A stretch of DNA of 64,000 nt from contig JABJKS010000103.1 of the NCBI GenBank assembly GCA_018660265.1, forward strand, positions 1 to 64,000. Direction: 5' to 3'. Below, in pieces: positions 1-64,000 of the stretch (position 1 is its first letter; every line of letters begins with the position of its first letter). The notes under the pieces are model-generated. The model did not search any database. It saw only the letters and a list, made by a program, of their open reading frames with translations, and was not told the origin of the DNA. The position numbers were made by a program, and so were the translations under genes. This DNA comes from Rhodospirillaceae bacterium (GTDB lineage: Bacteria; Pseudomonadota; Alphaproteobacteria; GCA-2731375).

Positions 1-620
1 CCGAGGACTATCATCAGGACTATTACAAAACGAACCCCATCCGCTACAAATTCTATACCAACGGATCGGGCCGGATTCAGTTCGTGGAGCGGGCCTGGGG
101 TAAAGACCTGAAGGTGGATTATTCCAAGTATCGTGGAACAGGCGACAAAACCGGCGCCGCAATGGGCAAAACCAAAACGATGGTGCGCTATAGCAAACCT
201 TCGGATCAGGAAATCCGCAAGACTTTGACGAAGCTGCAATATGACGTAACCCAAAATGATGGCACCGAGCGGCCCTTCAACAATGAATATTGGGACAACA
301 AGCGTGCCGGTATCTATGTCGATATCGTAACCGGCGAGCCTTTGTTCTCGTCTGCCGATAAATTCACCTCCGGCACCGGTTGGCCCAGCTTCACCCGTCC
401 AATCAGCGACGCATTCGTCACGACCCACACTGACAGGAAATTCTTCATCAGCCGCACCGAAGTCCGCAGCAAATTCGGCAACTCTCACTTGGGCCATGTC
501 TTCGATGACGGCCCCGCGCCGACCGGCCTGCGTTACTGCATCAATTCCGCAGCCTTGAGATTTATTCCCGCCAAGGAAATGGTCGAAAAGGGTTATGGCG
601 ACTGGGTTGGCCTTGTTTGA
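1..620 (+). CDS. msrB: Peptide methionine sulfoxide reductase MsrA-MsrB fusion, C-terminal part
   Basis: The open frame enters from before the window and reads [18 protein letters not shown], the typical C-terminal end of an MsrA domain, then runs through a linker into a complete MsrB domain. MsrB landmarks are [29 protein letters not shown] and RYCINSAAL; the catalytic cysteine codon is at 537-539. The zinc-binding CxxC pairs found in many MsrB proteins are absent (GIYVDIVTG where one pair would be). Such MsrA-MsrB fusions repair both S- and R-methionine sulfoxide. A GTG at 84 could start a shorter product, but continuous MsrA-like coding upstream argues against it. The 5' end lies outside the window. 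Confidence 0.93.
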
Positions 621-825
621 CACCATTTCGGCGCCGTGGGTTTTACCGCAGCATCGGAAAGCCCGTATCATTGGTGCTGTGAGCTGACCAGGCTCGAATG
701 GCGATATCCGGACCACGGATATTGATACTGACGACACACGAAGACCTGAACCGGCCAACACGCCTCGTTATCAAATCGTTATGTTTACGTTATTCGCACG
801 TGATCTCGCTCCTGTTTAGTGGTTG

Positions 826-854
826 TCAGACGCCATCCATGAGGAGGCGTCTGA
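826..854. promoter_or_regulatory. 9-bp inverted repeat in the leader of the secreted-protein cassette
   Basis: TCAGACGCC at 826-834 is perfectly complementary to GGCGTCTGA at 846-854, with an 11-nt loop, ending 24 nt before the ATG at 879. It has no following T-run, so it is more likely an mRNA leader hairpin or operator than a terminator. The Shine-Dalgarno of the next gene lies just beyond it. Confidence 0.55.
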
Positions 855-878
855 AAAACCAACTAGGAGGTAACGAGA

Positions 879-1220
879 ATGACGAAGATGATGATGAAAG
901 TCGTTTTGGCCACGGCCGCGACAGTTCTGCTTGCTGCAAACGCCTATGCAGGACCGGTAACATTGAGCGCCACGCAAATGGATGCGGTTGCAGCCGGCGG
1001 TGCGCCATCGCCAACCGGTTTTGTCTGCCCGGTTATTAGCACCGACGCGGTTCTGAACGCCAAGAACGGCATCGAAATTAATGGTGCCTACTCGATCCTG
1101 GGCCCCGTGGTGCGCGTTCCCGTTGGCGCGACCAACGACGAAGGTGCGGGCAGTCCTGGCGGCACATTCGCCTCGCCGGGCGATGCCGGTTACACGGCGA
1201 TCTGGAATACGGCCGGATAA
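879..1220 (+). CDS. Small secreted protein with double-glycine-type motif, putative export substrate
   Basis: 113 aa. A strong Shine-Dalgarno (AGGAGG) precedes the ATG. Residues 1-24 form a Sec signal peptide (lysines, hydrophobic core, AYA cleavage site). Right after it comes LSATQMDAVAAGG (29-41). If Ala39-Gly40 are the -2/-1 residues, Leu, Ser, Gln, Met and Val fall at -12, -11, -8, -7 and -4, the spacing of double-glycine leaders cut by C39 peptidases. The rest is small, Gly/Ala/Pro/Val-rich, with one Cys. The next gene encodes a C39-like peptidase and the one after it an outer-membrane pore-like protein, so I infer this is their substrate. I do not recognise a named family; it lacks obvious Fap amyloid repeats. 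Confidence 0.8.
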   Translation: MTKMMMKVVLATAATVLLAANAYAGPVTLSATQMDAVAAGGAPSPTGFVCPVISTDAVLNAKNGIEINGAYSILGPVVRVPVGATNDEGAGSPGGTFASPGDAGYTAIWNTAG

Positions 1221-1319
1221 AACCCGAACTGTGTAAGCGATCGTTGCGGGCGCGTCGTTTCCGGGTGGACCGGGATGGCGTGCCCGCGATGTATCCAGAT
1301 TTCCAATAAAGGATCACTG

Positions 1320-1976
1320 ATGGGCAAAATTCCAGCCTTAGGCATTTTCGCTCTTTCGCTATGGTTGTCACCGGTTGCCGGTCCGTCGGGAGGTATTGCT
1401 GCGCTGGCGGCCCCGGTGGTCCCGGTGGCCCCGGTGGTCCGGTCCCTGCAGGAAACGCGACAGCACAATGTTGTTTTGCAGCAGTGGGAATTGAGCTGCG
1501 CCGCAGCTGCTTTGGCAACTATCCTGCGTTATCAGTACGGTATACCGGTCACTGAACGTTCCGTCGCGCTCGGCCTGATCAATCGGGCGGAATATATCGC
1601 CAACCCAAATCTGGTCCGCATCCGGCAGGGCTTTTCCCTGCTCGACCTTAAGCGCTATGTCGATAGCGTCGGATATGACGGCGTCGGGCTGGGGCAATTG
1701 GAATTGCCCGACCTTCTGGAACGCGCCCCGATCATCGTGCCAGTGATATTGCAAGGCTACCCTCATTTCGTGGTCTTTCGCGGCGCCACGGCACATGAGG
1801 TGCTGCTGGCCGATCCGGCATTCGGCAATATCACCGTGTCGATCAGCAAATTCATGGCTGGGTGGATCAAGTACAAAGATTTGGCGCGGGTCGGTTTCGT
1901 GGTGAAAAAATCAGGAAAATTGATGCCGCCGGGCCAATTGTCGGCGCGGGCAGCGGATTTCGCAGTGTTCAGGTGA
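1320..1976 (+). CDS. Secreted C39-like cysteine peptidase (FapD-like)
   Basis: 218 aa, starting at the ATG at 1320 behind AAAGGA; an upstream ATG at 1275 has no ribosome site and would bury the signal peptide. Residues 1-31 look like a signal peptide ending ALAA, followed by a Pro/Val linker. The C39 core follows: Gln54 (oxyanion helper), Cys60 in ELSCAAAAL, His149 in GYPHFVVF and Asp165 in LADPAFG, so the triad is intact. There is no ABC-transporter domain, unlike bacteriocin exporters; a free-standing periplasmic C39 protein beside a barrel is the FapD/FapF arrangement of Pseudomonas. The next gene starts 2 nt after this stop. Inferred role: processing or gating export of the small upstream protein. 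Confidence 0.85.
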   Translation: MGKIPALGIFALSLWLSPVAGPSGGIAALAAPVVPVAPVVRSLQETRQHNVVLQQWELSCAAAALATILRYQYGIPVTERSVALGLINRAEYIANPNLVRIRQGFSLLDLKRYVDSVGYDGVGLGQLELPDLLERAPIIVPVILQGYPHFVVFRGATAHEVLLADPAFGNITVSISKFMAGWIKYKDLARVGFVVKKSGKLMPPGQLSARAADFAVFR

Positions 1977-1978
1977 CA

Positions 1979-3121
1979 ATGATGGAACTTCAGGGGATTT
2001 CAAGTGTGCGGTGGCGTTGTTTAGGGATCGCACTGGCCGGTTTGGCTTTGATGCTAACAGCGACGCCCATCCAGGCCGAGGATACGCGCGTGGAGGTATT
2101 GCAACGCCAACTCGCCGAACGGGACAAGGTCATGCTCGAACTACTGCGGCGCGTTGAGACGCTTGAAAAGCAAATTGGCGTGCCGCGCGCGGTGCGGGAC
2201 AGCGCCGAGGCAAGCAAATCGGTTGCCGTGAACAAAACCGCGTCGGCGCCTGGATCAGTCATCGTCACTGAACGGATGGCCGAGCGGGCGCTGGAACGCT
2301 CCCTATCCCGGGAGGGGGCCTTATTGCTGCCCACAGGTGTTTTGGAGGTGGAGCCCAGCCTAACCTTTACCCGGCAGGAGGACGCCACATCGCGTTTTGT
2401 CACGTCCGGCGGCTTGATCGTCGCGGGCGAGACGGAAATCAATGCCAACCGTTTTTCGGCCGATCTGGGCCTGCGTTTGGGATTGCCGTGGGACGCACAA
2501 CTGGAACTCGGTCTGCCCTACCGGCGGGCGGAGGTCGAGACCGTGACAAATGTTGGCTTTGCGCCGATCACCACATCGGGCAGTTCAGGCGGCGGTCTTG
2601 GGGATTTACGCATTGGGCTCGCGAAGAGCTTACTGCGCGAGGGATTGTGGCGGCCTGATCTGGTCGGACGTTTTACCTGGAATACGGCCTCTGGTGAAAA
2701 CCGCGACAATGGCGTTTCCCTGGGCGGCGGTTTTCATGAACTACAGGCCTCCCTGACGGCAATTAAGAGACAGGATCCGGTGGTTTTTATCGCTGGTCTG
2801 TCCTACCAGCATAGCCTGGAAAAAAACCAGATTACGCCGGGGCCGGTGATCGCCACAAATCTTGGCGCTGCCATTGCCTTGAGCCCCGAGACCTCCCTGC
2901 GTTTCTCCCTCTCTGGTGCCTACCAAGGCGAAACAGAACTGTTCGGAAGCGATGTCGATGGCAGCGATCAGGTAATCGGCAGCTTTATCATTGGCAGCTC
3001 AACCTTACTGGCACCAGGTGTCTTGTTGAACGGTACTTTGGCATTTGGCTTGACGGACGACGCCGACGATATGTCGATACTGTTCTCTCTGCCCATTCGC
3101 TTCAACACGCCATTGTTTTGA
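1979..3121 (+). CDS. Outer-membrane beta-barrel with N-terminal coiled coil (FapF-like)
   Basis: 380 aa from ATG 1979 (a second ATG follows at 1982), 2 nt after the peptidase stop. Residues 1-33 are a signal peptide ending IQA. Residues 38-66 form an amphipathic coiled coil with hydrophobic heptad positions (Leu41, Leu45, Met52, Leu55, Val59, Leu62, Ile66). The rest, from about residue 125, is alternating beta-strand sequence with glycine-rich turns, of the kind in the phenol-degradation MetA/FapF transporter family, ending in LPIRFNTPLF with a terminal aromatic as in outer-membrane proteins. FapF is a trimeric pore plugged by such a helical region. Function is inferred from architecture and neighbours; a generic outer-membrane transporter is the alternative. 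Confidence 0.8.
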   Translation: MMELQGISSVRWRCLGIALAGLALMLTATPIQAEDTRVEVLQRQLAERDKVMLELLRRVETLEKQIGVPRAVRDSAEASKSVAVNKTASAPGSVIVTERMAERALERSLSREGALLLPTGVLEVEPSLTFTRQEDATSRFVTSGGLIVAGETEINANRFSADLGLRLGLPWDAQLELGLPYRRAEVETVTNVGFAPITTSGSSGGGLGDLRIGLAKSLLREGLWRPDLVGRFTWNTASGENRDNGVSLGGGFHELQASLTAIKRQDPVVFIAGLSYQHSLEKNQITPGPVIATNLGAAIALSPETSLRFSLSGAYQGETELFGSDVDGSDQVIGSFIIGSSTLLAPGVLLNGTLAFGLTDDADDMSILFSLPIRFNTPLF

Positions 3122-3210
3122 TAAATATGAGGAAGCCGAACAGGACATTTGAAAACCTCGTTTCAAAAATAACGTAGGTGGCCAGTGCGCATTGGAGTAT
3201 CGGAAGCGCT

Positions 3211-3843
3211 TTAGCCCTTCAGTCGCTCACTGGTTTCCGCATCCGCTTTCACCGCTGCCTCGTATGACGGCAGTGCTGTAACCCTGTCGAAATACGCTTG
3301 AACATTTGCGGGCAGCGCCTCGCTGACCATACGGCGATAGCCGCGCATGACGTAACAGATGCTCAAATCCGCAGCGTTCATGGTATCACCCTGCAAGTAA
3401 GCCCGGTCCGATAGGGCGGCATCAAGCGCCTCGACGCAGGCCGTCGCGCGGCCTTTCATTTCTGCCACGACGTCATCGATTTCCGGATTGAACGCACGCC
3501 TGTGGTTGACGACTTCACCCAGTGGTCGCGCGAATGTCGCCTCGGCAAACCAAATCCATTGCAGATAATGCGCGTAGGCCGGGTCATCCTTGCCCGGTTG
3601 CAGCCGACCGTTGCCATGGCGATCCAATACGTACTGCATCATGGCGCAGGACTCGAACATCGTCAAATCACCCTCAACCATTACCGGCACCTTGCCCACC
3701 GGGTTCAAGGCCCGCCACTCCGGCGTGGCGCGGTATTCGGCAGCAAAGTTCACCGGCACGATTTCATACGGCACGGACAATTCTTCGCACACCCAGATGA
3801 CGCGAAATCCGCGCGTTCCAGGCGAATGGTAAATTTTCAACAT
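3211..3843 (-). CDS. Glutathione S-transferase family protein
   Basis: 210 aa. The ATG at 3843 follows GGGAGC on the minus strand; a longer reading frame to 3939 has no ribosome site and adds a non-GST extension. The N-terminal thioredoxin-fold domain (MLKIYHSPGTRGFRVIWVCEE, then NPVGKVPVM and the ESCAMMQYVLDRH glutathione-binding segment) is followed by the all-helical C-terminal domain with the N-capping motif TMNAADLSICYVM. It is one of four GST-fold proteins in the window and lies convergent to the barrel gene. The substrate cannot be read from sequence; detoxification or catabolism via glutathione adducts is likely. Confidence 0.9.
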   Translation of the reverse strand: MLKIYHSPGTRGFRVIWVCEELSVPYEIVPVNFAAEYRATPEWRALNPVGKVPVMVEGDLTMFESCAMMQYVLDRHGNGRLQPGKDDPAYAHYLQWIWFAEATFARPLGEVVNHRRAFNPEIDDVVAEMKGRATACVEALDAALSDRAYLQGDTMNAADLSICYVMRGYRRMVSEALPANVQAYFDRVTALPSYEAAVKADAETSERLKG

Positions 3844-4054
3844 GATATAGTTGCTCCCGTTCGATCTATTTAGCTGGCTCAATGGTTGCCACGCAGGATA
3901 CCGGCAAATCCAGCGAAAATCCCGTGTAAACGGCGTCAAAACAGGGCGTCTGGCAAATTAGCTGGCCTAATATTTGGGAAAGCAGTTGTTTCGGAGGTGG
4001 GATTGCGAGAGCATGGGGCAAGATGAGATTTGTGGGATAAGATGAGGTGAAATA

Positions 4055-4633
4055 ATGTCTGCTGATGAAAATCGTGTGCTCTGCTGTGGTGAAAATCCGT
4101 TTATTCGTCTCTCTGCAACCGATGGCGGGCCGGAAACAACAATTGCCAGCTATTGGCGCAATGTCATGTCGCCGGCTGGCCCTGGGCATGTGCTTTATCT
4201 GAAGAGCGAGCTGACGGGCGACAAATGGCGCATTTGGTCCGATAACATTGCCATGACCCGATGGCTGCAGGAGACCATTCAGGGCATGTTGATCCCGGAA
4301 CTGGCCGACCTCAACCTACCCGTTGAAGAGGCGATGTTCGAGAAAGACGGCGACCCGCATCGTTTCTACACGGAATATGTGACCTCCGAAGACACCAGTC
4401 TGTCCATGACCTGGCACGACCTTGGTGATCCCTTAATGATCCATACGCAACCTGGGACGGGCGCGGGGGAACGGCCCTATGGGGTCAATACAGTTCTTAT
4501 TCCCGCCTCGGGGACCCGGCTGGTCATGGATGGAAGCCAGGCCGCTGGCCAGTCCTGGAAACGGGACCGTGATGGGCGGCCCTTCAGCACCTCTGCATTG
4601 GCTTTTTGCGAAAGTTGGACGGAAGCGCGCTAA
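4055..4633 (+). CDS. Conserved-looking hypothetical protein, function unknown
   Basis: 192 aa, ATG preceded by GATGAGGTGA. No signal peptide or membrane segment. It is acidic and rich in Trp and Met, with segments such as ASYWRNVMSP, DKWRIWSDNIAMTRWLQ, FYTEYVTSEDTSLSMTWHDLGDPLMIH and RPYGVNTVLIPA. I do not recognise the family. Codon use matches its neighbours. It is co-directional with, and 42 nt upstream of, the GST at 4676, so it may be co-transcribed and act on the same compounds. Confidence 0.7.
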   Translation: MSADENRVLCCGENPFIRLSATDGGPETTIASYWRNVMSPAGPGHVLYLKSELTGDKWRIWSDNIAMTRWLQETIQGMLIPELADLNLPVEEAMFEKDGDPHRFYTEYVTSEDTSLSMTWHDLGDPLMIHTQPGTGAGERPYGVNTVLIPASGTRLVMDGSQAAGQSWKRDRDGRPFSTSALAFCESWTEAR

Positions 4634-4675
4634 CCCAGCGGCAATTTTACGGAACTGAGAAAGATCAGGTGAAAG

Positions 4676-5332
4676 ATGCTTAAGATATGGGGCAGGAATG
4701 ACGGCTCAAACGTCGTCAAGGTAATGTGGTGCGTGGGTGAACTTGGCATTCCGTTCGAGCGGATTGATTGGGGCGGGCCTTTTGGCGGCAATGACGAGCC
4801 GGAATATCGGCGAAAGAACCCCAATGGCCGGCTGCCGACGCTAGAGGAAGACGACGGTTTCACGTTGTGGGAGTCCGGGGCTGTCATACGCTATCTTTGT
4901 GCCAAGCATAGCCTGGGTAATTTTTACCCGGAGGATCTGGCAGACCGGGCCGCCGCCGACAAATGGATGGATTGGAGTTCGCTGAATTTCGCGTCTTTCA
5001 ATGCGGTTTACCTCGACCAGTATTTTCGCCTTGCAGAAGCAGACCGAAGCGCGGCTGCGATGGAGGCGGGGGTAAAGGGGGCTCTCCCCTGGCTCGACAT
5101 TCTCGATAGCCATCTGGCCGACAACGACTATCTTGGTGGTGATCGTTTGACCATGGCTGATTTTCCGGCCGGCTCGCTCCTGCATCGTTGGATGCACTGG
5201 ACACCGAACCTGCCATCGCATCCAAACGTGGCGGCATATTACAACCGTATAGCGACGCGGCCGGCCTATCAGGAACATGTGGTGGCGCCAAATGCCCCGC
5301 GTACGCAGCAAATTAAAGAGGCTGGAAATTAG
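4676..5332 (+). CDS. Glutathione S-transferase family protein
   Basis: 218 aa. N-terminal GST domain: MLKIWGRNDGSNVVKVMWCVGELGIPFERID, the cis-proline segment NPNGRLPTLEEDDG, and LWESGAVIRYLC for glutathione binding. The helical C-terminal domain contains RLTMADFPAGSLLHRW, the usual hydrophobic-staple/N-cap position. The start has AGATCAGGTGAAAG upstream. It is convergent with the 5-oxoprolinase-like gene that ends at 5409; the two sit together with another GST at 3211, suggesting a glutathione-linked catabolic or detoxification neighbourhood. Confidence 0.9.
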   Translation: MLKIWGRNDGSNVVKVMWCVGELGIPFERIDWGGPFGGNDEPEYRRKNPNGRLPTLEEDDGFTLWESGAVIRYLCAKHSLGNFYPEDLADRAAADKWMDWSSLNFASFNAVYLDQYFRLAEADRSAAAMEAGVKGALPWLDILDSHLADNDYLGGDRLTMADFPAGSLLHRWMHWTPNLPSHPNVAAYYNRIATRPAYQEHVVAPNAPRTQQIKEAGN

Positions 5333-5408
5333 TCACGATGGGGACGGCCAGCGCTCCCCGCAGGTCAATGGGCTTGCTCTGTTGGGAGGGGACCCGGCGC
5401 GCTCAATC

Positions 5409-8400
5409 CTAGCTGTGTTTTCCGCGCTCGGTGGAGGTCGCGGAGACATCAACAGAACGGCCATCGGCAGTGAGCACGACGCCATAGTCCCGGGCTGCCG
5501 CCGCCCTGCTGACGACGCCGTCCCGGACATCTCGCAGCACCAGTTCCGGCGGACGGGCGAAGGGATCCCCCCATCCACCGCCACCAGGTGTGTTGGCGAT
5601 CATGCGGGCAGGTCCCAATCTTCGGACACCGTACTTGGGCGGCACGAAATTTGGGCCGTCGGCGGACTCGTCCTCGGGCCAGACCCAGACCTCGCCGACC
5701 GCACCGATTGCCCCGCCCTGGACGCCATAGCCAGACGGGGTGTCGAGGCCCTCGGCCCGGAATGACCAGGTGGCAGGGCTCTGAATATCGGCCTCGTAGT
5801 GGACTCCGGAGCCGCCGCGCCGTGCCCCCGGTCCAGCGGCATCGGTCCGGAACTCCCAGCGCCTGTAATGCACGGGGTAGACTTGTTCATGATACTCAAG
5901 ATTGGGCAGGTCAAGACCACCAAGCGAGCTCAGGTGCCCCATTTGCGGAAAGCCATCGCGTTCCGCGGTGGCTCCGGGCGCTCCCATGGCGTGCCACTGG
6001 TACATAACCCAGGTGTGGCCTTCTTCGTCATGACTGGAAATGTGGTTGTGCACCGTTTTGGACCAACCGGCGCAGGCGCGTGAGGGATCGGCCTGTGCCA
6101 GCGCCTGCCAGACCGCATGTATGATCTCATGCGCAACGAAGACCGTGTTCATTGTCATCGGCGCCGGCGGATTGGCATTCACGACCGAGCCTTTCGGGGC
6201 GATGATTTCGACACAACGATAGGTGCCCTCGTTGCGCGGGATCGAGGTGTCGAAGAACGATGACAGGGCCAGGTAAACGGAAGAATAGGTATTGGCGATC
6301 GAGGAATTCTTGAAGCCGGCGATCTGGCCATCGGTACCGGTGAAATCAACTGTTAGGTTCTCGCCCGTGATGGTGAGCGCCACGCGGATCACCACATCGA
6401 CCTTGCGGAAGCAGTCGTTGTCGGTTCGGTCCTCGCCGTGATAGCTTCCATTGGGAAGGGTTGCCACTGCTGTCCGCATGCGGGCCTCAGCATGATCGAG
6501 CACACCGGCGAGATGCCGGAGATAGGCTTCAAGGCCAAGCTCCTCGGCCAGTGCCGTAATTCGCGCCTCGCCGATCCGAGTGGAGCCGAGCATAGCTCTG
6601 AGATCCCCGTCCAGAAGCTCCGGCGTGCGCGAGTTGATCAACAAAAGTTTCCAAAGATCGTCGCGCAGCTCACCCGCATCGATCAGTTTGCAGACTGGCA
6701 GGCGGATGCCTTCCTGCCAGATTTCAGTAGCCTCGGGGTTGTAGGTCCCTGCGAGCCCGCCGCCAATGTCGGACTGGTGTGCTCGGTTGCAACAAAATCC
6801 TGCCAGTTCCGGTGGATCCGAGACGAAAATCGGGCGCGCGATGACCCAGTCGGGCTGATGATTGCCGCCTGCGACATATGGATCGGACAAGACGAAGACA
6901 TCGCCAGGGTTAATGCGGCCACCGAAGTCATCCAGCAATGCGCGCACGGCGAAACCGCCGCCCCCAGTGTGGATCGGAATACCGTCGGCGTTGGCGATCA
7001 GGGTGCCGGCCGGATCGGTCACATAACAGGAGAAATCATGTCTTTGCGAAAAGATCGGACTGCGGGCGGTGCGGGTCATGACCCAGCCCATGTGCCGGCT
7101 GATCTGATCGAGCCGGTTCTGCATCAGCGCCAGGGTCACCGGATCATGGCGCACTGGCTGCTCCGTCACGGGCATTGCCGCGTGCCTTGCTTCGCCTGAT
7201 ACATCGATCAGGAAATTGCCCGTGGCATCCACGCTCAGCACATCCGCCGGACCGACCAGGACCGTGGTCGTGCTCTCCTCGACTATCAGCGGACCATCGA
7301 GCCGATGACCTGGGCCGATATCCGAGCCGACGTAAACCGGGGTCTCGAGCCAACCGTCGTCGCCGTGCCAGACGGGGCGGCTCGCGACCGGCGTCGGCGT
7401 GCCGCCTGCCGGTGCCAGTTCGGGCGCGGCGAGCCGGCCGGCGGCTGCAGACGCCGTAACGTGGAGCGAAGCGATCATGATCCTTCCGTCGGGCTGCACA
7501 TGGCCGTAAAGTCGGCGGTATTCGTCTTCGAATGCGGCCCGGACAGCAGCGGGATCGAACGGGCCGGCATCCAACGCCACCCGGACTGACCAGAGTTGGC
7601 CGGTGTAGTGCAGATCGGCTTCATGCTTGAGCGTGACCTTTGATGCCAAGAAGCCCTCTTCGGCCATCACCGCCTTAGCCTGCGTTACCAGATCGCTCAG
7701 CGCGTCGTCGACCGCGGTCGGTGCCAGGTTGTCAAGGGAACCGCGCAAAAAACGAGCGAAGTCCTGACGCAAATCAGCATGCAACATCCCTACGGCACAC
7801 AAGGCACCGGCATCGCGCGGTACATAGACCCGCTGACATCCGAGTCCCCGGGCGACCACGGCACCGTGCATCGGTCCCGCACCGCCAGCTGCAACAAGCG
7901 TGAAGCGAGCGGGCGCGTGGCCGCGTTCGATTGAGATGTACTCAACTGCGTGAAGCAGATTTTGCTCCAGAAGCGAAATGATGCCCGCCGCTGCAGCCTC
8001 GATCGAGAGCCCCAATGGTTCGGCCACGCGGGTGAGGATGGCCTCTCTGGCAACCTTAAGGTCGAGGTCGATACCTCCGCCGGCGTAGACGCCGGGTCGC
8101 ATTCGTCCAAGTACCAGTTGCGCATCGGTCACTGTGGCTTCGCTGCCGCCAAGGCCATAGCAGGCCGGTCCAGGATCGGCGCCCGCGCCTTCAGGCCCGA
8201 CCAACAGCATGCCCGCTGTATCGACCCTGGCGATGGTGCCGCCGCCGGCGCCGATAGTGTGAATGTCGATTACCGGCGTCGAGACATGATAGCCGGCGAT
8301 CATGAGCTCGTCCTTGTCGGCAACCCGGCCGTTCGACATCAGCATGACGTCGCAGGAGGTGCCGCCGATTTCCATGGAGATGAGGTTGCCGGAATCTTCG

Positions 8401-9311
8401 GGATTCTTACCCCCGCCATCAACTCCACTGTCAATGGCGCGACGAAAGTAATCCAAGGCGCCAACGGCCGCCGACGGCCCACTCAACAGCAGATTAACAG
8501 GCCGGGGCGCAATCCGATCCAGAGAGGCGGCACCGCCGTTAGATTGGATGAGCAGCATTGGCCGGGAGAGCCCAAGAGTATCCAGCCGCTCCTCCAGGTT
8601 ACGCAGATATTCGATGATACGGGGTGCCAGACTGGCATTGACGACGGCGGTCGAGGTGCGTTCATACTCCCCCATCAGCGGCGAGACGGCCGCCGAGCGG
8701 GTGATCCATTTACCGGGCCATTGTCGGCGGACAATCTCTTCAGCGTCGACTTCATGCGCCTCGTTGACGAAACTGTTGAAGAGCGCGATGGCGACTGCCT
8801 CAACGCCCTCCCCAGAAAAAGCATCCAGTGCCTCTTCGACGTCAGTGGTGGAGAGCGGTGTCAATTCCTGCCCATCTTTGCTGATGCGGCCCCCGACGCC
8901 CAGTCGTCGATAACGGGGCACCAGCACCGGGGCAAAGGGTGCGCGATGATTCCATTGGTCCTCGCGCAGGCCCCGACGCAGTTCCAAAGCATCCCGGAAG
9001 CCCTCGGTGGTCAATAGGCCAACGGTGGCGCCCTTGCCTTCGAGCATGGTGTTGGTGGCCACGGTAGAGCCATGTACGAAGAGATGGCAGTTGCCAAGCA
9101 CTTCCCGGACCTCCGAACCGAGATCGATCGCCAACCGCTCGAGAGCCGCGACAACGCCTCGGCTTGGGTCTTCGGGAACTGAAAGCACCTTGGCCACCCA
9201 GGTGGCACCGGTGCTGTCGGCCATTACCAGGTCGGTAAAAGTACCACCGACGTCGACCCCGATACGCCAGGGTGCCTGCGGGGCTTTGTATGTAGGTTTT
9301 GTTACAGTCAT
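5409..9311 (-). CDS. Fused hydantoinase A/B-type 5-oxoprolinase
   Basis: 1300 aa in one frame. Residues about 17-690 are the HyuA-type ATPase half, beginning IGVDVGGTFTDLVM (phosphate-binding loop of the ASKHA fold) with GAGGGTIARVD and GPGPACYGLGG-like segments. Residues about 722-1290 are the HyuB half (DPVTLALMQNRLDQISRHMGW, GAPGATAERDG). The A-B fusion and total length match ATP-dependent 5-oxoprolinase, which opens 5-oxo-L-proline to glutamate; hydantoin- or acetophenone-carboxylating relatives share the fold, so the substrate is not certain. It diverges from the class III aminotransferase at 9621. The start lacks a strong ribosome site, but the N-terminus fits the family. Confidence 0.88.
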   Translation of the reverse strand: MTVTKPTYKAPQAPWRIGVDVGGTFTDLVMADSTGATWVAKVLSVPEDPSRGVVAALERLAIDLGSEVREVLGNCHLFVHGSTVATNTMLEGKGATVGLLTTEGFRDALELRRGLREDQWNHRAPFAPVLVPRYRRLGVGGRISKDGQELTPLSTTDVEEALDAFSGEGVEAVAIALFNSFVNEAHEVDAEEIVRRQWPGKWITRSAAVSPLMGEYERTSTAVVNASLAPRIIEYLRNLEERLDTLGLSRPMLLIQSNGGAASLDRIAPRPVNLLLSGPSAAVGALDYFRRAIDSGVDGGGKNPEDSGNLISMEIGGTSCDVMLMSNGRVADKDELMIAGYHVSTPVIDIHTIGAGGGTIARVDTAGMLLVGPEGAGADPGPACYGLGGSEATVTDAQLVLGRMRPGVYAGGGIDLDLKVAREAILTRVAEPLGLSIEAAAAGIISLLEQNLLHAVEYISIERGHAPARFTLVAAGGAGPMHGAVVARGLGCQRVYVPRDAGALCAVGMLHADLRQDFARFLRGSLDNLAPTAVDDALSDLVTQAKAVMAEEGFLASKVTLKHEADLHYTGQLWSVRVALDAGPFDPAAVRAAFEDEYRRLYGHVQPDGRIMIASLHVTASAAAGRLAAPELAPAGGTPTPVASRPVWHGDDGWLETPVYVGSDIGPGHRLDGPLIVEESTTTVLVGPADVLSVDATGNFLIDVSGEARHAAMPVTEQPVRHDPVTLALMQNRLDQISRHMGWVMTRTARSPIFSQRHDFSCYVTDPAGTLIANADGIPIHTGGGGFAVRALLDDFGGRINPGDVFVLSDPYVAGGNHQPDWVIARPIFVSDPPELAGFCCNRAHQSDIGGGLAGTYNPEATEIWQEGIRLPVCKLIDAGELRDDLWKLLLINSRTPELLDGDLRAMLGSTRIGEARITALAEELGLEAYLRHLAGVLDHAEARMRTAVATLPNGSYHGEDRTDNDCFRKVDVVIRVALTITGENLTVDFTGTDGQIAGFKNSSIANTYSSVYLALSSFFDTSIPRNEGTYRCVEIIAPKGSVVNANPPAPMTMNTVFVAHEIIHAVWQALAQADPSRACAGWSKTVHNHISSHDEEGHTWVMYQWHAMGAPGATAERDGFPQMGHLSSLGGLDLPNLEYHEQVYPVHYRRWEFRTDAAGPGARRGGSGVHYEADIQSPATWSFRAEGLDTPSGYGVQGGAIGAVGEVWVWPEDESADGPNFVPPKYGVRRLGPARMIANTPGGGGWGDPFARPPELVLRDVRDGVVSRAAAARDYGVVLTADGRSVDVSATSTERGKHS

Positions 9312-9620
9312 GACAGGATCTTATCCGCTCAAAGTTGTGGGGGCTATAAGCCTTATGATTTGGACCGGATATTGCAGTCTGGCACATAGGGTCGGCACAG
9401 GCCCTGTGTTGTGGTGTCCCCCGCGCCCACGAAAGCAACTGCCATATTGGTTCTTACCGTGGTTCACCCTGACCCAACTTTGGTGCTGCCGCACTATCGC
9501 TACGCGCTGTCGCCATGACGAGATGGGCGGTTGCAAAGCCAACCTCCATCCAAACATCGAAATTAATGCGGCGATCAGTTACTCTGATGACATTCATTTC
9601 TGCCTACTGAGGGATTCCGC
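9312..9620. other. Divergent intergenic region
   Basis: 309 bp between the leftward oxoprolinase gene and the rightward aminotransferase gene, so it must hold both promoters. The only clear structure I see is the 13-bp palindrome at 9396-9408. Short overlapping reading frames here have no coding character. Confidence 0.6.
9396..9408. promoter_or_regulatory. Palindrome CACAGGCCCTGTG, possible operator
   Basis: A perfect 6-1-6 palindrome lies 85 bp from the oxoprolinase start and about 210 bp from the aminotransferase start. A shared operator for the divergent pair is possible; no regulator gene is adjacent. Palindromes of this length arise by chance at moderate frequency, so support is weak. 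Confidence 0.3.
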
Positions 9621-10940
9621 ATGAGTATCAGCACAACTTGGCCCAACCGCAATTCGCGATCCGCCGAACTCTACGAACGCGCCAAGGCGGTGCTGCCCGG
9701 CGGCATCTCGCGCCTTCAGACCTTGGTTGATCCTTTCCCGATCTATGCTGAGCGCGGCGAAGGTGCCACCATCGTCGATGTTGACGGCACCCGCCGGCTC
9801 GACATGATGAACAATTTTGCCTCGCTGATCCATGGTCACGCTCGGGCCGAGGTCATTGACGCAGCCGCCCAGGCGGCCCGCAACGGCAGTTGCTTCGCCA
9901 TGCCCACCGAGGCCGAGATCGCCTTGGCCGAACTGCTTTGCGCCCGTATTAGTTCGGTCGACCGGGTGCGCTTCTGCAATAGTGGCACCGAGGCCGTGAT
10001 GCTTGCCCTTAAGGCAGCCCGGGCGCGCACGGGCCGGGCGCGCATAGCCAAGATTGAGGGCGCTTACCACGGTATGTATGACTATGCCGAGGTGAGCCTC
10101 GATCCAGCCCCCCACAATTGGGGTAACGACCCAAATTCCGTACGTTTCGCGACGGGCTCGCCCCAGGCGGTGCTCGATGACACCGTGGTCTTCCCCCACA
10201 ACGACACCGAGGCGGCCGAACGAATCCTGCGTGATGCCGGCGACAGCCTCGCCGCCATCCTCATCGACCCGGCGCCCGGGGTCTTCGGCATGATCCCCAT
10301 GACGCCTGAATTCGTCGTCATGATCCAGCGGGTGGCGCATGATATCGGTGCCTCCATTATCATCGACGAAGTCATTGCCTTACGACTTGGTTATCACGGT
10401 GCCCAGGCCAAATTCGGCATCGAACCCGACTATACGACCTTCGCCAAGATCATCGGCGGTGGCTTTCCCGTCGGCGCGGTGGGCGGCACCGAAGACGCCA
10501 TGTCGGTGTTCAGCCACGAGCGCGGTAAGCCGCTCAATCCCTCAAGCGGCACCTTCACCGCCAACCCTGTGAGCATGAGCACAGGCCTGGCGACCATGGA
10601 GCTGATGACGCCTGAAGCATATGCGGCACTCGATGCCATGGGCGCGCATGCCCGCATGGTCGCCGCCCAGGCGTTCCAAGCGGCGGGCGTGGAGGGCCAG
10701 GTTACCGGGGTTGGCGGCATGTTCACGATCCACCTACATGGACGCCCCATCACGGATTATCGCAGCGCCTACCCAATTGGCGATGAAGCGGCCCGGGGCA
10801 AGGCCTTGCACCTAGCTCTGCTTGAAGCGGGCTTCATCATGTCGCCGAGGCTCTCAGCCTTTTTGTCGACGGCAATGACCTTCAACGACATCGACCGCTT
10901 CGGCACGGCGCTAGAGGCGGTCTTGCAAAGCCAAGGATAA
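9621..10940 (+). CDS. Class III aminotransferase, glutamate-1-semialdehyde aminomutase-like
   Basis: 439 aa. PLP-dependent fold type I with the HemL-like N-terminus (RAKAVLPGGISR), NSGTEAVMLALKAAR phosphate-binding loop, IIDEVIALRLG (Asp contacting PLP N1) and the Schiff-base lysine Lys276 in FAKIIGGGFPVGAVGG. It is more likely a catabolic relative than true HemL, because it stands in an accessory cluster divergent from the oxoprolinase and followed by GST and CoA-transferase genes. Amino donor and acceptor cannot be read. A ribosome site (GAGGGA) precedes the ATG. Confidence 0.85.
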   Translation: MSISTTWPNRNSRSAELYERAKAVLPGGISRLQTLVDPFPIYAERGEGATIVDVDGTRRLDMMNNFASLIHGHARAEVIDAAAQAARNGSCFAMPTEAEIALAELLCARISSVDRVRFCNSGTEAVMLALKAARARTGRARIAKIEGAYHGMYDYAEVSLDPAPHNWGNDPNSVRFATGSPQAVLDDTVVFPHNDTEAAERILRDAGDSLAAILIDPAPGVFGMIPMTPEFVVMIQRVAHDIGASIIIDEVIALRLGYHGAQAKFGIEPDYTTFAKIIGGGFPVGAVGGTEDAMSVFSHERGKPLNPSSGTFTANPVSMSTGLATMELMTPEAYAALDAMGAHARMVAAQAFQAAGVEGQVTGVGGMFTIHLHGRPITDYRSAYPIGDEAARGKALHLALLEAGFIMSPRLSAFLSTAMTFNDIDRFGTALEAVLQSQG

Positions 10941-11034
10941 TCGCCGATCAGGCCAGCGCGAATTCGCTCATATATTGACTGCTTTAGAAGGTCGAGCGGA
11001 CATGGACTTGATGCCTATTTTTTGAAAAGGCTGC

Positions 11035-11658
11035 CTAACGGCCGCCAAAATGGCGTTGCCAAATCGGCGCGACGATTGGGATTTGTTTTACCGCCGCTTT
11101 CAACGCTGCCAATTTTGGAAAAACGCTATCGCCGCGATACCAGGTGAACAGCATGGCGACATAAACGTCGACCAAGCTTACTGCGTCGCCCAGAAGATAG
11201 GGCCCTGGTTCAATGGCGCTTTCCAGGACGGAAAGGGCCTTACCCATGCGCACGACCGCCGCCTCGCGGACGGCTTCAAGCCCATTCGGGTCTGTCGTGT
11301 AGCGATCAGGGTAGGGCAGCCGGAGCACGGCCTCGTAAATATTCACATTGGCGAACACCATCCAGCGCAAAAATGCCGCGTGAGCGGGGGTGCCCGACGG
11401 CGGCGCGAGCGCCTTTTCAGGGTGGCAATTGGCTAAATGGATCAGGATCGCCGCGGTTTCGGTCATGGTTGAGCCGTCCGGCAGGATCAGGGTCGGGACC
11501 TGACGCCAGGGATTTTGGCCCCGGAAGCTTTCGGGGAGCGGCGTGCCGGGCCTGGAGTCCAGTTCGTCCAGTTCGAAGTCGGCTTCAGCCAGCGCCAGCG
11601 CTGCTTCGACGACGAAACCTCCCGAACCGGGCCGGTTGTAGAGTCGGTAACCCATCAT
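11035..11658 (-). CDS. Glutathione S-transferase family protein
   Basis: 207 aa. N-terminal GST fold (YRLYNRPGSGGFVVEAALALA, NPWRQVPTLILPDG, MTETAAILIHLAN) and helical C-terminal half with DAVSLVDVYVAMLFTW. Its ATG overlaps the TGA of the upstream CoA-transferase gene (ATGA at 11655-11658), so the two are translationally coupled. A second Met follows immediately. This is the third GST within 9 kb. Confidence 0.88.
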   Translation of the reverse strand: MMGYRLYNRPGSGGFVVEAALALAEADFELDELDSRPGTPLPESFRGQNPWRQVPTLILPDGSTMTETAAILIHLANCHPEKALAPPSGTPAHAAFLRWMVFANVNIYEAVLRLPYPDRYTTDPNGLEAVREAAVVRMGKALSVLESAIEPGPYLLGDAVSLVDVYVAMLFTWYRGDSVFPKLAALKAAVKQIPIVAPIWQRHFGGR

Positions 11659-12875
11659 TCCGCCGCCTCATCAGGTTGTTCCGGTGTGTGTGCGAGAAGC
11701 GCGCCGGACGCGACCATCGTGTCGATCTCGGTCTTGCTGTAACCGAGTTCGCCGAGCAGTTCGTAAGTGTGCTCGCCCAGTACCGGGGCGCCATGTCGGA
11801 TCGACGTCGGCGTGCCTTCGAAACGGGCGGCAGGCCGCGCCTGACGCAACCTGCCGGCATGCGGGTGGTCGTGCTCGATCACGATCTCGCTCGCCTGGAC
11901 TTGCGGATGGTCGATCATCTGCTGCCGCGTCAGAACCGGCGCGCTTGGTACGCCGGCATCATCGAGGGTCTTCAGCCATTCCTCGGCTGGCCGTTCCAGA
12001 AGGGCTTCCTGAATCAGGTTCAGCCGTTCGTCTGCATTCGCGTCGCGCTTGGCCGGTGTGTTGAATCTCTCATCTTCCAGCAGGTGTTCGCAATTGGCCA
12101 CCTTGCAGAAGCCCGACCATTGGTCGTTCGTCATAGTCGAGACGGTGATGTAGTCGGTCTGAGTTTCATAGATCAAATCGATGAAGGTTGCGGCCCGCTG
12201 CACGCTGGTTTCGTTGCCGACGAAAGTTTGGCTGCCCATATCCGACGACCATAGGAAGGCGATAATTGAATCGAGCATCGAGACCTTTACATGCTGGCCC
12301 TCGCCGCTCTTGGCGCGTCCCGCGAGTGCCGCGACCACCGCCTGCGCTGCCGTCATGCCCGTGAGTTTGTCGGGCAGAATGGTCCGGATCAGACGGGGCC
12401 GTTCCTGATCGGAGCCGGCCTGTACGGTAGCGAGACCTGACAGTGCCTGGATAATTGGATCATAGACCGGCTTGTGCGCGAAGGGGCCGCGCTCGCCCCA
12501 GCCGCTCATGGAGACGTAGATGATATCCGGTGTGATGGCACGGAGTTCGGGCTCACTGATGCCGAGCCGCTCGACAACGCCGGGACGAAAATTCTGGATG
12601 AACACGTCTGCTGTAGCAACGAGCTTCTTAAGGGCATCACGGCCCGCATCGCTTTTGACGTCGATCACTATGGATCGTTTGTTGCGATTATTGTTCAGAA
12701 ACGAGGCGCGCATACCCTTTTGCCCATTGCCGGCCTGGCGCGTGAAATCTGGCCGCTGCGGCGCCTCTATCTTGATGACGTCCGCACCTTGATCGGCAAG
12801 GATCATAGTCGCGTAAGGTCCGGCGATCACGTTGGTGAAATCTACGACCCGATAGCCGCTGAGCGGTCCCGACAT
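11655..12875 (-). CDS. Class III (CaiB/BaiF-type) CoA-transferase
   Basis: 406 aa. The N-terminus VVDFTNVIAGPYATMILADQGADVIKIE is diagnostic of the family, as are NNRNKRSIVIDVK and IYVSMSGWG. The catalytic aspartate is expected in LPDKLTGMTAAQAVVAAL. Members move CoA between an acyl-CoA donor and a carboxylic acid. It is coupled to the downstream GST by a 4-nt overlap and preceded 68 nt upstream by nothing else on this strand but the DUF1330 gene's upstream region lies to its right. The start at 12875 has AGGAGAACAACGC upstream. Confidence 0.9.
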   Translation of the reverse strand: MSGPLSGYRVVDFTNVIAGPYATMILADQGADVIKIEAPQRPDFTRQAGNGQKGMRASFLNNNRNKRSIVIDVKSDAGRDALKKLVATADVFIQNFRPGVVERLGISEPELRAITPDIIYVSMSGWGERGPFAHKPVYDPIIQALSGLATVQAGSDQERPRLIRTILPDKLTGMTAAQAVVAALAGRAKSGEGQHVKVSMLDSIIAFLWSSDMGSQTFVGNETSVQRAATFIDLIYETQTDYITVSTMTNDQWSGFCKVANCEHLLEDERFNTPAKRDANADERLNLIQEALLERPAEEWLKTLDDAGVPSAPVLTRQQMIDHPQVQASEIVIEHDHPHAGRLRQARPAARFEGTPTSIRHGAPVLGEHTYELLGELGYSKTEIDTMVASGALLAHTPEQPDEAAE

Positions 12876-12943
12876 GCGTTGTTCTCCTGTGTGGATACTT
12901 GGGCGACATTCGCCGGAGGCAGAATTTGTACTTAGCTGTTGGC

Positions 12944-13237
12944 CTAGCCCAGTCCGTTCAGCGCGATCATGTCACCCTGTGCTGCGGTCTGGCGCAATTT
13001 TATCAGTGGTTGGTACTCGTCGGCGTCATACCAACGCTTTAGGGCCTGCATATCAGAAAATTCGATAATGACCACACGCTGTGCGTTGCATTCCCCTTCG
13101 AGGACATCGAAATCAGGTGCGACCGCAATCACCTTGCCGTCGTATTTGCCAAACATGGCGTCGAACTTTTGGACGTACTCTCCCATTGCGGTCTCATCAA
13201 GAAGTTGCGTCATATTGTAGATTACGTATGCGGCCAT
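12944..13237 (-). CDS. DUF1330 family protein
   Basis: 97 aa from the ATG at 13237, which follows AGGGAGATC; a longer frame to 13327 is unsupported. Sequence AYVIYNMTQLLDETAMGEYVQKF, VLEGECNAQRVVIIEFSDMQALKRWYDADEYQPL is the ferredoxin-like dimeric alpha/beta-barrel of DUF1330. The family has no firmly known reaction. It lies upstream of the CoA-transferase and GST genes on the same strand and is probably the first gene of that operon. Confidence 0.88.
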   Translation of the reverse strand: MAAYVIYNMTQLLDETAMGEYVQKFDAMFGKYDGKVIAVAPDFDVLEGECNAQRVVIIEFSDMQALKRWYDADEYQPLIKLRQTAAQGDMIALNGLG

Positions 13238-13365
13238 GTCTGATCTCCCTGGATCGACTGGTTGAGGCGTATTGATGCGAATTTTAGTGCGTGACCTGAT
13301 GCGGAACAAGCGCTCATAGGGCAACAACAGAAGCGGTCAATTCAGAATGCTGGCGACAGAAATCA

Positions 13366-13404
13366 TAAAAAAGGAGCCCACCGACGACCTGCCGGCGGGC
13401 TCCT
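13366..13404 (-). terminator. Rho-independent terminator downstream of the methyltransferase
   Basis: On the minus strand AGGAGCCCGCCG (13404-13393) pairs with CGGTGGGCTCCT (13383-13372), 12 bp with one mismatch and a 9-nt loop, followed by a run of T residues (13372-13366). It lies 61 nt beyond the TAG at 13465, and so fits a transcript that covers the reading frame past the internal TGA. Confidence 0.8.
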
Positions 13405-13464
13405 CAATTCGCGACAAAATAGTATCAGCTACTCATTCGGCTACGCTTTAGGTCACCGTAACAG

Positions 13465-14244
13465 CTACCGTAGCGGCTTTTGGGCCATAAAGGCATAGCC
13501 AAATACCTCAAACCGGCGGGCGTTGGGTTCGCCATTTGCGCCGCCGAAAGTATCCACGGGTGGGCCGATCTGCCCGTTCTTGAAACCTGTATCCAGCATC
13601 ATCTTCTGCCAGCCTGCACACGGCATGCCACCAGCGATTCAAGCAGTCCACAAATCAATATTACTGACCGCAGCCGCAGGGACCGGCTGTCCATTGGCGA
13701 TATCTGCAAATTGCAGAACCCCGCCAGGCCGTAAAATGCGCCAAATCTCGGAAAAGACCTTTTGTTTGTCCGGGCAAAGGTTGATCACACCGTTGGCGAT
13801 CACCACGTCCGCCTGGCCGTCTTCCACGGGCATGTCTTCCAGGATGCCTTCCCGGAATTCCACTTGATCCAGGCCCATGACGTCAGCCGACGCGCGGGAC
13901 TTAGCCAGCATTTCCCGGGTCATGTCGATGCCGATCACATGTCCCTCGGCACCAACCTGCTGGGCTGCGATGAAACAATCGAAACCGGCACCGGAGCCAA
14001 GATCGACCACCCGTTCGCCGGCTTGCAAAGACCGTAGTGAAAATGGATTTGCCACGCCCGCAAAGGATTCAACCGCCTGGTCCGGCATTGCGCCGACCAT
14101 CGCCTCGTCATAGCCCAGGCGTTTAGCCAAAGGCCGGCCCGTATGGAAATGGAACTCTCCATGGGGGTCGAGGGCAACGTCCCGGTACTTATCCTTCACA
14201 TCTTCACGCAGGGCGGCGGCATCGACAAGTGTGTCAGTGCTCAT
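13465..14244 (-). CDS. ArsM-like SAM-dependent methyltransferase with in-frame UGA, candidate selenoprotein
   Basis: The ATG at 14244 follows GGGAGAG. Codons 1-201 encode a class I methyltransferase (VVDLGSGAGFDCFIAAQQVG, VIGIDMTREMLAKSR, VIANGVINLCPDK) of the arsenite-methyltransferase type. A TGA follows at 13641-13639 (codon 202), but the same frame continues for 57 clearly coding residues, IAGGMPCAGWQKMMLDTGF through VDTFGGANGEPNARRFEV to GYAFMAQKPLR, ending at TAG 13465. The full 259 aa matches the family's length. ArsM-type relatives have a conserved substrate-binding Cys at this point (LW..CI.GA), so UGA probably encodes selenocysteine. The alternatives are a nonsense mutation or sequencing error. 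Confidence 0.78.
13601..13641 (-). promoter_or_regulatory. Candidate bacterial SECIS element following the UGA
   Basis: By eye, the RNA directly after UGA can fold into three short helices separated by internal loops: AUC/GAU, CUG/CAG and GCC/GGC, closing the loop GUGUGCA. The loop begins 18 nt after the UGA with a G, which fits the loose bacterial SECIS rules (stem-loop just after UGA, G among the first loop bases). No folding program was run and the pairing is imperfect. Confidence 0.4.
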
Positions 14245-14319
14245 AGTGCTCTCCCTATCTAAAATGAGCCCAACCATTGGGCCCTCTGCTGCATTTGGTA
14301 CTGCAATCGATAACGCAGT

Positions 14320-14350
14320 GTCTCACATGCCTGTTGTACGAACGTGAGAC
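14320..14350. promoter_or_regulatory. Inverted repeat GTCTCAC...GTGAGAC between divergent genes
   Basis: Perfect 7-bp half-sites at 14320-14326 and 14344-14350, 24 bp apart centre to centre, lie in the 200-bp region between the methyltransferase (leftward from 14244) and the BTAD regulator (rightward from 14445). The position suggests an operator for a regulator acting on the divergent pair, perhaps the neighbour itself; this is inference. Confidence 0.45.
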
Positions 14351-14444
14351 CACAACCAGCCAGGCGTTAAAAAACCGTGAGATATTCGAATTCCTGACTT
14401 ATGCTGAAGCCCAACGACAGGTACCAGGAAAAACGAGAAGGCAG

Positions 14445-16472
14445 ATGAAAACGCTCTCCATCAAATTGTTCGGACGCATGCTCGTATCCGATGAGAGCGG
14501 CGCGACATTGCCGATCAGCGGCAAGAAACGGCAGGCGTTACTGGCGTATCTGGCATTAAATCCCGATCAACCCCCCAGCCGGGACGAACTGATGGCCCTG
14601 TTGTGGGGTGATCGTTTTGAAAACCAGGCCCGGCAAAGCCTGCGGGAATGTATATCCAGGTTGCGTAAAGCCCTGACCGGTGGCGGAGGCGACATCGGCC
14701 CCCTACGGGCGGATCGCGATCATGTCTGGCTGGAACAGACGAATGTGCGCATAGATACCCGGACATTGTCGCAAATCGGAGGATTGGCGACGGCCGAGGC
14801 AGCCGTTGACCCGGGTCAGTTGGTAGCAGCTGCGGAACTTTACGATGGCCCGCTTTTGGGTGATCTGAACATTCAGCAGGCGGAATTTGACGACTGGTTG
14901 CAGGCCGCACGGGTCCGCCACAACGAAACAGCGGCAACGATACTGGCGCGGCTGGCAGGACTGTCGCTGCAGCATGGTGATGTTGAGAGAGCCCTGCAAT
15001 TAGGCCAGCGGATATTGTCCTTTGACCCATTGGATGAGGGTTCCCATCGGGCATTGATGGCGGTCCATATCCAGAATGGCCAGCCCAGCGCCGCCATTCG
15101 GCAATTTCAAGCCTGCGAAGATATTCTGCGCCGGGAACTGGATGTGGAGCCGGGACCGCGGACGCAGGCCTTGTATGATCAAATTCGCGCAGACTCGACA
15201 TCGGGCTCGACATCAGATCAGTCACAAAACCCTACATGGCCCGCCGCCGCGATTATCAACGCGTTACCCGGGCAGGCCCATAAGCCCCGCATCACCGTCC
15301 GCCCATTCACAAATCTAAGTGTCGAGGCGGATCAGGAATTCTTTGCCTCGGGCATCACGGCGGATATCGTCTCTGCCCTGGCGCGAAATCGCTGGTTGGC
15401 GGTGATCGCCCATCACGCCAGCACTGATTTTGCCGCAGCGCCGCCGAACGACGATGACGGTTTGGGTCAATTGCCCATCGATTATTTGGTTGAAGGCAGC
15501 GTGCGTAAAGCCGGTAACCGGGTACGCATCACGGCACAATTGCTCGATGCCGCCAACCGGGAACATATCTGGTAGGAACGCTATGAACGGGACCTGGCCG
15601 ATATTTTTGCCGTACAGGACGAAATTACCGAAACCATTGCGGCCCGCATCGAACCGGTGGTCGGGGCTTTGGAACGCAGCAGAGTGCTGCGCCGCCCAAC
15701 GCAGAATCTTGATGCCTGGAGCTACTATCACCTAGGCCTGGCCCGCTTTTACAAATTTACCGCTGCTGATAATCTAGAGGCGCAGGCCTTGTTCCAACGT
15801 TGTATTGCCCTGGATCCGGAATTCGGTCCAGCCTATGCCTGGTGGGCCTATGCCCTGGTGCTGTGCATGGTTTATTTCGATGCCGAACCAATTAAGGCGG
15901 ACCTGGACGCCGCCCTGGCGGCGGCAAAACGGGCGGTGGAGATCGATGAGCAGAACGCAGTTTGCCATATGATGCTGGGGCGGGTCCATCTGGCACGCTG
16001 TGAGTATAATGAAGCCTTGGCCAATTTGACCACAGCCCTGGAACGAAACCCGGGATTGGCCATGGCCCATTGCGGCATGGGTGACAGCCTGGCCTATGAA
16101 GGCCAGTTGGAAGCCTCCATCGGGCAATTTGAAAAAGCCATTCAATTGAGCCCGAACGACCCGCAATTATGGGCCTTTTATACCTACCGTTCCCTGGCAC
16201 ATTTCTTTGCTGAGGAATTTGAAGATACGGTCACCTGGGCCCAAAAGGCTATTCGCCTGCCGAACTGTCAATTCTGGGCCCTGGCCCATAAGGCCGCCGC
16301 CTTGGGCCAACTGGGCCGGACCGAAGATAGCGCCACGGCCGTGGCGTCGGTGCTGCAGGTTCAACCCGAATTTTGCCTTTCCTATGCCGAGGCCAAGCTT
16401 TTCTACATTAAACAGCCGGCGCAATTAGCACTCTATCTGGATGGATTGCGCAAAGCCGGATTTACTGATTGA
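14445..16472 (+). pseudogene. BTAD-type regulator with TolB-like domain and TPRs, interrupted by in-frame TAG
   Basis: The ATG at 14445 follows GAGAAGG. Residues 1-100 are an OmpR-like winged helix (KLFGRMLV, KKRQALLAYLALNPDQP, LLWGDRFENQARQSLRECISRLRKAL), and 110-260 a bacterial transcriptional activator (BTAD) helical domain. From about 285 comes a TolB-like domain (ITVRPFTNLSVEADQEFFASGITADIVSALA, VEGSVRKAGNRVRITAQLLDA). At 15573-15575 a TAG interrupts REHIW*ERYERDLADIFAVQDEITETI, where relatives read straight through (IWAERYDR); the same frame then runs through TPR repeats to 16472, 675 codons in all. Either the gene is freshly inactivated, the base is an error, or the stop is read through. 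It diverges from the candidate selenoprotein. Confidence 0.75.
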
Positions 16473-16839
16473 GGCGTAGCTCTAAAGCCATAAGACCTAT
16501 GGCGCAGACGACTATAGTTGTCCGAAATATAAAAGAAGAAATGTTTGAAAACCCTGAATAAATATGGAAAATTTAGAACTTGATTTTTATAGATAAAAAC
16601 TTTTTTTAAAGAAATACTATATATACGCATTTAAATACATGATGATGTTTTAATATTTTTTTAAACATGGCAATTTTTTCTGACAGTTACTACGACGATT
16701 ACTCATGGTTGCACAATAAATTTGCATATTAGAAAACATCTATATTTAGACGTTAACAATTTTATAAGTATTTTCGCTCAATTTAGCGTCAATTCATACA
16801 GACCGGGCGGAGAACCTGGCGAAACCTGAGCGAGGAAAC
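16473..16839. other. AT-rich intergenic region
   Basis: 367 bp, far richer in A+T than the rest of the window, with long T and A runs (for example around 16590-16630 and 16650-16685). No credible gene. A 6-bp hairpin (GCCATA/TATGGC, 16487-16503) lies just past the TPR gene but has no T-run. The right half must carry the promoter of the PAS/chemoreceptor pair and holds TTAA-N7-TTAA at 16650. Confidence 0.7.
16650..16664. promoter_or_regulatory. CtrA-like box TTAA-N7-TTAA
   Basis: A perfect match to the consensus of the alphaproteobacterial response regulator CtrA, 176 bp upstream of the PAS gene. A second, imperfect one (TTAA-N7-ATAA) is at 16753-16767. CtrA controls motility and chemotaxis genes in several alphaproteobacteria, but the region is so AT-rich that a chance match is quite possible. 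Confidence 0.35.
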
Positions 16840-17364
16840 ATGTCAAACGATCAAACCGTTACTGGTGTAGAGCGACATTTTGATGAGAACGAGCTGATTG
16901 TCAGTAAGACTGATCTAAAAGGTCATATTACCTATGCCAATGATGTCTTTCTGGATATCGCGGACTACACCGAAAAAGAGGTTCTTGGCCAACCACACAG
17001 CTTGATCCGGCATCCGGATATGCCGCGGTCTGTGTTCAAATTATTGTGGGACACCCTGCACGAAGGCAGCGAGATTTTTGCCTATGTCATCAACCGGGCC
17101 AAGAACGGCGATCATTATTGGGTTCTGGCCCACGTCACACCGAGCAAAGACGCCAACAATCAGGTGATCGGCTATCACTCCAACCGGCGCGTACCTGACA
17201 AACGCATCATCATGGAAAATATTATTCCGCTATATAAATCATTGCGGGACGAAGAGAACCGCCACGAAAACCGCAAAGACGGCATGAATGCGGCCTATGA
17301 CATGGTGGGTGCATTGCTGGCGGACAAGGGCGTTGGCTATGACGAATTCGTTGCCACGCTTTAA
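16840..17364 (+). CDS. PAS-domain protein (Aer-type sensory module)
   Basis: 174 aa with AGGAAAC before the ATG. A single PAS domain spans about residues 15-125: IVSKTDLKGHITYANDVFLDIADYTEKEVLGQPHSLIRHPDMPRSVF, then GSEIFAYVINRAKNGDHYWVLAHVTP. This is the aerotaxis-receptor type, with the RHPDMP segment typical of FAD-binding Aer PAS domains. There is no transmembrane segment or signalling domain; the soluble chemoreceptor 88 nt downstream presumably supplies the output, so the pair may act as a split redox or oxygen sensor. Confidence 0.88.
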   Translation: MSNDQTVTGVERHFDENELIVSKTDLKGHITYANDVFLDIADYTEKEVLGQPHSLIRHPDMPRSVFKLLWDTLHEGSEIFAYVINRAKNGDHYWVLAHVTPSKDANNQVIGYHSNRRVPDKRIIMENIIPLYKSLRDEENRHENRKDGMNAAYDMVGALLADKGVGYDEFVATL

Positions 17365-17452
17365 TTGTCGGCGCCGATTTCAACTCTCGGACTTACTGCA
17401 CGATCAATAAATGGGGATGGCCAGGATAGGCAACCCTTTGGAGGAAAATTAA

Positions 17453-18616
17453 ATGTTCATCTCTAGACTTACAGGCTCTCAAGCCGGGGCCATTCGCAAA
17501 GCCGAAGCCGTCTGCAATGCCGTTGCGGAAGGCAATTTCGAAGCGCGACTGACAAAATTGGACGAACATCCCGCCTTCAAGGAAATGTTTTTGGCAATCA
17601 ATCGTATGATCGATCGTACGGACGCTTATATTCGCGAATCCCAGGCATCCCTGGAATATGTTTCCGAAAACAAATACTTCCGACGCATACAGGAAAAGGG
17701 CATGCCCGGCGCGTTTGGCACAGCCAGCTGCGCCATTAATCATGCTGCAGGTTCAATACAACAACGCGTGGAGGTTTTCACCGGCATTGTTGAAAAATTC
17801 GACAAGAGCATGAAAAACTCTATCGGCACCGTATCCTCGGCCTCGACCGAGCTTGAGGCCTCCGCCAAATCCATGGATAACACCGCAGTGCAAACCAGCG
17901 AACAGGCGACGATTGTTGCAGCCGCCGCAGAACAGGCGGCGACAAATGTTCAGACCGTGGCCTCGGCGACGGAGGAATTAACATCTTCCGTGAATGAGAT
18001 CAGCCGCCAGGTTGCCTCCTCGTCTGAAATGGCGGGCAGCGCCGTCATTGAAGCCAAAAATGCGCAGGAGCAGATTGGCGACCTGGCCAAGGCATCCGAG
18101 AAGATCGGTGATGTTGTCGAACTGATTACCGACATTGCCTCGCAGACCAACCTGTTGGCCTTGAACGCCACCATCGAAGCCGCCCGCGCCGGAGACGCCG
18201 GTAAAGGCTTCGCCGTCGTTGCCTCGGAAGTAAAAAGCCTGGCCACCCAGACCGCTCAGGCGACCGATGAAATCAGCGGCCAGATCGCCAGCATTCAGGC
18301 CGCGACGTCGGACACCGTGCGGGCAATCGAAAGCATCACCGAGACCATCGACAATATGAACACGGTTACCGGCACAATTTCCGCCGCGGTCGAACAACAA
18401 GGGGCCGCGTCCCAGGAAATCGCCAAGAATGTCGAACAGGCAGCCGCAGGTGCCGCGGAAGTGACCCAGAACATCCATTTGGTTTCCCAAGGTGCCAATG
18501 AAACCGGCGGTGCTGCCGGGGAAATCCTGGGCGCCGCCGGGGAATTGTCGCAACAATCGAATGTGCTAAGCGATGAAGTCGGGCTTTTCCTGGAGGAAGT
18601 CAAAAAGGTCGTTTAG
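17453..18616 (+). CDS. Soluble methyl-accepting chemotaxis protein
   Basis: 387 aa, start behind GGAGG. Residues 1-120 are a short N-terminal helical region with no transmembrane segment; the rest is an antiparallel coiled-coil signalling domain whose hairpin tip reads [21 protein letters not shown] followed by [15 protein letters not shown]. It therefore contacts CheA/CheW. Being cytoplasmic and downstream of a lone PAS protein, it probably relays an internal signal such as redox state. No other che genes are in the window. Confidence 0.93.
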
Positions 18617-18655
18617 ACCGTTTCAGCCGCTGCTTCAGCCACCACTTTACCCTTA

Positions 18656-19150
18656 TCAGGCAACCGGCGTCACGGGCCCTGATAGTCCCGCCAGGCTGCC
18701 GGGGATCAACTCGCACCCCTGAAACCGGCCAGGGTCCACAGGCCTGGGAAGGGTTAAGTTGTCCGCCAAAGCGGCTGCGAAGCCAAAGGGTTCATAATAA
18801 TCCGGATCACCGATCACCAGAACAGCACCGTGGCCCAGGATTTTCGCGCGGGCAAGGGAATGGCCAAGCAATATTTTGCCCAAACCACCGCCGCGCCAGG
18901 CTTGCCCTACCGCCAACGGACCCAGCAACAGACAAGGTTGTTGGCCGTCGATAAGAACGGGCCAATAACGGATGCTGGCGCACAGGAAGCTCGGGCCGCG
19001 CATGACGAAACACAGCTCCGGCAACGGCGACACGTCCGAGCGCAAGGCATAAGCGACCCGCGTCTGCAGCCGATCGGTGCCAAAGGATTTATCCAATAAT
19101 TTTTCGATATTCGGCTTATCGCCGGGTCTTTCTTGGGTGACTTGAAACAT
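18656..19150 (-). CDS. GNAT-family N-acetyltransferase (YhbS-like)
   Basis: 164 aa from the ATG at 19150 behind GGAAGC; the frame extends to 19204 without support. Acetyl-CoA-binding segment LGPLAVGQAWRGGGLGKILLGHSLARAK and the GHGAVLVIGDPDYYEPFGF block are characteristic of the YhbS-type GNAT subgroup. Substrate unknown. It stands alone, convergent with the chemoreceptor gene and divergent from the SDR gene. Confidence 0.88.
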   Translation of the reverse strand: MFQVTQERPGDKPNIEKLLDKSFGTDRLQTRVAYALRSDVSPLPELCFVMRGPSFLCASIRYWPVLIDGQQPCLLLGPLAVGQAWRGGGLGKILLGHSLARAKILGHGAVLVIGDPDYYEPFGFAAALADNLTLPRPVDPGRFQGCELIPGSLAGLSGPVTPVA

Positions 19151-19441
19151 TTTTAAGCTTCCGGATTGGCGTGAATTCCTGCGCCGGGTCCGGAGCGCCG
19201 CCAACCAGCCCTATTCAGGGCAAGGCAATACGCGACCTAACCGCCCGGCACCCGTATTTTCTTGGGGCACTCGGATGGAACGTCGTCGTCGTCGCAGCTG
19301 TGGTTCTGGGACGAAAATTTTCTGCCAATTCAGTTTCACCATGCGGTTGCTATAGCAGGGGCGGGCGGACAATGCTAGCTTCTCCAACAGAAACCCGGAA
19401 ACAAACCCGGAAAGAGTTTTTGATGAATAGGAGGATGAGTT

Positions 19442-20356
19442 ATGGGCCTGATGGATGGCAAGGTTGCCTTGGTAACGGGTGCGGGGCGAGGCATTGGCCG
19501 CGCCGTGGCGTTGAACCTGGCGGCGGCAGGTGCGAAAGTCGTTGTCAACGATTTCGGCGGCGGTCTGCACGGCGAAGCGACGGAGCAGACGCCGGCGGAT
19601 GAAGTGGTCGCGGAAATCAAGGCGCAGGGTGGCGAAGCAGCGGCGAACCAAGGCAATGTGGCTGATGCGGATGACGCTGCGGGATTGGTGCAAACCGCAA
19701 TCGACAGTTTTGGCCAGCTAGACGCCGTGGTCAACGTCGCCGGTATTCTGCGGGACAGCTATTTCCACAAAATGACACCGGAGGATTGGAAAAGTGTCAT
19801 CGATGTGCATTTGAACGGTACCTATAATGTAGCCCGCGCAGCCATGGATATCTTTCGGGCCCAGGAAAGTGGGGCCTATGTGCATTTCACTTCGACCTCT
19901 GGCTTGGTGGGCAATGCAGGGCAGGCCAACTATGCCGCCGCTAAGATGGGTATTGTCGGTCTGTCCCGGGTGATCGCCATGGAGGGCGCGCGTTTCAACG
20001 TTCGCTCCAACTGCGTATCGCCTTTTGCCTGGACCCGGATGATTGAAGCCATTCCCGTGACCTCGGACGAAATGGCGGATGCCTTCGAAAAATTCCGCCA
20101 GAACGCTTCCGCCGAACATATTGCCCCCGTCTGCACCTATCTGGTCAGCGATGCGGCAAAAGATGTCACCGGCAATATCTTTGGCGTGCGTGGCAACGAG
20201 ATCTATTTGATGAGCCAACCCCGCCCCATCCGTACCCTGCACAAAGGCGATGGCTGGACACCGGAAGATCTTGCCGCGACCTTGGAACCGGCCCTGCGGC
20301 ACGATCTGTATGGCCTGGAAGGCAGCGGTGAATACTACAGTTGGGATCCCATCTAA
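19442..20356 (+). CDS. Short-chain dehydrogenase/reductase (3-hydroxyacyl-CoA dehydrogenase-like)
   Basis: 304 aa with AGGAGG upstream. Classical SDR: TGAGRGIGRAVALNL (NAD(P)-binding glycine motif), NVAGIL, catalytic Ser in FTSTSGLVGN and YxxxK in NYAAAKMG. The length and the VVVNDFGGG segment resemble the dehydrogenase domain of multifunctional beta-oxidation proteins. It begins a co-directional run ending at 24482 that also contains a flavin reductase, an aminotransferase and an enoyl-CoA hydratase. Confidence 0.9.
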   Translation: MGLMDGKVALVTGAGRGIGRAVALNLAAAGAKVVVNDFGGGLHGEATEQTPADEVVAEIKAQGGEAAANQGNVADADDAAGLVQTAIDSFGQLDAVVNVAGILRDSYFHKMTPEDWKSVIDVHLNGTYNVARAAMDIFRAQESGAYVHFTSTSGLVGNAGQANYAAAKMGIVGLSRVIAMEGARFNVRSNCVSPFAWTRMIEAIPVTSDEMADAFEKFRQNASAEHIAPVCTYLVSDAAKDVTGNIFGVRGNEIYLMSQPRPIRTLHKGDGWTPEDLAATLEPALRHDLYGLEGSGEYYSWDPI

Positions 20357-20412
20357 GTCGGTTTTTAATTGTGTGGCCAGGACAAAGAGTAATTTTCGGA
20401 GACGTATAGAGT

Positions 20413-21042
20413 ATGTATTTTGACCCTAAAGATGGCATGAAGCCGCCACCATTTGCCCATACGGTTTATAATGCGCTGGTGGTGCCACGCCCTATCGGCT
20501 GGATTTCAACCATCAGTACGGCAGGCGTGATCAATCTGGCGCCCTATAGCTTTTTCAACGCCCTGTGCGGTGATCCACCCTGTGTGATGTACTGCCCCAA
20601 CGGCTATAAAACCGGCACGACGGAACCAAAAGATTCGCTGACCAACGTGCGTGAGACGGGTGAGTTCGTCTACAATATGTGCACCTTCGACTTGTTGGAG
20701 CCGATGAACGCTTCCTCGGCCCATGTGCCTGCCAGTGTTGATGAAATGGCGGCCGCCGGGTTAGAGGCGGGCGAATGTATGCAGGTCAAACCGCCACGGG
20801 TAAAAAACTCGCCCATCGCCCTGGAATGCAAGGTCCTGCAGATCCTCGACCTGCCACCGACCCGCAATGATGTCCCCAACACAACGGTGATCGGCCAGGT
20901 CGTGGGTATTCATGTGGATGATGATGTCATTGTCGACGGCAAGATCGACGCGGCAAAGATGCAGCCCCTGGCGCGCCTGGGTTATCTGGATTATGCCAAG
21001 ATCACGGCAGACACCATCTTTACCGTGCCCCGGCCGGACTAG
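20413..21042 (+). CDS. Flavin reductase-like FMN-binding split-barrel protein
   Basis: 209 aa. The N-terminal part, VVPRPIGWISTISTAGVINLAPYSFFNALCGDPPCVMY, is the FMN-binding signature of flavin reductase-domain proteins of the split-barrel fold; FEC-VLQIL and VGIHVDDDVIVDGKID fit the C-terminal strand region. It lies 56 nt after the SDR gene and 20 nt before the aminotransferase. Such proteins reduce flavins or bind FMN; the electron acceptor is unknown. Confidence 0.9.
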   Translation: MYFDPKDGMKPPPFAHTVYNALVVPRPIGWISTISTAGVINLAPYSFFNALCGDPPCVMYCPNGYKTGTTEPKDSLTNVRETGEFVYNMCTFDLLEPMNASSAHVPASVDEMAAAGLEAGECMQVKPPRVKNSPIALECKVLQILDLPPTRNDVPNTTVIGQVVGIHVDDDVIVDGKIDAAKMQPLARLGYLDYAKITADTIFTVPRPD

Positions 21043-21062
21043 CGTAAGGACGAGGGCGCGTC

Positions 21063-21965
21063 ATGACCAGCGGCACCCACGACTATCTGGACGACCCGCG
21101 CAATGGGTCCATCCTGATCTCCATCAACGGCGAGCTATTCCCACGGGATGAGGCGAAGGTATCGGTGTTCGATAGCGGCTTCATGCTGGGGGACGGGGTC
21201 TGGGAAGGCATTCGCCTGCATCATGGCTGTCTGCTGTTTCTGAATGAACATATTGAGCGTCTGTATGAAGGTGCCAAGTTCATTGATATGGACATAGGGC
21301 TAAGCCCTGGGGAAATGATCGCCAGGATCGGGGCTGTCTTGGATGGCAATGGCATGACCACGGATGTACACATCCGCCTGATGGTCACCCGCGGCATAAA
21401 ATCCACGCCCTATCAACATCCCAAAGTGACGATTACCCCGCCTACGGTGGTAATCATCCCTGAATACAAGGTAGCAGCTGAAGGCGCGGGCCTGAACCTG
21501 GCCACAGTGCATATCCGCCGTGGCGCACCGGATGTACAGGACCCGCGCCTGAACAGTCATTCCAAGCTGAATTGCATTCAGGCCTGTATCCAGGCCGATA
21601 AAATGGGTGCCGACGAGGCCTTGATGCTGGATCCCCACGGCTTCGTTGCCACCTGCAATTCGACGCATTTTTTTATTGTTCGCAAGGGGGAGGTCTGGAC
21701 CTCCACCGGGCGTTATTGCCTGGCCGGCATCACCCGGGCCAATGTCCTGGATCTGTGTCGGGCCAACGGCATAGTGGCGCATGAAAAAGACTTCAGCCTG
21801 ATCGATGTCTACGGTGCCGATGAAGCCTTTGTCACCGGAACATTCGCCGGCCTGATCCCTGTGCACGATATCGATGGCCGCAGTATCTCGTCCGCCAAAG
21901 GCCCGGTCACGGAACGCCTGCAGGGTTTGTATAAAGACTTGTGTGAACGGGAAGCGGCAAAATGA
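21063..21965 (+). CDS. Class IV aminotransferase (branched-chain/D-amino acid type)
   Basis: 300 aa. Fold type IV PLP enzyme: VSVFDSGFMLGDGVWEGIRLHHG near the N-terminus, Schiff-base lysine Lys168 in HSKLNCIQA, and EALMLDPHGFVATCNSTHFFIV plus GITRANVLDLC for phosphate binding. Branched-chain versus D-amino acid or aminodeoxychorismate-lyase activity cannot be settled. Its stop overlaps the start of the next gene by 4 nt (ATGA). Confidence 0.88.
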   Translation: MTSGTHDYLDDPRNGSILISINGELFPRDEAKVSVFDSGFMLGDGVWEGIRLHHGCLLFLNEHIERLYEGAKFIDMDIGLSPGEMIARIGAVLDGNGMTTDVHIRLMVTRGIKSTPYQHPKVTITPPTVVIIPEYKVAAEGAGLNLATVHIRRGAPDVQDPRLNSHSKLNCIQACIQADKMGADEALMLDPHGFVATCNSTHFFIVRKGEVWTSTGRYCLAGITRANVLDLCRANGIVAHEKDFSLIDVYGADEAFVTGTFAGLIPVHDIDGRSISSAKGPVTERLQGLYKDLCEREAAK

Positions 21966-22702
21966 CCCGACCGGTGGCCCGTATTGCCATGTGGTCGGGG
22001 CCGCGTAATCTTTCCACTGCCATGATGCGGTCTTTCGAAAACCGGGCCGATACGATTGTCTGGGACGAACCGTTCTACGCCCATTATCTGGCCGAAACCG
22101 GGCTGGACCACGCCATGGCGGATCAGATCATCGCCGCCTACGAGACCGATTGGCAAAAGGTTGCCGCCCGTGCCACCGGTCCCATGCCCGATGGCGGGAC
22201 AGTCTTTTACCAAAAACATATGACCCACCATCTGTTGCCTCATATGAACCTGGAACAATTGCAGGGTCTGCGCCATGCATTTCTAATCCGTGATCCCGCG
22301 CGGGTTCTGACCAGCTATGTCGATAAACGGGCCGAGGTCAGCCTGGAAGACTTAGGGTTGCCGCAACAACAACGGCTGTTTGAAACCATACAGCAGCGTG
22401 ACGGCAAAACGCCCCCAGTCCTGGATGCGGACGACGTCCTGGCTGATCCGGCGGATATGCTGACCGCCCTGTGCCGGGCCCTGGAGATCCCCTTTGATCC
22501 CGCCATGTTGTCCTGGCCCGCCGGGCGGCGGGACAGTGACGGCCTATGGGCGGCGCACTGGTACGGCGCGGTGGAGGCATCCACCCATTTTGCGGCAACG
22601 GATAAGCCGCTTAGAGATATACCCGCCCATCTGACCGATCTATTGTCCGCCGCCGAGCCATACTATCAGGCCCTGCGGCCCCACCGTTTGCGCGTGAACT
22701 AG
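21962..22702 (+). CDS. Sulfotransferase-like P-loop protein coupled to the aminotransferase
   Basis: 246 aa. N-terminal MWSGPRNLSTAMMRSFENR resembles a PAPS 5'-phosphosulfate loop, and FLIRDPARVLTSYVDKR the 3'-phosphate-binding strand of sulfotransferase-like proteins; the conserved EPFYAHYL lies between. Translational coupling to a class IV aminotransferase suggests action on the same amino-acid-derived compound, but a real sulfonate transfer is not established; some relatives are annotated only as P-loop proteins. Confidence 0.7.
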   Translation: MTRPVARIAMWSGPRNLSTAMMRSFENRADTIVWDEPFYAHYLAETGLDHAMADQIIAAYETDWQKVAARATGPMPDGGTVFYQKHMTHHLLPHMNLEQLQGLRHAFLIRDPARVLTSYVDKRAEVSLEDLGLPQQQRLFETIQQRDGKTPPVLDADDVLADPADMLTALCRALEIPFDPAMLSWPAGRRDSDGLWAAHWYGAVEASTHFAATDKPLRDIPAHLTDLLSAAEPYYQALRPHRLRVN

Positions 22703-22712
22703 GCCCGGTCTG

Positions 22713-23648
22713 ATGCGCATATTGCTTATTCTGATACTGCTGCTGGGCGCCACGGTCGCCCAGGCAAATACTTCGACAACACCCAGCATCGTGGTGACGT
22801 TAAAGCCCGTGCATGCCCTGATCGCCGGGGTGATGGCAGGTGCCGGGGAACCTCATCTGCTAATATCGACCGGGGCGGACCCCCACAGCCATGCCCTGCG
22901 CCCGTCTGAGGCGCGCGCCCTGGCGCAGGCGGACGGGATTTTCTGGATCGGTCCGGGCCTTGAAGGTTATCTACAAAAACCTTTGGCCAGCCTGGCGGCA
23001 AATGCCCGGATCGTCACTCTGTCCAAGGCGCCCGGACTGCATACGCTAGCAGCACGAAGGGGTGGTGTCTGGGGCCCGGATCACGGTCATGATCACGACC
23101 ATGAAAATCACGATGCCGAAAATAGTGACCCGCATATCTGGCTTGATCCCCGCAATGCCCAGGCGATCGTCCGCCAGGCCATGGCGGTTCTGGCCGACCT
23201 TGATCCCGGCCATGGGGATATCTATCGCCGCAACGGCGACGAGGTAATTGCCCGGTTACGTGAGTTGGAGCAGGATATTCACCGTCGCTTGATGCATGTC
23301 CGCGGCCTGCCCTACATGGTACTGCATGATGCCTTTCAGTATTTCGAGGTGCGTTTTGGTGCCAACGTGGTCGGTGCCATCGCCATAGACCCGGACCGCA
23401 AACCAGGGGCCCGCCGTATCAGCGCCATCCGCAAACAACTGGCGAACGGCCATGTCCGCTGCCTGTTTCGGGAGGCGCAATTTCCTGCCAAGTTGATTGC
23501 AACATTGACCCAAGGTTTGTCGGTGCGGGTCGCCAGCCTGGATCCCATCGGTCTTACTATCGCCCCCGGACCACAAGCCTATGGGCAATTGTTGCGGCAA
23601 TTGGCTGACACTATCGAAAACTGCCTAAGCTATAGTATCGGACCCTAA
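22713..23648 (+). CDS. ZnuA-like zinc-binding periplasmic protein
   Basis: 311 aa. Signal peptide (residues 1-19, hydrophobic core then AQA). Cluster A-1 substrate-binding fold with IVVTLKPVHALIAGVM, the metal ligand in DPHSHALRPSEA, a His/Asp-rich loop GHDHDHENHDAENSDPHIWLDP typical of zinc-binding members, and VLHDAFQYFEVRFG. The normal partners znuB and znuC are absent nearby, so it either works with a distant ABC transporter or as a periplasmic zinc chaperone. Confidence 0.85.
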   Translation: MRILLILILLLGATVAQANTSTTPSIVVTLKPVHALIAGVMAGAGEPHLLISTGADPHSHALRPSEARALAQADGIFWIGPGLEGYLQKPLASLAANARIVTLSKAPGLHTLAARRGGVWGPDHGHDHDHENHDAENSDPHIWLDPRNAQAIVRQAMAVLADLDPGHGDIYRRNGDEVIARLRELEQDIHRRLMHVRGLPYMVLHDAFQYFEVRFGANVVGAIAIDPDRKPGARRISAIRKQLANGHVRCLFREAQFPAKLIATLTQGLSVRVASLDPIGLTIAPGPQAYGQLLRQLADTIENCLSYSIGP

Positions 23649-23660
23649 GGAGTGTAAGCC

Positions 23661-24482
23661 ATGAGCGAACAAGACCTGATCATCACCCGGGCAGAGGACG
23701 GCATTGGTTATCTTACCTTCAACCGCCCCGACAAGATGAACGCCTTCAACAACGAGTTGATGCAGGACGCCATGGGGACAATGGATGAATTCGCCGCGGA
23801 TGACGACGTCCATGTGGTGATCGTCAGTGGCGCGGGGCGGACATTCTCCGCCGGGTTTGATCTGCTGGCGGGCGGAGAGCGGAAGCTGGACAGCATCGAT
23901 TTGGTTCGGGCGCAGATGAGCCTGCAGTTTGATTTCATCATAAAATTCTGGGATTGCCCGAAACCTACCATTGCCGCCGTGCACGGATATTGCCTGGCCG
24001 GCGCGTTTGAGGCGTCTTTGGCCTGCGACATCACAATCGCTGCGGAGGACGCCATATTCGGTGAGCCCGAGGTGCGCTTTGGCACCGGGGCGGTGGCTAT
24101 GCTGCTGCCCTGGATCACCGGGCCAAAACAGGCAAAGGAATTGATGCTGACCGGTGAAGACCGCCTGTCAGCCCAGGACGCCCTGCGCATGGGGCTGGTC
24201 AATCGCCTTGTGCCAGGGGACGAATTGCAGGATCAGGCCCGCACCATGGCAACGAAAATCGCCCGTTCAGCCCCGGTTTCGGTACGGCTGAGCAAACAGG
24301 CGATCAACCGCAGTTACGAGATCATGGGCATGCGCCAGGCGTTGTTGAGCGGCCTGGATATCGATGTGGAGATCAACGCGACGCCAAGTTGGGCCAAACA
24401 GGAATTCGCCCGCATCCGCAAGGAACAAGGCGTCAAGGCCGCCATCGCCTGGCGCGACGGTCGCTTCGCCGATGGTGCGTAA
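23661..24482 (+). CDS. Enoyl-CoA hydratase/isomerase family protein, hydratase-type
   Basis: 273 aa with a strong TAAGGAG ribosome site. Crotonase fold: LTFNRPDKMNAFNNELM, oxyanion-hole segment GAGRTFSAGFDLL, and both residues expected of hydratases, Glu in GYCLAGAFEASLACD and Glu in FGEPEVRFG. Final gene of the 19442-24482 run. Natural substrate unknown. Confidence 0.9.
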   Translation: MSEQDLIITRAEDGIGYLTFNRPDKMNAFNNELMQDAMGTMDEFAADDDVHVVIVSGAGRTFSAGFDLLAGGERKLDSIDLVRAQMSLQFDFIIKFWDCPKPTIAAVHGYCLAGAFEASLACDITIAAEDAIFGEPEVRFGTGAVAMLLPWITGPKQAKELMLTGEDRLSAQDALRMGLVNRLVPGDELQDQARTMATKIARSAPVSVRLSKQAINRSYEIMGMRQALLSGLDIDVEINATPSWAKQEFARIRKEQGVKAAIAWRDGRFADGA

Positions 24483-24492
24483 GCGCTGCTAC

Positions 24493-25359
24493 CTACAAAT
24501 TGTAGCGCACGTTCAGTGTAATTGCCGTCGCCGAGACGTCTTCGTCTGAGGTGCCGATATATCGGCCATCCAGGCTGAAGCTCCAATCATGATCGAGTTC
24601 ATAGGTCACGCCGAGGATGGCCTGATAGGCAAATTCCGTTGCGTCCTTGTCCGGAATCGCCAGTCCGCCGATAGTGGCTGCCGTGTTCTTGATCTGGGCG
24701 ATGCCCAAACCACCGCCAACATAGGGCACGAAGTCAGATCCGAAGCGCATATCGTACAGCAGGTTGACCATGCCTGTGCCTAGTTGAATGTCGCCGGCGG
24801 GTGTTGTTGTGCTGCCGCCGGCGGTGCCGGAGTCATAATCCGCCACGCGATAGGCGACTTCCGTCTCCACCCGGAAGTCCGAGCCGAGGTAAATGCCAAG
24901 GCTGCCCTGCAGCAGATAGCCCGGATCAAAGGAGATGCTGTAGGCCCCGCCGCCGGTGGCGGTGCCATCAAGGTCGTTGGCAATATTCGCGCCAGCGCCT
25001 GCGGAAATATAAAATCGCCCGAACAAATCGCCACTCATGACATCGCCAAAGGGTTTATAGGGCGTCGCATGCGCACCTGATGCCCGGTTCTGGTTCTGAT
25101 TCCGATTTTGGGCCATGGGGCGCGGCGGTGGCGTATAACGCAGGGTGGGCGACGGCGGGGCGATGGGCCGCATGGATTGGCCGGGCGGCATTGTGGTTGG
25201 TGCCTTGTTATAGCTGGATGCCGCGAAAGGATGGCCCTCGTTGATCATGGCGCTCATATCGTACATGCCGCCCTTGGTTCCCGCCATGGCGGTTGTTGCA
25301 GCCGTAGCCGCCAGCAGAACGCCCAAACCGGCACCAACAGATAATGCTCGTGATGACAT
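24493..25359 (-). CDS. Outer-membrane beta-barrel protein
   Basis: 288 aa from the ATG at 25359 behind AGGAGA. Residues 1-28 are a signal peptide ending AMA, followed by a Pro/Gln/Asn-rich low-complexity stretch (about 40-85), then an eight-stranded OmpA/OmpW-like barrel: FYISAGAGANIANDL, SLGIYLGSDFRVETEVAYRVADY, GMVNLLYDMRFGSDFVPYVGGGLGIAQ and the closing strand ending TLNVRYNL. Structural or small-molecule pore role; no specific function can be read. Confidence 0.87.
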   Translation of the reverse strand: MSSRALSVGAGLGVLLAATAATTAMAGTKGGMYDMSAMINEGHPFAASSYNKAPTTMPPGQSMRPIAPPSPTLRYTPPPRPMAQNRNQNQNRASGAHATPYKPFGDVMSGDLFGRFYISAGAGANIANDLDGTATGGGAYSISFDPGYLLQGSLGIYLGSDFRVETEVAYRVADYDSGTAGGSTTTPAGDIQLGTGMVNLLYDMRFGSDFVPYVGGGLGIAQIKNTAATIGGLAIPDKDATEFAYQAILGVTYELDHDWSFSLDGRYIGTSDEDVSATAITLNVRYNL

Positions 25360-25429
25360 CGTCTTCTCCTCCCGCAGAATCACTTGGCGAAAGGATAACC
25401 CGTCGTGGCTTTTGATGCAGCCGGGAATA

Positions 25430-26548
25430 TCAGGCGGTTTCTTTTGCCCGCGCCCGCTGCAATTCCTTCTCCCCCGCCAGCAGCGCCGCCTTACGTTCCA
25501 ACCCCCAGCGATAGCCACCCAGTCCACCATCGCCCCGGATCACCCGGTGACAGGGAATGATCAACGATACCGGGTTCGTGGCACAACCCCGGGCCACCGC
25601 GCGGCGGGCGGATGCCTTGCCGGAAATCTTCTCGGCCAGATCGCTGTAGGTGGTTGTCACGCCGGCTGGGATTTGCATCAATTCCTGCCAAACCCGGCGC
25701 TGAAAGGCCGTGCCCTGAACATCAAGGGGCAGGTTCGGGTGAGGAATGGCACCTTTTAGATAGTCCACAACAGTTGTAATCCATTCGCCCAGGACGATTT
25801 CATCCTCAACTATTTCCGCCAGGGGGTATTCCCGCTGTAATTCCTCAATCAGGTGGGCATCGTCGCCAAGGGATAGAAAGCAGACCCCTTGTTCCGTGGC
25901 CGCGACCAACAATCGACCCAGGGGCGAATCCGTGATGGCATAGCCCATGCGCGCGCCCTTGCCGCCCTTGGCATAGCTGGCGGGCGTCATGCCCAATTGG
26001 CTGTTGGAACGCTCGTACAGTCGTGATGGCGCGCTATAGCCCGCATCATACATGGCGTCTGTCACGCTTTCCCCCTGCTTCAACCCGGCCTTCAGGCGAT
26101 CAAGACGGCGGGCATCGCCGTATTGCGCCGGGGTCACGCCCATCAAGCGCTTGAATGTCCGTTGCAAATGATGCGGGCTGACGCCCACCTGTTCGGCAAT
26201 GGCGGCGAGCGTCGGCGTGCCTTCCGCCCCCTGTTCCAATGCCTGATCGATAAAACGGCAGACATCCCGTACCCGGGCGACATTGGCATCCGGGCTCACG
26301 CCCTCGGTCGGTCGGCAGCGTAAACAGGCGCGAAAGCCCTCTCGTTCGGCGGCCTCCGGCAAATCGAAAAAGCGCACGTTGCGCCGTAAAGGCCGCCGCG
26401 AGGCGCAGGTGGGTCGGCAATAGATCCCCGTTGAAGTTACGGCATAGACAAAGCGGCCATCAGCGGTGTCGTCGCGCACTTGAACAGCCTGCCAGCGGTT
26501 TTGATCGGTCATAGCGTTACGTCCCATATCTGTTGTGATGTTCGTCAT
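25430..26548 (-). CDS. ada: Ada-type bifunctional DNA alkylation repair protein and regulator
   Basis: 372 aa; ATG at 26548 has AAAGG upstream, with 26512 as an alternative start close to the E. coli N-terminus. Residues about 20-90 are the zinc-binding methylphosphotriester domain with four cysteines (YCRPTC and CLRCRP). Next comes an AraC-type helix-turn-helix (LAAIAEQVGVSPHHLQRTFKRLMG), then the O6-methylguanine methyltransferase domain ending in the active site IIPCHRVIRGDG. Methylated Ada activates its own regulon; no alkA or alkB lies beside it. Confidence 0.95.
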   Translation of the reverse strand: MTNITTDMGRNAMTDQNRWQAVQVRDDTADGRFVYAVTSTGIYCRPTCASRRPLRRNVRFFDLPEAAEREGFRACLRCRPTEGVSPDANVARVRDVCRFIDQALEQGAEGTPTLAAIAEQVGVSPHHLQRTFKRLMGVTPAQYGDARRLDRLKAGLKQGESVTDAMYDAGYSAPSRLYERSNSQLGMTPASYAKGGKGARMGYAITDSPLGRLLVAATEQGVCFLSLGDDAHLIEELQREYPLAEIVEDEIVLGEWITTVVDYLKGAIPHPNLPLDVQGTAFQRRVWQELMQIPAGVTTTYSDLAEKISGKASARRAVARGCATNPVSLIIPCHRVIRGDGGLGGYRWGLERKAALLAGEKELQRARAKETA

Positions 26549-26646
26549 CAATGATGCCTTTCTATGCCGCGAGACAAAACGCCGCTATCCGCTGCTTGCG
26601 GCCAATATTATAATCTTCATTCAAATGTCTAAACAGAAAGTTTGAA

Positions 26647-27516
26647 ATGTTGAAACGCATAGACCGCCTGCAAATCGCCGTGCCCGATCGGGCCGCCGTC
26701 GCGGAAAAATGGATCGCCCTGTTGGGGGCTGAACCGAATGGTGAAGATAAAATTGCAGCGCTGGGTGCCAAACGCAGCCGGCTTCGCCTGGGCACGGGAT
26801 ATATCGAGATTTTGGAGCCGGATGGCACAGGCATCGTAGCCGATGCGGTGAACAAACGTGGCGGCGGCCATTATTTCGCCGCCGGGGTATCGACGGACGA
26901 TGTGCCGGCCCTGGTGGCCCATATGGCCAGCACCGGTGTAGAGACTGTCAGCGAAGGGCAGCAGGCATTTCTGGCCCCGGAGGCGACGGGCAATATGGGC
27001 CTGCGCGCGGTCATCAGCCGGGAGGAAACCCTGCCGTCGGTGGGTGCCATCGATTTTCTGTACGAGGCGACCCTGCTGGTCAATGATCCGGATACGGCCA
27101 TCGCCCGTTGCGCTGATGTCTTTGCCCTGAACCGGGACATCTTTGTGCCCATCCCGTCAAAGGAATTCGGCTATAACGGCAGCCTGACGTTGTTTCAGCC
27201 CAACCGGCTTTTTCGCTTTGAAGTCATAACCCCCGTCGATATGGAGAAAACCCTGGGGCGATTTTTTGCCCGCACGGGGCCCAGTTTCTACATGTCGTTT
27301 GCCGAATGCAGCCAACTGGACCTGATCGCCGAGCGGGCCATGGCCCGTGGCGACGGCTTCACGCCGGTTCCCTCTCCGATTCAAGACGACCAAGGCAGGG
27401 CGGAAACGATCTTTTTGCATCCGCCCAGCCTGGGCGGCATGATGTTAGGATTATCGCGGCCAACCCTGGCCTGGCGTTGGTCGGGTGCCCCAGACAGAGT
27501 GGAGAAGATGTCATGA
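26647..27516 (+). CDS. Glyoxalase/bleomycin-resistance (VOC) family protein
   Basis: 289 aa. LKRIDRLQIAVPDRAAVAEKWIALLGAEPNGE is the first beta-alpha-beta module of the vicinal-oxygen-chelate fold; EATLLVNDPDTAIARCADVF begins the second. Putative metal ligands are hard to fix. Its stop overlaps the start of the enoyl-CoA isomerase-like gene (ATGA), so the two are coupled and probably act in one acyl-CoA or aromatic side-chain pathway. Confidence 0.82.
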   Translation: MLKRIDRLQIAVPDRAAVAEKWIALLGAEPNGEDKIAALGAKRSRLRLGTGYIEILEPDGTGIVADAVNKRGGGHYFAAGVSTDDVPALVAHMASTGVETVSEGQQAFLAPEATGNMGLRAVISREETLPSVGAIDFLYEATLLVNDPDTAIARCADVFALNRDIFVPIPSKEFGYNGSLTLFQPNRLFRFEVITPVDMEKTLGRFFARTGPSFYMSFAECSQLDLIAERAMARGDGFTPVPSPIQDDQGRAETIFLHPPSLGGMMLGLSRPTLAWRWSGAPDRVEKMS

Positions 27517-28295
27517 ATGATTTGGTCCTGATTGAAGACAGAAACCGCGTTCGTCTATTAACCCTGAACCGGCCCGAGGCCCTGAACGCCTTCAATGATG
27601 ATGTCTATGACGCGGCCACGGAAGCCCTGCGGGAGGCCGCAGCCGACCCGGCGCTGGCCGTGGTGGTGATCACCGGCCAGGGCAAGGCGTTCAGCGCCGG
27701 CCAGGATTTGAGCGAATTGGGCGCACCACGGATTCATGATGACGGCCTGCGCCATGGCTTCCAACCCTTCATTGAGGCGGTGGAGGCATTTCCCAAACCC
27801 CTGATTGCCGCCGTTAATGGCCTGGGCATCGGCATCGGCCTGACCCTTTTGCCCCATTGTGATTTTGTCTTGATGGCGGAAGATGCCCGCCTGAAAGCGC
27901 CGTTCGTAGACCTGGGCGTGACGACGGAGGCGGGCAGCAGCTTCCTCCTCCCCGCCATGATCGGCTGGGCCGCGACGGCGCATATCCTATATACCGCGCC
28001 CTGGATCGATGCGGACTATGCCGTGCAGATCGGTCTGGCCTGGCGCGCCGTTCCCCCCGAAGAACTTATGACGGAGACGATGTACCTGGCAGAATACATC
28101 GCCCAAAAACCCGTCCCGTCCCTGGTCGCGACAAAACAAATCTTGTTGGCCGCCCGCCTGGATGCCACCCGCCATGCCCGGGAGCGGGAGAACGAAGCCT
28201 TCGGTCGCCTGGTGGGTGCCCCCGCCAACCGGGAAGCCATCGCCGCCTTCAAAGAAAAACGCCCGGCGGACTTCACAAAATTGCCAAAGAATTAG
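27513..28295 (+). CDS. Enoyl-CoA hydratase/isomerase family protein, isomerase-like
   Basis: 260 aa from ATG 27513, overlapping the VOC gene stop; an upstream extension of the frame to 27306 lies inside that gene. Crotonase fold: LTLNRPEALNAFNDDVYD, GQGKAFSAGQDLSELG. The two glutamates of hydratases are not at their usual places (NGLGIGIGLTLLPHCD and LKAPFVDLGVTTEAG), so delta-isomerase or another crotonase reaction is likelier than hydration. Confidence 0.88.
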   Translation: MNDLVLIEDRNRVRLLTLNRPEALNAFNDDVYDAATEALREAAADPALAVVVITGQGKAFSAGQDLSELGAPRIHDDGLRHGFQPFIEAVEAFPKPLIAAVNGLGIGIGLTLLPHCDFVLMAEDARLKAPFVDLGVTTEAGSSFLLPAMIGWAATAHILYTAPWIDADYAVQIGLAWRAVPPEELMTETMYLAEYIAQKPVPSLVATKQILLAARLDATRHARERENEAFGRLVGAPANREAIAAFKEKRPADFTKLPKN

Positions 28296-28382
28296 GTGGC
28301 AGATGGGTTTTGGTGGAAAGCACCTGCTATAGACTCAACTGCCCTCACGCTTATAATTGAAATCTGAAAATCGATTTTGCCC

Positions 28383-28444
28383 GAGCATGTTTGTTTTCAA
28401 CATGCTCTTTCTCTTAAGAAACGCGCAATTGAAGATTGCTCTAG
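28383..28444 (+). repeat. Palindromic intergenic element, copy A (short form)
   Basis: GAGCATGT/ACATGCTC (28383-28390 and 28400-28407) forms the first hairpin; CTTAAGAA and a shortened second hairpin GCAAT/ATTGC follow. It ends 10 nt before the monooxygenase start. Same order and orientation as copies B and C. Confidence 0.7.
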
Positions 28445-28453
28445 TATGAGGAT

Positions 28454-30340
28454 ATGACCTTGCCAATCCAGATAGATCCAGCGACCGGCCTGAAAAAATT
28501 TAATACACGAGCCGCAAAAGCCAGCGCGAATATTGCCGGCAAGGGGTATTCGGTCATTGATGATGTGGCACAAAAGACCCTGCCACCAGCGCCGGCAGGC
28601 GCCGTGTTCAATGCTGCAGAGCAGGCGAAATATCGCGCATTCAAGGAAACCCGCCAGGGGGCCGCGGACTATATGGCCATGGAGGGAGAGTTCAGCAAAT
28701 ATCTCGAAGATGTCTACTCCGCCCCGCCCATAGAGCGGGAGGCCCTGGACGACACTTGCGAAATTCTTGTGGTCGGTGCTGGCTTTGCCGGCCTGATACT
28801 GTGGTACAAGCTGCAAGCCGCTGGCTTTACCGACGTGCGCTTTTGCGAACGCGGCGGCGATGTGGGCGGCACCTGGTACTGGAATAGGTACCCCGGCATT
28901 GCCTGCGATGTGGAATCTTACAGTTATCTGCCTTTGCTGGAGGAAATGGGATATTTCCCCACCATGAAATTCGCCTCCGGCTTCGAAATTCTGGAATATT
29001 GCCAGCAGATGGCGGAGAAATACGGCTTCTACGACCGTTGTCTGTTTCATACCACTGTCGGTGAGACAACCTGGGACCAGGACACCGGCCGCTGGACCGT
29101 GACCACGGATCGTGGTGATAAAATGCGGGCGCGCTATGTGGTTCTGGCCAACGGCATTTTGACGACGCCTCGCCTGGCCAGAATTGACGGTATGGAGACC
29201 TACCAAGGTGATGCCTTCCATACATCGCGATGGGATTACAATGTTGATTTGAAAGACAAGCGCGTCGGCATCATCGGCACCGGGGCCACTGCGGTGCAGG
29301 CGATCCCGGAGCTGGCAAAAATCGTCAAGGAACTGTACGTCTTTCAACGTACACCATCGTCCATCGACGTGCGTGATCAGCGGGAAACCACCGAAGAAGA
29401 GATTGAGGTCTGGAAGCAGGAGCCCGGTTGGGCCCGCGCCCGGCGGGAGCGGCTGGCCACCATATCATCCGGGCGTACGGCCCTGAAAGGCAATGACGAT
29501 TTTTTGTCGGGCAAGGTTGCCGATTTCAAGGAACGCAAAGAACACAAGACAGTTCTGTCAGCGGAAGAGCTGATGGCAAAACAGTTGGACTCCAATTTCC
29601 GGATCATGGAACAGATCCGCGCCCGGGTCGACGAAACCGTCAAGGATCCGAAAACAGCCGCCGCGCTGAAGCCGTATTACACATACGGTTGCAAGCGGCC
29701 GGCCTTTCACGACGAGTTTTTAACCACATTTAACATGCCCCACGTCACCCTGGTCGATACGGCCCCTATTGGCGTGACCGAGATCAACACCAAGGGTGTT
29801 GTCCATGAGGGCACGGAATATCCCGTCGATGTATTGATTTATGCCACCGGGTTCCAATGGATGGCGACGGCGACCTTCGAGATGATGATCGGCCAGAATG
29901 GCCAAAGCTTGCGTGACAAATGGCTGGCCGAAGGTACCAAGACATTCCTGGGCCTGCACAGCGAGGGCTTTCCGAATTTGTTGATCATGTCCGGCCCGCA
30001 GGGCGGCGGCGGACAATTCAACTTCACCCGTGGGATCGAGGCCCATACGGATTATGTCGTCTGGATGATGAAAACATTGCGCGAACAGGGCGATGGTATC
30101 TTCGATATCAAGAAGGAGCCCGAGAACATATATGCAGAGCATTGCCGCGAGGCCGATACGAACACCCGGCCTTTACGGGACTGTGTGTCTTATTACAACG
30201 GCGAAGGCAATGCAGAACCGGGAAGCCTGGCCTATTACGGGGGACCGCAAAAATGGCACGATCTTCGCACCGCAGCGCAGGAGTCCATGGCACCGTACGT
30301 TTTTGCCCCTGCGCCGGATTTGACCAACGCTGCTGAATAG
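28454..30340 (+). CDS. Flavin-binding monooxygenase, Baeyer-Villiger type
   Basis: 628 aa. After an N-terminal extension of about 100 residues comes the FAD motif EILVVGAGFAGLILWYKL, then GGTWYWNRYPGIACD typical of cyclohexanone-monooxygenase-like enzymes. The fingerprint GDAFHTSRW (residues about 253-262) precedes the NADPH motif GIIGTGATAVQAIPEL. Such enzymes insert oxygen beside a ketone to make esters or lactones. The N-terminal extension resembles that of larger BVMOs of steroid or alkyl-ketone breakdown. It lies directly behind repeat copy A. Confidence 0.9.
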   Translation: MTLPIQIDPATGLKKFNTRAAKASANIAGKGYSVIDDVAQKTLPPAPAGAVFNAAEQAKYRAFKETRQGAADYMAMEGEFSKYLEDVYSAPPIEREALDDTCEILVVGAGFAGLILWYKLQAAGFTDVRFCERGGDVGGTWYWNRYPGIACDVESYSYLPLLEEMGYFPTMKFASGFEILEYCQQMAEKYGFYDRCLFHTTVGETTWDQDTGRWTVTTDRGDKMRARYVVLANGILTTPRLARIDGMETYQGDAFHTSRWDYNVDLKDKRVGIIGTGATAVQAIPELAKIVKELYVFQRTPSSIDVRDQRETTEEEIEVWKQEPGWARARRERLATISSGRTALKGNDDFLSGKVADFKERKEHKTVLSAEELMAKQLDSNFRIMEQIRARVDETVKDPKTAAALKPYYTYGCKRPAFHDEFLTTFNMPHVTLVDTAPIGVTEINTKGVVHEGTEYPVDVLIYATGFQWMATATFEMMIGQNGQSLRDKWLAEGTKTFLGLHSEGFPNLLIMSGPQGGGGQFNFTRGIEAHTDYVVWMMKTLREQGDGIFDIKKEPENIYAEHCREADTNTRPLRDCVSYYNGEGNAEPGSLAYYGGPQKWHDLRTAAQESMAPYVFAPAPDLTNAAE

Positions 30341-30388
30341 CGGTAAAGGGTCGGCGGGATCAACGATTGTTAAATGGGGAATGAGACA

Positions 30389-30904
30389 ATGAGCAATGAG
30401 AAAGAGCGCGCAGTCCTGGCGGGAGGCTGTTTCTGGGGCATGCAGGATTTGATCCGCAGGCTTCCCGGCGTCCTTGCCACACGTGTCGGCTATACGGGCG
30501 GGGATATTCCGAATGCCACCTATCCCAACCACGGAAACCATGCAGAAGGGATCGAAATCCTGTTTGATCCACAGGAAATGACCTATCGTCGGCTGCTTGA
30601 GTTCTTTTTTCAGATCCATGACCCTTCCACCGCCAATCGCCAGGGCAATGATATGGGACCGTCGTATCGTTCCGGCATCTATTATGTTGATGAAGCGCAA
30701 AGGATAGAGGCCGAGGAGACCATTGCCGATGTTGAGGCATCGAACCTTTGGCCGGGGAAAGTCGTGACGGAAGTGAAGCCGGTCGGTGATTTCTGGGTCG
30801 CGGAGCCGGAACATCAGGATTATCTGGAGCGTATTCCCCACGGCTACACCTGCCACTTTGTTCGTCCGGAATGGAGGCTGCCGCGTCGTGAAGACGCAGC
30901 CTGA
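30389..30904 (+). CDS. msrA: Peptide methionine-S-sulfoxide reductase
   Basis: 171 aa from ATG 30389, which has GGGG nearby upstream; an ATG at 30374 lacks a ribosome site. [17 protein letters not shown] contains the catalytic cysteine, and [44 protein letters not shown] and [17 protein letters not shown] complete the family. It is a stand-alone paralogue of the MsrA domain at the left window edge. Confidence 0.95.
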
Positions 30905-30995
30905 CAAAGCCGTCACTTCCAAAATCAGTCAGATAAACCGGATCACAGTTACGTTAGCGGGCATTGGTCGGGCGCGCAAAATGCTGTATTGCGCT

Positions 30996-31097
30996 AGAGC
31001 ATGTCTACTTTAAACATGCTCGAACTCTTAAGAATAGAGCAATTGAACCAATCACTTGGATCACGAGAGTGAATCCAATTGATTGAAAATTGCTCTA
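30996..31097 (+). repeat. Palindromic intergenic element, copy B (full form)
   Basis: First hairpin GAGCATGT/ACATGCTC (30997-31004, 31014-31021), then CTTAAGAA, then a long second hairpin: outer stem AGAGCAATT/AATTGCTCT (31036-31044, 31088-31096) and inner stem CAATCACTTGGAT/ATCCAATTGATTG with one mismatch. It ends 41 nt before the GST start. Confidence 0.8.
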
Positions 31098-31137
31098 AAT
31101 AATGCCGCCCACAGTCACTTAGATTGGAATTCCCAAA

Positions 31138-32031
31138 ATGTCAGAGCAAAATTACCCGTCATCGTACGAACCTGCTGCGGTCTGGAAATGGGAGAACGAG
31201 AATGGCGGCCAGTTCGCCAGTATCAACCGGCCCACCGCGGGCCCGACCCATGACAAGGTCCTGCCCGTGGGCAAGCACCCTCTGCAATTATACTCACTTG
31301 CCACACCAAACGGTGTGAAGGTTACTGTGCTGTTGGAAGAGCTGTTGGCCCTGGGGTTCAGCGGCGCGGAATATGACGCCTGGCTGATCACCATCCGGGA
31401 CGGAGAGCAGTTCGGCAGCGGCTTTGTTGAGGCAAACCCCAACTCCAAAATCCCGGCCTTGATGGATCATAGTTCGGGAACGCCCGTGCGTGTATTCGAA
31501 TCCGGTGCCATCCTGCTGCATCTGGCGGAGAAGTTCGGCGCATTCCTGCCCAGCGATCCCAACAAGCGCCCTGAATGTCTGTCATGGCTGTTTTGGCAAA
31601 TGGGCAGCGCGCCTTATCTTGGCGGCGGTTTCGGCCATTTTTATAGCTACGCGCCCTTCAAAATCGAATATTGCATTGACCGCTTCGCCATGGAAGTGAA
31701 ACGCCAGTTAGATGTGCTCGACCGTCACCTGGCCGACAATCAGTATATGTGTGGCGAAGAATATACGGTTGCCGATATGGCCATCTGGCCCTGGTACGGT
31801 GCCTTGGTTTCAAACAACGTCTATAGCGCGGCCGAGTTCCTGGATGCCGGCTCTTATAAGCATATGGCGCGATGGACCGAAGAAATCGCGGCGCGTGATG
31901 CGGTAAAGCGCGGACGGATGGTGAACAGAACATCTGGGCCTCTGGAAGGGCAACTGCGCGAACGGCATGATGCCTCGGATTTCGCAAGCAAAACCCAGGA
32001 TAAGATCGAAGCGGCTGAAGGCGGTAGCTGA
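31138..32031 (+). CDS. yghU: YghU-type glutathione transferase / disulfide-bond oxidoreductase
   Basis: 297 aa. The N-terminal extension WKWENENGGQFASINRPTAGPTHDK is diagnostic of the Nu-class YghU family, followed by the GST fold (LYSLATPNGVKVTVLLEELLA, NPNSKIPALMD, VFESGAILLHLAEK) and the C-terminal domain with YTVADMAIWPWYGAL. E. coli YghU and YfcG reduce disulfides using two bound glutathiones. It is preceded by repeat copy B, has no clear Shine-Dalgarno, and is followed by copy C and a nitroreductase. Confidence 0.92.
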   Translation: MSEQNYPSSYEPAAVWKWENENGGQFASINRPTAGPTHDKVLPVGKHPLQLYSLATPNGVKVTVLLEELLALGFSGAEYDAWLITIRDGEQFGSGFVEANPNSKIPALMDHSSGTPVRVFESGAILLHLAEKFGAFLPSDPNKRPECLSWLFWQMGSAPYLGGGFGHFYSYAPFKIEYCIDRFAMEVKRQLDVLDRHLADNQYMCGEEYTVADMAIWPWYGALVSNNVYSAAEFLDAGSYKHMARWTEEIAARDAVKRGRMVNRTSGPLEGQLRERHDASDFASKTQDKIEAAEGGS

Positions 32032-32356
32032 GCGCGGGAGATAGAGTTTGGCCGTGGTACTGCGACCAAACTAACTGTCGCTAGCACCATCCAAAGTCCG
32101 GCGAAAGATATCCTCAAAGCCAGTGATCGGAAAATTATCGCATTTATGTCTCAATGCCTGATTTTGCGATTTCCTTCTTCCCATTCCGGGGTTTGGCGGA
32201 TATGTCTTCGGTAAATGATAATCTGTCCCTCAAGAGCATGGTCTCTCTTTAAACATGCTCGGATTCCTAATTGTTGAGCAATTGAAGCAATCATCAAATC
32301 GCGAAGACGAAGCCAAATGATTGAAAATTGTTCGTAGTATCGACCGGAGAAACAAC
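32032..32356. other. Intergenic region upstream of the nitroreductase
   Basis: 325 bp. It contains a 7-bp inverted repeat AGTTTGG/CCAAACT (32045-32072) soon after the GST stop, with no T-run, and repeat copy C at 32234-32333. I see no gene in it. Confidence 0.6.
32234..32333 (+). repeat. Palindromic intergenic element, copy C
   Basis: First hairpin GAGCATG/CATGCTC (32234-32240, 32254-32260) with TTTAAACATGCTC as in copy B; second hairpin GAGCAATT/AATTGTTC (G-U pairs) around CAATCAT/ATGATTG. The segments GAGCAATTGAA and TGATTGAAAATTG match copy B. It ends 23 nt before the nitroreductase start. Confidence 0.75.
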
Positions 32357-33031
32357 ATGGATGTGTTTGAAGCCATCGAAACCCGTAAATCCATTCGGGC
32401 CTTTACCGATCAACCCGTTGAAAAAGAAACAGTCGAGAAGCTGTTGGAAGTATGCCAAAGGGCACCCAGCGGGACCAATACCCAGCCCTGGCATGTCTAC
32501 GTCTGTGCCGGCGCAGTGCGTCAGGCAATCACGGACGACGTTTTGGCCCTGGCGGCGGCAGGAAATGCGGGAAAATACGAGGATTACAACTATTATCCGC
32601 CGGTTTGGAACGACGACCATCGGGATCGCCGCCGTGGGGTCGGTTGGGGGCTATATGGCCTGCTCGGTATTAAAAAAGGTGATCGCGAAGGCAGCGCCCG
32701 CCAGGGGGCCCGAAATTTCAAGTTCTTTGACGCGCCGGTGGGCCTGTTCATCACGGTTGATAGCTACCTGGCACTTGGCAACTGGGCCGATGCCGGCATG
32801 TATGCCCAAACCATGATGCTGGCCGCACGTGGTTTTGGTCTGCACACCTGTCCCCAGGCCGCTTGGATACAATTCCAGGAACCTGTCTACCGGCACCTCG
32901 GCATTCCCGAAGACCAATCGCTCGTGACCGGCATGTGCCTTGGTTATGCCGACGAAACGGCGATCGAGAATACCCTGGTCAGTGATCGTGAAGACATGGC
33001 CGACATCGCGCATTTTCGCGGTTTCGACTAG
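32357..33031 (+). CDS. Nitroreductase family protein
   Basis: 224 aa from the ATG at 32357 (CGGAGA upstream). MDVFEAIETRKSIRAFTDQPV and RAPSGTNTQPWHVYV are the FMN-binding signatures; NWADAGMYAQTMMLAARGFGLHTCPQAAW and GMCLGYAD complete the fold. These FMN enzymes reduce nitroaromatics, quinones or other electrophiles with NAD(P)H. It sits directly behind repeat copy C. Confidence 0.92.
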   Translation: MDVFEAIETRKSIRAFTDQPVEKETVEKLLEVCQRAPSGTNTQPWHVYVCAGAVRQAITDDVLALAAAGNAGKYEDYNYYPPVWNDDHRDRRRGVGWGLYGLLGIKKGDREGSARQGARNFKFFDAPVGLFITVDSYLALGNWADAGMYAQTMMLAARGFGLHTCPQAAWIQFQEPVYRHLGIPEDQSLVTGMCLGYADETAIENTLVSDREDMADIAHFRGFD

Positions 33032-33081
33032 ATCGCCGGTTTGGCTGGCAACCCGGTGTCCCTAATTAGGATATATTCTAC

Positions 33082-34035
33082 GTGAGCGAACCAGTGAGCA
33101 AACCAACCATCATCTATGTCGGCGCGCCGGAAGGCTTTGATGCTTTGGTCGAAACCGCCACGGGTGCCAAATGCCTGCACATCCCGGCGGAAGCGGCGGC
33201 ACTGGCCCAGGCCCTGACTTCGGCCCATGGTTTGCTGGACGCGTCCATGAAAGTGCGCATCGATGATGCCATGGTCGCCGACGCCACAAATTTGCAAGTC
33301 ATATCCTGCGCGACCACGGGCTCTGACCATATTTCCCGTGGCGAGGTTGATGCGCGCGGGATCAACGTACACACCCTGCGTGAAGATGGGGACCTGTTGT
33401 TGGGAATTACGCCGGCTGCGGAATTGAGCTGGGCCCTGGTTCTGGCGTGCGCCCGCCGCCTGCCCGCCGCCGCCGCCCATACCAAGGCCGGCAATTGGGT
33501 GCGGGAGGACTTTCCCGGCACCATGTTGAACGGTCGCACCTTGGGTCTGATCGGTTGCGGTCGCCTGGGCCAGTGGATGGCGCGCTATGGCGCGGCTTTC
33601 GGGATGCGGGTGCTGGGCCATGATCCTTACATGGACCCATGGCCGGAAGGCATTGCGCAAACCCACCTGCCTGACCTTATGGCACAGGCAGACGTGGTTT
33701 CCGTACATGTGCATTTGAGTGAGGAAACCCGGGGCCTTTTGTCGGCAGATTTATTGGCAGGCATCAAGCCCGGTGCCATCGTCGTCAATACCTCGCGCGG
33801 GGCCATCATTGACGAGACCGCGCTGTTGGTGGGGCTGGAAAGCGGGCGTATTGGTGCCGCCGGGGTGGACGTACTGGATGGCGAACCTGACATCGATCAA
33901 CATCCCCTGATCGTCTATTCCCGCAGCCATGACAACATGATCGTCACGCCCCACATTGGCGGTTTCAGTCCCGATGCGGTCCGTGTGGTCTGCCGAAGAG
34001 CGGCGGAAAAAATCATGGCGAAGTTGGGACTGTAA
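33082..34035 (+). CDS. D-isomer-specific 2-hydroxyacid dehydrogenase
   Basis: 317 aa with a GTG start. NAD-binding core TLGLIGCGRLGQWMARYGAAFGMRVLGHDPY, then VHVHLSEETRGLL, NTSRGAIIDE (catalytic Arg region) and TPHIGGFSPDAV with the catalytic His. It resembles phosphoglycerate or glyoxylate/hydroxypyruvate dehydrogenases. The ThDP-enzyme gene starts 3 nt after its stop, and a Gfo/Idh/MocA gene follows; the trio abuts the surface-glycan operon, so a role in making an unusual sugar acid is possible but unproven. Confidence 0.9.
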   Translation: MSEPVSKPTIIYVGAPEGFDALVETATGAKCLHIPAEAAALAQALTSAHGLLDASMKVRIDDAMVADATNLQVISCATTGSDHISRGEVDARGINVHTLREDGDLLLGITPAAELSWALVLACARRLPAAAAHTKAGNWVREDFPGTMLNGRTLGLIGCGRLGQWMARYGAAFGMRVLGHDPYMDPWPEGIAQTHLPDLMAQADVVSVHVHLSEETRGLLSADLLAGIKPGAIVVNTSRGAIIDETALLVGLESGRIGAAGVDVLDGEPDIDQHPLIVYSRSHDNMIVTPHIGGFSPDAVRVVCRRAAEKIMAKLGL

Positions 34036-34038
34036 AGA

Positions 34039-35574
34039 ATGCCTGCCCAAGCATTCGCCAATGCCGCGGGCCAACGTGGTTCGAAACATGCTTTCGGGGT
34101 ACCCGGCTCCGGCCAGAGCCTGGAATTGATCCATGCCCTGGAAGGCAACGGCGTACAATTTCATTCTGTTCACCACGAAGGTGCGGCCGCGATTATGGCC
34201 GGAACCGTGGGTCGATTAAGCGGTCAAGCGGCCATGGCCATTGCTATCAAAGGTCCGGGCCTGGCCAATATGGTCGGCGGCATGGCGGCCTGCGCCTACG
34301 AGAACCTGCCCATGTTGGCGGTGACGGAGGCGTATGGCCCTGACGTCCCCGCCGCCAAAGCCCACAAGCGATTGGATCAAAGTGCATTGACCGCCGCCGT
34401 CGCCAAGGGCCGGCGCTATCTATCCGCCAACGGCCCCGGCTTTGATGATCTGGCCAATTGGGCCGAGGCGGAAGCCCCCGGCCCGGTGTTTTTGGAGTTG
34501 GCGGGACAAATTGATCAGGCCGATGCCGTGCCCGTGGCCAAAACCCTGCCGGACATGGGCGATGCCCTGGGCCTGATTGAACGGGCCCAACGGCCCATCG
34601 TGATCGCCGGCACCCTGGCCCTGCGCCAAGGGTTGTCACAACAATTAAACTGTCTGCAAATCCCCGTGTTCTCCACCGCAGCAGCCAAAGGCGCGGTGCA
34701 CGAGGGGTTGCCGCATGCTGCGGGTGTCTTCACCGGTGTCGGCCAAACCCTGTCGCCGGAGGCGCAATTACTGCAACAGGCCGACCTGATCATTGGTATT
34801 GGACTGCGCCCTGGCGAAGTGCTGGGAACGGGGCCATTCCACTGCGATGCGGTCAACCTCGATCCCATTGATGCACCGGGTGCCGATGGCTTTGCCTTTG
34901 CCGCTGTCTGCCGGGATGCCGCATCGGCCATGGATATGCTTGCGCAAAAGGCGTGGGGGGTTGAGGAAACAGCCCAGGCAACGGCCCGTCTGCGGCAACA
35001 TCTTTTGCAGGCACGGGACTTCCTGCCCGCGCATGCCTTTGCCGCCCTGGCAACAGCCTTCCCCAGTGGCGTACGGGTGGTGATCGATACAGGCTATTTC
35101 TGCACCATTGGCGAACATATTTGGCAAGCGCCAAAGGCCGATTGGTGTCTGTCATCGGGTTCCGGCCGATACATGGGCATCGGCCTGCCGCAAGCCGTCG
35201 CCGCAGCGATCCATGATCCATCTGTGCCAACGGTACTGGCGGTGGGTGATGGCGGTATCGCGCCGTTCTTGGCCGAAGCCCACCTGGCCCGGCGTTTGAA
35301 CCTGCCGCTTGCCATATTACAGATGTCCGATGGCGGATATGGCTCTGTCCGGACCAGGGCCATTGCCGATGGCCTGACCCAGGCACCAATGCTGGAGCCG
35401 GGCGCATCCTGGCGCGCCGCATTCGATGGTCTTGGTTTTGCCACAGCGGAAACAAATACGGCATCCGGGTTGAGCAAGGTCTTGTCTGATTGGCAACCGA
35501 ATGAAGGCCCCCTGTTCGCCTTGTTGCCAATGGAGCCAAACCCCTATCAGGAGATGGTCAAGGGCCTACGATGA
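34039..35574 (+). CDS. Thiamine-diphosphate-dependent enzyme, acetolactate-synthase-like
   Basis: 511 aa. N-terminal PYR domain with FGVPGSGQSLELIHAL and the catalytic Glu47 in HHEGAAAIMAG; middle domain PIVIAGTLALRQGL; C-terminal PP domain VLAVGDGGIAPFLAEAHLARRLNLPLAILQMSDGGYGSV. The usual Asn of the ThDP metal site (..NN.YG) reads SDGGYG. Donor and acceptor are unknown. Its stop overlaps the next start (ATGA), and it follows the dehydrogenase by 3 nt. Confidence 0.88.
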   Translation: MPAQAFANAAGQRGSKHAFGVPGSGQSLELIHALEGNGVQFHSVHHEGAAAIMAGTVGRLSGQAAMAIAIKGPGLANMVGGMAACAYENLPMLAVTEAYGPDVPAAKAHKRLDQSALTAAVAKGRRYLSANGPGFDDLANWAEAEAPGPVFLELAGQIDQADAVPVAKTLPDMGDALGLIERAQRPIVIAGTLALRQGLSQQLNCLQIPVFSTAAAKGAVHEGLPHAAGVFTGVGQTLSPEAQLLQQADLIIGIGLRPGEVLGTGPFHCDAVNLDPIDAPGADGFAFAAVCRDAASAMDMLAQKAWGVEETAQATARLRQHLLQARDFLPAHAFAALATAFPSGVRVVIDTGYFCTIGEHIWQAPKADWCLSSGSGRYMGIGLPQAVAAAIHDPSVPTVLAVGDGGIAPFLAEAHLARRLNLPLAILQMSDGGYGSVRTRAIADGLTQAPMLEPGASWRAAFDGLGFATAETNTASGLSKVLSDWQPNEGPLFALLPMEPNPYQEMVKGLR

Positions 35575-36566
35575 GCACACCGCATATATTAATCCTGGGC
35601 GCCGGCAGCATTGGCCTGCGCCATGGTCGCAACCTGACCAGCCTGGGCGCGCGGGTATCCGGCATGGACCCGCGCCAGGACCGCCGGGAAGCCTTCGCCA
35701 ATGAATTCAGCTGCTTCGCCTTTGAGGATATGGATACGGCCCTTCGCGCTGGCGGGCTGGACGGTGTCGCCGTCTGCTCACCCACACGTTTTCATGTGGA
35801 ACAATGCCTGCCCGCATTAGAAGCCGGCCTGCCGGTGCTATTGGAAAAACCCGTCGCGAAAACCCTGGCGGAGGCGGAAGTACTTGCCGCTGCCATTCAA
35901 CGCACAGGTACGCCCTTGTTGCTGGGTTACACGTGGCGCTGGTGGCCGCCCCTGACCAAGGTGCGGGCGCTATTGGCGCAGAATACCATCGGCACCATCC
36001 GCCATGTGGAGTTCACAATGTCGGCCCATCTGGAAGACTGGCATCCGGGCGAGCCGTTGGAAGAATTTTTCATGTCGTCCGCCGAACTGGGCGGCGGTGC
36101 CTTGCTGGATGAAAGCCATTGGGTTGACCTGATGCTGTGGTTTTTTGGCATGCCCGAAACCTTGTCGGCCCGGGTCGAAAAAATCTCGGATCTGGACATC
36201 TCTTCCGATGACAACGTGGATATGATGATCGGGTTTCCGAACGGCCTGCGGGCCAACCTGCATCTGGATCTTTACGGTCGGCCGCATCGTAAATCGATCC
36301 GCTTTATCGGTGAAGGCGGCAGCATCCTGTGGTCCGAAGCACCAAACCAGATCGCCGTCTGTACCGAGGCCGGGGAGACCTGGTCGGAGGAACGCTTCAG
36401 CTGTGAGCGCAATGATATGTTCATGGCCGTGGCGCGGGAGTATCTCGCCGTCCTGGGCGGCGGGCCGGTTACGACCTGCACGATCGACGATGGCCTTGGC
36501 GTCATGACGTTGTTGGAGGCGGCGCGGCAAAGTCATGCCGATGGCCGGCGCATTGCTTTCGACTAA
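35571..36566 (+). CDS. Gfo/Idh/MocA-family oxidoreductase
   Basis: 331 aa. Rossmann motif ILILGAGSIGLRHGRNLTSLGARVSGMD, then VAVCSPTRFHVEQCLPALEAGLPVLLEKPVAKTLAEAE with the catalytic EKP lysine, and the C-terminal alpha/beta domain with ELGGGALLDESHWVDLMLWFFG. The family oxidises or reduces sugars or their nucleotide forms. It is coupled to the ThDP gene by a 4-nt overlap and its stop overlaps the convergent methyltransferase stop. The sugar substrate is not readable. Confidence 0.92.
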   Translation: MSTPHILILGAGSIGLRHGRNLTSLGARVSGMDPRQDRREAFANEFSCFAFEDMDTALRAGGLDGVAVCSPTRFHVEQCLPALEAGLPVLLEKPVAKTLAEAEVLAAAIQRTGTPLLLGYTWRWWPPLTKVRALLAQNTIGTIRHVEFTMSAHLEDWHPGEPLEEFFMSSAELGGGALLDESHWVDLMLWFFGMPETLSARVEKISDLDISSDDNVDMMIGFPNGLRANLHLDLYGRPHRKSIRFIGEGGSILWSEAPNQIAVCTEAGETWSEERFSCERNDMFMAVAREYLAVLGGGPVTTCTIDDGLGVMTLLEAARQSHADGRRIAFD

Positions 36567-37393
36567 TCCTGGCGTTTCTGACCGACCCAGTTGAAGTGGG
36601 TCAAAATGGGTGCAAGCCAGCGATAGGCCAGGGCGCGTTCCAAACCGCCAAGAGAATCAAAAACTGCAGCACTCGGGAACATGCGAAAATAACGCAGGCT
36701 TTGTCGGTCAATGTCATGGGCGGCAAAGGCGCGGCCCAGGGCATGGGCCGTCGTGATGCGTTCCACACCATAGAGAATATCCTTACCATCGGGTCCGGTC
36801 ATGGTCTCAACCCGTGGCCAGCCGCGACGGACCAATAACTCTGCCTGTATAAGCGGGTTCAAGGCATTGGCTTCGGAGATTACCAGATGCCCGCCCGGCT
36901 TTAATAAACGGGCAATCTTGGCAACCACATCGGAACGGGGTTCCAGGTGATGAAAAGCCTGCTCCATCCAAACAGCATCAAAGGGTTGCGCCTCTGCCAG
37001 ATCAAGGATGGACTGCATGGAGAATTCCACATGCAGGGGGCGGTCAACCTGATCCTGCAACACCGACAGTCTGGCCTGGGCCCCGGCTATACGATCCTCG
37101 CGCACATCCAACGCCGTCACCTGCGCGCCCTTCAGGGCCAACCATAGGGATTCCGTGCCCAGACCACAGCCAACCTCGAGCACCCGCATATTCGGGCTGG
37201 CCCGTACCAACGCCTCAATCTCACGAATTTGTTCTGCGTAATAGCTGCGCATACGATCAGAAAAATTGCGGCGAAAGGCACCGTAGTAGCTATTGAACGT
37301 CGTCGCGGCCTCACCTTGCAGCAGATCATTGTGTAACCAGGTGGCCAGGAAAGCGGCGATATCCGGTGCCGTGGCAAGCTGCGTATTGTTCAT
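36563..37393 (-). CDS. Class I SAM-dependent methyltransferase, glycan cluster
   Basis: 276 aa from the ATG at 37393, 2 nt after the upstream gene's stop; a start at 37423 would overlap that gene by 28 nt. SAM-binding motif RVLEVGCGLGTESLWLALKGAQVTALDVR, motif II region FDAVWMEQAFHHL and LLKPGGHLVISEANALNP. It is the last gene of the leftward surface-carbohydrate operon; methylation of a sugar or glycan end is likely but inferred. Confidence 0.85.
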   Translation of the reverse strand: MNNTQLATAPDIAAFLATWLHNDLLQGEAATTFNSYYGAFRRNFSDRMRSYYAEQIREIEALVRASPNMRVLEVGCGLGTESLWLALKGAQVTALDVREDRIAGAQARLSVLQDQVDRPLHVEFSMQSILDLAEAQPFDAVWMEQAFHHLEPRSDVVAKIARLLKPGGHLVISEANALNPLIQAELLVRRGWPRVETMTGPDGKDILYGVERITTAHALGRAFAAHDIDRQSLRYFRMFPSAAVFDSLGGLERALAYRWLAPILTHFNWVGQKRQD

Positions 37394-37395
37394 AT

Positions 37396-38775
37396 TCACG
37401 ACGATTTCGAAATGTGAAAACAATGATGCAAAGGTAGGTCAGCCGCCCCGACATCACTGAAGCGCCCGGAGACTGACTGCAATTGCGCCAGCACCCCGCG
37501 CACCTCGTCCACATCCATGCCAGGGAATTTCTGGTTGGCATAATCTGCGGCCCGGCCGCCCCGCACCAGCCGCCTGATCCGGGGCCGGAGGGCGGTCGCC
37601 ACACGTGTTCCCAATCGCCCTATTCGAGGCAGGGGATCCTGGGCAAAGCCAGCCTTGGGGCCATCAAGGGCGGCCAATTCATCGGCAATGCGATCCGCTG
37701 CCAGGCTACCGGTTGCGGCGGCAAGATAGTGCCCAGCCTTATCCCCCACATCATCGGGGGGGCCCATGCGGCCTGTCATCAGCGCCGAGACGGTTTCGAT
37801 TAATTCGTCAGGACTATAGGCATTACGGCTTAATAGGTTGGGCAGATGGGAATCCACAACCGCATCGGTCGCCGGGCGATAGGCCGCGACGGGTACGCCA
37901 AGAACATGCGCCTCCACCCCCGTAGTGCAGGAATTTTGCAGAACGCAATCCGCGCCCAGAATCCACGGAATGACATTGCCATGGTGCAGGACCTGGACAT
38001 TGCCCAACCCGGCGGCGGCCTCGCCCCAGGCCCCATGATCTTCCGATGGATGGGGCCGCAGAATTATTGTGTGATCGGGAAAGGCCCGGGACAGATCGGG
38101 CAGGGCATGGGCAAAGCCATGAAAAATCTTGCCGATGAAATCAATCCAATGCTGGACCGCCGCCTGGTCCGCCGCTGTTTTGATGCCGCCGCGTTGTCGT
38201 TGCGCCTTGATCCAGAAATCCTGGCCCAGAAAGTGATTGAAGCGGCTGAAATTCGTATTGATCAATAGATAACGGCCATGTTGGCTTTGATGGGCCTTGG
38301 CCTCATCAGCAAAGATGGCACGAAATTCAGGGCGCAGCAGGTCAAAGCGCGGATTGCCGATGGCTCTGATTTTGCCTGCCGCATCGGGTAATTTAAAGGC
38401 GATGTCGTCCGCCTGATTTTGCCCCCAGGCGAAAAACCGATCAACCTGGGCCATAGCCTCGGGTGCAATACGTTGATGAAGGTAAGTATCCCGGTCGCGG
38501 TAAACCACCCCCTCTTCGCACCAGGCACACACCACATAGCCCGCATCCCGCAGCAGTTGGAAATGTGCAACCTTGGTCCGGGCGATGCTTTTGTCCACAT
38601 AGATGCCGACGGGCAAATGGGCCAGTTGCGCCAGTATGGCGTTTTGATCTCCCAGCAAGACATCGAAACCACGCTCCGCCGCCGCCGCCGCCAACAAGGT
38701 CTTGGCATGAAACTCCCGCGCCTTGGTCTCAATAGGCAGCAACAGCCAACGCCTTGGCTTCGATAAATCGCTCAT
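37396..38775 (-). CDS. Surface carbohydrate biosynthesis protein, GT-B-like
   Basis: 459 aa from ATG 38775, coupled by ATGA to the gene before it; a frame to 38856 is just upstream overlap. RWLLLPIETKAREFHAKTLLAAAAAERGFDVLLGD opens a first Rossmann-like domain; the second carries IILRPHPSEDHGAWGEAA and QNSCTTGVEAHVLGVPVAAYRP, the nucleotide-sugar-binding pattern of capsule/surface glycosyltransferases and polyol-phosphate transferases. Family members occur in polysaccharide loci; acceptor and donor unknown. Confidence 0.82.
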   Translation of the reverse strand: MSDLSKPRRWLLLPIETKAREFHAKTLLAAAAAERGFDVLLGDQNAILAQLAHLPVGIYVDKSIARTKVAHFQLLRDAGYVVCAWCEEGVVYRDRDTYLHQRIAPEAMAQVDRFFAWGQNQADDIAFKLPDAAGKIRAIGNPRFDLLRPEFRAIFADEAKAHQSQHGRYLLINTNFSRFNHFLGQDFWIKAQRQRGGIKTAADQAAVQHWIDFIGKIFHGFAHALPDLSRAFPDHTIILRPHPSEDHGAWGEAAAGLGNVQVLHHGNVIPWILGADCVLQNSCTTGVEAHVLGVPVAAYRPATDAVVDSHLPNLLSRNAYSPDELIETVSALMTGRMGPPDDVGDKAGHYLAAATGSLAADRIADELAALDGPKAGFAQDPLPRIGRLGTRVATALRPRIRRLVRGGRAADYANQKFPGMDVDEVRGVLAQLQSVSGRFSDVGAADLPLHHCFHISKSS

Positions 38776-40130
38776 GACGACGAGGCCTTGGAAACTTCCG
38801 CCAACACGGCATCGGCCACACGGATGCCTGCCTTGCCGTCCGCATTGCCGGTCCATTTTTCCAGCAAGGCCATGGCCTCGGCAGATAGATCAGCGACTAC
38901 GATGCGGGGGGCCTGCAAATGAGCAATTACCTGATCCGCCATCTCAGCTTCAGACCCGCCATAGGATACGGCATCTTCCATATCGACAATGTAGGGCAGG
39001 TTCTTGTCATCCACCGCCTCGGCAAAGCGGGGGCAGACAATGGGCTTGCCGGCGGCCAGGGCCTCAAACAATGCGGTGGTGGTAAAGCCGCAGATCACGT
39101 CGGATGCCAGGATCAAATCCAAGGGGTCGCCACCCTCAACAAGCTTCAGGTTGGCCGGGATTTCACCTGCCTGGGCCATCAGGGCGCGGGCGGCATCCAC
39201 TTCGTATTTGCCGGATTTGGTTTTTACAATGACCGTTACATCTGGCGCTTGCCGCGCCACATGAACGGCGGCGCGATGGTAGGCGGCAGCCAGTTCATCC
39301 CAGTGCAAGGCGTCCAGGTCAAGATCCACGTCCCGGTCCCCCAGCCCATCAGGGTCATATTTTCGCGGGATACGGGGCAGGCCCGTCTTGGCTGTGAAAG
39401 AAAAAAACAACGCCCGTTTCGCTCCCGTCGGCACCTCGCCCTTTTTTCGCCAGGCATGCACCGGATCAAGACGCGGCATACCAACGATGGTAACCCGTTC
39501 AGGAGGCAACACACCTGCGCCGACTTGGATGCGTTTCTCCACCTGGTTATAAACCAAGGTGCCCCGGCCTTCGTAAGGCCCGCGCCGGTCCCTATAAAAA
39601 TTGATAAAAAACGGTTCCAACCCCGGTGTCTTCAGGTTTTCCTTATGCAGGGGAATGAACGGTGTCCCTATCGCCTCCAACGCCGCCGCCAGGGGACGTT
39701 CCGCATAATACGCAAAGTTGGCGGAGAGAACCGCATCGTAGGGCCGATAAGCTATCAGCCGCTGCCAGACAGCCCCGATGAAGGATTGATAGGCCGCTTT
39801 GCCCGCAACGATTGCGGGGTCGTCCGTCTTATAACTGTGATCATCCAGAGTTGGCGGGCAGAAGGCGGAGATCATCGCCTTCAGTGCTTTGACATTGACC
39901 TTATCGAAAGCAAAAATCCGGAACCGGGGATCTGCGCCAAAGGCGGCCATGGCATCCTCCGCCAGACCTTGTTTGGAGATCAACAGTAGATTGACCGCAT
40001 CCGGATTGGTTGGGCTGGGGACTTCCCCGATCACCCCATGCAACAATCGCGCAGCCAGTCCCGGCAGGTTCGCCTTGGCCGACCAACGGAAGGCGAACCA
40101 CCAGAATTCCCGAACAAGGCGTCCGCTCAT
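38772..40130 (-). CDS. GT-B-like surface glycan protein, paralogue of the 41591 gene
   Basis: 452 aa. Shares with the gene at 41591 the block HKENLKTPGLE.FF.N.YRDR plus a following asparagine-glutamine or asparagine-isoleucine VEK/IEK segment, VTIVGMPRLD, LFFSF.AKTG and the C-terminal SDVICGFTTTALFEALAAGKPIVCPRFAEA (a nucleotide-sugar or CDP-polyol-binding pattern). It ends WTGNADGKAGIRVADAVLAEV, also as in the paralogue. Starts overlap with flanking genes by ATGA on both sides. Likely a transferase in surface-polymer assembly. Confidence 0.8.
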   Translation of the reverse strand: MSGRLVREFWWFAFRWSAKANLPGLAARLLHGVIGEVPSPTNPDAVNLLLISKQGLAEDAMAAFGADPRFRIFAFDKVNVKALKAMISAFCPPTLDDHSYKTDDPAIVAGKAAYQSFIGAVWQRLIAYRPYDAVLSANFAYYAERPLAAALEAIGTPFIPLHKENLKTPGLEPFFINFYRDRRGPYEGRGTLVYNQVEKRIQVGAGVLPPERVTIVGMPRLDPVHAWRKKGEVPTGAKRALFFSFTAKTGLPRIPRKYDPDGLGDRDVDLDLDALHWDELAAAYHRAAVHVARQAPDVTVIVKTKSGKYEVDAARALMAQAGEIPANLKLVEGGDPLDLILASDVICGFTTTALFEALAAGKPIVCPRFAEAVDDKNLPYIVDMEDAVSYGGSEAEMADQVIAHLQAPRIVVADLSAEAMALLEKWTGNADGKAGIRVADAVLAEVSKASSS

Positions 40131-40843
40131 GGTTTCCCGTCCGCGCTTTCCAGAATGTAGTAGCGGATGGCCCGGCTTTCATCCTCATCATCGAAGACGT
40201 CGATAATGTTCAGGCCGTGGCGGGCGAAGATTGCGCGCATGTCGCCATCAGAATAGCGGCGGGTTTTCTTCCCCTCACGCCCCGCCACGGCACTTAACAC
40301 CGTGCGCAGGCCATCGCGTAACAGCCACAACAAACGCTTAATCAAAGCGACAACGCCGCGTGCCTCCGCGCCCCCGTCAGCGGTGACCTTCACCTGGATT
40401 AACATGCGTCCCATCGGGCAGATGCGGACAAATTGACCAATGACATTTTCCACGACAGCCAAATTTGGCAACCATTTTATAAAGCGTGTGCTGACGACAG
40501 CATCGGCTGCCCCGTCCGGGAACGGTAGATGCTCCGCGTCGGCGACACGAACGTCCAGCTGTTCAAATGTCGCCCCTCCCATGCGGTCGGCAGCAGCAGC
40601 GATCATATCGGCGGAGATATCCGCGCCGATGACTTTCAGGCCGCGTTCAAGATAGCCGTCGACATAGCGCCCGGTGCCAAAGGGCACGTCCATGACCGTT
40701 GTCCCGGATGCAAGGTTGGCAACAAACTGTGCGACGACGGCCTGTTCCCGGCCCCAGTGGGGCTTTTCCACACGCTGGTCGTCATAGTCGGCAGCGACGT
40801 TGCCGACATATTTCTCTTTGGCGTGATAGCTATCATTCGTCAT
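40127..40843 (-). CDS. Class I SAM-dependent methyltransferase, glycan cluster
   Basis: 238 aa. HWGREQAVVAQFVANLASGTTVMDVPFGTGRYVDGYLERGLKVIGADIS is the SAM-binding core (G.G variant PFGTG), then QLDVRVADAEHLPFPDGAADAVVSTRFIKWL. The C-terminal part has a hydrophobic stretch LLWLLRDGLRTVLSAVAG that may be membrane-associated. It overlaps the preceding gene by 11 nt and the following one by 4 nt. Confidence 0.85.
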   Translation of the reverse strand: MTNDSYHAKEKYVGNVAADYDDQRVEKPHWGREQAVVAQFVANLASGTTVMDVPFGTGRYVDGYLERGLKVIGADISADMIAAAADRMGGATFEQLDVRVADAEHLPFPDGAADAVVSTRFIKWLPNLAVVENVIGQFVRICPMGRMLIQVKVTADGGAEARGVVALIKRLLWLLRDGLRTVLSAVAGREGKKTRRYSDGDMRAIFARHGLNIIDVFDDEDESRAIRYYILESADGKP

Positions 40844-41594
40844 TCTGTTCTCGCAAATCGGCCAGTCCGGTTATAACAGCATCGCACGGCGCTTCGCCGG
40901 TTAGATTAATCAACTCCGCCAACCAATCCCCATGAATGAAGCGAACGGAACCTACGACGCGCTCCAATTTGGCGCGCTGTGCCAGGGCCAGGCGATGATG
41001 GCCCTTGCGAAAATGGCATAGCGTGCCCTCCCGCCCGACGGCAAGGCCGATATCCGCATTTCGCCGATCCCGCGGGCCGGCAGGGCGATAGCCGTTGCTG
41101 AGCATGTCCTGAAAAATATCGACATAGGTTTGGCAGTATTCCGTGATCGTGGCGATGCTGTCCAAATGCCGCCCCCCATGACGGCGCGGCTTTCCCGCCT
41201 CCATCGCCGTCGTCAGGGCGCGGTAGGTTCTGCTGTCCGTCACGTCCCCGCCACCGATCAGGCCCGCCATCTCCACCGCCGCGCGGGTCTCGGCAAAGGG
41301 CGCGGCGGACCGGTCCCAATTACCGGGGACCACAAAATGCTGCCGTGGTTCAACGATAAGGCCGCGAACCGTAATTCGTTTGGGCACCGTATCGGTGATT
41401 TGGCGCGGATCGAATTCCAGGCGAAGATCACCCGACAACAGGCTGTCGGCCAGGCCAAAGGTCACGCCCGCACGGTCGTTTGCAACGCAGCGTCTGGCCT
41501 GGGCATCAAACACCGCCGGGGCCAGGGCACGACCGGGCAGGCTTCGCCACAGGCCATCCCGCACCGCACCGATTTTGGCGCGCAGGCCGCTCAT
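40833..41594 (-). CDS. Protein with possible ParB/sulfiredoxin-like domain, glycan cluster
   Basis: 253 aa from ATG 41594, coupled by ATGA to the upstream GT-like gene. The C-terminal part, IGLAVGREGTLCHFRKGHHRLALAQRAKLERVVGSVRFIHGDWL, resembles the G.HR.A.A helix of ParB-like/sulfiredoxin folds that bind nucleotides. The N-terminal half (FVVPGNWDRSAAPFAETRAAVEM) is not recognised. Related proteins of unknown function are found in bacterial surface-glycan loci, as far as I recall. No function assigned. Confidence 0.65.
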   Translation of the reverse strand: MSGLRAKIGAVRDGLWRSLPGRALAPAVFDAQARRCVANDRAGVTFGLADSLLSGDLRLEFDPRQITDTVPKRITVRGLIVEPRQHFVVPGNWDRSAAPFAETRAAVEMAGLIGGGDVTDSRTYRALTTAMEAGKPRRHGGRHLDSIATITEYCQTYVDIFQDMLSNGYRPAGPRDRRNADIGLAVGREGTLCHFRKGHHRLALAQRAKLERVVGSVRFIHGDWLAELINLTGEAPCDAVITGLADLREQNDE

Positions 41595-42997
41595 GACCGC
41601 GCACCCCCAACGGCGGCAAAAACCGCATCGGCAATGCGGACGCCGGCGCGGCCATCGGCATTTCCCAACCAATGCTCCAGCGCGCTACGCGCGGCATCGC
41701 TCAATGCCGTTTCGTGCCCGCTTGCATGCGCCGCCCGGGCCCGGTCGGCCAGTTGGGCCGCTAAACCCTCTACCGTTGCGGCGGCTTCCACGGCGACGCC
41801 AAGGTCCAGCATATAGGGCAGGTTTGCCGCACTCATCGCCTCGGCAAATGTTGGAACAACTATCGGAACGCCGGCGGCCAAGGCTTCCAGCAGAGCCGTG
41901 GAATTGAAACCACAGACCACATCCGCCTTGGTAATCAAATCAAAAGGGTCGCCGCTGCTGACCAGACGCAGGTTATCGGGGAAGGAATAACCCTCACCAT
42001 AGACTTCGCCCAGTATACCCCGGGCCCGCAAATCACCTTTCGACTTGATAACCACATCCAGGTCAGGGTTTTCCTGGGCCAGACGCACAATGGCCTCATG
42101 ACAACTTCGCGACAGATCGGGCCAGCCGATGGCTTCCAATTCAGGCGTCAGTGTTTCACGGGCTGGGGGAAACTGCTTGGGCCATTTACGCTGGATCAAT
42201 GGCGCGCCGGTTTTTGGCGCAAAGGAAAAGAATAATATTGTTGGCCGTGGGCCGGTCCTGCGCACATCGCCCTGGGCCGCGCGCCATTGATGGATCTTAT
42301 CCAGGCGCGGCATCCCCGTGACCGTCACCGCATCTTCGGCCACCATACCGGCGGCAACCTCGATATTCTTTTCGATATTGTTGTAGGTACAGATGGCCCG
42401 GCCCTGAAACGGCAGCTTACGGTCCCGATACAGATTTTCGAAAAAGGCCTCCAACCCCGGCGTCTTTAGGTTTTCTTTATGGACGGCAATAACTGCGGTG
42501 CCATGGGCATTCAGCGCGGCGGTAAATTCCTGCTCCGCATGATAGCCGAAATTCGCGGTCAGAACGCCGCCATAGCGTTTGCCCGGGCGTTTGCCCTTAT
42601 CAATGCATGACCAAACCTGGTACCAGAAATTTCGCAGCGCGGCCTTTGGTACATCCAGTTCCGGCGGGGCGGAGATATAGTTTTTGTCATCGATTATCGG
42701 CGGCAGATAAGCCCGGAAGACCGTCTTCACCAACAAGCGGTCGAAGGCATGAATGCGAAAGCGGGGATCATTGCCCAGAGAGGCGGCGATATCTTCAACA
42801 AAACCCGGCTTTGGCAACACGATAATATCCACAGCATCGGCACCACGCTGCGCCGTCGTCAACGGTATGATCTGCGGGCGCAGCAAACAGGCGGCCAGCC
42901 ATACCCAGCCGCGCCGGGCACAGATTTTTAACAGTGGCACAGTCAGGCGAAGACCCAAATGCCGGCGCAGTCGATAGCTGAGGGAAGTCGTATCCAT
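41591..42997 (-). CDS. GT-B-like surface glycan protein, paralogue of the 38772 gene
   Basis: 468 aa. N-terminal Arg-rich and hydrophobic stretch (about residues 15-45) may bind the membrane. AVHKENLKTPGLEAFFENLYR, VTVTGMPRLDKIHQW, ILFFSFAPKTG and KADVVCGFNSTALLEALAAGVPIVVPTFAEA parallel the gene at 38772, so the two arose by duplication, now separated by two other genes. C-terminal part ends WLGNADGRAGVRIADAVFAAV. Probably transfers a sugar or polyol-phosphate. Confidence 0.8.
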   Translation of the reverse strand: MDTTSLSYRLRRHLGLRLTVPLLKICARRGWVWLAACLLRPQIIPLTTAQRGADAVDIIVLPKPGFVEDIAASLGNDPRFRIHAFDRLLVKTVFRAYLPPIIDDKNYISAPPELDVPKAALRNFWYQVWSCIDKGKRPGKRYGGVLTANFGYHAEQEFTAALNAHGTAVIAVHKENLKTPGLEAFFENLYRDRKLPFQGRAICTYNNIEKNIEVAAGMVAEDAVTVTGMPRLDKIHQWRAAQGDVRRTGPRPTILFFSFAPKTGAPLIQRKWPKQFPPARETLTPELEAIGWPDLSRSCHEAIVRLAQENPDLDVVIKSKGDLRARGILGEVYGEGYSFPDNLRLVSSGDPFDLITKADVVCGFNSTALLEALAAGVPIVVPTFAEAMSAANLPYMLDLGVAVEAAATVEGLAAQLADRARAAHASGHETALSDAARSALEHWLGNADGRAGVRIADAVFAAVGGARS

Positions 42998-43006
42998 AAC
43001 CCCGCC

Positions 43007-43867
43007 CTACAGGAAACGCCCCAGGCGCTTCTTTACCCGGTTCACATGAAAGGCAGAGGCGGAGGACGGCAGGGCATCTATATCGAGAGAATAATCATAC
43101 CGGGCGCAGACTGGACGCATCATCTCTAGCACCTGGTCACGATGAGGGCTTTGACGAAACAGGCTTTTGATCAGGTGATAATTGTTGTCGCGGGCCTGGG
43201 GCAAAGTCGCGGCACGGCCCACCGCCGCCTCATCGCCAATGCCCAATGCATTATACAGCCGTCTGGTTTCACCAGCCGGGTCTGCCAACAGATCCTCGTA
43301 GCGGGAGACGGCCCAGTTTTCAGGGCGCGCATCGCGGGCGGCCTCAAAAATCTCAATCGACTCAACCCAGGACGTGGCGGCCTTCAGCAAAGCGTCATTT
43401 GGCAGTGCCAAATTTCGTTCCGTCCGCAACAGGAAGGAACCTTTGCTCACCGCCTTCACGGCAATGGATTGGATGGTATGCCAAGGGCTGCGCACACAGA
43501 ACAGATAGGCCGCATCGGGAAACATCTCCGCCAGAATATCCAGGCGGGTCAGATGGGATGGGTTCTTGATGACCAGCCGTTTATCCCCGGCCATTGCCAA
43601 ATACATCTCGCGCATCTTTTGAATACGCGGGGCATCATGAAGGGGTGTTTCGACCAATGGCCGTGCCCGGGCACTGTCCCAGTGCGCGAAATCAAAGCCC
43701 TGCCACCACAGATGGGAATCTATCACGCCCGAGGCATCTTCCGGAATGATTGCCTTCTTGGAATGTTCCGTGACCAAAAACAGGCCGGGCGCAGATCCCA
43801 CAACCCTGGCGCTGAGCAAGGTGCCGGAGCGGGGACAGCCGGTGATAATGAGAGGGCGCTGGGACAT
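43007..43867 (-). CDS. Sulfotransferase family protein, glycan cluster
   Basis: 286 aa from the ATG at 43867; the longer frame to 43933 overlaps the upstream gene. PLIITGCPRSGTLLSARVVGSAPG is the PAPS phosphosulfate-binding loop and YLFCVRSPWHTIQSIAVKAV the 3'-phosphate motif; VSRYEDLLADPAGETRRLYNALGI is the typical C-terminal block. Position in the operon suggests sulfation of the surface polysaccharide. Confidence 0.85.
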   Translation of the reverse strand: MSQRPLIITGCPRSGTLLSARVVGSAPGLFLVTEHSKKAIIPEDASGVIDSHLWWQGFDFAHWDSARARPLVETPLHDAPRIQKMREMYLAMAGDKRLVIKNPSHLTRLDILAEMFPDAAYLFCVRSPWHTIQSIAVKAVSKGSFLLRTERNLALPNDALLKAATSWVESIEIFEAARDARPENWAVSRYEDLLADPAGETRRLYNALGIGDEAAVGRAATLPQARDNNYHLIKSLFRQSPHRDQVLEMMRPVCARYDYSLDIDALPSSASAFHVNRVKKRLGRFL

Positions 43868-43880
43868 CTTCGAATGGACC

Positions 43881-44810
43881 CTAACGCCGGGCGAGGACAA
43901 GACGGCGCAGGGCATCGTCCCGGCCCCGATCATCGGGAATGTTGGTTAGGGAATAACCAGGGCGTTGTTCGTTGACGACCCGCCCACCCTTTTCCGGCTT
44001 GTCCACCCGGGCATCGGGCCAGGGAGTGTAATGGAACATGAACACGATGCGGGCATTTTCCCGGGCCCGGCTGCCGAAATGCAGACAACGACTGGGGTCA
44101 ACCAACCCAGCGGTACCTGGTCCGCCGGTCAAAGCAACGACGTCAGCCTTGCCCACCACCTTGAAAACGTCATCGTCCTCCAGGCGGCCATCGCCCCAAT
44201 AGTGGCCCAGAATGTTCGCCACGCGGTCGCTTTTGTCCGCGGGCAGAAAACTAAACGGTCCGTCGTCATCGCCCACATCATGGACATTGACGAAACATTT
44301 CAGCTGGCGGAAGTCCTGGCCATCAAGATGAAACATCTGACTGGACATGGTGCTGTCATTGACCGGGGAAACATACAGGCCAATGGCATGCAGCCGGGGC
44401 ACCATGCCGATATAATCACTGGCACTTTCAATCATCGCATCGGATAGAGCGAAATCCAGCAAGGCGGGTTCAGCTTCCAAATCGGCGACGTCCAGCAAAT
44501 TAAAAAAGAACGGCTTTTTGTTGATGTCCGGGTCGCAGCTTTGTTTGGCATCATACAGACGTTGGCAGGCGGCAACCGCCGCCGCCAGACCCGGCAGTTT
44601 GTCAGGTCCGGCCAGGGCAAAGCCCTTGTCGTTGGGTACGAAACCACGCCAGGCAGACCGCGAGGCAAGGGCGCGGGCATCCCGGCGGCGGGCGGCAACG
44701 GCAATCGGATGGGCCCAAAGACGACGTTTCTTGACCAGCCGGGCGGATATGCGCCGGGGCAGGCCCAACCTATCGCCCAGGCTTTTGATCAAACTATCGA
44801 TATTGCGCAT
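43881..44810 (-). CDS. Phytanoyl-CoA dioxygenase-like protein, glycan cluster
   Basis: 309 aa. The segment SSQMFHLDGQDFRQLKCFVNVHDVGDDDGPFSFLPADKS carries the H-x-D iron ligands and the neighbouring core strand of PhyH-type Fe(II)/2-oxoglutarate oxygenases; the distal His is probably in CLHFGSRARENARIVFMFHY, where the Arg would bind 2-oxoglutarate. The N-terminal 60 residues are very basic. PhyH-like proteins in glycan loci may hydroxylate or desaturate sugars or lipids; unproven here. Confidence 0.8.
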   Translation of the reverse strand: MRNIDSLIKSLGDRLGLPRRISARLVKKRRLWAHPIAVAARRRDARALASRSAWRGFVPNDKGFALAGPDKLPGLAAAVAACQRLYDAKQSCDPDINKKPFFFNLLDVADLEAEPALLDFALSDAMIESASDYIGMVPRLHAIGLYVSPVNDSTMSSQMFHLDGQDFRQLKCFVNVHDVGDDDGPFSFLPADKSDRVANILGHYWGDGRLEDDDVFKVVGKADVVALTGGPGTAGLVDPSRCLHFGSRARENARIVFMFHYTPWPDARVDKPEKGGRVVNEQRPGYSLTNIPDDRGRDDALRRLVLARR

Positions 44811-44843
44811 GGTGCTCTCCTGCCCCCAACCCCGTATCCGGCC

Positions 44844-45572
44844 TCAGGCGGCAACAACCCGTGCCATTTGGTGTGTGGTGTAGTCCCAATCGTGCAGTAA
44901 TTCAAAGGCATAGCCCTCTGCCTCGCACAGGGCGCGCATCTCCTCCACCTCGTAGGAGAAGCTTTTGACACTTTTTATCATGGGCCGGTCCGCGCGCACG
45001 AAATTGAATACAAATTGTCCATCAATGGCCAACAACGGCCTGAGGGCGGCCAGCATGGCGCTGATATCGTCGCCAGGCATATGGCTGAAAACAGAATTTG
45101 CCCAAACCGTATCGAATTTTTGTCCCGCGACCTCCCTTAACAAACAATCACGCACCGGGTGAACTTCAAAGTTGGCGGGGTCGATACCCTCTGCCACCAG
45201 ACGCTCACAACCGGCCTTGATCCGTTCGGCGGAGATATCGACGCCGAAATAATGGCCGGGCTTCAGGAAGCGGATAGCCTCCCCCCCCGTTCGCAACCAG
45301 CCACAGCCATAGTCCAGCATCACATGATCCGGCGTCAGGCCATGAGCCTGCAAATATTGCAGATGGACATTGGCACCATCCAGATAATCGTCGCCCAGGT
45401 CTTTGCCCGCATTGGCGTCCAGGCGATCAGCGTAATAGTCGATCCACGACCGCCCGATCAGGCGATAAAACAACACCACCAATTTATCAACCTGGGTCGA
45501 AAGGCGCTTATCGACAGATTTATAGTCGCCCTTCAGGTTGGTCTTGATGCTATTCTTCAGCGCTTGCAGCAT
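44844..45572 (-). CDS. Class I SAM-dependent methyltransferase, glycan cluster
   Basis: 242 aa. MLDYGCGWLRTGGEAIRFLKPGHYFGVDISAERIKAG is the SAM-binding region and FDTVWANSVFSHMPGDDISAMLAALRPLL the motif-II/III region. Co-directional, 33 nt before the dioxygenase-like gene and 19 nt after the deacetylase gene. A sugar O-methyltransferase is likely from context. Confidence 0.86.
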   Translation of the reverse strand: MLQALKNSIKTNLKGDYKSVDKRLSTQVDKLVVLFYRLIGRSWIDYYADRLDANAGKDLGDDYLDGANVHLQYLQAHGLTPDHVMLDYGCGWLRTGGEAIRFLKPGHYFGVDISAERIKAGCERLVAEGIDPANFEVHPVRDCLLREVAGQKFDTVWANSVFSHMPGDDISAMLAALRPLLAIDGQFVFNFVRADRPMIKSVKSFSYEVEEMRALCEAEGYAFELLHDWDYTTHQMARVVAA

Positions 45573-45591
45573 TTGTCTGTTCCCTTAGCCT

Positions 45592-46548
45592 TTAGGCCAG
45601 CATTTCGGGCAATTCATTGATATTGATCCGGCGCAGGCGGTCGGCCGGATCATGGGCCGACACCCATCCCACCCTTAGTGTGACACCAATCCGAAAGCCA
45701 AACCGATCACACAATGCGGCACTGTCGGCGGGCATGGCGCTTTCCCGTCCTGTGGGATAGGACAGCCATTTCGGTCGCGCGCCGGTAATATCTATCAGGC
45801 ACTCTATATTTCGCGAAATCTCATCCTCCAGGTCGCCCGGCGTCAGGGCGGAAAACGGCGTGTGCGTATGGCCATGGGCGGCAATCCCGTGACCTGATCT
45901 GTGCAGCTTCGCGATTTGCGCGGTCGTCATATAAGTGTGTTGGCAAAAGGTTTCGTCACTTTCGCCACGGTCCAGCAACATCGCCGTCGTCACTTCATCC
46001 ACCACGTCGTGGGGCAGATGAAAGTTCATCAAATATTTCAGCTGGGCAATCGGTGCCTCGTCATAAACATAGATTTCCCCGCCTTGTATGACCGATTCGT
46101 CCTCCAGGGCACCGCGCCAGTGTTCAGGCAGGGCCGCAATGAAAGCATCACGAAATTCCAGAGGCGGCGTCGTTGCGCGCAAGTAATGCGCCTTGTGCAC
46201 CATCAATCCCCGGCGCTCGGCCATGGGTTGCGATGCGATAAAGAACGCCGCCTTTATGCCCATGGGGTCCAGCACCTCGTCCACCGCGACCTGATGGTCG
46301 GACAGGCCATCGTCAAAGGTCAACAGGACGCTGTCCCTGGGCAATTCCCCTGCCCCATGCACGAACGCCTCGGCCTCATCCGGGCTTGCCATATGAAAAC
46401 GTCCGGCCATCATCTCTACACCCTTTTGAAACTCTGCCGGGTCGATAGGATGGATGCCCGGATAGGCATAGGCGGCCGGGTCACGGATATAGTGATAATT
46501 GACCATTAATAGTCTGGACGCGTTAAGGGACATGTCAGGCGTACTCAA
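45592..46548 (-). CDS. Polysaccharide deacetylase (CE4/NodB-like)
   Basis: 318 aa. NodB-fold motif 1 is SVLLTFDDGLSDHQ (catalytic Asp and metal-binding Asp) and motif 2 GIAAHGHTHTPFSALTPGDLEDEI (two metal-binding His). LMVNYHYIRDPAAYAYPGIHP at the N-terminus is typical of polysaccharide-locus members. No signal peptide, so it would act in the cytoplasm on a precursor, or be exported otherwise. Likely removes an N-acetyl group from a glycan intermediate. Confidence 0.88.
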   Translation of the reverse strand: MSTPDMSLNASRLLMVNYHYIRDPAAYAYPGIHPIDPAEFQKGVEMMAGRFHMASPDEAEAFVHGAGELPRDSVLLTFDDGLSDHQVAVDEVLDPMGIKAAFFIASQPMAERRGLMVHKAHYLRATTPPLEFRDAFIAALPEHWRGALEDESVIQGGEIYVYDEAPIAQLKYLMNFHLPHDVVDEVTTAMLLDRGESDETFCQHTYMTTAQIAKLHRSGHGIAAHGHTHTPFSALTPGDLEDEISRNIECLIDITGARPKWLSYPTGRESAMPADSAALCDRFGFRIGVTLRVGWVSAHDPADRLRRININELPEMLA

Positions 46549-46590
46549 AAGTGTGAGGAATTGGGGGGCGGGGAATTGGGCGCGGGAATC

Positions 46591-47613
46591 TCATGCGGCT
46601 GATCCGCTGTCAAGGGGCGCGCTGTCCAATGCGGCAGTATAACGCCAACCCCGCCATTGATCGGCGAAATCCCGCACATATGGGGCCAGTTGATCGGCAT
46701 ATTGCGCCACGATCTCTTTGGCATAGGCGTCCTTGTTGCTCTGTTGCGAGGTTAGAGGCGCACCGATGGTGACGTCAAAACTGCCATCGTCGGCCCGTAA
46801 GGTATAGACCGGCAGGATCGTCGCCCCACTGGCCCGTGCAAGGGCCGGGGCCCCGGTCGCCAGGCGTAAAACCCCGCCCAGAAATGGTGCCTCGGCCAGT
46901 TGCCGGCCCCGATTGCCAGCCGTAATGGAGATCGCCCCGCCTTCGTCCAATCGCCGGCGCAGGACCCGCATGGCCGCGACCATGTTTTCTTCCGCACTGA
47001 CCCTTTCATAAAGGTACTTATTCTCGATAAATGTGCGTACTGGGTTCAGGACTTTCAGGCCAAACCGGGTTTTTGAGAAGCCATGCACGGGCCGGGTATA
47101 ATGGCTGACATCAAGGCCCAATTCAGACCAGGCGATTTTGGCAATCAGGTCGTTAAAGGCAAAATTCCCGGCCCATAGTATTATGCCTTTGTCGGCCTCA
47201 TCTGCCGCATCTACGTGTTCCTGGCCATGAATGCGGATCAAGGGCAGGCCCCCGCCAGGCCGATAACAGCGCAGATACAAAAGGCGTTCTTCATAGCGCC
47301 CGGCATAAAAACCCCGTTCGATCGCCAAAGCCGACAGCATATCCGGCTGTCCCCGGCGCACCGCTTCGATTTGCGGCAGGCTTTTCATTGTACGGTCGGG
47401 ATTTAAGGCCACATTCAAGCGCCCCATCAGGGCACACAGAATGGGCCAGGCCTGGGGCTTTATGAACCAGGCGGTCAGGCCCTGGACCACGAACAGACGC
47501 CACAGCTCGTACAGATCCATTCTGTTGATGGCCGTGTCGGGGCGATAGGTGCCGCCGCCCACTCCATCTTTGGCATCTTTGGCATCGCAGTCTGTCAGGA
47601 AAGCCCGGTTCAT
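46591..47613 (-). CDS. Divergent LpxL/HtrB-like acyltransferase
   Basis: 340 aa from ATG 47613, overlapping the stop of the CMP-sugar synthetase gene by ATGA. LIRIHGQEHVDAADEADKGIILWAGNFAFNDLIAKIAWSELGLDVSHY matches the region where LpxL-type acyltransferases carry H-x4-D/E, but here residues 147-155 read WAGNFAFND with no histidine. LRRRLDEGGAISITAG and ATGAPALARASGATILPVYTLR fit the rest of the family. It may have shifted chemistry or be inactive. Confidence 0.75.
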   Translation of the reverse strand: MNRAFLTDCDAKDAKDGVGGGTYRPDTAINRMDLYELWRLFVVQGLTAWFIKPQAWPILCALMGRLNVALNPDRTMKSLPQIEAVRRGQPDMLSALAIERGFYAGRYEERLLYLRCYRPGGGLPLIRIHGQEHVDAADEADKGIILWAGNFAFNDLIAKIAWSELGLDVSHYTRPVHGFSKTRFGLKVLNPVRTFIENKYLYERVSAEENMVAAMRVLRRRLDEGGAISITAGNRGRQLAEAPFLGGVLRLATGAPALARASGATILPVYTLRADDGSFDVTIGAPLTSQQSNKDAYAKEIVAQYADQLAPYVRDFADQWRGWRYTAALDSAPLDSGSAA

Positions 47614-48323
47614 ACCGCCTCGCGTGCCAAAAGCCATGCCGCCAATTCCAGTTCAAACGTCTCGTCAATATTGACGATGTGGCGGTCTACGATAACGGCG
47701 GCGCAATCGTCCTCCAGGATATGGCCGTCCTCGACCAAGGTTTTGCGACGCAGGGCATAACAAAGGCCGTTGCGGTGAAAATAAGGCGGGATGGTTTGAC
47801 GCAGCGCATGCTTGGCCCCGGTAGGCAGATAAAACCCGATGCGGCCCCCTGCATCCAATTCCAACGTCTTGTGCGGTGTAAAATGCGCCGGTGTTGGACT
47901 GACGGTCGCAGCAGCGGCGTGATTGCCGCCCAACAACAGATCCACCGTACGGGTAATATCTTCGACCCGGCGCATGGGCGAAGTTGGTTCCAACAACACC
48001 GAGACATCAAAGGTCATGGCAAAGGCATCCTCTGCCGCCAGCCAGGCATGCCGCCACATATCGACAGAGGTCGCCCGATCACCGGAGATATGGTCCGGGC
48101 GCAAAAAAGGTGCCGATAGACCGTGGGCGACCGCCTCATCCCGAATTTCAGCATCATCGGTGGAGATAATGGCGTGATCGATCCAATCGATGGACGAGGC
48201 CAACTGCCCCGCCCGGCCCACCAACGATACGCCGCCGACCTGGCAAAGGTTCTTGCGCGGGATCGATTTCGAACCGCCACGGGCCGGTACCACGGCAAGG
48301 ATACTGCAGCCCCCCCGCGCCAT
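47610..48323 (-). CDS. neuA: CMP-sugar synthetase (acylneuraminate cytidylyltransferase family)
   Basis: 237 aa. The N-terminal AVVPARGGSKSIPRKNLCQVGGVSLVGRA is the CTP-binding signature; IISTDDAEIRDEAVAHG, VLLEPTSPMRRVEDI and the C-terminal IVNIDETFELELA complete the family. It activates an acidic nonulosonic sugar (sialic, legionaminic or similar) as CMP-sugar. No neuB or neuC lies in the window, so the sugar acid is made elsewhere. Start overlaps the ABC-transporter stop (TGATG). Confidence 0.9.
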   Translation of the reverse strand: MARGGCSILAVVPARGGSKSIPRKNLCQVGGVSLVGRAGQLASSIDWIDHAIISTDDAEIRDEAVAHGLSAPFLRPDHISGDRATSVDMWRHAWLAAEDAFAMTFDVSVLLEPTSPMRRVEDITRTVDLLLGGNHAAAATVSPTPAHFTPHKTLELDAGGRIGFYLPTGAKHALRQTIPPYFHRNGLCYALRRKTLVEDGHILEDDCAAVIVDRHIVNIDETFELELAAWLLAREAV

Positions 48324-50131
48324 CAGCTGGCAGCCTTATCTATGGCGCCTATGGCATCTGGGGCATCTGGGGCATCTGGGGCATTTGCGGCATCGATAGC
48401 GTCGAAACTGGTCTGCCGCGCACCGCCACGACCATCGAGTTGATAAATGGCGTCGGCATTCCTGATGGTGGACAGACGGTGGGCGATGACGATCACCGTG
48501 GCCTGCTTTCCCAAAGCCTCGATCGAATGTTGGATCAGTTGTTCGGATTCCGTATCCAAAGCAGAGGTCGCTTCATCAAAGATGTAGATCTCCGGTTGCC
48601 GCAGGACAACCCGGGCAATGGTAAGCCGCTGGCGTTGTCCACCGGAAAGCTTGACCCCGCGGTCGCCCACCACCGTGTCGTAGCCTTCCGTCAAGCCGGT
48701 GATAAAGCTATCGATATTGGCCTGGCGGGCGGCATTTCGGACATCGTCATCGCTGGCACCGGGCCGGCCCAGGCGAATGTTTTCGGCAATGGAAGCGTGA
48801 AAAACTTCCGGATCCTGGCTGACATAGCCAATATGTTGACGCCGGCTGGCGAGGCTGAAATCAGACAGATTGCGGCCATTGAGGGCGATATGGCCACGTC
48901 CCGGCTCATACAGTCCCAACAGCAGATCCGCCAAGGTCGATTTCCCACTGCCAGAAGGCCCGATAATGGCGGTTGTAGCGCCGCGTCGGATGGTCATGTT
49001 CAAATCGCTGAAAACCATCGCATCGCCATATGAAAATGCCACATCGTGCAGAACGACATCGGTTTTCAAGGCTGGGAATGTCTCGCCCTTTTCCAAGGCC
49101 TCGCGCGAAGGTGCTGCCTCCAGCAATTCATCCACCAGGGTCAGGGAGGGCACGACAGCAGCTATTTTCATGCGCCGGGCGATCAGGAAATTGACCGTGG
49201 TCAGCAGGCGCTGGCCAATAGCCACATAAAATCCGATCAAGGCCAGATAGGCCGCCGGCTCCAGGTCAAAGCCATGGGACAGGACAATCATGCCGAGGCT
49301 GAGAAACAGGATGATGATGAATTCCGTGGACTGAGAGGGAATTTCACTGACCGCCTGAAAGGTCGTTTCATTGCGCCGATGCTGTTCCAGGCGGGCATCC
49401 AGGGCATCGTCAATTTTGTCGTAGGCACCGAACAGTTTGATCTGCAGTGCGGCCCCGACGCTTTCCGTGATAATGGCGGATATTTCCTGTTGCAGGCGTA
49501 ACCGCAGCTTGCCAAACCGGGCCGCGTAGCCAAAAACACTGCGCCGGATGATCATGAAAACAACAAGGCCAATTGCCGCCATTGTCAGCGTTGCCTGCCA
49601 ATTCGCCGCCAGGAGGATAGCCGTAAGAATGACAGCAAGAACGAATCGGTTCAAAAAATCAAATATGGAAATAACACCGCGCGCGGCCCGATAGGGTTCC
49701 ACCGCAATATTATGCACCGTGGTGCCATGGCGCTGGGCCGACATATAGGCGTAGTCAGCTTGCAGATAATGCGCCATCAAACGCCGCGACCAACCCTGGC
49801 GCAGACGCATGGCAAAGTTAACCGACAGCCCGCGGGTTAAGACCATCAAAACGCCCTTGATCAAAAAAGCCAAGGCCAACAACAGCAAAAGCCCGTCAAC
49901 GCGGGCATCCATGGGCATAACGCGTCCTAAGAAGGCGGTGAATTCTCCCAACGCACCATCGACCCCGGATTCCAAACCGGCCATTGTCGCGATCAAAGGC
50001 AACACCAACGAAAGGCCAAAGCTCTCTGCCAATGCGGCCAGCAACATGAACAACACAAGCATCGACGCAGCCAATCGATGCTGGGTCAGCAGGCGGTTAA
50101 TGATGCGCAGTTTTTGGATCTTATCGTTCAC
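48323..50131 (-). CDS. ABC transporter, fused permease and ATPase
   Basis: 602 aa, first gene of the leftward glycan operon. Residues about 20-330 are a six-helix exporter domain (LAASMLVLFMLLAALAESFGLSLVLPLIATMAG and later hydrophobic segments); 345-570 the nucleotide-binding domain with Walker A GPSGSGKST, signature LSGGQRQRL, Walker B IYIFDEAT and AHRLST. The topology is MsbA/PglK-like: a flippase for a lipid-linked sugar is likely. The C-terminal tail is Ala/Asp/Pro-rich, encoded by the 9-bp tandem repeat at 48353-48388. Confidence 0.92.
   Translation of the reverse strand: MNDKIQKLRIINRLLTQHRLAASMLVLFMLLAALAESFGLSLVLPLIATMAGLESGVDGALGEFTAFLGRVMPMDARVDGLLLLLALAFLIKGVLMVLTRGLSVNFAMRLRQGWSRRLMAHYLQADYAYMSAQRHGTTVHNIAVEPYRAARGVISIFDFLNRFVLAVILTAILLAANWQATLTMAAIGLVVFMIIRRSVFGYAARFGKLRLRLQQEISAIITESVGAALQIKLFGAYDKIDDALDARLEQHRRNETTFQAVSEIPSQSTEFIIILFLSLGMIVLSHGFDLEPAAYLALIGFYVAIGQRLLTTVNFLIARRMKIAAVVPSLTLVDELLEAAPSREALEKGETFPALKTDVVLHDVAFSYGDAMVFSDLNMTIRRGATTAIIGPSGSGKSTLADLLLGLYEPGRGHIALNGRNLSDFSLASRRQHIGYVSQDPEVFHASIAENIRLGRPGASDDDVRNAARQANIDSFITGLTEGYDTVVGDRGVKLSGGQRQRLTIARVVLRQPEIYIFDEATSALDTESEQLIQHSIEALGKQATVIVIAHRLSTIRNADAIYQLDGRGGARQTSFDAIDAANAPDAPDAPDAIGAIDKAAS
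48353..48388 (-). repeat. 9-bp tandem repeat in the C-terminus of the ABC transporter
   Basis: GGCATCTGG (plus strand) occurs three times exactly (48353-48379) with a fourth degenerate copy to 48388. It keeps frame and codes DAP/DAA units in a disposable C-terminal tail, so copy-number changes would only alter tail length. Confidence 0.75.
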
Positions 50132-50267
50132 AGCTGTCTCGCAGCGGATACACTAGGTGGTGATTATGCAAACACGTCGGTGATATACAACAGGCGACAT
50201 TAAGAGGGATTGAGCGGACCAAATTCGGGGCAGTCCCAATGGTCAAATTCAGCCTGCAAGTTATAGC

Positions 50268-50282
50268 GTTCATAGCATGAAC
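50268..50282. promoter_or_regulatory. Palindromic operator-like site 1
   Basis: GTTCATAGCATGAAC, a perfect 6-3-6 palindrome in the divergent region between the glycan operon and the sulfotransferase-asnB operon. A possible rightward promoter, TGGTCA at 50240-50245 and TATAGC at 50262-50267, lies directly before it, so a bound repressor would cover the transcription start. Confidence 0.6.
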
Positions 50283-50292
50283 GTCAAGCTTT

Positions 50293-50307
50293 GTTCATGC
50301 CGTGAAC
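50293..50307. promoter_or_regulatory. Palindromic operator-like site 2
   Basis: GTTCATGCCGTGAAC, a 6-3-6 palindrome with one mismatch, matching site 1 at 12 of 15 positions and placed 25 bp after it on the same face-to-face spacing (about 2.4 turns). The duplication of the site is what makes chance unlikely. The binding protein is not identifiable here. Confidence 0.6.
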
Positions 50308-50324
50308 ACTGATAGGATCGCAGC

Positions 50325-50417
50325 ATGAAGCGGCGCAAAAACTTTGTCCCTAAGCCTGAAAACCGGTCTGCGCGGATTGGATATCTTCGGCGGAAGTGCT
50401 ATCCCTCTCCCCCATGA
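50325..50417 (+). CDS. Possible 30-codon leader ORF coupled to the sulfotransferase
   Basis: ATG at 50325 follows AGGA with 7 nt spacing. It encodes 30 residues, very basic at the start (MKRRKNFVPKP) and ending PSPP, and its TGA overlaps the sulfotransferase ATG (ATGA at 50414-50417). The sulfotransferase itself has no good ribosome site, so its translation may depend on this leader. No homology recognised; it could be an accident of the sequence. Confidence 0.4.
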   Translation: MKRRKNFVPKPENRSARIGYLRRKCYPSPP

Positions 50418-51229
50418 GCCGCACCCCCACCCAACGCCTGGAACGAGGCCTAAAGACCACCTCGCTGCGTGGTCTGCGCCTGAACCTGCGTCTGAAGAAG
50501 CTGTTTGGGCGACGGGGCAAGTCGCTCTTTATCTCAGCCCTACCGAAATCCGGATCGACCTTTCTGGTCAAGGCATTGGGTGAGGTAACCGGCTATCAGC
50601 ATATGTTCCTGGGCTATCATCAGTTGAACGAGCAGGATTTGTACCTGCCAAACCTGATCGATAGCTGGACCATGAACATCATCAGCCATCAACATACCCG
50701 ACCCAGCGCCCCGAACCTGGATCTCATGCGGCAATTCGCGATCCGCCCGGTGATCCTGACCCGCAATGCCTATGACGCCATGGTCAGTCAGACAGACCAC
50801 CTGGAACGCGAGTCGACGCAAACACCGCTGTTGAACGTGCCCGATGATTTCATGGATCGCAGCCGGGCGGAGCGCCTGGACATGGTGATTGATCTGGCCA
50901 TGCCCTGGTACATACGCTTTGTTGGGGATTGGCGGCATGCCGATGCGAAGGGGGATGTGGAGCGTCTTTGGCTGCGGTATGAAGATTTGATCACCGACGG
51001 CGTTGATGTGGTTGGGAAAATCCTGGATTTTCACGGTTTGGCGCGAGACGACGGCGTGATTGAACGGGCTCTGGTGCAGGCCCGGGGACAGGGCAGCCGC
51101 CTGAACAAAGGTGTCGCAGGACGTGGGGACGCAGAATTGAGCGACGAACAGAAGAACCGCATTAACGCCTTGACCCGGCATTATCCCGGGCTTGATTTCA
51201 GCTGCATTGATTTAGCAGGCACGGCCTAG
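50414..51229 (+). CDS. Sulfotransferase family protein
   Basis: 271 aa from ATG 50414; an upstream ATG at 50396 is possible. LFISALPKSGSTFLVKALGEVTG is the PAPS loop and PVILTRNAYDAMVSQTDHLE the 3'-phosphate-binding segment; LWLRYEDLITDGVDVVGKILDFHGL and the Gly/Arg-containing C-terminal SRLNKGVAGRG also fit. It heads the rightward operon with asnB starting right at its stop. Likely sulfates the surface polymer. Confidence 0.87.
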   Translation: MSRTPTQRLERGLKTTSLRGLRLNLRLKKLFGRRGKSLFISALPKSGSTFLVKALGEVTGYQHMFLGYHQLNEQDLYLPNLIDSWTMNIISHQHTRPSAPNLDLMRQFAIRPVILTRNAYDAMVSQTDHLERESTQTPLLNVPDDFMDRSRAERLDMVIDLAMPWYIRFVGDWRHADAKGDVERLWLRYEDLITDGVDVVGKILDFHGLARDDGVIERALVQARGQGSRLNKGVAGRGDAELSDEQKNRINALTRHYPGLDFSCIDLAGTA

Positions 51230-53151
<1,922 letters not shown>

Positions 53152-53155
<4 letters not shown>

Positions 53156-54309
53156 GCCCACAGCCGAAACCCCCACGCCTGCTGTTTCTGATGAACGAGG
53201 CGCTGTTCTTTACCACGCACCGTTTACCCGTGGCCATGGCCGCACAGGCGGCAGGCTTTGAGGTCCATGTGGCAGCACCGTTCGATGAAGCGCCCGTGGC
53301 GGTCATACGGGGCTGCGGATTTGATTTTTACGACCTGCCCCTCAAACGCGGCGGGCGCAGCCTTTGGGGCGAAATCCACCTGCTGGCCCGATGTTTCAAT
53401 CTGATCCGCACGATCAAACCGGACCTGGTACATCACGTGGCCATGAAGCCGGTTATCTTCGGTGGCCTGGTCTCTCGCCTGATGGGGGTGCGGGCGGTGG
53501 TGCACGCGATCACCGGCCTGGGATTTTTGTTCATTCGTGAAGATCGGCTGGCCCGGACCATTCGGGCCATGATCATGCCCCTGTATCGTTTTGCCCTGGG
53601 GCATCCCAATGCCCGGGTCATTTTCCAGAACCCCGATGATCTGAATATGTTCCTGGACCATTCCCTGGTCTCGAAAGATGTCACGGTGATGATCAAAGGT
53701 TGTGGCGTCGACATGACTGTCTTCGCCCCCGGTCCGACCGCCACATCCGCATCTATACCCATAGTGATGTTTCCCGCCCGCATCCTGGGCGATAAAGGCG
53801 TACACGAATTTATCCACGCCGCCCGCAGCCTGACGTTGGCCGGTGCCCGGGCCCGCTTTGTCCTGGTGGGGCGGCGTGATCCAGCCAATCCAACGGATGT
53901 GGCCGAAGACATCATTCGGGGCTGGGAGAAGGAAGGCATCGTGGAATGGTGGGGCTTTCATTCCGATATGCCCGATGTGCTGCGCCAGGCCCAAATCATC
54001 TGTATGCCCAGTTATCGCGAGGGGTTGCCCCGCGGCCTGATTGAGGCGGCGGCCTGTGGTCTGCCCATCGTCACCGCAGATGTGCCCGGCTGTCGTGAGG
54101 TCGTGCGCCATGGGGAAAGCGGCTATCTGGTACCCGTGCGCGATGGTCCGGCAACGGCAGCGGCGATTGGAGAATTGCTGGATGATGATGCCCTGCGCGC
54201 CAGCATGGGTCAGACGGCCCGGCAACTGGCCCTTGATGAATTCACCGTTGAAGCCTTCGTTGAAAACACTTTGAAGACCTATGATGCGGTTATGGCAGGA
54301 CAGGGGTAA
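53152..54309 (+). CDS. Glycosyltransferase family 4
   Basis: 385 aa from ATG 53152, coupled to asn[37 protein letters not shown] is the acceptor-side Rossmann domain; the donor side has [20 protein letters not shown], and [32 protein letters not shown], with the E-x7-E motif. The whole resembles PglA/WbpT-type HexNAc transferases. It probably extends a lipid-linked oligosaccharide that the neighbouring ligase or polymerase uses. Confidence 0.92.
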
Positions 54310-54315
54310 TCGAGA

Positions 54316-55539
54316 ATGCCCTCCCCCCAGGCCCGTCCGCTGTTCTTTTTAGTATGCCTCGTCGCGCCCGTTGGTGTCATCGCGGCCAAGGCGTTGGTGC
54401 CGGTGTTTTTTATCGTCGCCCTTTGGCTGCTGATCCGACGCTGGCGCAACGGTGAACTGAGGCGACCGTTCCAGGGCCCCCTGTTTTATGCCGCCATTCT
54501 AATTGCCACATGGGCGTTGATATCCGCGCTGTGGGCCCTGGACGGGGCAGCCGCACTGACGACTTTCGCCAAATTGGCCGGGGTTCTGTTGTCTGCATTG
54601 GTGGTTTTGGATGGCATTCAGGATCTACAGCCCGGCGATGGCCGTACAATAGGCCGTGGCATGGTTGCGGCTTTTGTCGTCGCCGCACTCGTTCTGGCTT
54701 TGGAAAGCCTGTCCGGCCTTGCTGGTAACCGCTGGTATCTGGAATGGCGCGGACAGGAGAAGGATTTTGACGACACCATACTGAACAGGGCGGAAATCCT
54801 GCTCCTATTGTCTGCCTGGCCCACTGCATATGTGTTGTGGCAGTGGGCGGGGGCGGAGGCGGGAGCGGGGCGTTTTCGCACCGGTGCATTGGCGGTTATC
54901 GCTGTTGCCGTCGTAGTCATAATGATCGGTGTCTCCAACTCCAACCAACTGGCCGCCCTGGTGGCATTGGTTGGGGCCGTATTTGCAGCCTTTACGGGAA
55001 AATGGCTGCAAAAACTGCTGGCGGGCTTAGTCGTGATTGGATTTCTGGCCGCACCCCTGCTACCCACCACCGTTCTGGCCCCGGAACGTTGGGCGGCTTC
55101 CTTTGATGAAAAGCATTATTCGGCCCTGCATCGTCTGCATATCTGGAACTTTGCCGCCCAGCGGATCACGGATGCACCCGTCATCGGGTGGGGCCTTGAT
55201 GCTGCCCGGCGCATTCCCGGCGGTGATACCAAGCTGGCAGGCGGGGGTAATGTCATGAGCGTCCACACCCACAACGGCAGCCTACAAATCTGGTTGGAAT
55301 TGGGCGCCGTTGGTGCGTTGATTTTCGCCGGACTACTGGCAGCTTTATGGCTGCGCATTGCCATCTTGGAGGAACGGTCGCTACGGGCGGGAGGTACGGG
55401 CTTGCTGTTGTCCGCCCTCATGGTCGCCAACCTTAGCTTTGGCATCTGGCAGACCTGGTGGATGGCGTCCCTGGCGCTAAGCGGCTTGCTATTCATGATC
55501 GCGCAAAAGTTAAAATTAGATGAACGATTAAACATATAA
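54316..55539 (+). CDS. O-antigen ligase/polymerase-like membrane protein
   Basis: 407 aa, about ten hydrophobic membrane segments. A large periplasmic loop before the C-terminal helices contains RLHIWNFAAQRITDAPVIGWGLDAARRIPGG and SVHTHNGSLQIWLELGAVGALIF, the Wzy_C pattern with the H..HN histidine typical of WaaL ligases and Wzy polymerases. It completes the rightward operon, 6 nt after the GT4 gene. Ligase versus polymerase cannot be settled. Confidence 0.9.
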   Translation: MPSPQARPLFFLVCLVAPVGVIAAKALVPVFFIVALWLLIRRWRNGELRRPFQGPLFYAAILIATWALISALWALDGAAALTTFAKLAGVLLSALVVLDGIQDLQPGDGRTIGRGMVAAFVVAALVLALESLSGLAGNRWYLEWRGQEKDFDDTILNRAEILLLLSAWPTAYVLWQWAGAEAGAGRFRTGALAVIAVAVVVIMIGVSNSNQLAALVALVGAVFAAFTGKWLQKLLAGLVVIGFLAAPLLPTTVLAPERWAASFDEKHYSALHRLHIWNFAAQRITDAPVIGWGLDAARRIPGGDTKLAGGGNVMSVHTHNGSLQIWLELGAVGALIFAGLLAALWLRIAILEERSLRAGGTGLLLSALMVANLSFGIWQTWWMASLALSGLLFMIAQKLKLDERLNI

Positions 55540-55713
55540 AGATTTTTTTATGCTTGCATCAGGCAAACCTGCTTGTTAAACATCCGGCAGATTTTGACGA
55601 CAACAATTTTCAACCGTCATCTGGGCCCATGTTGCCGCCGCGACAGCACTGTCAACAAACCGTAGCCGCCCAATGACCCATGACCAATGATCCAACTGTT
55701 GGGGAGACCACCC

Positions 55714-57009
55714 ATGAGCACATTTACCGACTACAAGGTTGCCGATATGTCCTTGGCCGATTGGGGCCGCAAGGAAACCACCATTGCCGAAACGGAAATG
55801 CCGGGCCTGATGGCGTTGCGCGATGAATTCGGCGCATCCAAGCCTTTGGCTGGTGCCCGCATTGCCGGTTGCCTGCATATGACGATCCAGACGGCGGTGT
55901 TGATGGAAACGTTGATCGCCCTGGGTGCGGAAATCCGCTGGTCCTCATGCAATATCTTCTCCACCCAGGATCAGGCCGCCGCCGCCATGGCGGAAGCCGG
56001 CATTCCCACGTTTGCCTGGAAAGGTGAATCGGAAGAGGAATTCTGGTGGTGCATTGAACAAACCATCATTGGCCCTGACGGCTGGCGTCCGAATATGATC
56101 CTGGATGACGGCGGCGATCTGACCGGCCTGATGCACGAAAAATATCCCGAACTGATGAAAGACGTGCGCGGCTTGTCGGAAGAGACAACGACCGGCGTCC
56201 ACCGTCTGTACGAGATGGAGCGTGATGGCCTTTTGGTTGTGCCCGCCATCAACGTCAACGATTCGGTAACAAAATCAAAATTTGACAATCTGTACGGCTG
56301 CCGGGAAAGCCTGGTGGACGGCATCAAGCGGGCCACCGACGTGATGATGGCCGGCAAGGTCGGCGTTGTCTGCGGCTTTGGCGATGTGGGCAAAGGCTCC
56401 GCTGCCTCTCTGCGCAGCCAGGGTGCCCGGGTGATGGTCACCGAAATTGATCCCATCTGCGCCCTGCAGGCAGCCATGGAAGGATACCAGGTTGTCACCA
56501 TGGAAGAAGCCGCCCCCTTGGGCGATATTTTCGTGACCTGCACCGGCAACAAGGACGTCATCACCATTGATCATATGCGCGCCATGAGAGACCGGGCCAT
56601 TGTTTGCAACATCGGCCATTTCGATAGTGAAATCCAGATCGATGCCCTGCGCAACCACCCCTGGCACAATGTTAAGCCCCAGGTGGACGAGGTTGAGATG
56701 CCCGACGGTCGCCGCCTGATCGTTTTGGCAGAGGGCCGTTTGGTAAACTTGGGCTGTGCCACGGGTCATCCCAGCTTTGTGATGAGCGCATCCTTCACCA
56801 ACCAGGTGCTGGCGCAAATCGAATTGTGGGAAAAGCACGACGACTACGAATGCAAGGTCTATACCCTGCCCAAACATTTGGACGAGAAGGTTGCCACCTT
56901 GCACCTGGAAAAGCTGGGCGTGCATCTAACAACCCTGAACGTGGAGCAGGCGGAATACATCGGTGTGGGTCAACAAGGCCCCTTCAAGCCGGAACAATAC
57001 CGCTACTAA
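55714..57009 (+). CDS. ahcY: S-adenosylhomocysteine hydrolase
   Basis: 431 aa from ATG 55714 behind [75 protein letters not shown] and the NAD motif [22 protein letters not shown] are diagnostic; the C-terminus ends in the conserved KPEQYRY. It removes the by-product of the many methyltransferases in this window. The 174-bp leader shows no SAH riboswitch that I can recognise. Confidence 0.97.
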
Positions 57010-57046
57010 AAGGTTCGTTCCTTCCTCCGCTTGACCGCCGCTTGTC

Positions 57047-57061
57047 TTAACCTTGTCTTAG
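57047..57061. promoter_or_regulatory. CtrA-like box upstream of the DivL-type gene
   Basis: TTAA-CCTTGTC-TTAG matches seven of eight fixed positions of the CtrA box TTAA-N7-TTAA and lies 68 bp before the DivL-type start. It is in GC-rich surroundings. DivL acts upstream of CtrA in Caulobacter, so feedback would make sense, but this is one site found by eye. Confidence 0.35.
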
Positions 57062-57128
57062 GGGCAATCGGCGCTTAATCTTTCCCGGTAAAGGCATGGG
57101 CAAAAGCATGGCATAGGGAACGTGGGTG

Positions 57129-59522
57129 ATGAGCGGCTGGACCACTTTGTTTGCCATAGTCGCTGGCCTGGGCTTTGCCCTCGCCTTCTGGCTATGGCTG
57201 CGAAGTCGGCAAACCGAACGGCGGCTGGCGCAGGCCGGCGGCGATGCCGCTACCCAACTCACCCGCTTGCGCGCCTTGGAAGACTTGAGCGATGGCGGCT
57301 TTATCGCCTGGTTAGGGGACGGAACCGTTTGGTCCCGGGGTCTGCAGACCGTATTTGCCGTCGCGGCGGACGAAGTTGCCTCAATTGAAGATATATCGCC
57401 GTTTATCGCGGCGGATGAATTCGCCATATTGAAAACGAATTTGGCGAAACTGCGACAGGACGGCGCGCCATTTACCTTTGAGTTGAACGCGGCCGACGAC
57501 GAGACCGTCATTGAGGCACGCGGTATGCCAGGTGATCACGGCGGGACGATAACGGCAATTGTCTGGATGCGGGATATTGGTGCCTCTACCTATGAGGCGC
57601 GCGCGGCCCAGCATGCGGCCGAGGAACAACTGGCTGATGCATCCGGGTCGCTGGCGGGTTATGCCACGCTGTTGGCGAATTTACCCGTGCCCATCTACCG
57701 CCGTGACGGCGACCTGCGCATGGTCTGGTGCAATGAAGCCTATGGCAAAACCGTCAATGCCACAGTTGCGGACATTATCGCCAGGGGCGGCGTTGAAATT
57801 GAAACACCCCTGGTGCCCAATCAAGGCCATGCCATGGCGGAAGCCGTTCTTCAAAGCGGTGAAAGCGCCAGTGAAAGCCGCCATTTCGTCGTCGGCGGCC
57901 AGCGACGTACCCTGCAGGTCACCGAAGTTCCCGCCAGCACCGGAAATGACGTCATCGGCTTTGTCCACGACGTCACCCATATTGAAGAGGCGCAGGTCGA
58001 ATTAAGTCGTCATATGGACGCCCATGCTGAAGTTCTAAACAACCTATCCACCGCAATTTCGATCTTTGGCCCGGACAAACGTTTATCTTTTTACAACAAT
58101 GCCTACGCAGAATTGTGGCAATTGGAAGAGGACTGGCTGGACCGTGGGCCAACCCACAGTGAAGTGTTGGAGGAAATGCGGGAAGGCCGCCGGATACCGG
58201 AACAGACCGATTTTCCCGCTTATAAACAAGGTTTCATGCGCCTGTACACAGACCTGCTGGAGACCCGGGAGGACATCATCTATGCCCCCGACGGTCGGGT
58301 TCTGCGCCAAGTCATCTCGCCGCATCCTTTCGGCGGGCTGTTTTTCCTGGCCGAAGATATTACCGACAGCCTGGTGTTGGAACGGTCCTACAACACCCTG
58401 ATCGCGGTGCAGCAGGAAACCCTGGATAACCTCTATGAAGGGGTGGCGGTGTTTGGCGGCGACGGGCGTTTGAAATTGGCCAATTCCGCCTATGCCCGCA
58501 TATGGCGGCTTGATGAGACGCTTATTCAGGGTGAGCCCCATATATCGGAGGTCGTTGAGGCCGTCCGACCCAGCCTACCGGAAGGCGGCGATTGGCCGAC
58601 CTTGCGTGATACCCTGATCGCGCAAGCAACGGCCCGCGAGAATACGTCCGGGCGGATGCGCCGCCGGGATGATGCCGTAATTGATTTCGCGTCCGTCGCC
58701 CTGCCCGACGGCAATGCGCTTTTCACTTATGTGGACGTAACCGACAGCCTCAATGTGGAAACCGCGTTGGTGGAACGCAATGATGCGTTGGAGGCGGCGG
58801 ACAAGTTGAAATCTGAATTCCTGGCCAACGTCAGCTACGAATTACGCACGCCTTTGAATGTTATCATTGGCTTCACGGAAGTTTTGGGCAACGAATTTTT
58901 CGGCGAATTGAACGAGCGGCAGAAGGAATACACGGCGGATATTCTCCATTCGTCAAATCAATTGCTGGACCTGATCAACAACATCCTGGACCTGGCCAGC
59001 GTCGAAGCCGGTCAGATGGATTTGGAAGTAGGCCTGTTCGATATTCACAGAGTTTTGGAGAATGTCATGATCCTGGCGCGGGAACCCGCCAGTAGGCAGA
59101 AACTGGAACTGCTACTTGATTGTCCGGTCGATTTCGGTGCGATAGAGGCGGACGAACGACGCATCAAGCAGGTGATGTATAAGTTGTTAAGCAATGCCTT
59201 AAAATTCTCCAACGAAGGCGGCCAGATCACCATCGGCGCCTTGCGTCAGGGTGAGGAGGTGGGCCTGTACATTGCCGACAACGGCATCGGAATGAGTGCG
59301 ATGGATCAGGAACTGGTCTTCGAAACCTTCCGTGAGGCCTCACCGTCAGATCGTCAAAGCAGCGTTGGCCTGGGTCTATCCCTGGTCAAGAGTTTTGTTG
59401 AGCTGCATGGCGGCCGGGTGGAACTAGACTCAACCCTTGGCAAGGGCACCCGGGTCACCTGTTTCCTTCCCACCCGGCAAAGCCAACAGAACTCCGCCCT
59501 GATCCAGGGTGACCGGGATTGA
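57129..59522 (+). CDS. divL: DivL-type PAS sensor kinase with tyrosine in place of the phospho-histidine
   Basis: 797 aa from ATG 57129 (a GTG precedes it at 57126). One N-terminal membrane helix (residues about 5-24), then at least three PAS domains (PVPIYRRDGDLRMVWCNEAYG near 180; AISIFGPDKRLSFYNNAYAELW near 305; GVAVFGGDGRLKLANSAYARIW near 440). The H-box reads FLANVSYELRTPLNVIIGF with Tyr570 where kinases have His. The ATPase domain is intact (LLSNALKF, DNGIGM, SVGLGLSLVKSF). Caulobacter DivL, the cell-cycle regulator of CckA/CtrA, has the same Tyr. Next to tsaE, as I recall for alphaproteobacterial divL. Confidence 0.88.
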   Translation: MSGWTTLFAIVAGLGFALAFWLWLRSRQTERRLAQAGGDAATQLTRLRALEDLSDGGFIAWLGDGTVWSRGLQTVFAVAADEVASIEDISPFIAADEFAILKTNLAKLRQDGAPFTFELNAADDETVIEARGMPGDHGGTITAIVWMRDIGASTYEARAAQHAAEEQLADASGSLAGYATLLANLPVPIYRRDGDLRMVWCNEAYGKTVNATVADIIARGGVEIETPLVPNQGHAMAEAVLQSGESASESRHFVVGGQRRTLQVTEVPASTGNDVIGFVHDVTHIEEAQVELSRHMDAHAEVLNNLSTAISIFGPDKRLSFYNNAYAELWQLEEDWLDRGPTHSEVLEEMREGRRIPEQTDFPAYKQGFMRLYTDLLETREDIIYAPDGRVLRQVISPHPFGGLFFLAEDITDSLVLERSYNTLIAVQQETLDNLYEGVAVFGGDGRLKLANSAYARIWRLDETLIQGEPHISEVVEAVRPSLPEGGDWPTLRDTLIAQATARENTSGRMRRRDDAVIDFASVALPDGNALFTYVDVTDSLNVETALVERNDALEAADKLKSEFLANVSYELRTPLNVIIGFTEVLGNEFFGELNERQKEYTADILHSSNQLLDLINNILDLASVEAGQMDLEVGLFDIHRVLENVMILAREPASRQKLELLLDCPVDFGAIEADERRIKQVMYKLLSNALKFSNEGGQITIGALRQGEEVGLYIADNGIGMSAMDQELVFETFREASPSDRQSSVGLGLSLVKSFVELHGGRVELDSTLGKGTRVTCFLPTRQSQQNSALIQGDRD

Positions 59523-60001
59523 ACGAGGCAGCGACAGTTGAAATCTGTCGCCATCTGCCCGATGCGGACGCAACGGCTGCTGCCGGGGCCAGCTTGGCTG
59601 TCCGAACCCGTCCCGGTGATATCATTTGCCTGCAGGGCGATTTAGGGGCGGGCAAAACCACGTTCGCCCGTGGCTTCCTGCGTGCCCTCGGCGTGGAGGA
59701 GGAGATCCCCAGCCCGACCTTCAATCTGTTGCTAACCTATGAAACACCCTTGGCCACAGTCTGGCACTTTGATCTGTATCGTATCAGTAGTGCTGACGAG
59801 TTGATTGAACTTGGCATAGAGGACGCGTTCGCCGACGGCATCTGTCTGATCGAATGGCCCGACCGTCTGGGACCCTGGCAACCGCAACAGCGCATCGATA
59901 TTGATTTGCGGGATGCCGATGACGGTGCCGCGCGGACTGTGCGATTGCAGGTTTTCGGCCCCAAGGACAGCCGGTGGCCGGGCTTATGGCCGGACTTATG
60001 A
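59519..60001 (+). CDS. tsaE: tRNA threonylcarbamoyladenosine biosynthesis ATPase TsaE
   Basis: 160 aa with a TTG start overlapping the DivL-type stop (TTGA). Walker A GDLGAGKTTFARGFL, SPTFNLLLTYE, WHFDLYRISSADELIELGIEDAF and CLIEWPDRLG are the family signature. It powers t6A modification of tRNA with TsaB and TsaD. The next gene is coupled by ATGA. Confidence 0.94.
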   Translation: MNEAATVEICRHLPDADATAAAGASLAVRTRPGDIICLQGDLGAGKTTFARGFLRALGVEEEIPSPTFNLLLTYETPLATVWHFDLYRISSADELIELGIEDAFADGICLIEWPDRLGPWQPQQRIDIDLRDADDGAARTVRLQVFGPKDSRWPGLWPDL

Positions 60002-61017
60002 TAGAATCTATGGTGGGGCCCAACGAAGTTGCAGCTTTCCTCCACCGCCATGGCTGGGGCGATGCGGATCGTAGACCCATGGCCGGCGACGCCTCTGCCC
60101 GGCGCTATGAACGTCTGTACCGGGCCGGAAACAAAGACGCCGGCCAAGGCCTCCTGATGCTTGCACCACCGGGTCCAATGGCCACTGAATTCATAACCGT
60201 CGCGGCGATACTGGATAGCCTTGGCCTGTCTGCGCCACGCATCCTGGCGGCAGAGCCTGACCTGGGCCTGGCGCTGGTCGAGGATTTTGGCGATGACACC
60301 TATACGGCTCTGTTGGACCACGGTATCCCGCCGTTACCCTTGTACGAACTGGCCGTGGATAGCTTGATCCATTTGCACCGGCATTTTTCCCCCGATGGGG
60401 CAGCGGCACGATTACCGGTTTTCGACCGGGAACTGTTTCTGAACCAAACCATGTTGTTCTGTGAAAGCTATCTACCCACAGTTCTGGACACGGTCGATGA
60501 TCAGGCCATCGAGAGTTTCAGGCAGGCCTGGACAGCGCCACTGGAACAGGCCCTGACCGTGCCCAATTCCCTTTTGTTGCGGGATTTTCACGCGGGCAAT
60601 CTTTTTCATCTTTCCGACCGGCCGGGTGTTCGGGCCTGCGGTCTGATTGATTTTCAAGACGCCGGCGTTGGTCCGGTAACCTACGACATGGTTTCCCTGT
60701 TGCAGGATGCCCGCCGTGATGTACCAGCCCGTGTAACTGCGGCTTGCCTGGCGCGCTATACCGCAGCCTTCCCCAACCTTGATCCCGGCCTGTTCGAAAT
60801 TTCATACAATGTCCTGGCGGCCCAGCGTCATATCCGGGTTATTGCGATTTTTGCCCGCCTGGCCGGTCAGGGAAAACCAGACTACATGGCCTATTTGCCG
60901 CGCCTGTTGGCCCTGTTGGGCCAGGCCCTAGGCCACCCCGTGCTGGAGGACCTGGCGATCTGGTTCGATCGTCACTTGAATGCGGTAATAGAGATAGGCC
61001 AGCAACCCCGCCAATAA
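59998..61017 (+). CDS. AmgK-like phosphotransferase (N-acetylmuramate/GlcNAc kinase family)
   Basis: 339 aa from ATG 59998, overlapping the tsaE stop. Aminoglycoside-phosphotransferase fold: AGDASARRYERLYR near the N-terminus, LALVEDFGDDTYTALL, and the kinase core LLLRDFHAGNLFHL with LIDFQDAGVGPVTYDMVSLL (metal-binding Asp). AmgK phosphorylates MurNAc for cell-wall recycling and is often followed by murU; here the next gene is on the other strand and overlaps its last 90 bp, so murU is missing. Confidence 0.88.
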   Translation: MIESMVGPNEVAAFLHRHGWGDADRRPMAGDASARRYERLYRAGNKDAGQGLLMLAPPGPMATEFITVAAILDSLGLSAPRILAAEPDLGLALVEDFGDDTYTALLDHGIPPLPLYELAVDSLIHLHRHFSPDGAAARLPVFDRELFLNQTMLFCESYLPTVLDTVDDQAIESFRQAWTAPLEQALTVPNSLLLRDFHAGNLFHLSDRPGVRACGLIDFQDAGVGPVTYDMVSLLQDARRDVPARVTAACLARYTAAFPNLDPGLFEISYNVLAAQRHIRVIAIFARLAGQGKPDYMAYLPRLLALLGQALGHPVLEDLAIWFDRHLNAVIEIGQQPRQ

Positions 61018-62190
61018 TAATGGCCCGATGGGTAAGCCGTGGGCATTCAACGGCATCATGAGCACGGGCAGGGTCCAACAGAACGCCACGGTGATGAATT
61101 CGCCTCGCCGCCAGCCGGTTTTCATGGCGTCGACGCTCAGACAGATCAACGGAATTGAGATCAAACCCATATCGTAATTGAAGCCTTGGGGGCTGGCCGC
61201 AAAGGTGGCCACGAACAACAACGAGACGCGCAACCGCCAATCGCGCAGGCCGCGCAGGCCGCCCTGGCCGCCCGGTCCGGCCCGAAAGACCCGGTACACC
61301 AGGATCACCGCACCTATGGCAACGATGGTCTGCACTGTATGTGCCAACCACAGAGGCAGTCCAATGATCCGGCCCGCCATGAACCAGCCGGGCATCATCC
61401 ACCTAAATGGCCCCTCGCTGGTCGACATAAAGCGCAATTGATGCGGCAGGGTGGAATCCAGGAATTGCCACCAGACCGCTTCGCCGTACATCAACGTCGT
61501 AGCCCCCGCCAACAAAACCGCCGTCACTGTGGCCGCGGCGATGGCCTTCCACTGTCGCATCGCCAGCAGGCTAACGGGTATCAAGATACCAAGGTGCGGC
61601 TTGAACGTCAGCAGGCCGAACATGATGCCGGACAATATGGGACGCCGGTCCAACATGGTAAAACCAGCTATGGCCAAGGTTGTCGTAATAAATCCGTTCT
61701 GGCCGAGAAATACATTCACGAATGTGGACGGCGCCAGCAACAGCAGCCAGGGGAAGCTTTTCATGGCGGGCCAGAATTTTTGAGCTGCATAAAACAGCAC
61801 CAGCAAGCCGCATAAGGTCCACGTGAGGAAGGCAACGCGATATGGCAGGCTGGATAGTTGTTCGGTCAGGAACAGGGCCTGGGGCGGATAGGACCAAAAA
61901 TGAAACGGAAAATCAGCCCCCATATGTTGGCGCTGGGCGGCGGCAAACTTATCCTGATCGAAAATATCCGCCGTACGCCCTGCGTCCACCAATTCCGAGG
62001 CCGTCCATAGATTTATGAAATCCCGTCCCACCGCATGGTTCAGACCATCGTGGTCACCGCGCCACAAAGAAATATAGAGGTAGGAGAACACCAGACAGGT
62101 CAGCAAAATACCCGCGCACAGGCTTAGCAACAGGCCCAATGGCGGGGACGGGGACGGGGACGGGGGCGGGGGCGGGGACGGGGCGCGCAA
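60928..62190 (-). CDS. GT87/DUF2029-type membrane glycosyltransferase
   Basis: 420 aa with a TTG start at 62190, 10 nt after the upstream stop. Residues 2-17 are a Pro/Ser run encoded by a GGGGRC repeat, then eight to ten membrane helices. The GT-C-type acidic motif is GRDFINLWTASELVDAGRTADIFD; SYPPQALFL and GLLTFKPHLGILIP are typical of DUF2029/GT87 (polyprenyl-phosphate-dependent mannosyltransferases). Its 3' end overlaps the amgK-type gene by 90 bp in the convergent direction. Confidence 0.8.
   Translation of the reverse strand: MRAPSPPPPPSPSPSPPLGLLLSLCAGILLTCLVFSYLYISLWRGDHDGLNHAVGRDFINLWTASELVDAGRTADIFDQDKFAAAQRQHMGADFPFHFWSYPPQALFLTEQLSSLPYRVAFLTWTLCGLLVLFYAAQKFWPAMKSFPWLLLLAPSTFVNVFLGQNGFITTTLAIAGFTMLDRRPILSGIMFGLLTFKPHLGILIPVSLLAMRQWKAIAAATVTAVLLAGATTLMYGEAVWWQFLDSTLPHQLRFMSTSEGPFRWMMPGWFMAGRIIGLPLWLAHTVQTIVAIGAVILVYRVFRAGPGGQGGLRGLRDWRLRVSLLFVATFAASPQGFNYDMGLISIPLICLSVDAMKTGWRRGEFITVAFCWTLPVLMMPLNAHGLPIGPLLLAGLLAYLYYRIQVTIEPDRQVLQHGVA
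62144..62179. repeat. Hexanucleotide tandem repeat GGGGRC x6
   Basis: GGGGAC (three times), GGGGGC (twice), GGGGAC on the plus strand, read as Pro-Ser/Pro-Pro codons at the very start of the GT87-like gene. Copy changes by multiples of one unit keep frame. Confidence 0.85.
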
Positions 62191-62200
62191 ATTGCCGGCT

Positions 62201-63334
62201 CTATTCAGCGGCTGTCGTCGTCGTGGCGGGTCGGCTTGCCAAATGCTGGCTCAGGCGCGGGATGACGTCTTCGGCCAGCAGGGTCATGGAACGCCGCCAT
62301 ATGGGCGCCTTGTCCCAGTCGTGGCCAACCATCAACAAGGTTCCGAAATCGCCCCATTGTTCACAAAGGTCCACCAACTGATCCAGCACACTGTTGGCAT
62401 CACCGAATGTCACCATGGACCGGATCACGTCGTCCAATTTCAGATCATCATCGGAAACATCCCTGTCGGGTTTCAACATCTCCAAAATGCCGCGGCTGCG
62501 GTAGAGATCCATGAAATAGCGGAAATAGAAACTCAACCCGCCATTCGGATTGGCGATATAATCCTCCGCCTCCTGCTGATCATCCGTCACCAGGATAGAG
62601 CGGGCGATACGCCAGGCAGCGGGGTTGGCCGCACGCCCTACATTGTCGCAACCCTTTTGATAGGCCTGCCAATGGCTTTGGATATAGCGGGCTTGAATGA
62701 AGTTGGCGGAGACGATTTCCCAGCCCCGCTCCGCCGCCATGGTTGCGGACGAGGAATGGGGCGAGACGATGGAAAGGCAAACCGTGGGATAGGGGTCCTG
62801 ATAAGGTTTGCAAATTTCACCGATGCCTAAATGTGGCAGTACCGCATCCTTCAGCTTAATCGGCCAGTATTCGCCATCAATGTCATAGCCAGGGCCTGCT
62901 TTTGCATCCGTACCCCAGATCTTGTGAATGGCATCAATGGATTCCAGCATCATGGCACGGCGTTGTTTTTCGTCCGTCAGGCCCAATAGTTCAAAATCAC
63001 TGACCAGGCCACCGGGACCAATGCCCATGATATAGCGGCCCCGGGACATGTGATCGAAATTCGCGACTTGTGCCGCCACTTGGGTTGGATGCTGTTGCGG
63101 CAGGTTCAAAACGCCGGAGGCGAAATTGATGCCCTTGGTCTGTTCGATCATGGAGGCAAAAAACATCAACGACGATGCGATGGGTTCGGCGGTTGAACTG
63201 ATATGTTCGCCGCACCAGGCCTCCGCCATGCCAAGGCTATCGGCCAGGATCACGGCCTCCCGGTCTTCGGACAAGACATCCGTCAAGCTGCGGGCAGGAT
63301 CGTGCAAAGGCATCATGAACATGCCGAGTTTCAT
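62201..63334 (-). CDS. LLM-class flavin-dependent oxidoreductase (luciferase-like)
   Basis: 377 aa from ATG 63334 behind GGAGTG. MKLGMFMMPLHDP and EAWCGEHISSTAEPI (His near the flavin site), FASGVLNLPQQHPTQVAAQVANFDHMSRGRYIMGIGPGG are the TIM-barrel signatures of FMNH2-dependent monooxygenases. Substrate unknown. It lies between an enolase-superfamily gene and the GT87-like gene on the same strand. Confidence 0.9.
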   Translation of the reverse strand: MKLGMFMMPLHDPARSLTDVLSEDREAVILADSLGMAEAWCGEHISSTAEPIASSLMFFASMIEQTKGINFASGVLNLPQQHPTQVAAQVANFDHMSRGRYIMGIGPGGLVSDFELLGLTDEKQRRAMMLESIDAIHKIWGTDAKAGPGYDIDGEYWPIKLKDAVLPHLGIGEICKPYQDPYPTVCLSIVSPHSSSATMAAERGWEIVSANFIQARYIQSHWQAYQKGCDNVGRAANPAAWRIARSILVTDDQQEAEDYIANPNGGLSFYFRYFMDLYRSRGILEMLKPDRDVSDDDLKLDDVIRSMVTFGDANSVLDQLVDLCEQWGDFGTLLMVGHDWDKAPIWRRSMTLLAEDVIPRLSQHLASRPATTTTAAE

Positions 63335-63354
63335 GGGACACTCCAATCAAATAA

Positions 63355-64000
63355 TCAGCCTACAGAGTAGGCGCGAACAAAATCCGGATCAATGGTCAGG
63401 CCTAATCCGGGGCGGTCGGGAATACTGATACGCCCCTCAACCACCGGAAAATTCTCCGCCACAAGATCATGCATCAAGGGATTATGGCCCAGGGAATATT
63501 CCACCGTAAAGGCAGCAGGTGCCGTGGCGCAGATTTGCAGGCCAGCCGCGAACATAATCGCCCCGCCCCACATATGCGGGGCCAGGCGGATCTGGTGGCT
63601 GGTGGCCAGGGCGGCAATGCGCATGGCTTCCGTAATGCCGCCACAAATGGCCAGGTCGGGTTGAAAGATATCAACCGCGCGGGCCAGGGCCAGATCACGG
63701 AAGTCAAACCGGGTAAAGATGCTTTCCCCAGCCGAGATGGGAATATCCGTCGCCGCACGCACCTCGGCACAGCCCGGAATATCATCCGCCGTCACCGGCT
63801 CCTCGAACCAGGCAAGGTCAAAATCAGTGACCAGGCGGCAGAACCGCTTCGCCTCGGCGCAATCAAATGTGCCATGGGCATCCGCCATGATGCCCACATC
63901 ATCGCCCAGATACTTGCGGGCGGCAGCGACCCTGGCAGCGGAGGTTCTGGCATCACCGTCGGCCGAACCCACCCGCATCTTCACGGCACCAAAACCGCCC
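63355..64000 (-). CDS. Mandelate racemase/muconate lactonizing-type enolase-superfamily enzyme, C-terminal part
   Basis: The frame is open at the right window edge; visible residues start GGFGAVKMRVGS, the strand carrying the catalytic K-x-K/R motif (KMR). Then VGIMADAHGTFDCAEAKRF (Asp ligand), FEEPVTADDIPG (Glu ligand), PISAGESIF (third ligand) and the C-terminal LAPHMWGGAI with the catalytic His. Such enzymes dehydrate or epimerise acid sugars. The N-terminal capping domain is outside the window. The LLM gene begins 21 nt downstream. Confidence 0.9.
   Translation of the reverse strand, partial: GGFGAVKMRVGSADGDARTSAARVAAARKYLGDDVGIMADAHGTFDCAEAKRFCRLVTDFDLAWFEEPVTADDIPGCAEVRAATDIPISAGESIFTRFDFRDLALARAVDIFQPDLAICGGITEAMRIAALATSHQIRLAPHMWGGAIMFAAGLQICATAPAAFTVEYSLGHNPLMHDLVAENFPVVEGRISIPDRPGLGLTIDPDFVRAYSVG

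Follow-up and report, generated by a model that had tools for sequence, protein, structure and literature searches.

Selenocysteine predicted at the acceptor-ligand position of a stand-alone ArsM-fold methyltransferase from a Rhodospirillaceae bacterium

The 64,000-nucleotide stretch of DNA from a marine Rhodospirillaceae bacterium analysed here (the window) encodes, with a probability that we put at about 0.7, a stand-alone selenoprotein: an ArsM-fold SAM-dependent methyltransferase in which the only acceptor-site ligand retained, that corresponding to Cys224 of CmArsM, is a selenocysteine (Sec) presenting a soft acceptor. Comparison with homologues shows that the codon is one for Sec, that the fold is that of ArsM, that Sec stands at the acceptor-ligand site and that both remaining As(III) ligands have been lost. 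The features on which this reading draws are as follows.

13465–14244, minus strand: coding sequence of an ArsM-like SAM-dependent methyltransferase, 259 residues with UGA as Sec (U202), from homologue alignment and fold match.
13774–13776, minus strand: codon for Cys157 (NLCxDK), kept in 20/21 clade members.
13639–13641, minus strand: in-frame TGA, codon 202, predicted Sec aligned with CmArsM Cys224, from its presence in the other close homologues that cover the codon.
13618–13620, minus strand: codon for Cys209 (Sec+7), kept by every Sec member of the clade and absent from the other three clades.
13605–13635, minus strand: bSECIS-like hairpin of 10 pairs, from family pairing, covariation and synonymous-site constraint.
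13371–13405, minus strand: intrinsic-terminator-like hairpin 3' of the stop codon.

The reading frame lies on the minus strand, which the earlier note had left unstated, and runs from an ATG at 14244–14242 through the TGA at 13641–13639 to a TAG at 13467–13465. The 57 in-frame residues that the note had described between TGA and TAG are all there, as are the two motifs that it reported beyond the TGA, VDTFGGANGEPNARRFEV and GYAFMAQKPLR, and its strong terminator 61 nt past the stop corresponds to the hairpin at 13405–13371, which has 15 pairs and a T tail and begins about 60 nt beyond the stop codon.

Codon 202 almost certainly encodes Sec. In a survey of 22 GTDB loci and three further genomes, TGA stands at this codon in 25/25 other close homologues that cover it (52–90% identity), with Cys or another stop in none of them; these homologues come from Alphaproteobacteria, Betaproteobacteria and Actinomycetota, and in relatives that share about 45% identity the position is occupied by a Cys codon, TGC or TGT. 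The comparison of the joined protein with its homologues, as proposed previously, thus reveals what is expected of a selenoprotein, a UGA that is conserved in frame across species and aligned with Cys elsewhere, and the homologues do not end before codon 202 but continue with conserved sequence on both sides of it. Between the window and eight relatives, pN/pS is 0.07–0.39 downstream of the TGA, close to the 0.11–0.30 of the upstream part, and the 57-codon tail is, by this measure, under purifying selection. Since the TGA is aligned throughout the close homologues, both flanks are conserved and pN/pS remains low after the TGA, a chance stop preceding random sequence can be excluded. In one homologous Sec methyltransferase gene (L082, genome G012, 2052–3266) some 1.2 kb interrupts the coding sequence shortly ahead of the Sec codon, and query residues 188–189 match on either side of the gap; the arrangement looks like an insertion.

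The hairpin that follows the UGA conforms to the published bSECIS rules summarised in PMC13188914, and falls within the range (13601–13641) that the earlier note had suggested for a SECIS search. Its apical loop, CGUGU, has five bases and starts 16 nt after the UGA. Across 24 sequences 92.5% of cells are paired and the covariation is 0.172, a value that none of 500 shuffles reached, and shifting the register of the hairpin along the same alignment reduces pairing to only 21–44%. The mean number of paired positions is 6.56 of 7, as against 5.19 ± 0.16 in synonymous-codon shuffles. One stem pair changes from G-C to U-A through the third base of the Leu/Val207 codon together with an Ala-to-Glu/Asp replacement at residue 210, and synonymous sites are constrained as well: Pro208, alone among the fourfold codons, does not vary (CCG in 25/25 sequences), and Gly206 is encoded by GGC in 23/24. 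The window's own copy has one A-G mismatch; folded as a single sequence, its post-UGA region gives no significant folding energy, such that the signal came only from comparison within the family, and an Rfam search of the window returned no matches.

Judged by gene content, the organism itself makes Sec. A genome without selB or selC would have counted against the reading in the earlier note, but in this one (5.5 Mb, 97% complete) selA, selB, selC and selD are all present: selB adjoins selA, ARAGORN identifies a tRNA-Sec with anticodon TCA (UCA), and there are two selD genes (C31:57158–58084 and C97:58106–59017), one of which has an in-frame TGA of its own. A selB gene is present in 15/15 genomes examined from the same family, including all nine that carry the methyltransferase, and in 7/8 genomes of other, distant carriers among the Alphaproteobacteria, Betaproteobacteria and Actinomycetota; the remaining carrier, L047, gave no selB match in a 2.9 Mb metagenome assembly that may be incomplete.

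Joined across the UGA, the protein has 259 residues and belongs to the SAM-dependent methyltransferases, with the SAM-binding Rossmann fold of ArsM. Its AlphaFold model (pLDDT 90) has ArsM as the best match in Foldseek, and VIA-align against the ArsM structure 4fr0 gives a Z score of 26.4 and an rmsd of 2.4 Å over 217 residues. The closest NCBIfam models are the arsenite methyltransferase model PRK11873 and three ArsM-like selenoprotein models, although the protein scores below the cut-off of each (218.7 bits against 263 for PRK11873, 216 against 510 for NF041537, 201 against 575 for NF041536 and 197 against 460 for NF047649). Sec202 aligns with CmArsM Cys224, so the earlier proposal that the UGA occupies the arsenic-binding Cys position of the ArsM motif holds, and the placement of Sec at the position of this ligand is strongly supported. 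The other ligands tell a different story from those of true ArsM relatives, which carry the motifs GCGNP (Cys72), SNCVxNL (Cys174) and CxxGA (Cys224); at the same sites the window's clade has FAGV, SNGV (or ANGV, GNGV) and UIAGG. The equivalent of Cys72 is Val and that of Cys174 is Gly in every clade member, and position 224 alone is kept, as Sec. Assignment to ArsM in PMC5552862 called for at least three of the four residues Cys44, Cys72, Cys174 and Cys224, and the window's protein, lacking the Cys72–Cys174–Cys224 set, falls below that number. We therefore accept that Sec occupies the acceptor-ligand site in a methyltransferase of the ArsM fold and, given the loss of Cys72 and Cys174 and the failure to reach any of the NCBIfam cut-offs, do not accept the name arsenite methyltransferase.

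Selenoproteins among SAM-dependent methyltransferases, which the earlier note mentioned, are indeed on record: arsM is given as a selenoprotein family in a 2008 survey (PMC2398784), and the entries of a 2026 review (PMC13188914) include fused forms as well as an arsenite methyltransferase whose Sec lies in a UxxG motif, also present in the window's protein. The methyltransferase domains of the fused families NF041537 (ArsM/AhpD), NF041536 (ArsM/DUF2284) and NF047649 (MTase/UXPK-star) align almost unshifted over residues 7–226, have Sec at the same UxxG position and, in the relatives retrieved, share Gly at the Cys174 equivalent. In contrast to them, the window's protein ends after the methyltransferase domain, with no fused AhpD, DUF2284 or UXPK-star, and its clade is without the Cys of FCGVGNPF, has its own Cys209 and Cys157, and has its SECIS-like hairpin in a different register. 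ArsM/AS3MT (PRK11873; CmArsM 4fr0) shares the SAM motifs, but has Cys72 and Cys174, and its part beyond residue 282 is unmatched. The Cys-type FAGV/SNGV methyltransferases (L048–L063), at about 45% identity, show the same loss of Cys72 and Cys174 and lie beside the same divergent regulator family, although they have Cys in place of Sec, neither Cys209 nor Cys157, and a different C-terminal tail. Sec also occurs in a second clade, which comes from the phylum of the L065 genome and includes AhpD-fused proteins; it combines FCGVGNPF, SNGV and U, and its best SECIS-like hairpin is the one in a different register. Whether this clade groups with that of the window depends on which long rows are included in the tree, and the trees neither establish nor reject a single origin of Sec. 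Members of the second clade (L117–L136) are either stand-alone or fused and all carry the TGA at the corresponding codon, and some AhpD-fused ones (e.g. L117, L118 and L120) have further in-frame TGA codons near the C terminus. A search for NF041537 in five outgroup genomes found none. The window's clade, stand-alone and lacking the As(III) triad, is a variant that reaches the cut-off of no NCBIfam model; Sec-containing ArsM-like methyltransferases as such are already published, and the clade itself may have been mentioned in papers on the fused forms.

The enzyme may work as follows. SelB, guided by the hairpin just past the UGA, would insert Sec at codon 202, and the selenolate of Sec202 would hold a soft acceptor beside the SAM methyl group, the candidates being metalloids that already carry some methyl groups, other metal or chalcogen species, and thiols or selenols; Cys209 opens the next helix and may serve as redox partner of the Sec or as a second ligand. 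The substrate would thus probably be soft and bound through a single selenolate. According to PMC3877260, three Cys bind arsenite, two bind methylarsenite and one binds dimethylarsenite, so a site with one ligand would be a better fit for a partly methylated arsenical, or for some other soft species, than for arsenite itself. The further proposal that the Sec clade has left arsenite chemistry, with the selenolate and the clade-specific Cys presenting a soft acceptor other than inorganic arsenite, we advance tentatively, as one that could well prove wrong.

A different role for Sec, primarily as a redox centre in which a U202–C209 selenenylsulfide switches or regenerates the methyltransferase, appears unlikely as the main explanation, albeit one with a specific basis: Cys209 is present in 21/21 Sec members of the clade and in 0/46 other sequences in the alignment, and in the model it starts the helix 209–219. 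Against this, the other Sec clade has Gly or Val at position 209, and the Cys209 codon (TGY) sits inside the SECIS loop, so that its conservation cannot be credited to the protein alone; under the loop rule a Gly codon could stand there too, so that the SECIS would not demand Cys. The selenenylsulfide is a real alternative or addition to the selenolate-acceptor mechanism. That the protein is instead an ordinary ArsM selenoprotein, in which Sec202, Cys209 and Cys157 rebuild a three-ligand As(III) site at new positions, we consider improbable. Its best sequence and fold matches are to ArsM, the UxxG arsenite methyltransferase of PMC13188914 provides a precedent, and an Acr3 arsenite pump gene is present elsewhere in the genome; but the Val and Gly replacements are universal in the clade, the PRK11873 score is too low, Cys157 is missing from the basal L047, and Acr3 is both common and on another contig. 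The near neighbourhood of the methyltransferase in the window contains no arsenic gene, and the earlier suggestion of arsenic as substrate is, with two ligands replaced in every member, not supported. The last alternative, that the TGA is a true stop in a decaying gene, a truncated 201-residue enzyme or a sequencing or assembly error, is rejected in each of its forms as highly implausible in view of a codon that is always TGA and never TAA, TAG or sense in 25 other sequences, purifying selection beyond it, the SECIS and the Sec machinery of the genome.

A regulator gene, divergently transcribed, flanks the methyltransferase gene.

14445–16472, plus strand: divergent regulator gene (Trans_reg_C, BTAD and TPR), interrupted by one TAG at 15573–15575, with relatives beside Sec-type and Cys-type methyltransferases.

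In two close relatives, as in the window, a divergent Trans_reg_C/TPR regulator lies beside the methyltransferase, and next to three Cys-type methyltransferases there is a regulator with about 50% identity in its C-terminal part; this shared regulator family supports a common function for the Sec- and Cys-type enzymes, as we infer. The TAG in the window's regulator is either a nonsense mutation or a sequence error, with Ser at this place in the L026 and L029 homologues and the remainder intact at 71% identity. No conserved operon partner was found in the Sec clade within flanks of up to about 4 kb. A three-Cys ArsM and the Sec enzyme occur together in one genome (G011), an argument against their being redundant. 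Several Cys-type methyltransferases (L050, L054, L062, L064 and G420) have a second ArsM-like paralogue, with LWAECVVGA or a similar motif, within a few kb.

Most known selenoproteins are redox enzymes, and a Sec at the acceptor-ligand site of a SAM-dependent methyltransferase is relevant to the question of why cells should bear the cost of Sec for reactions other than redox ones. Since this clade separates Sec from the classic As(III) triad, what this one residue does can be tested with the other thiols out of the way. Because gene callers halt at the TGA, the final 57 residues are lost, and the family is probably truncated in public annotations. Should the non-arsenite reading be correct, these proteins would represent a new selenium-dependent alkylation or detoxification activity, with its own divergent regulator, in marine Alphaproteobacteria.
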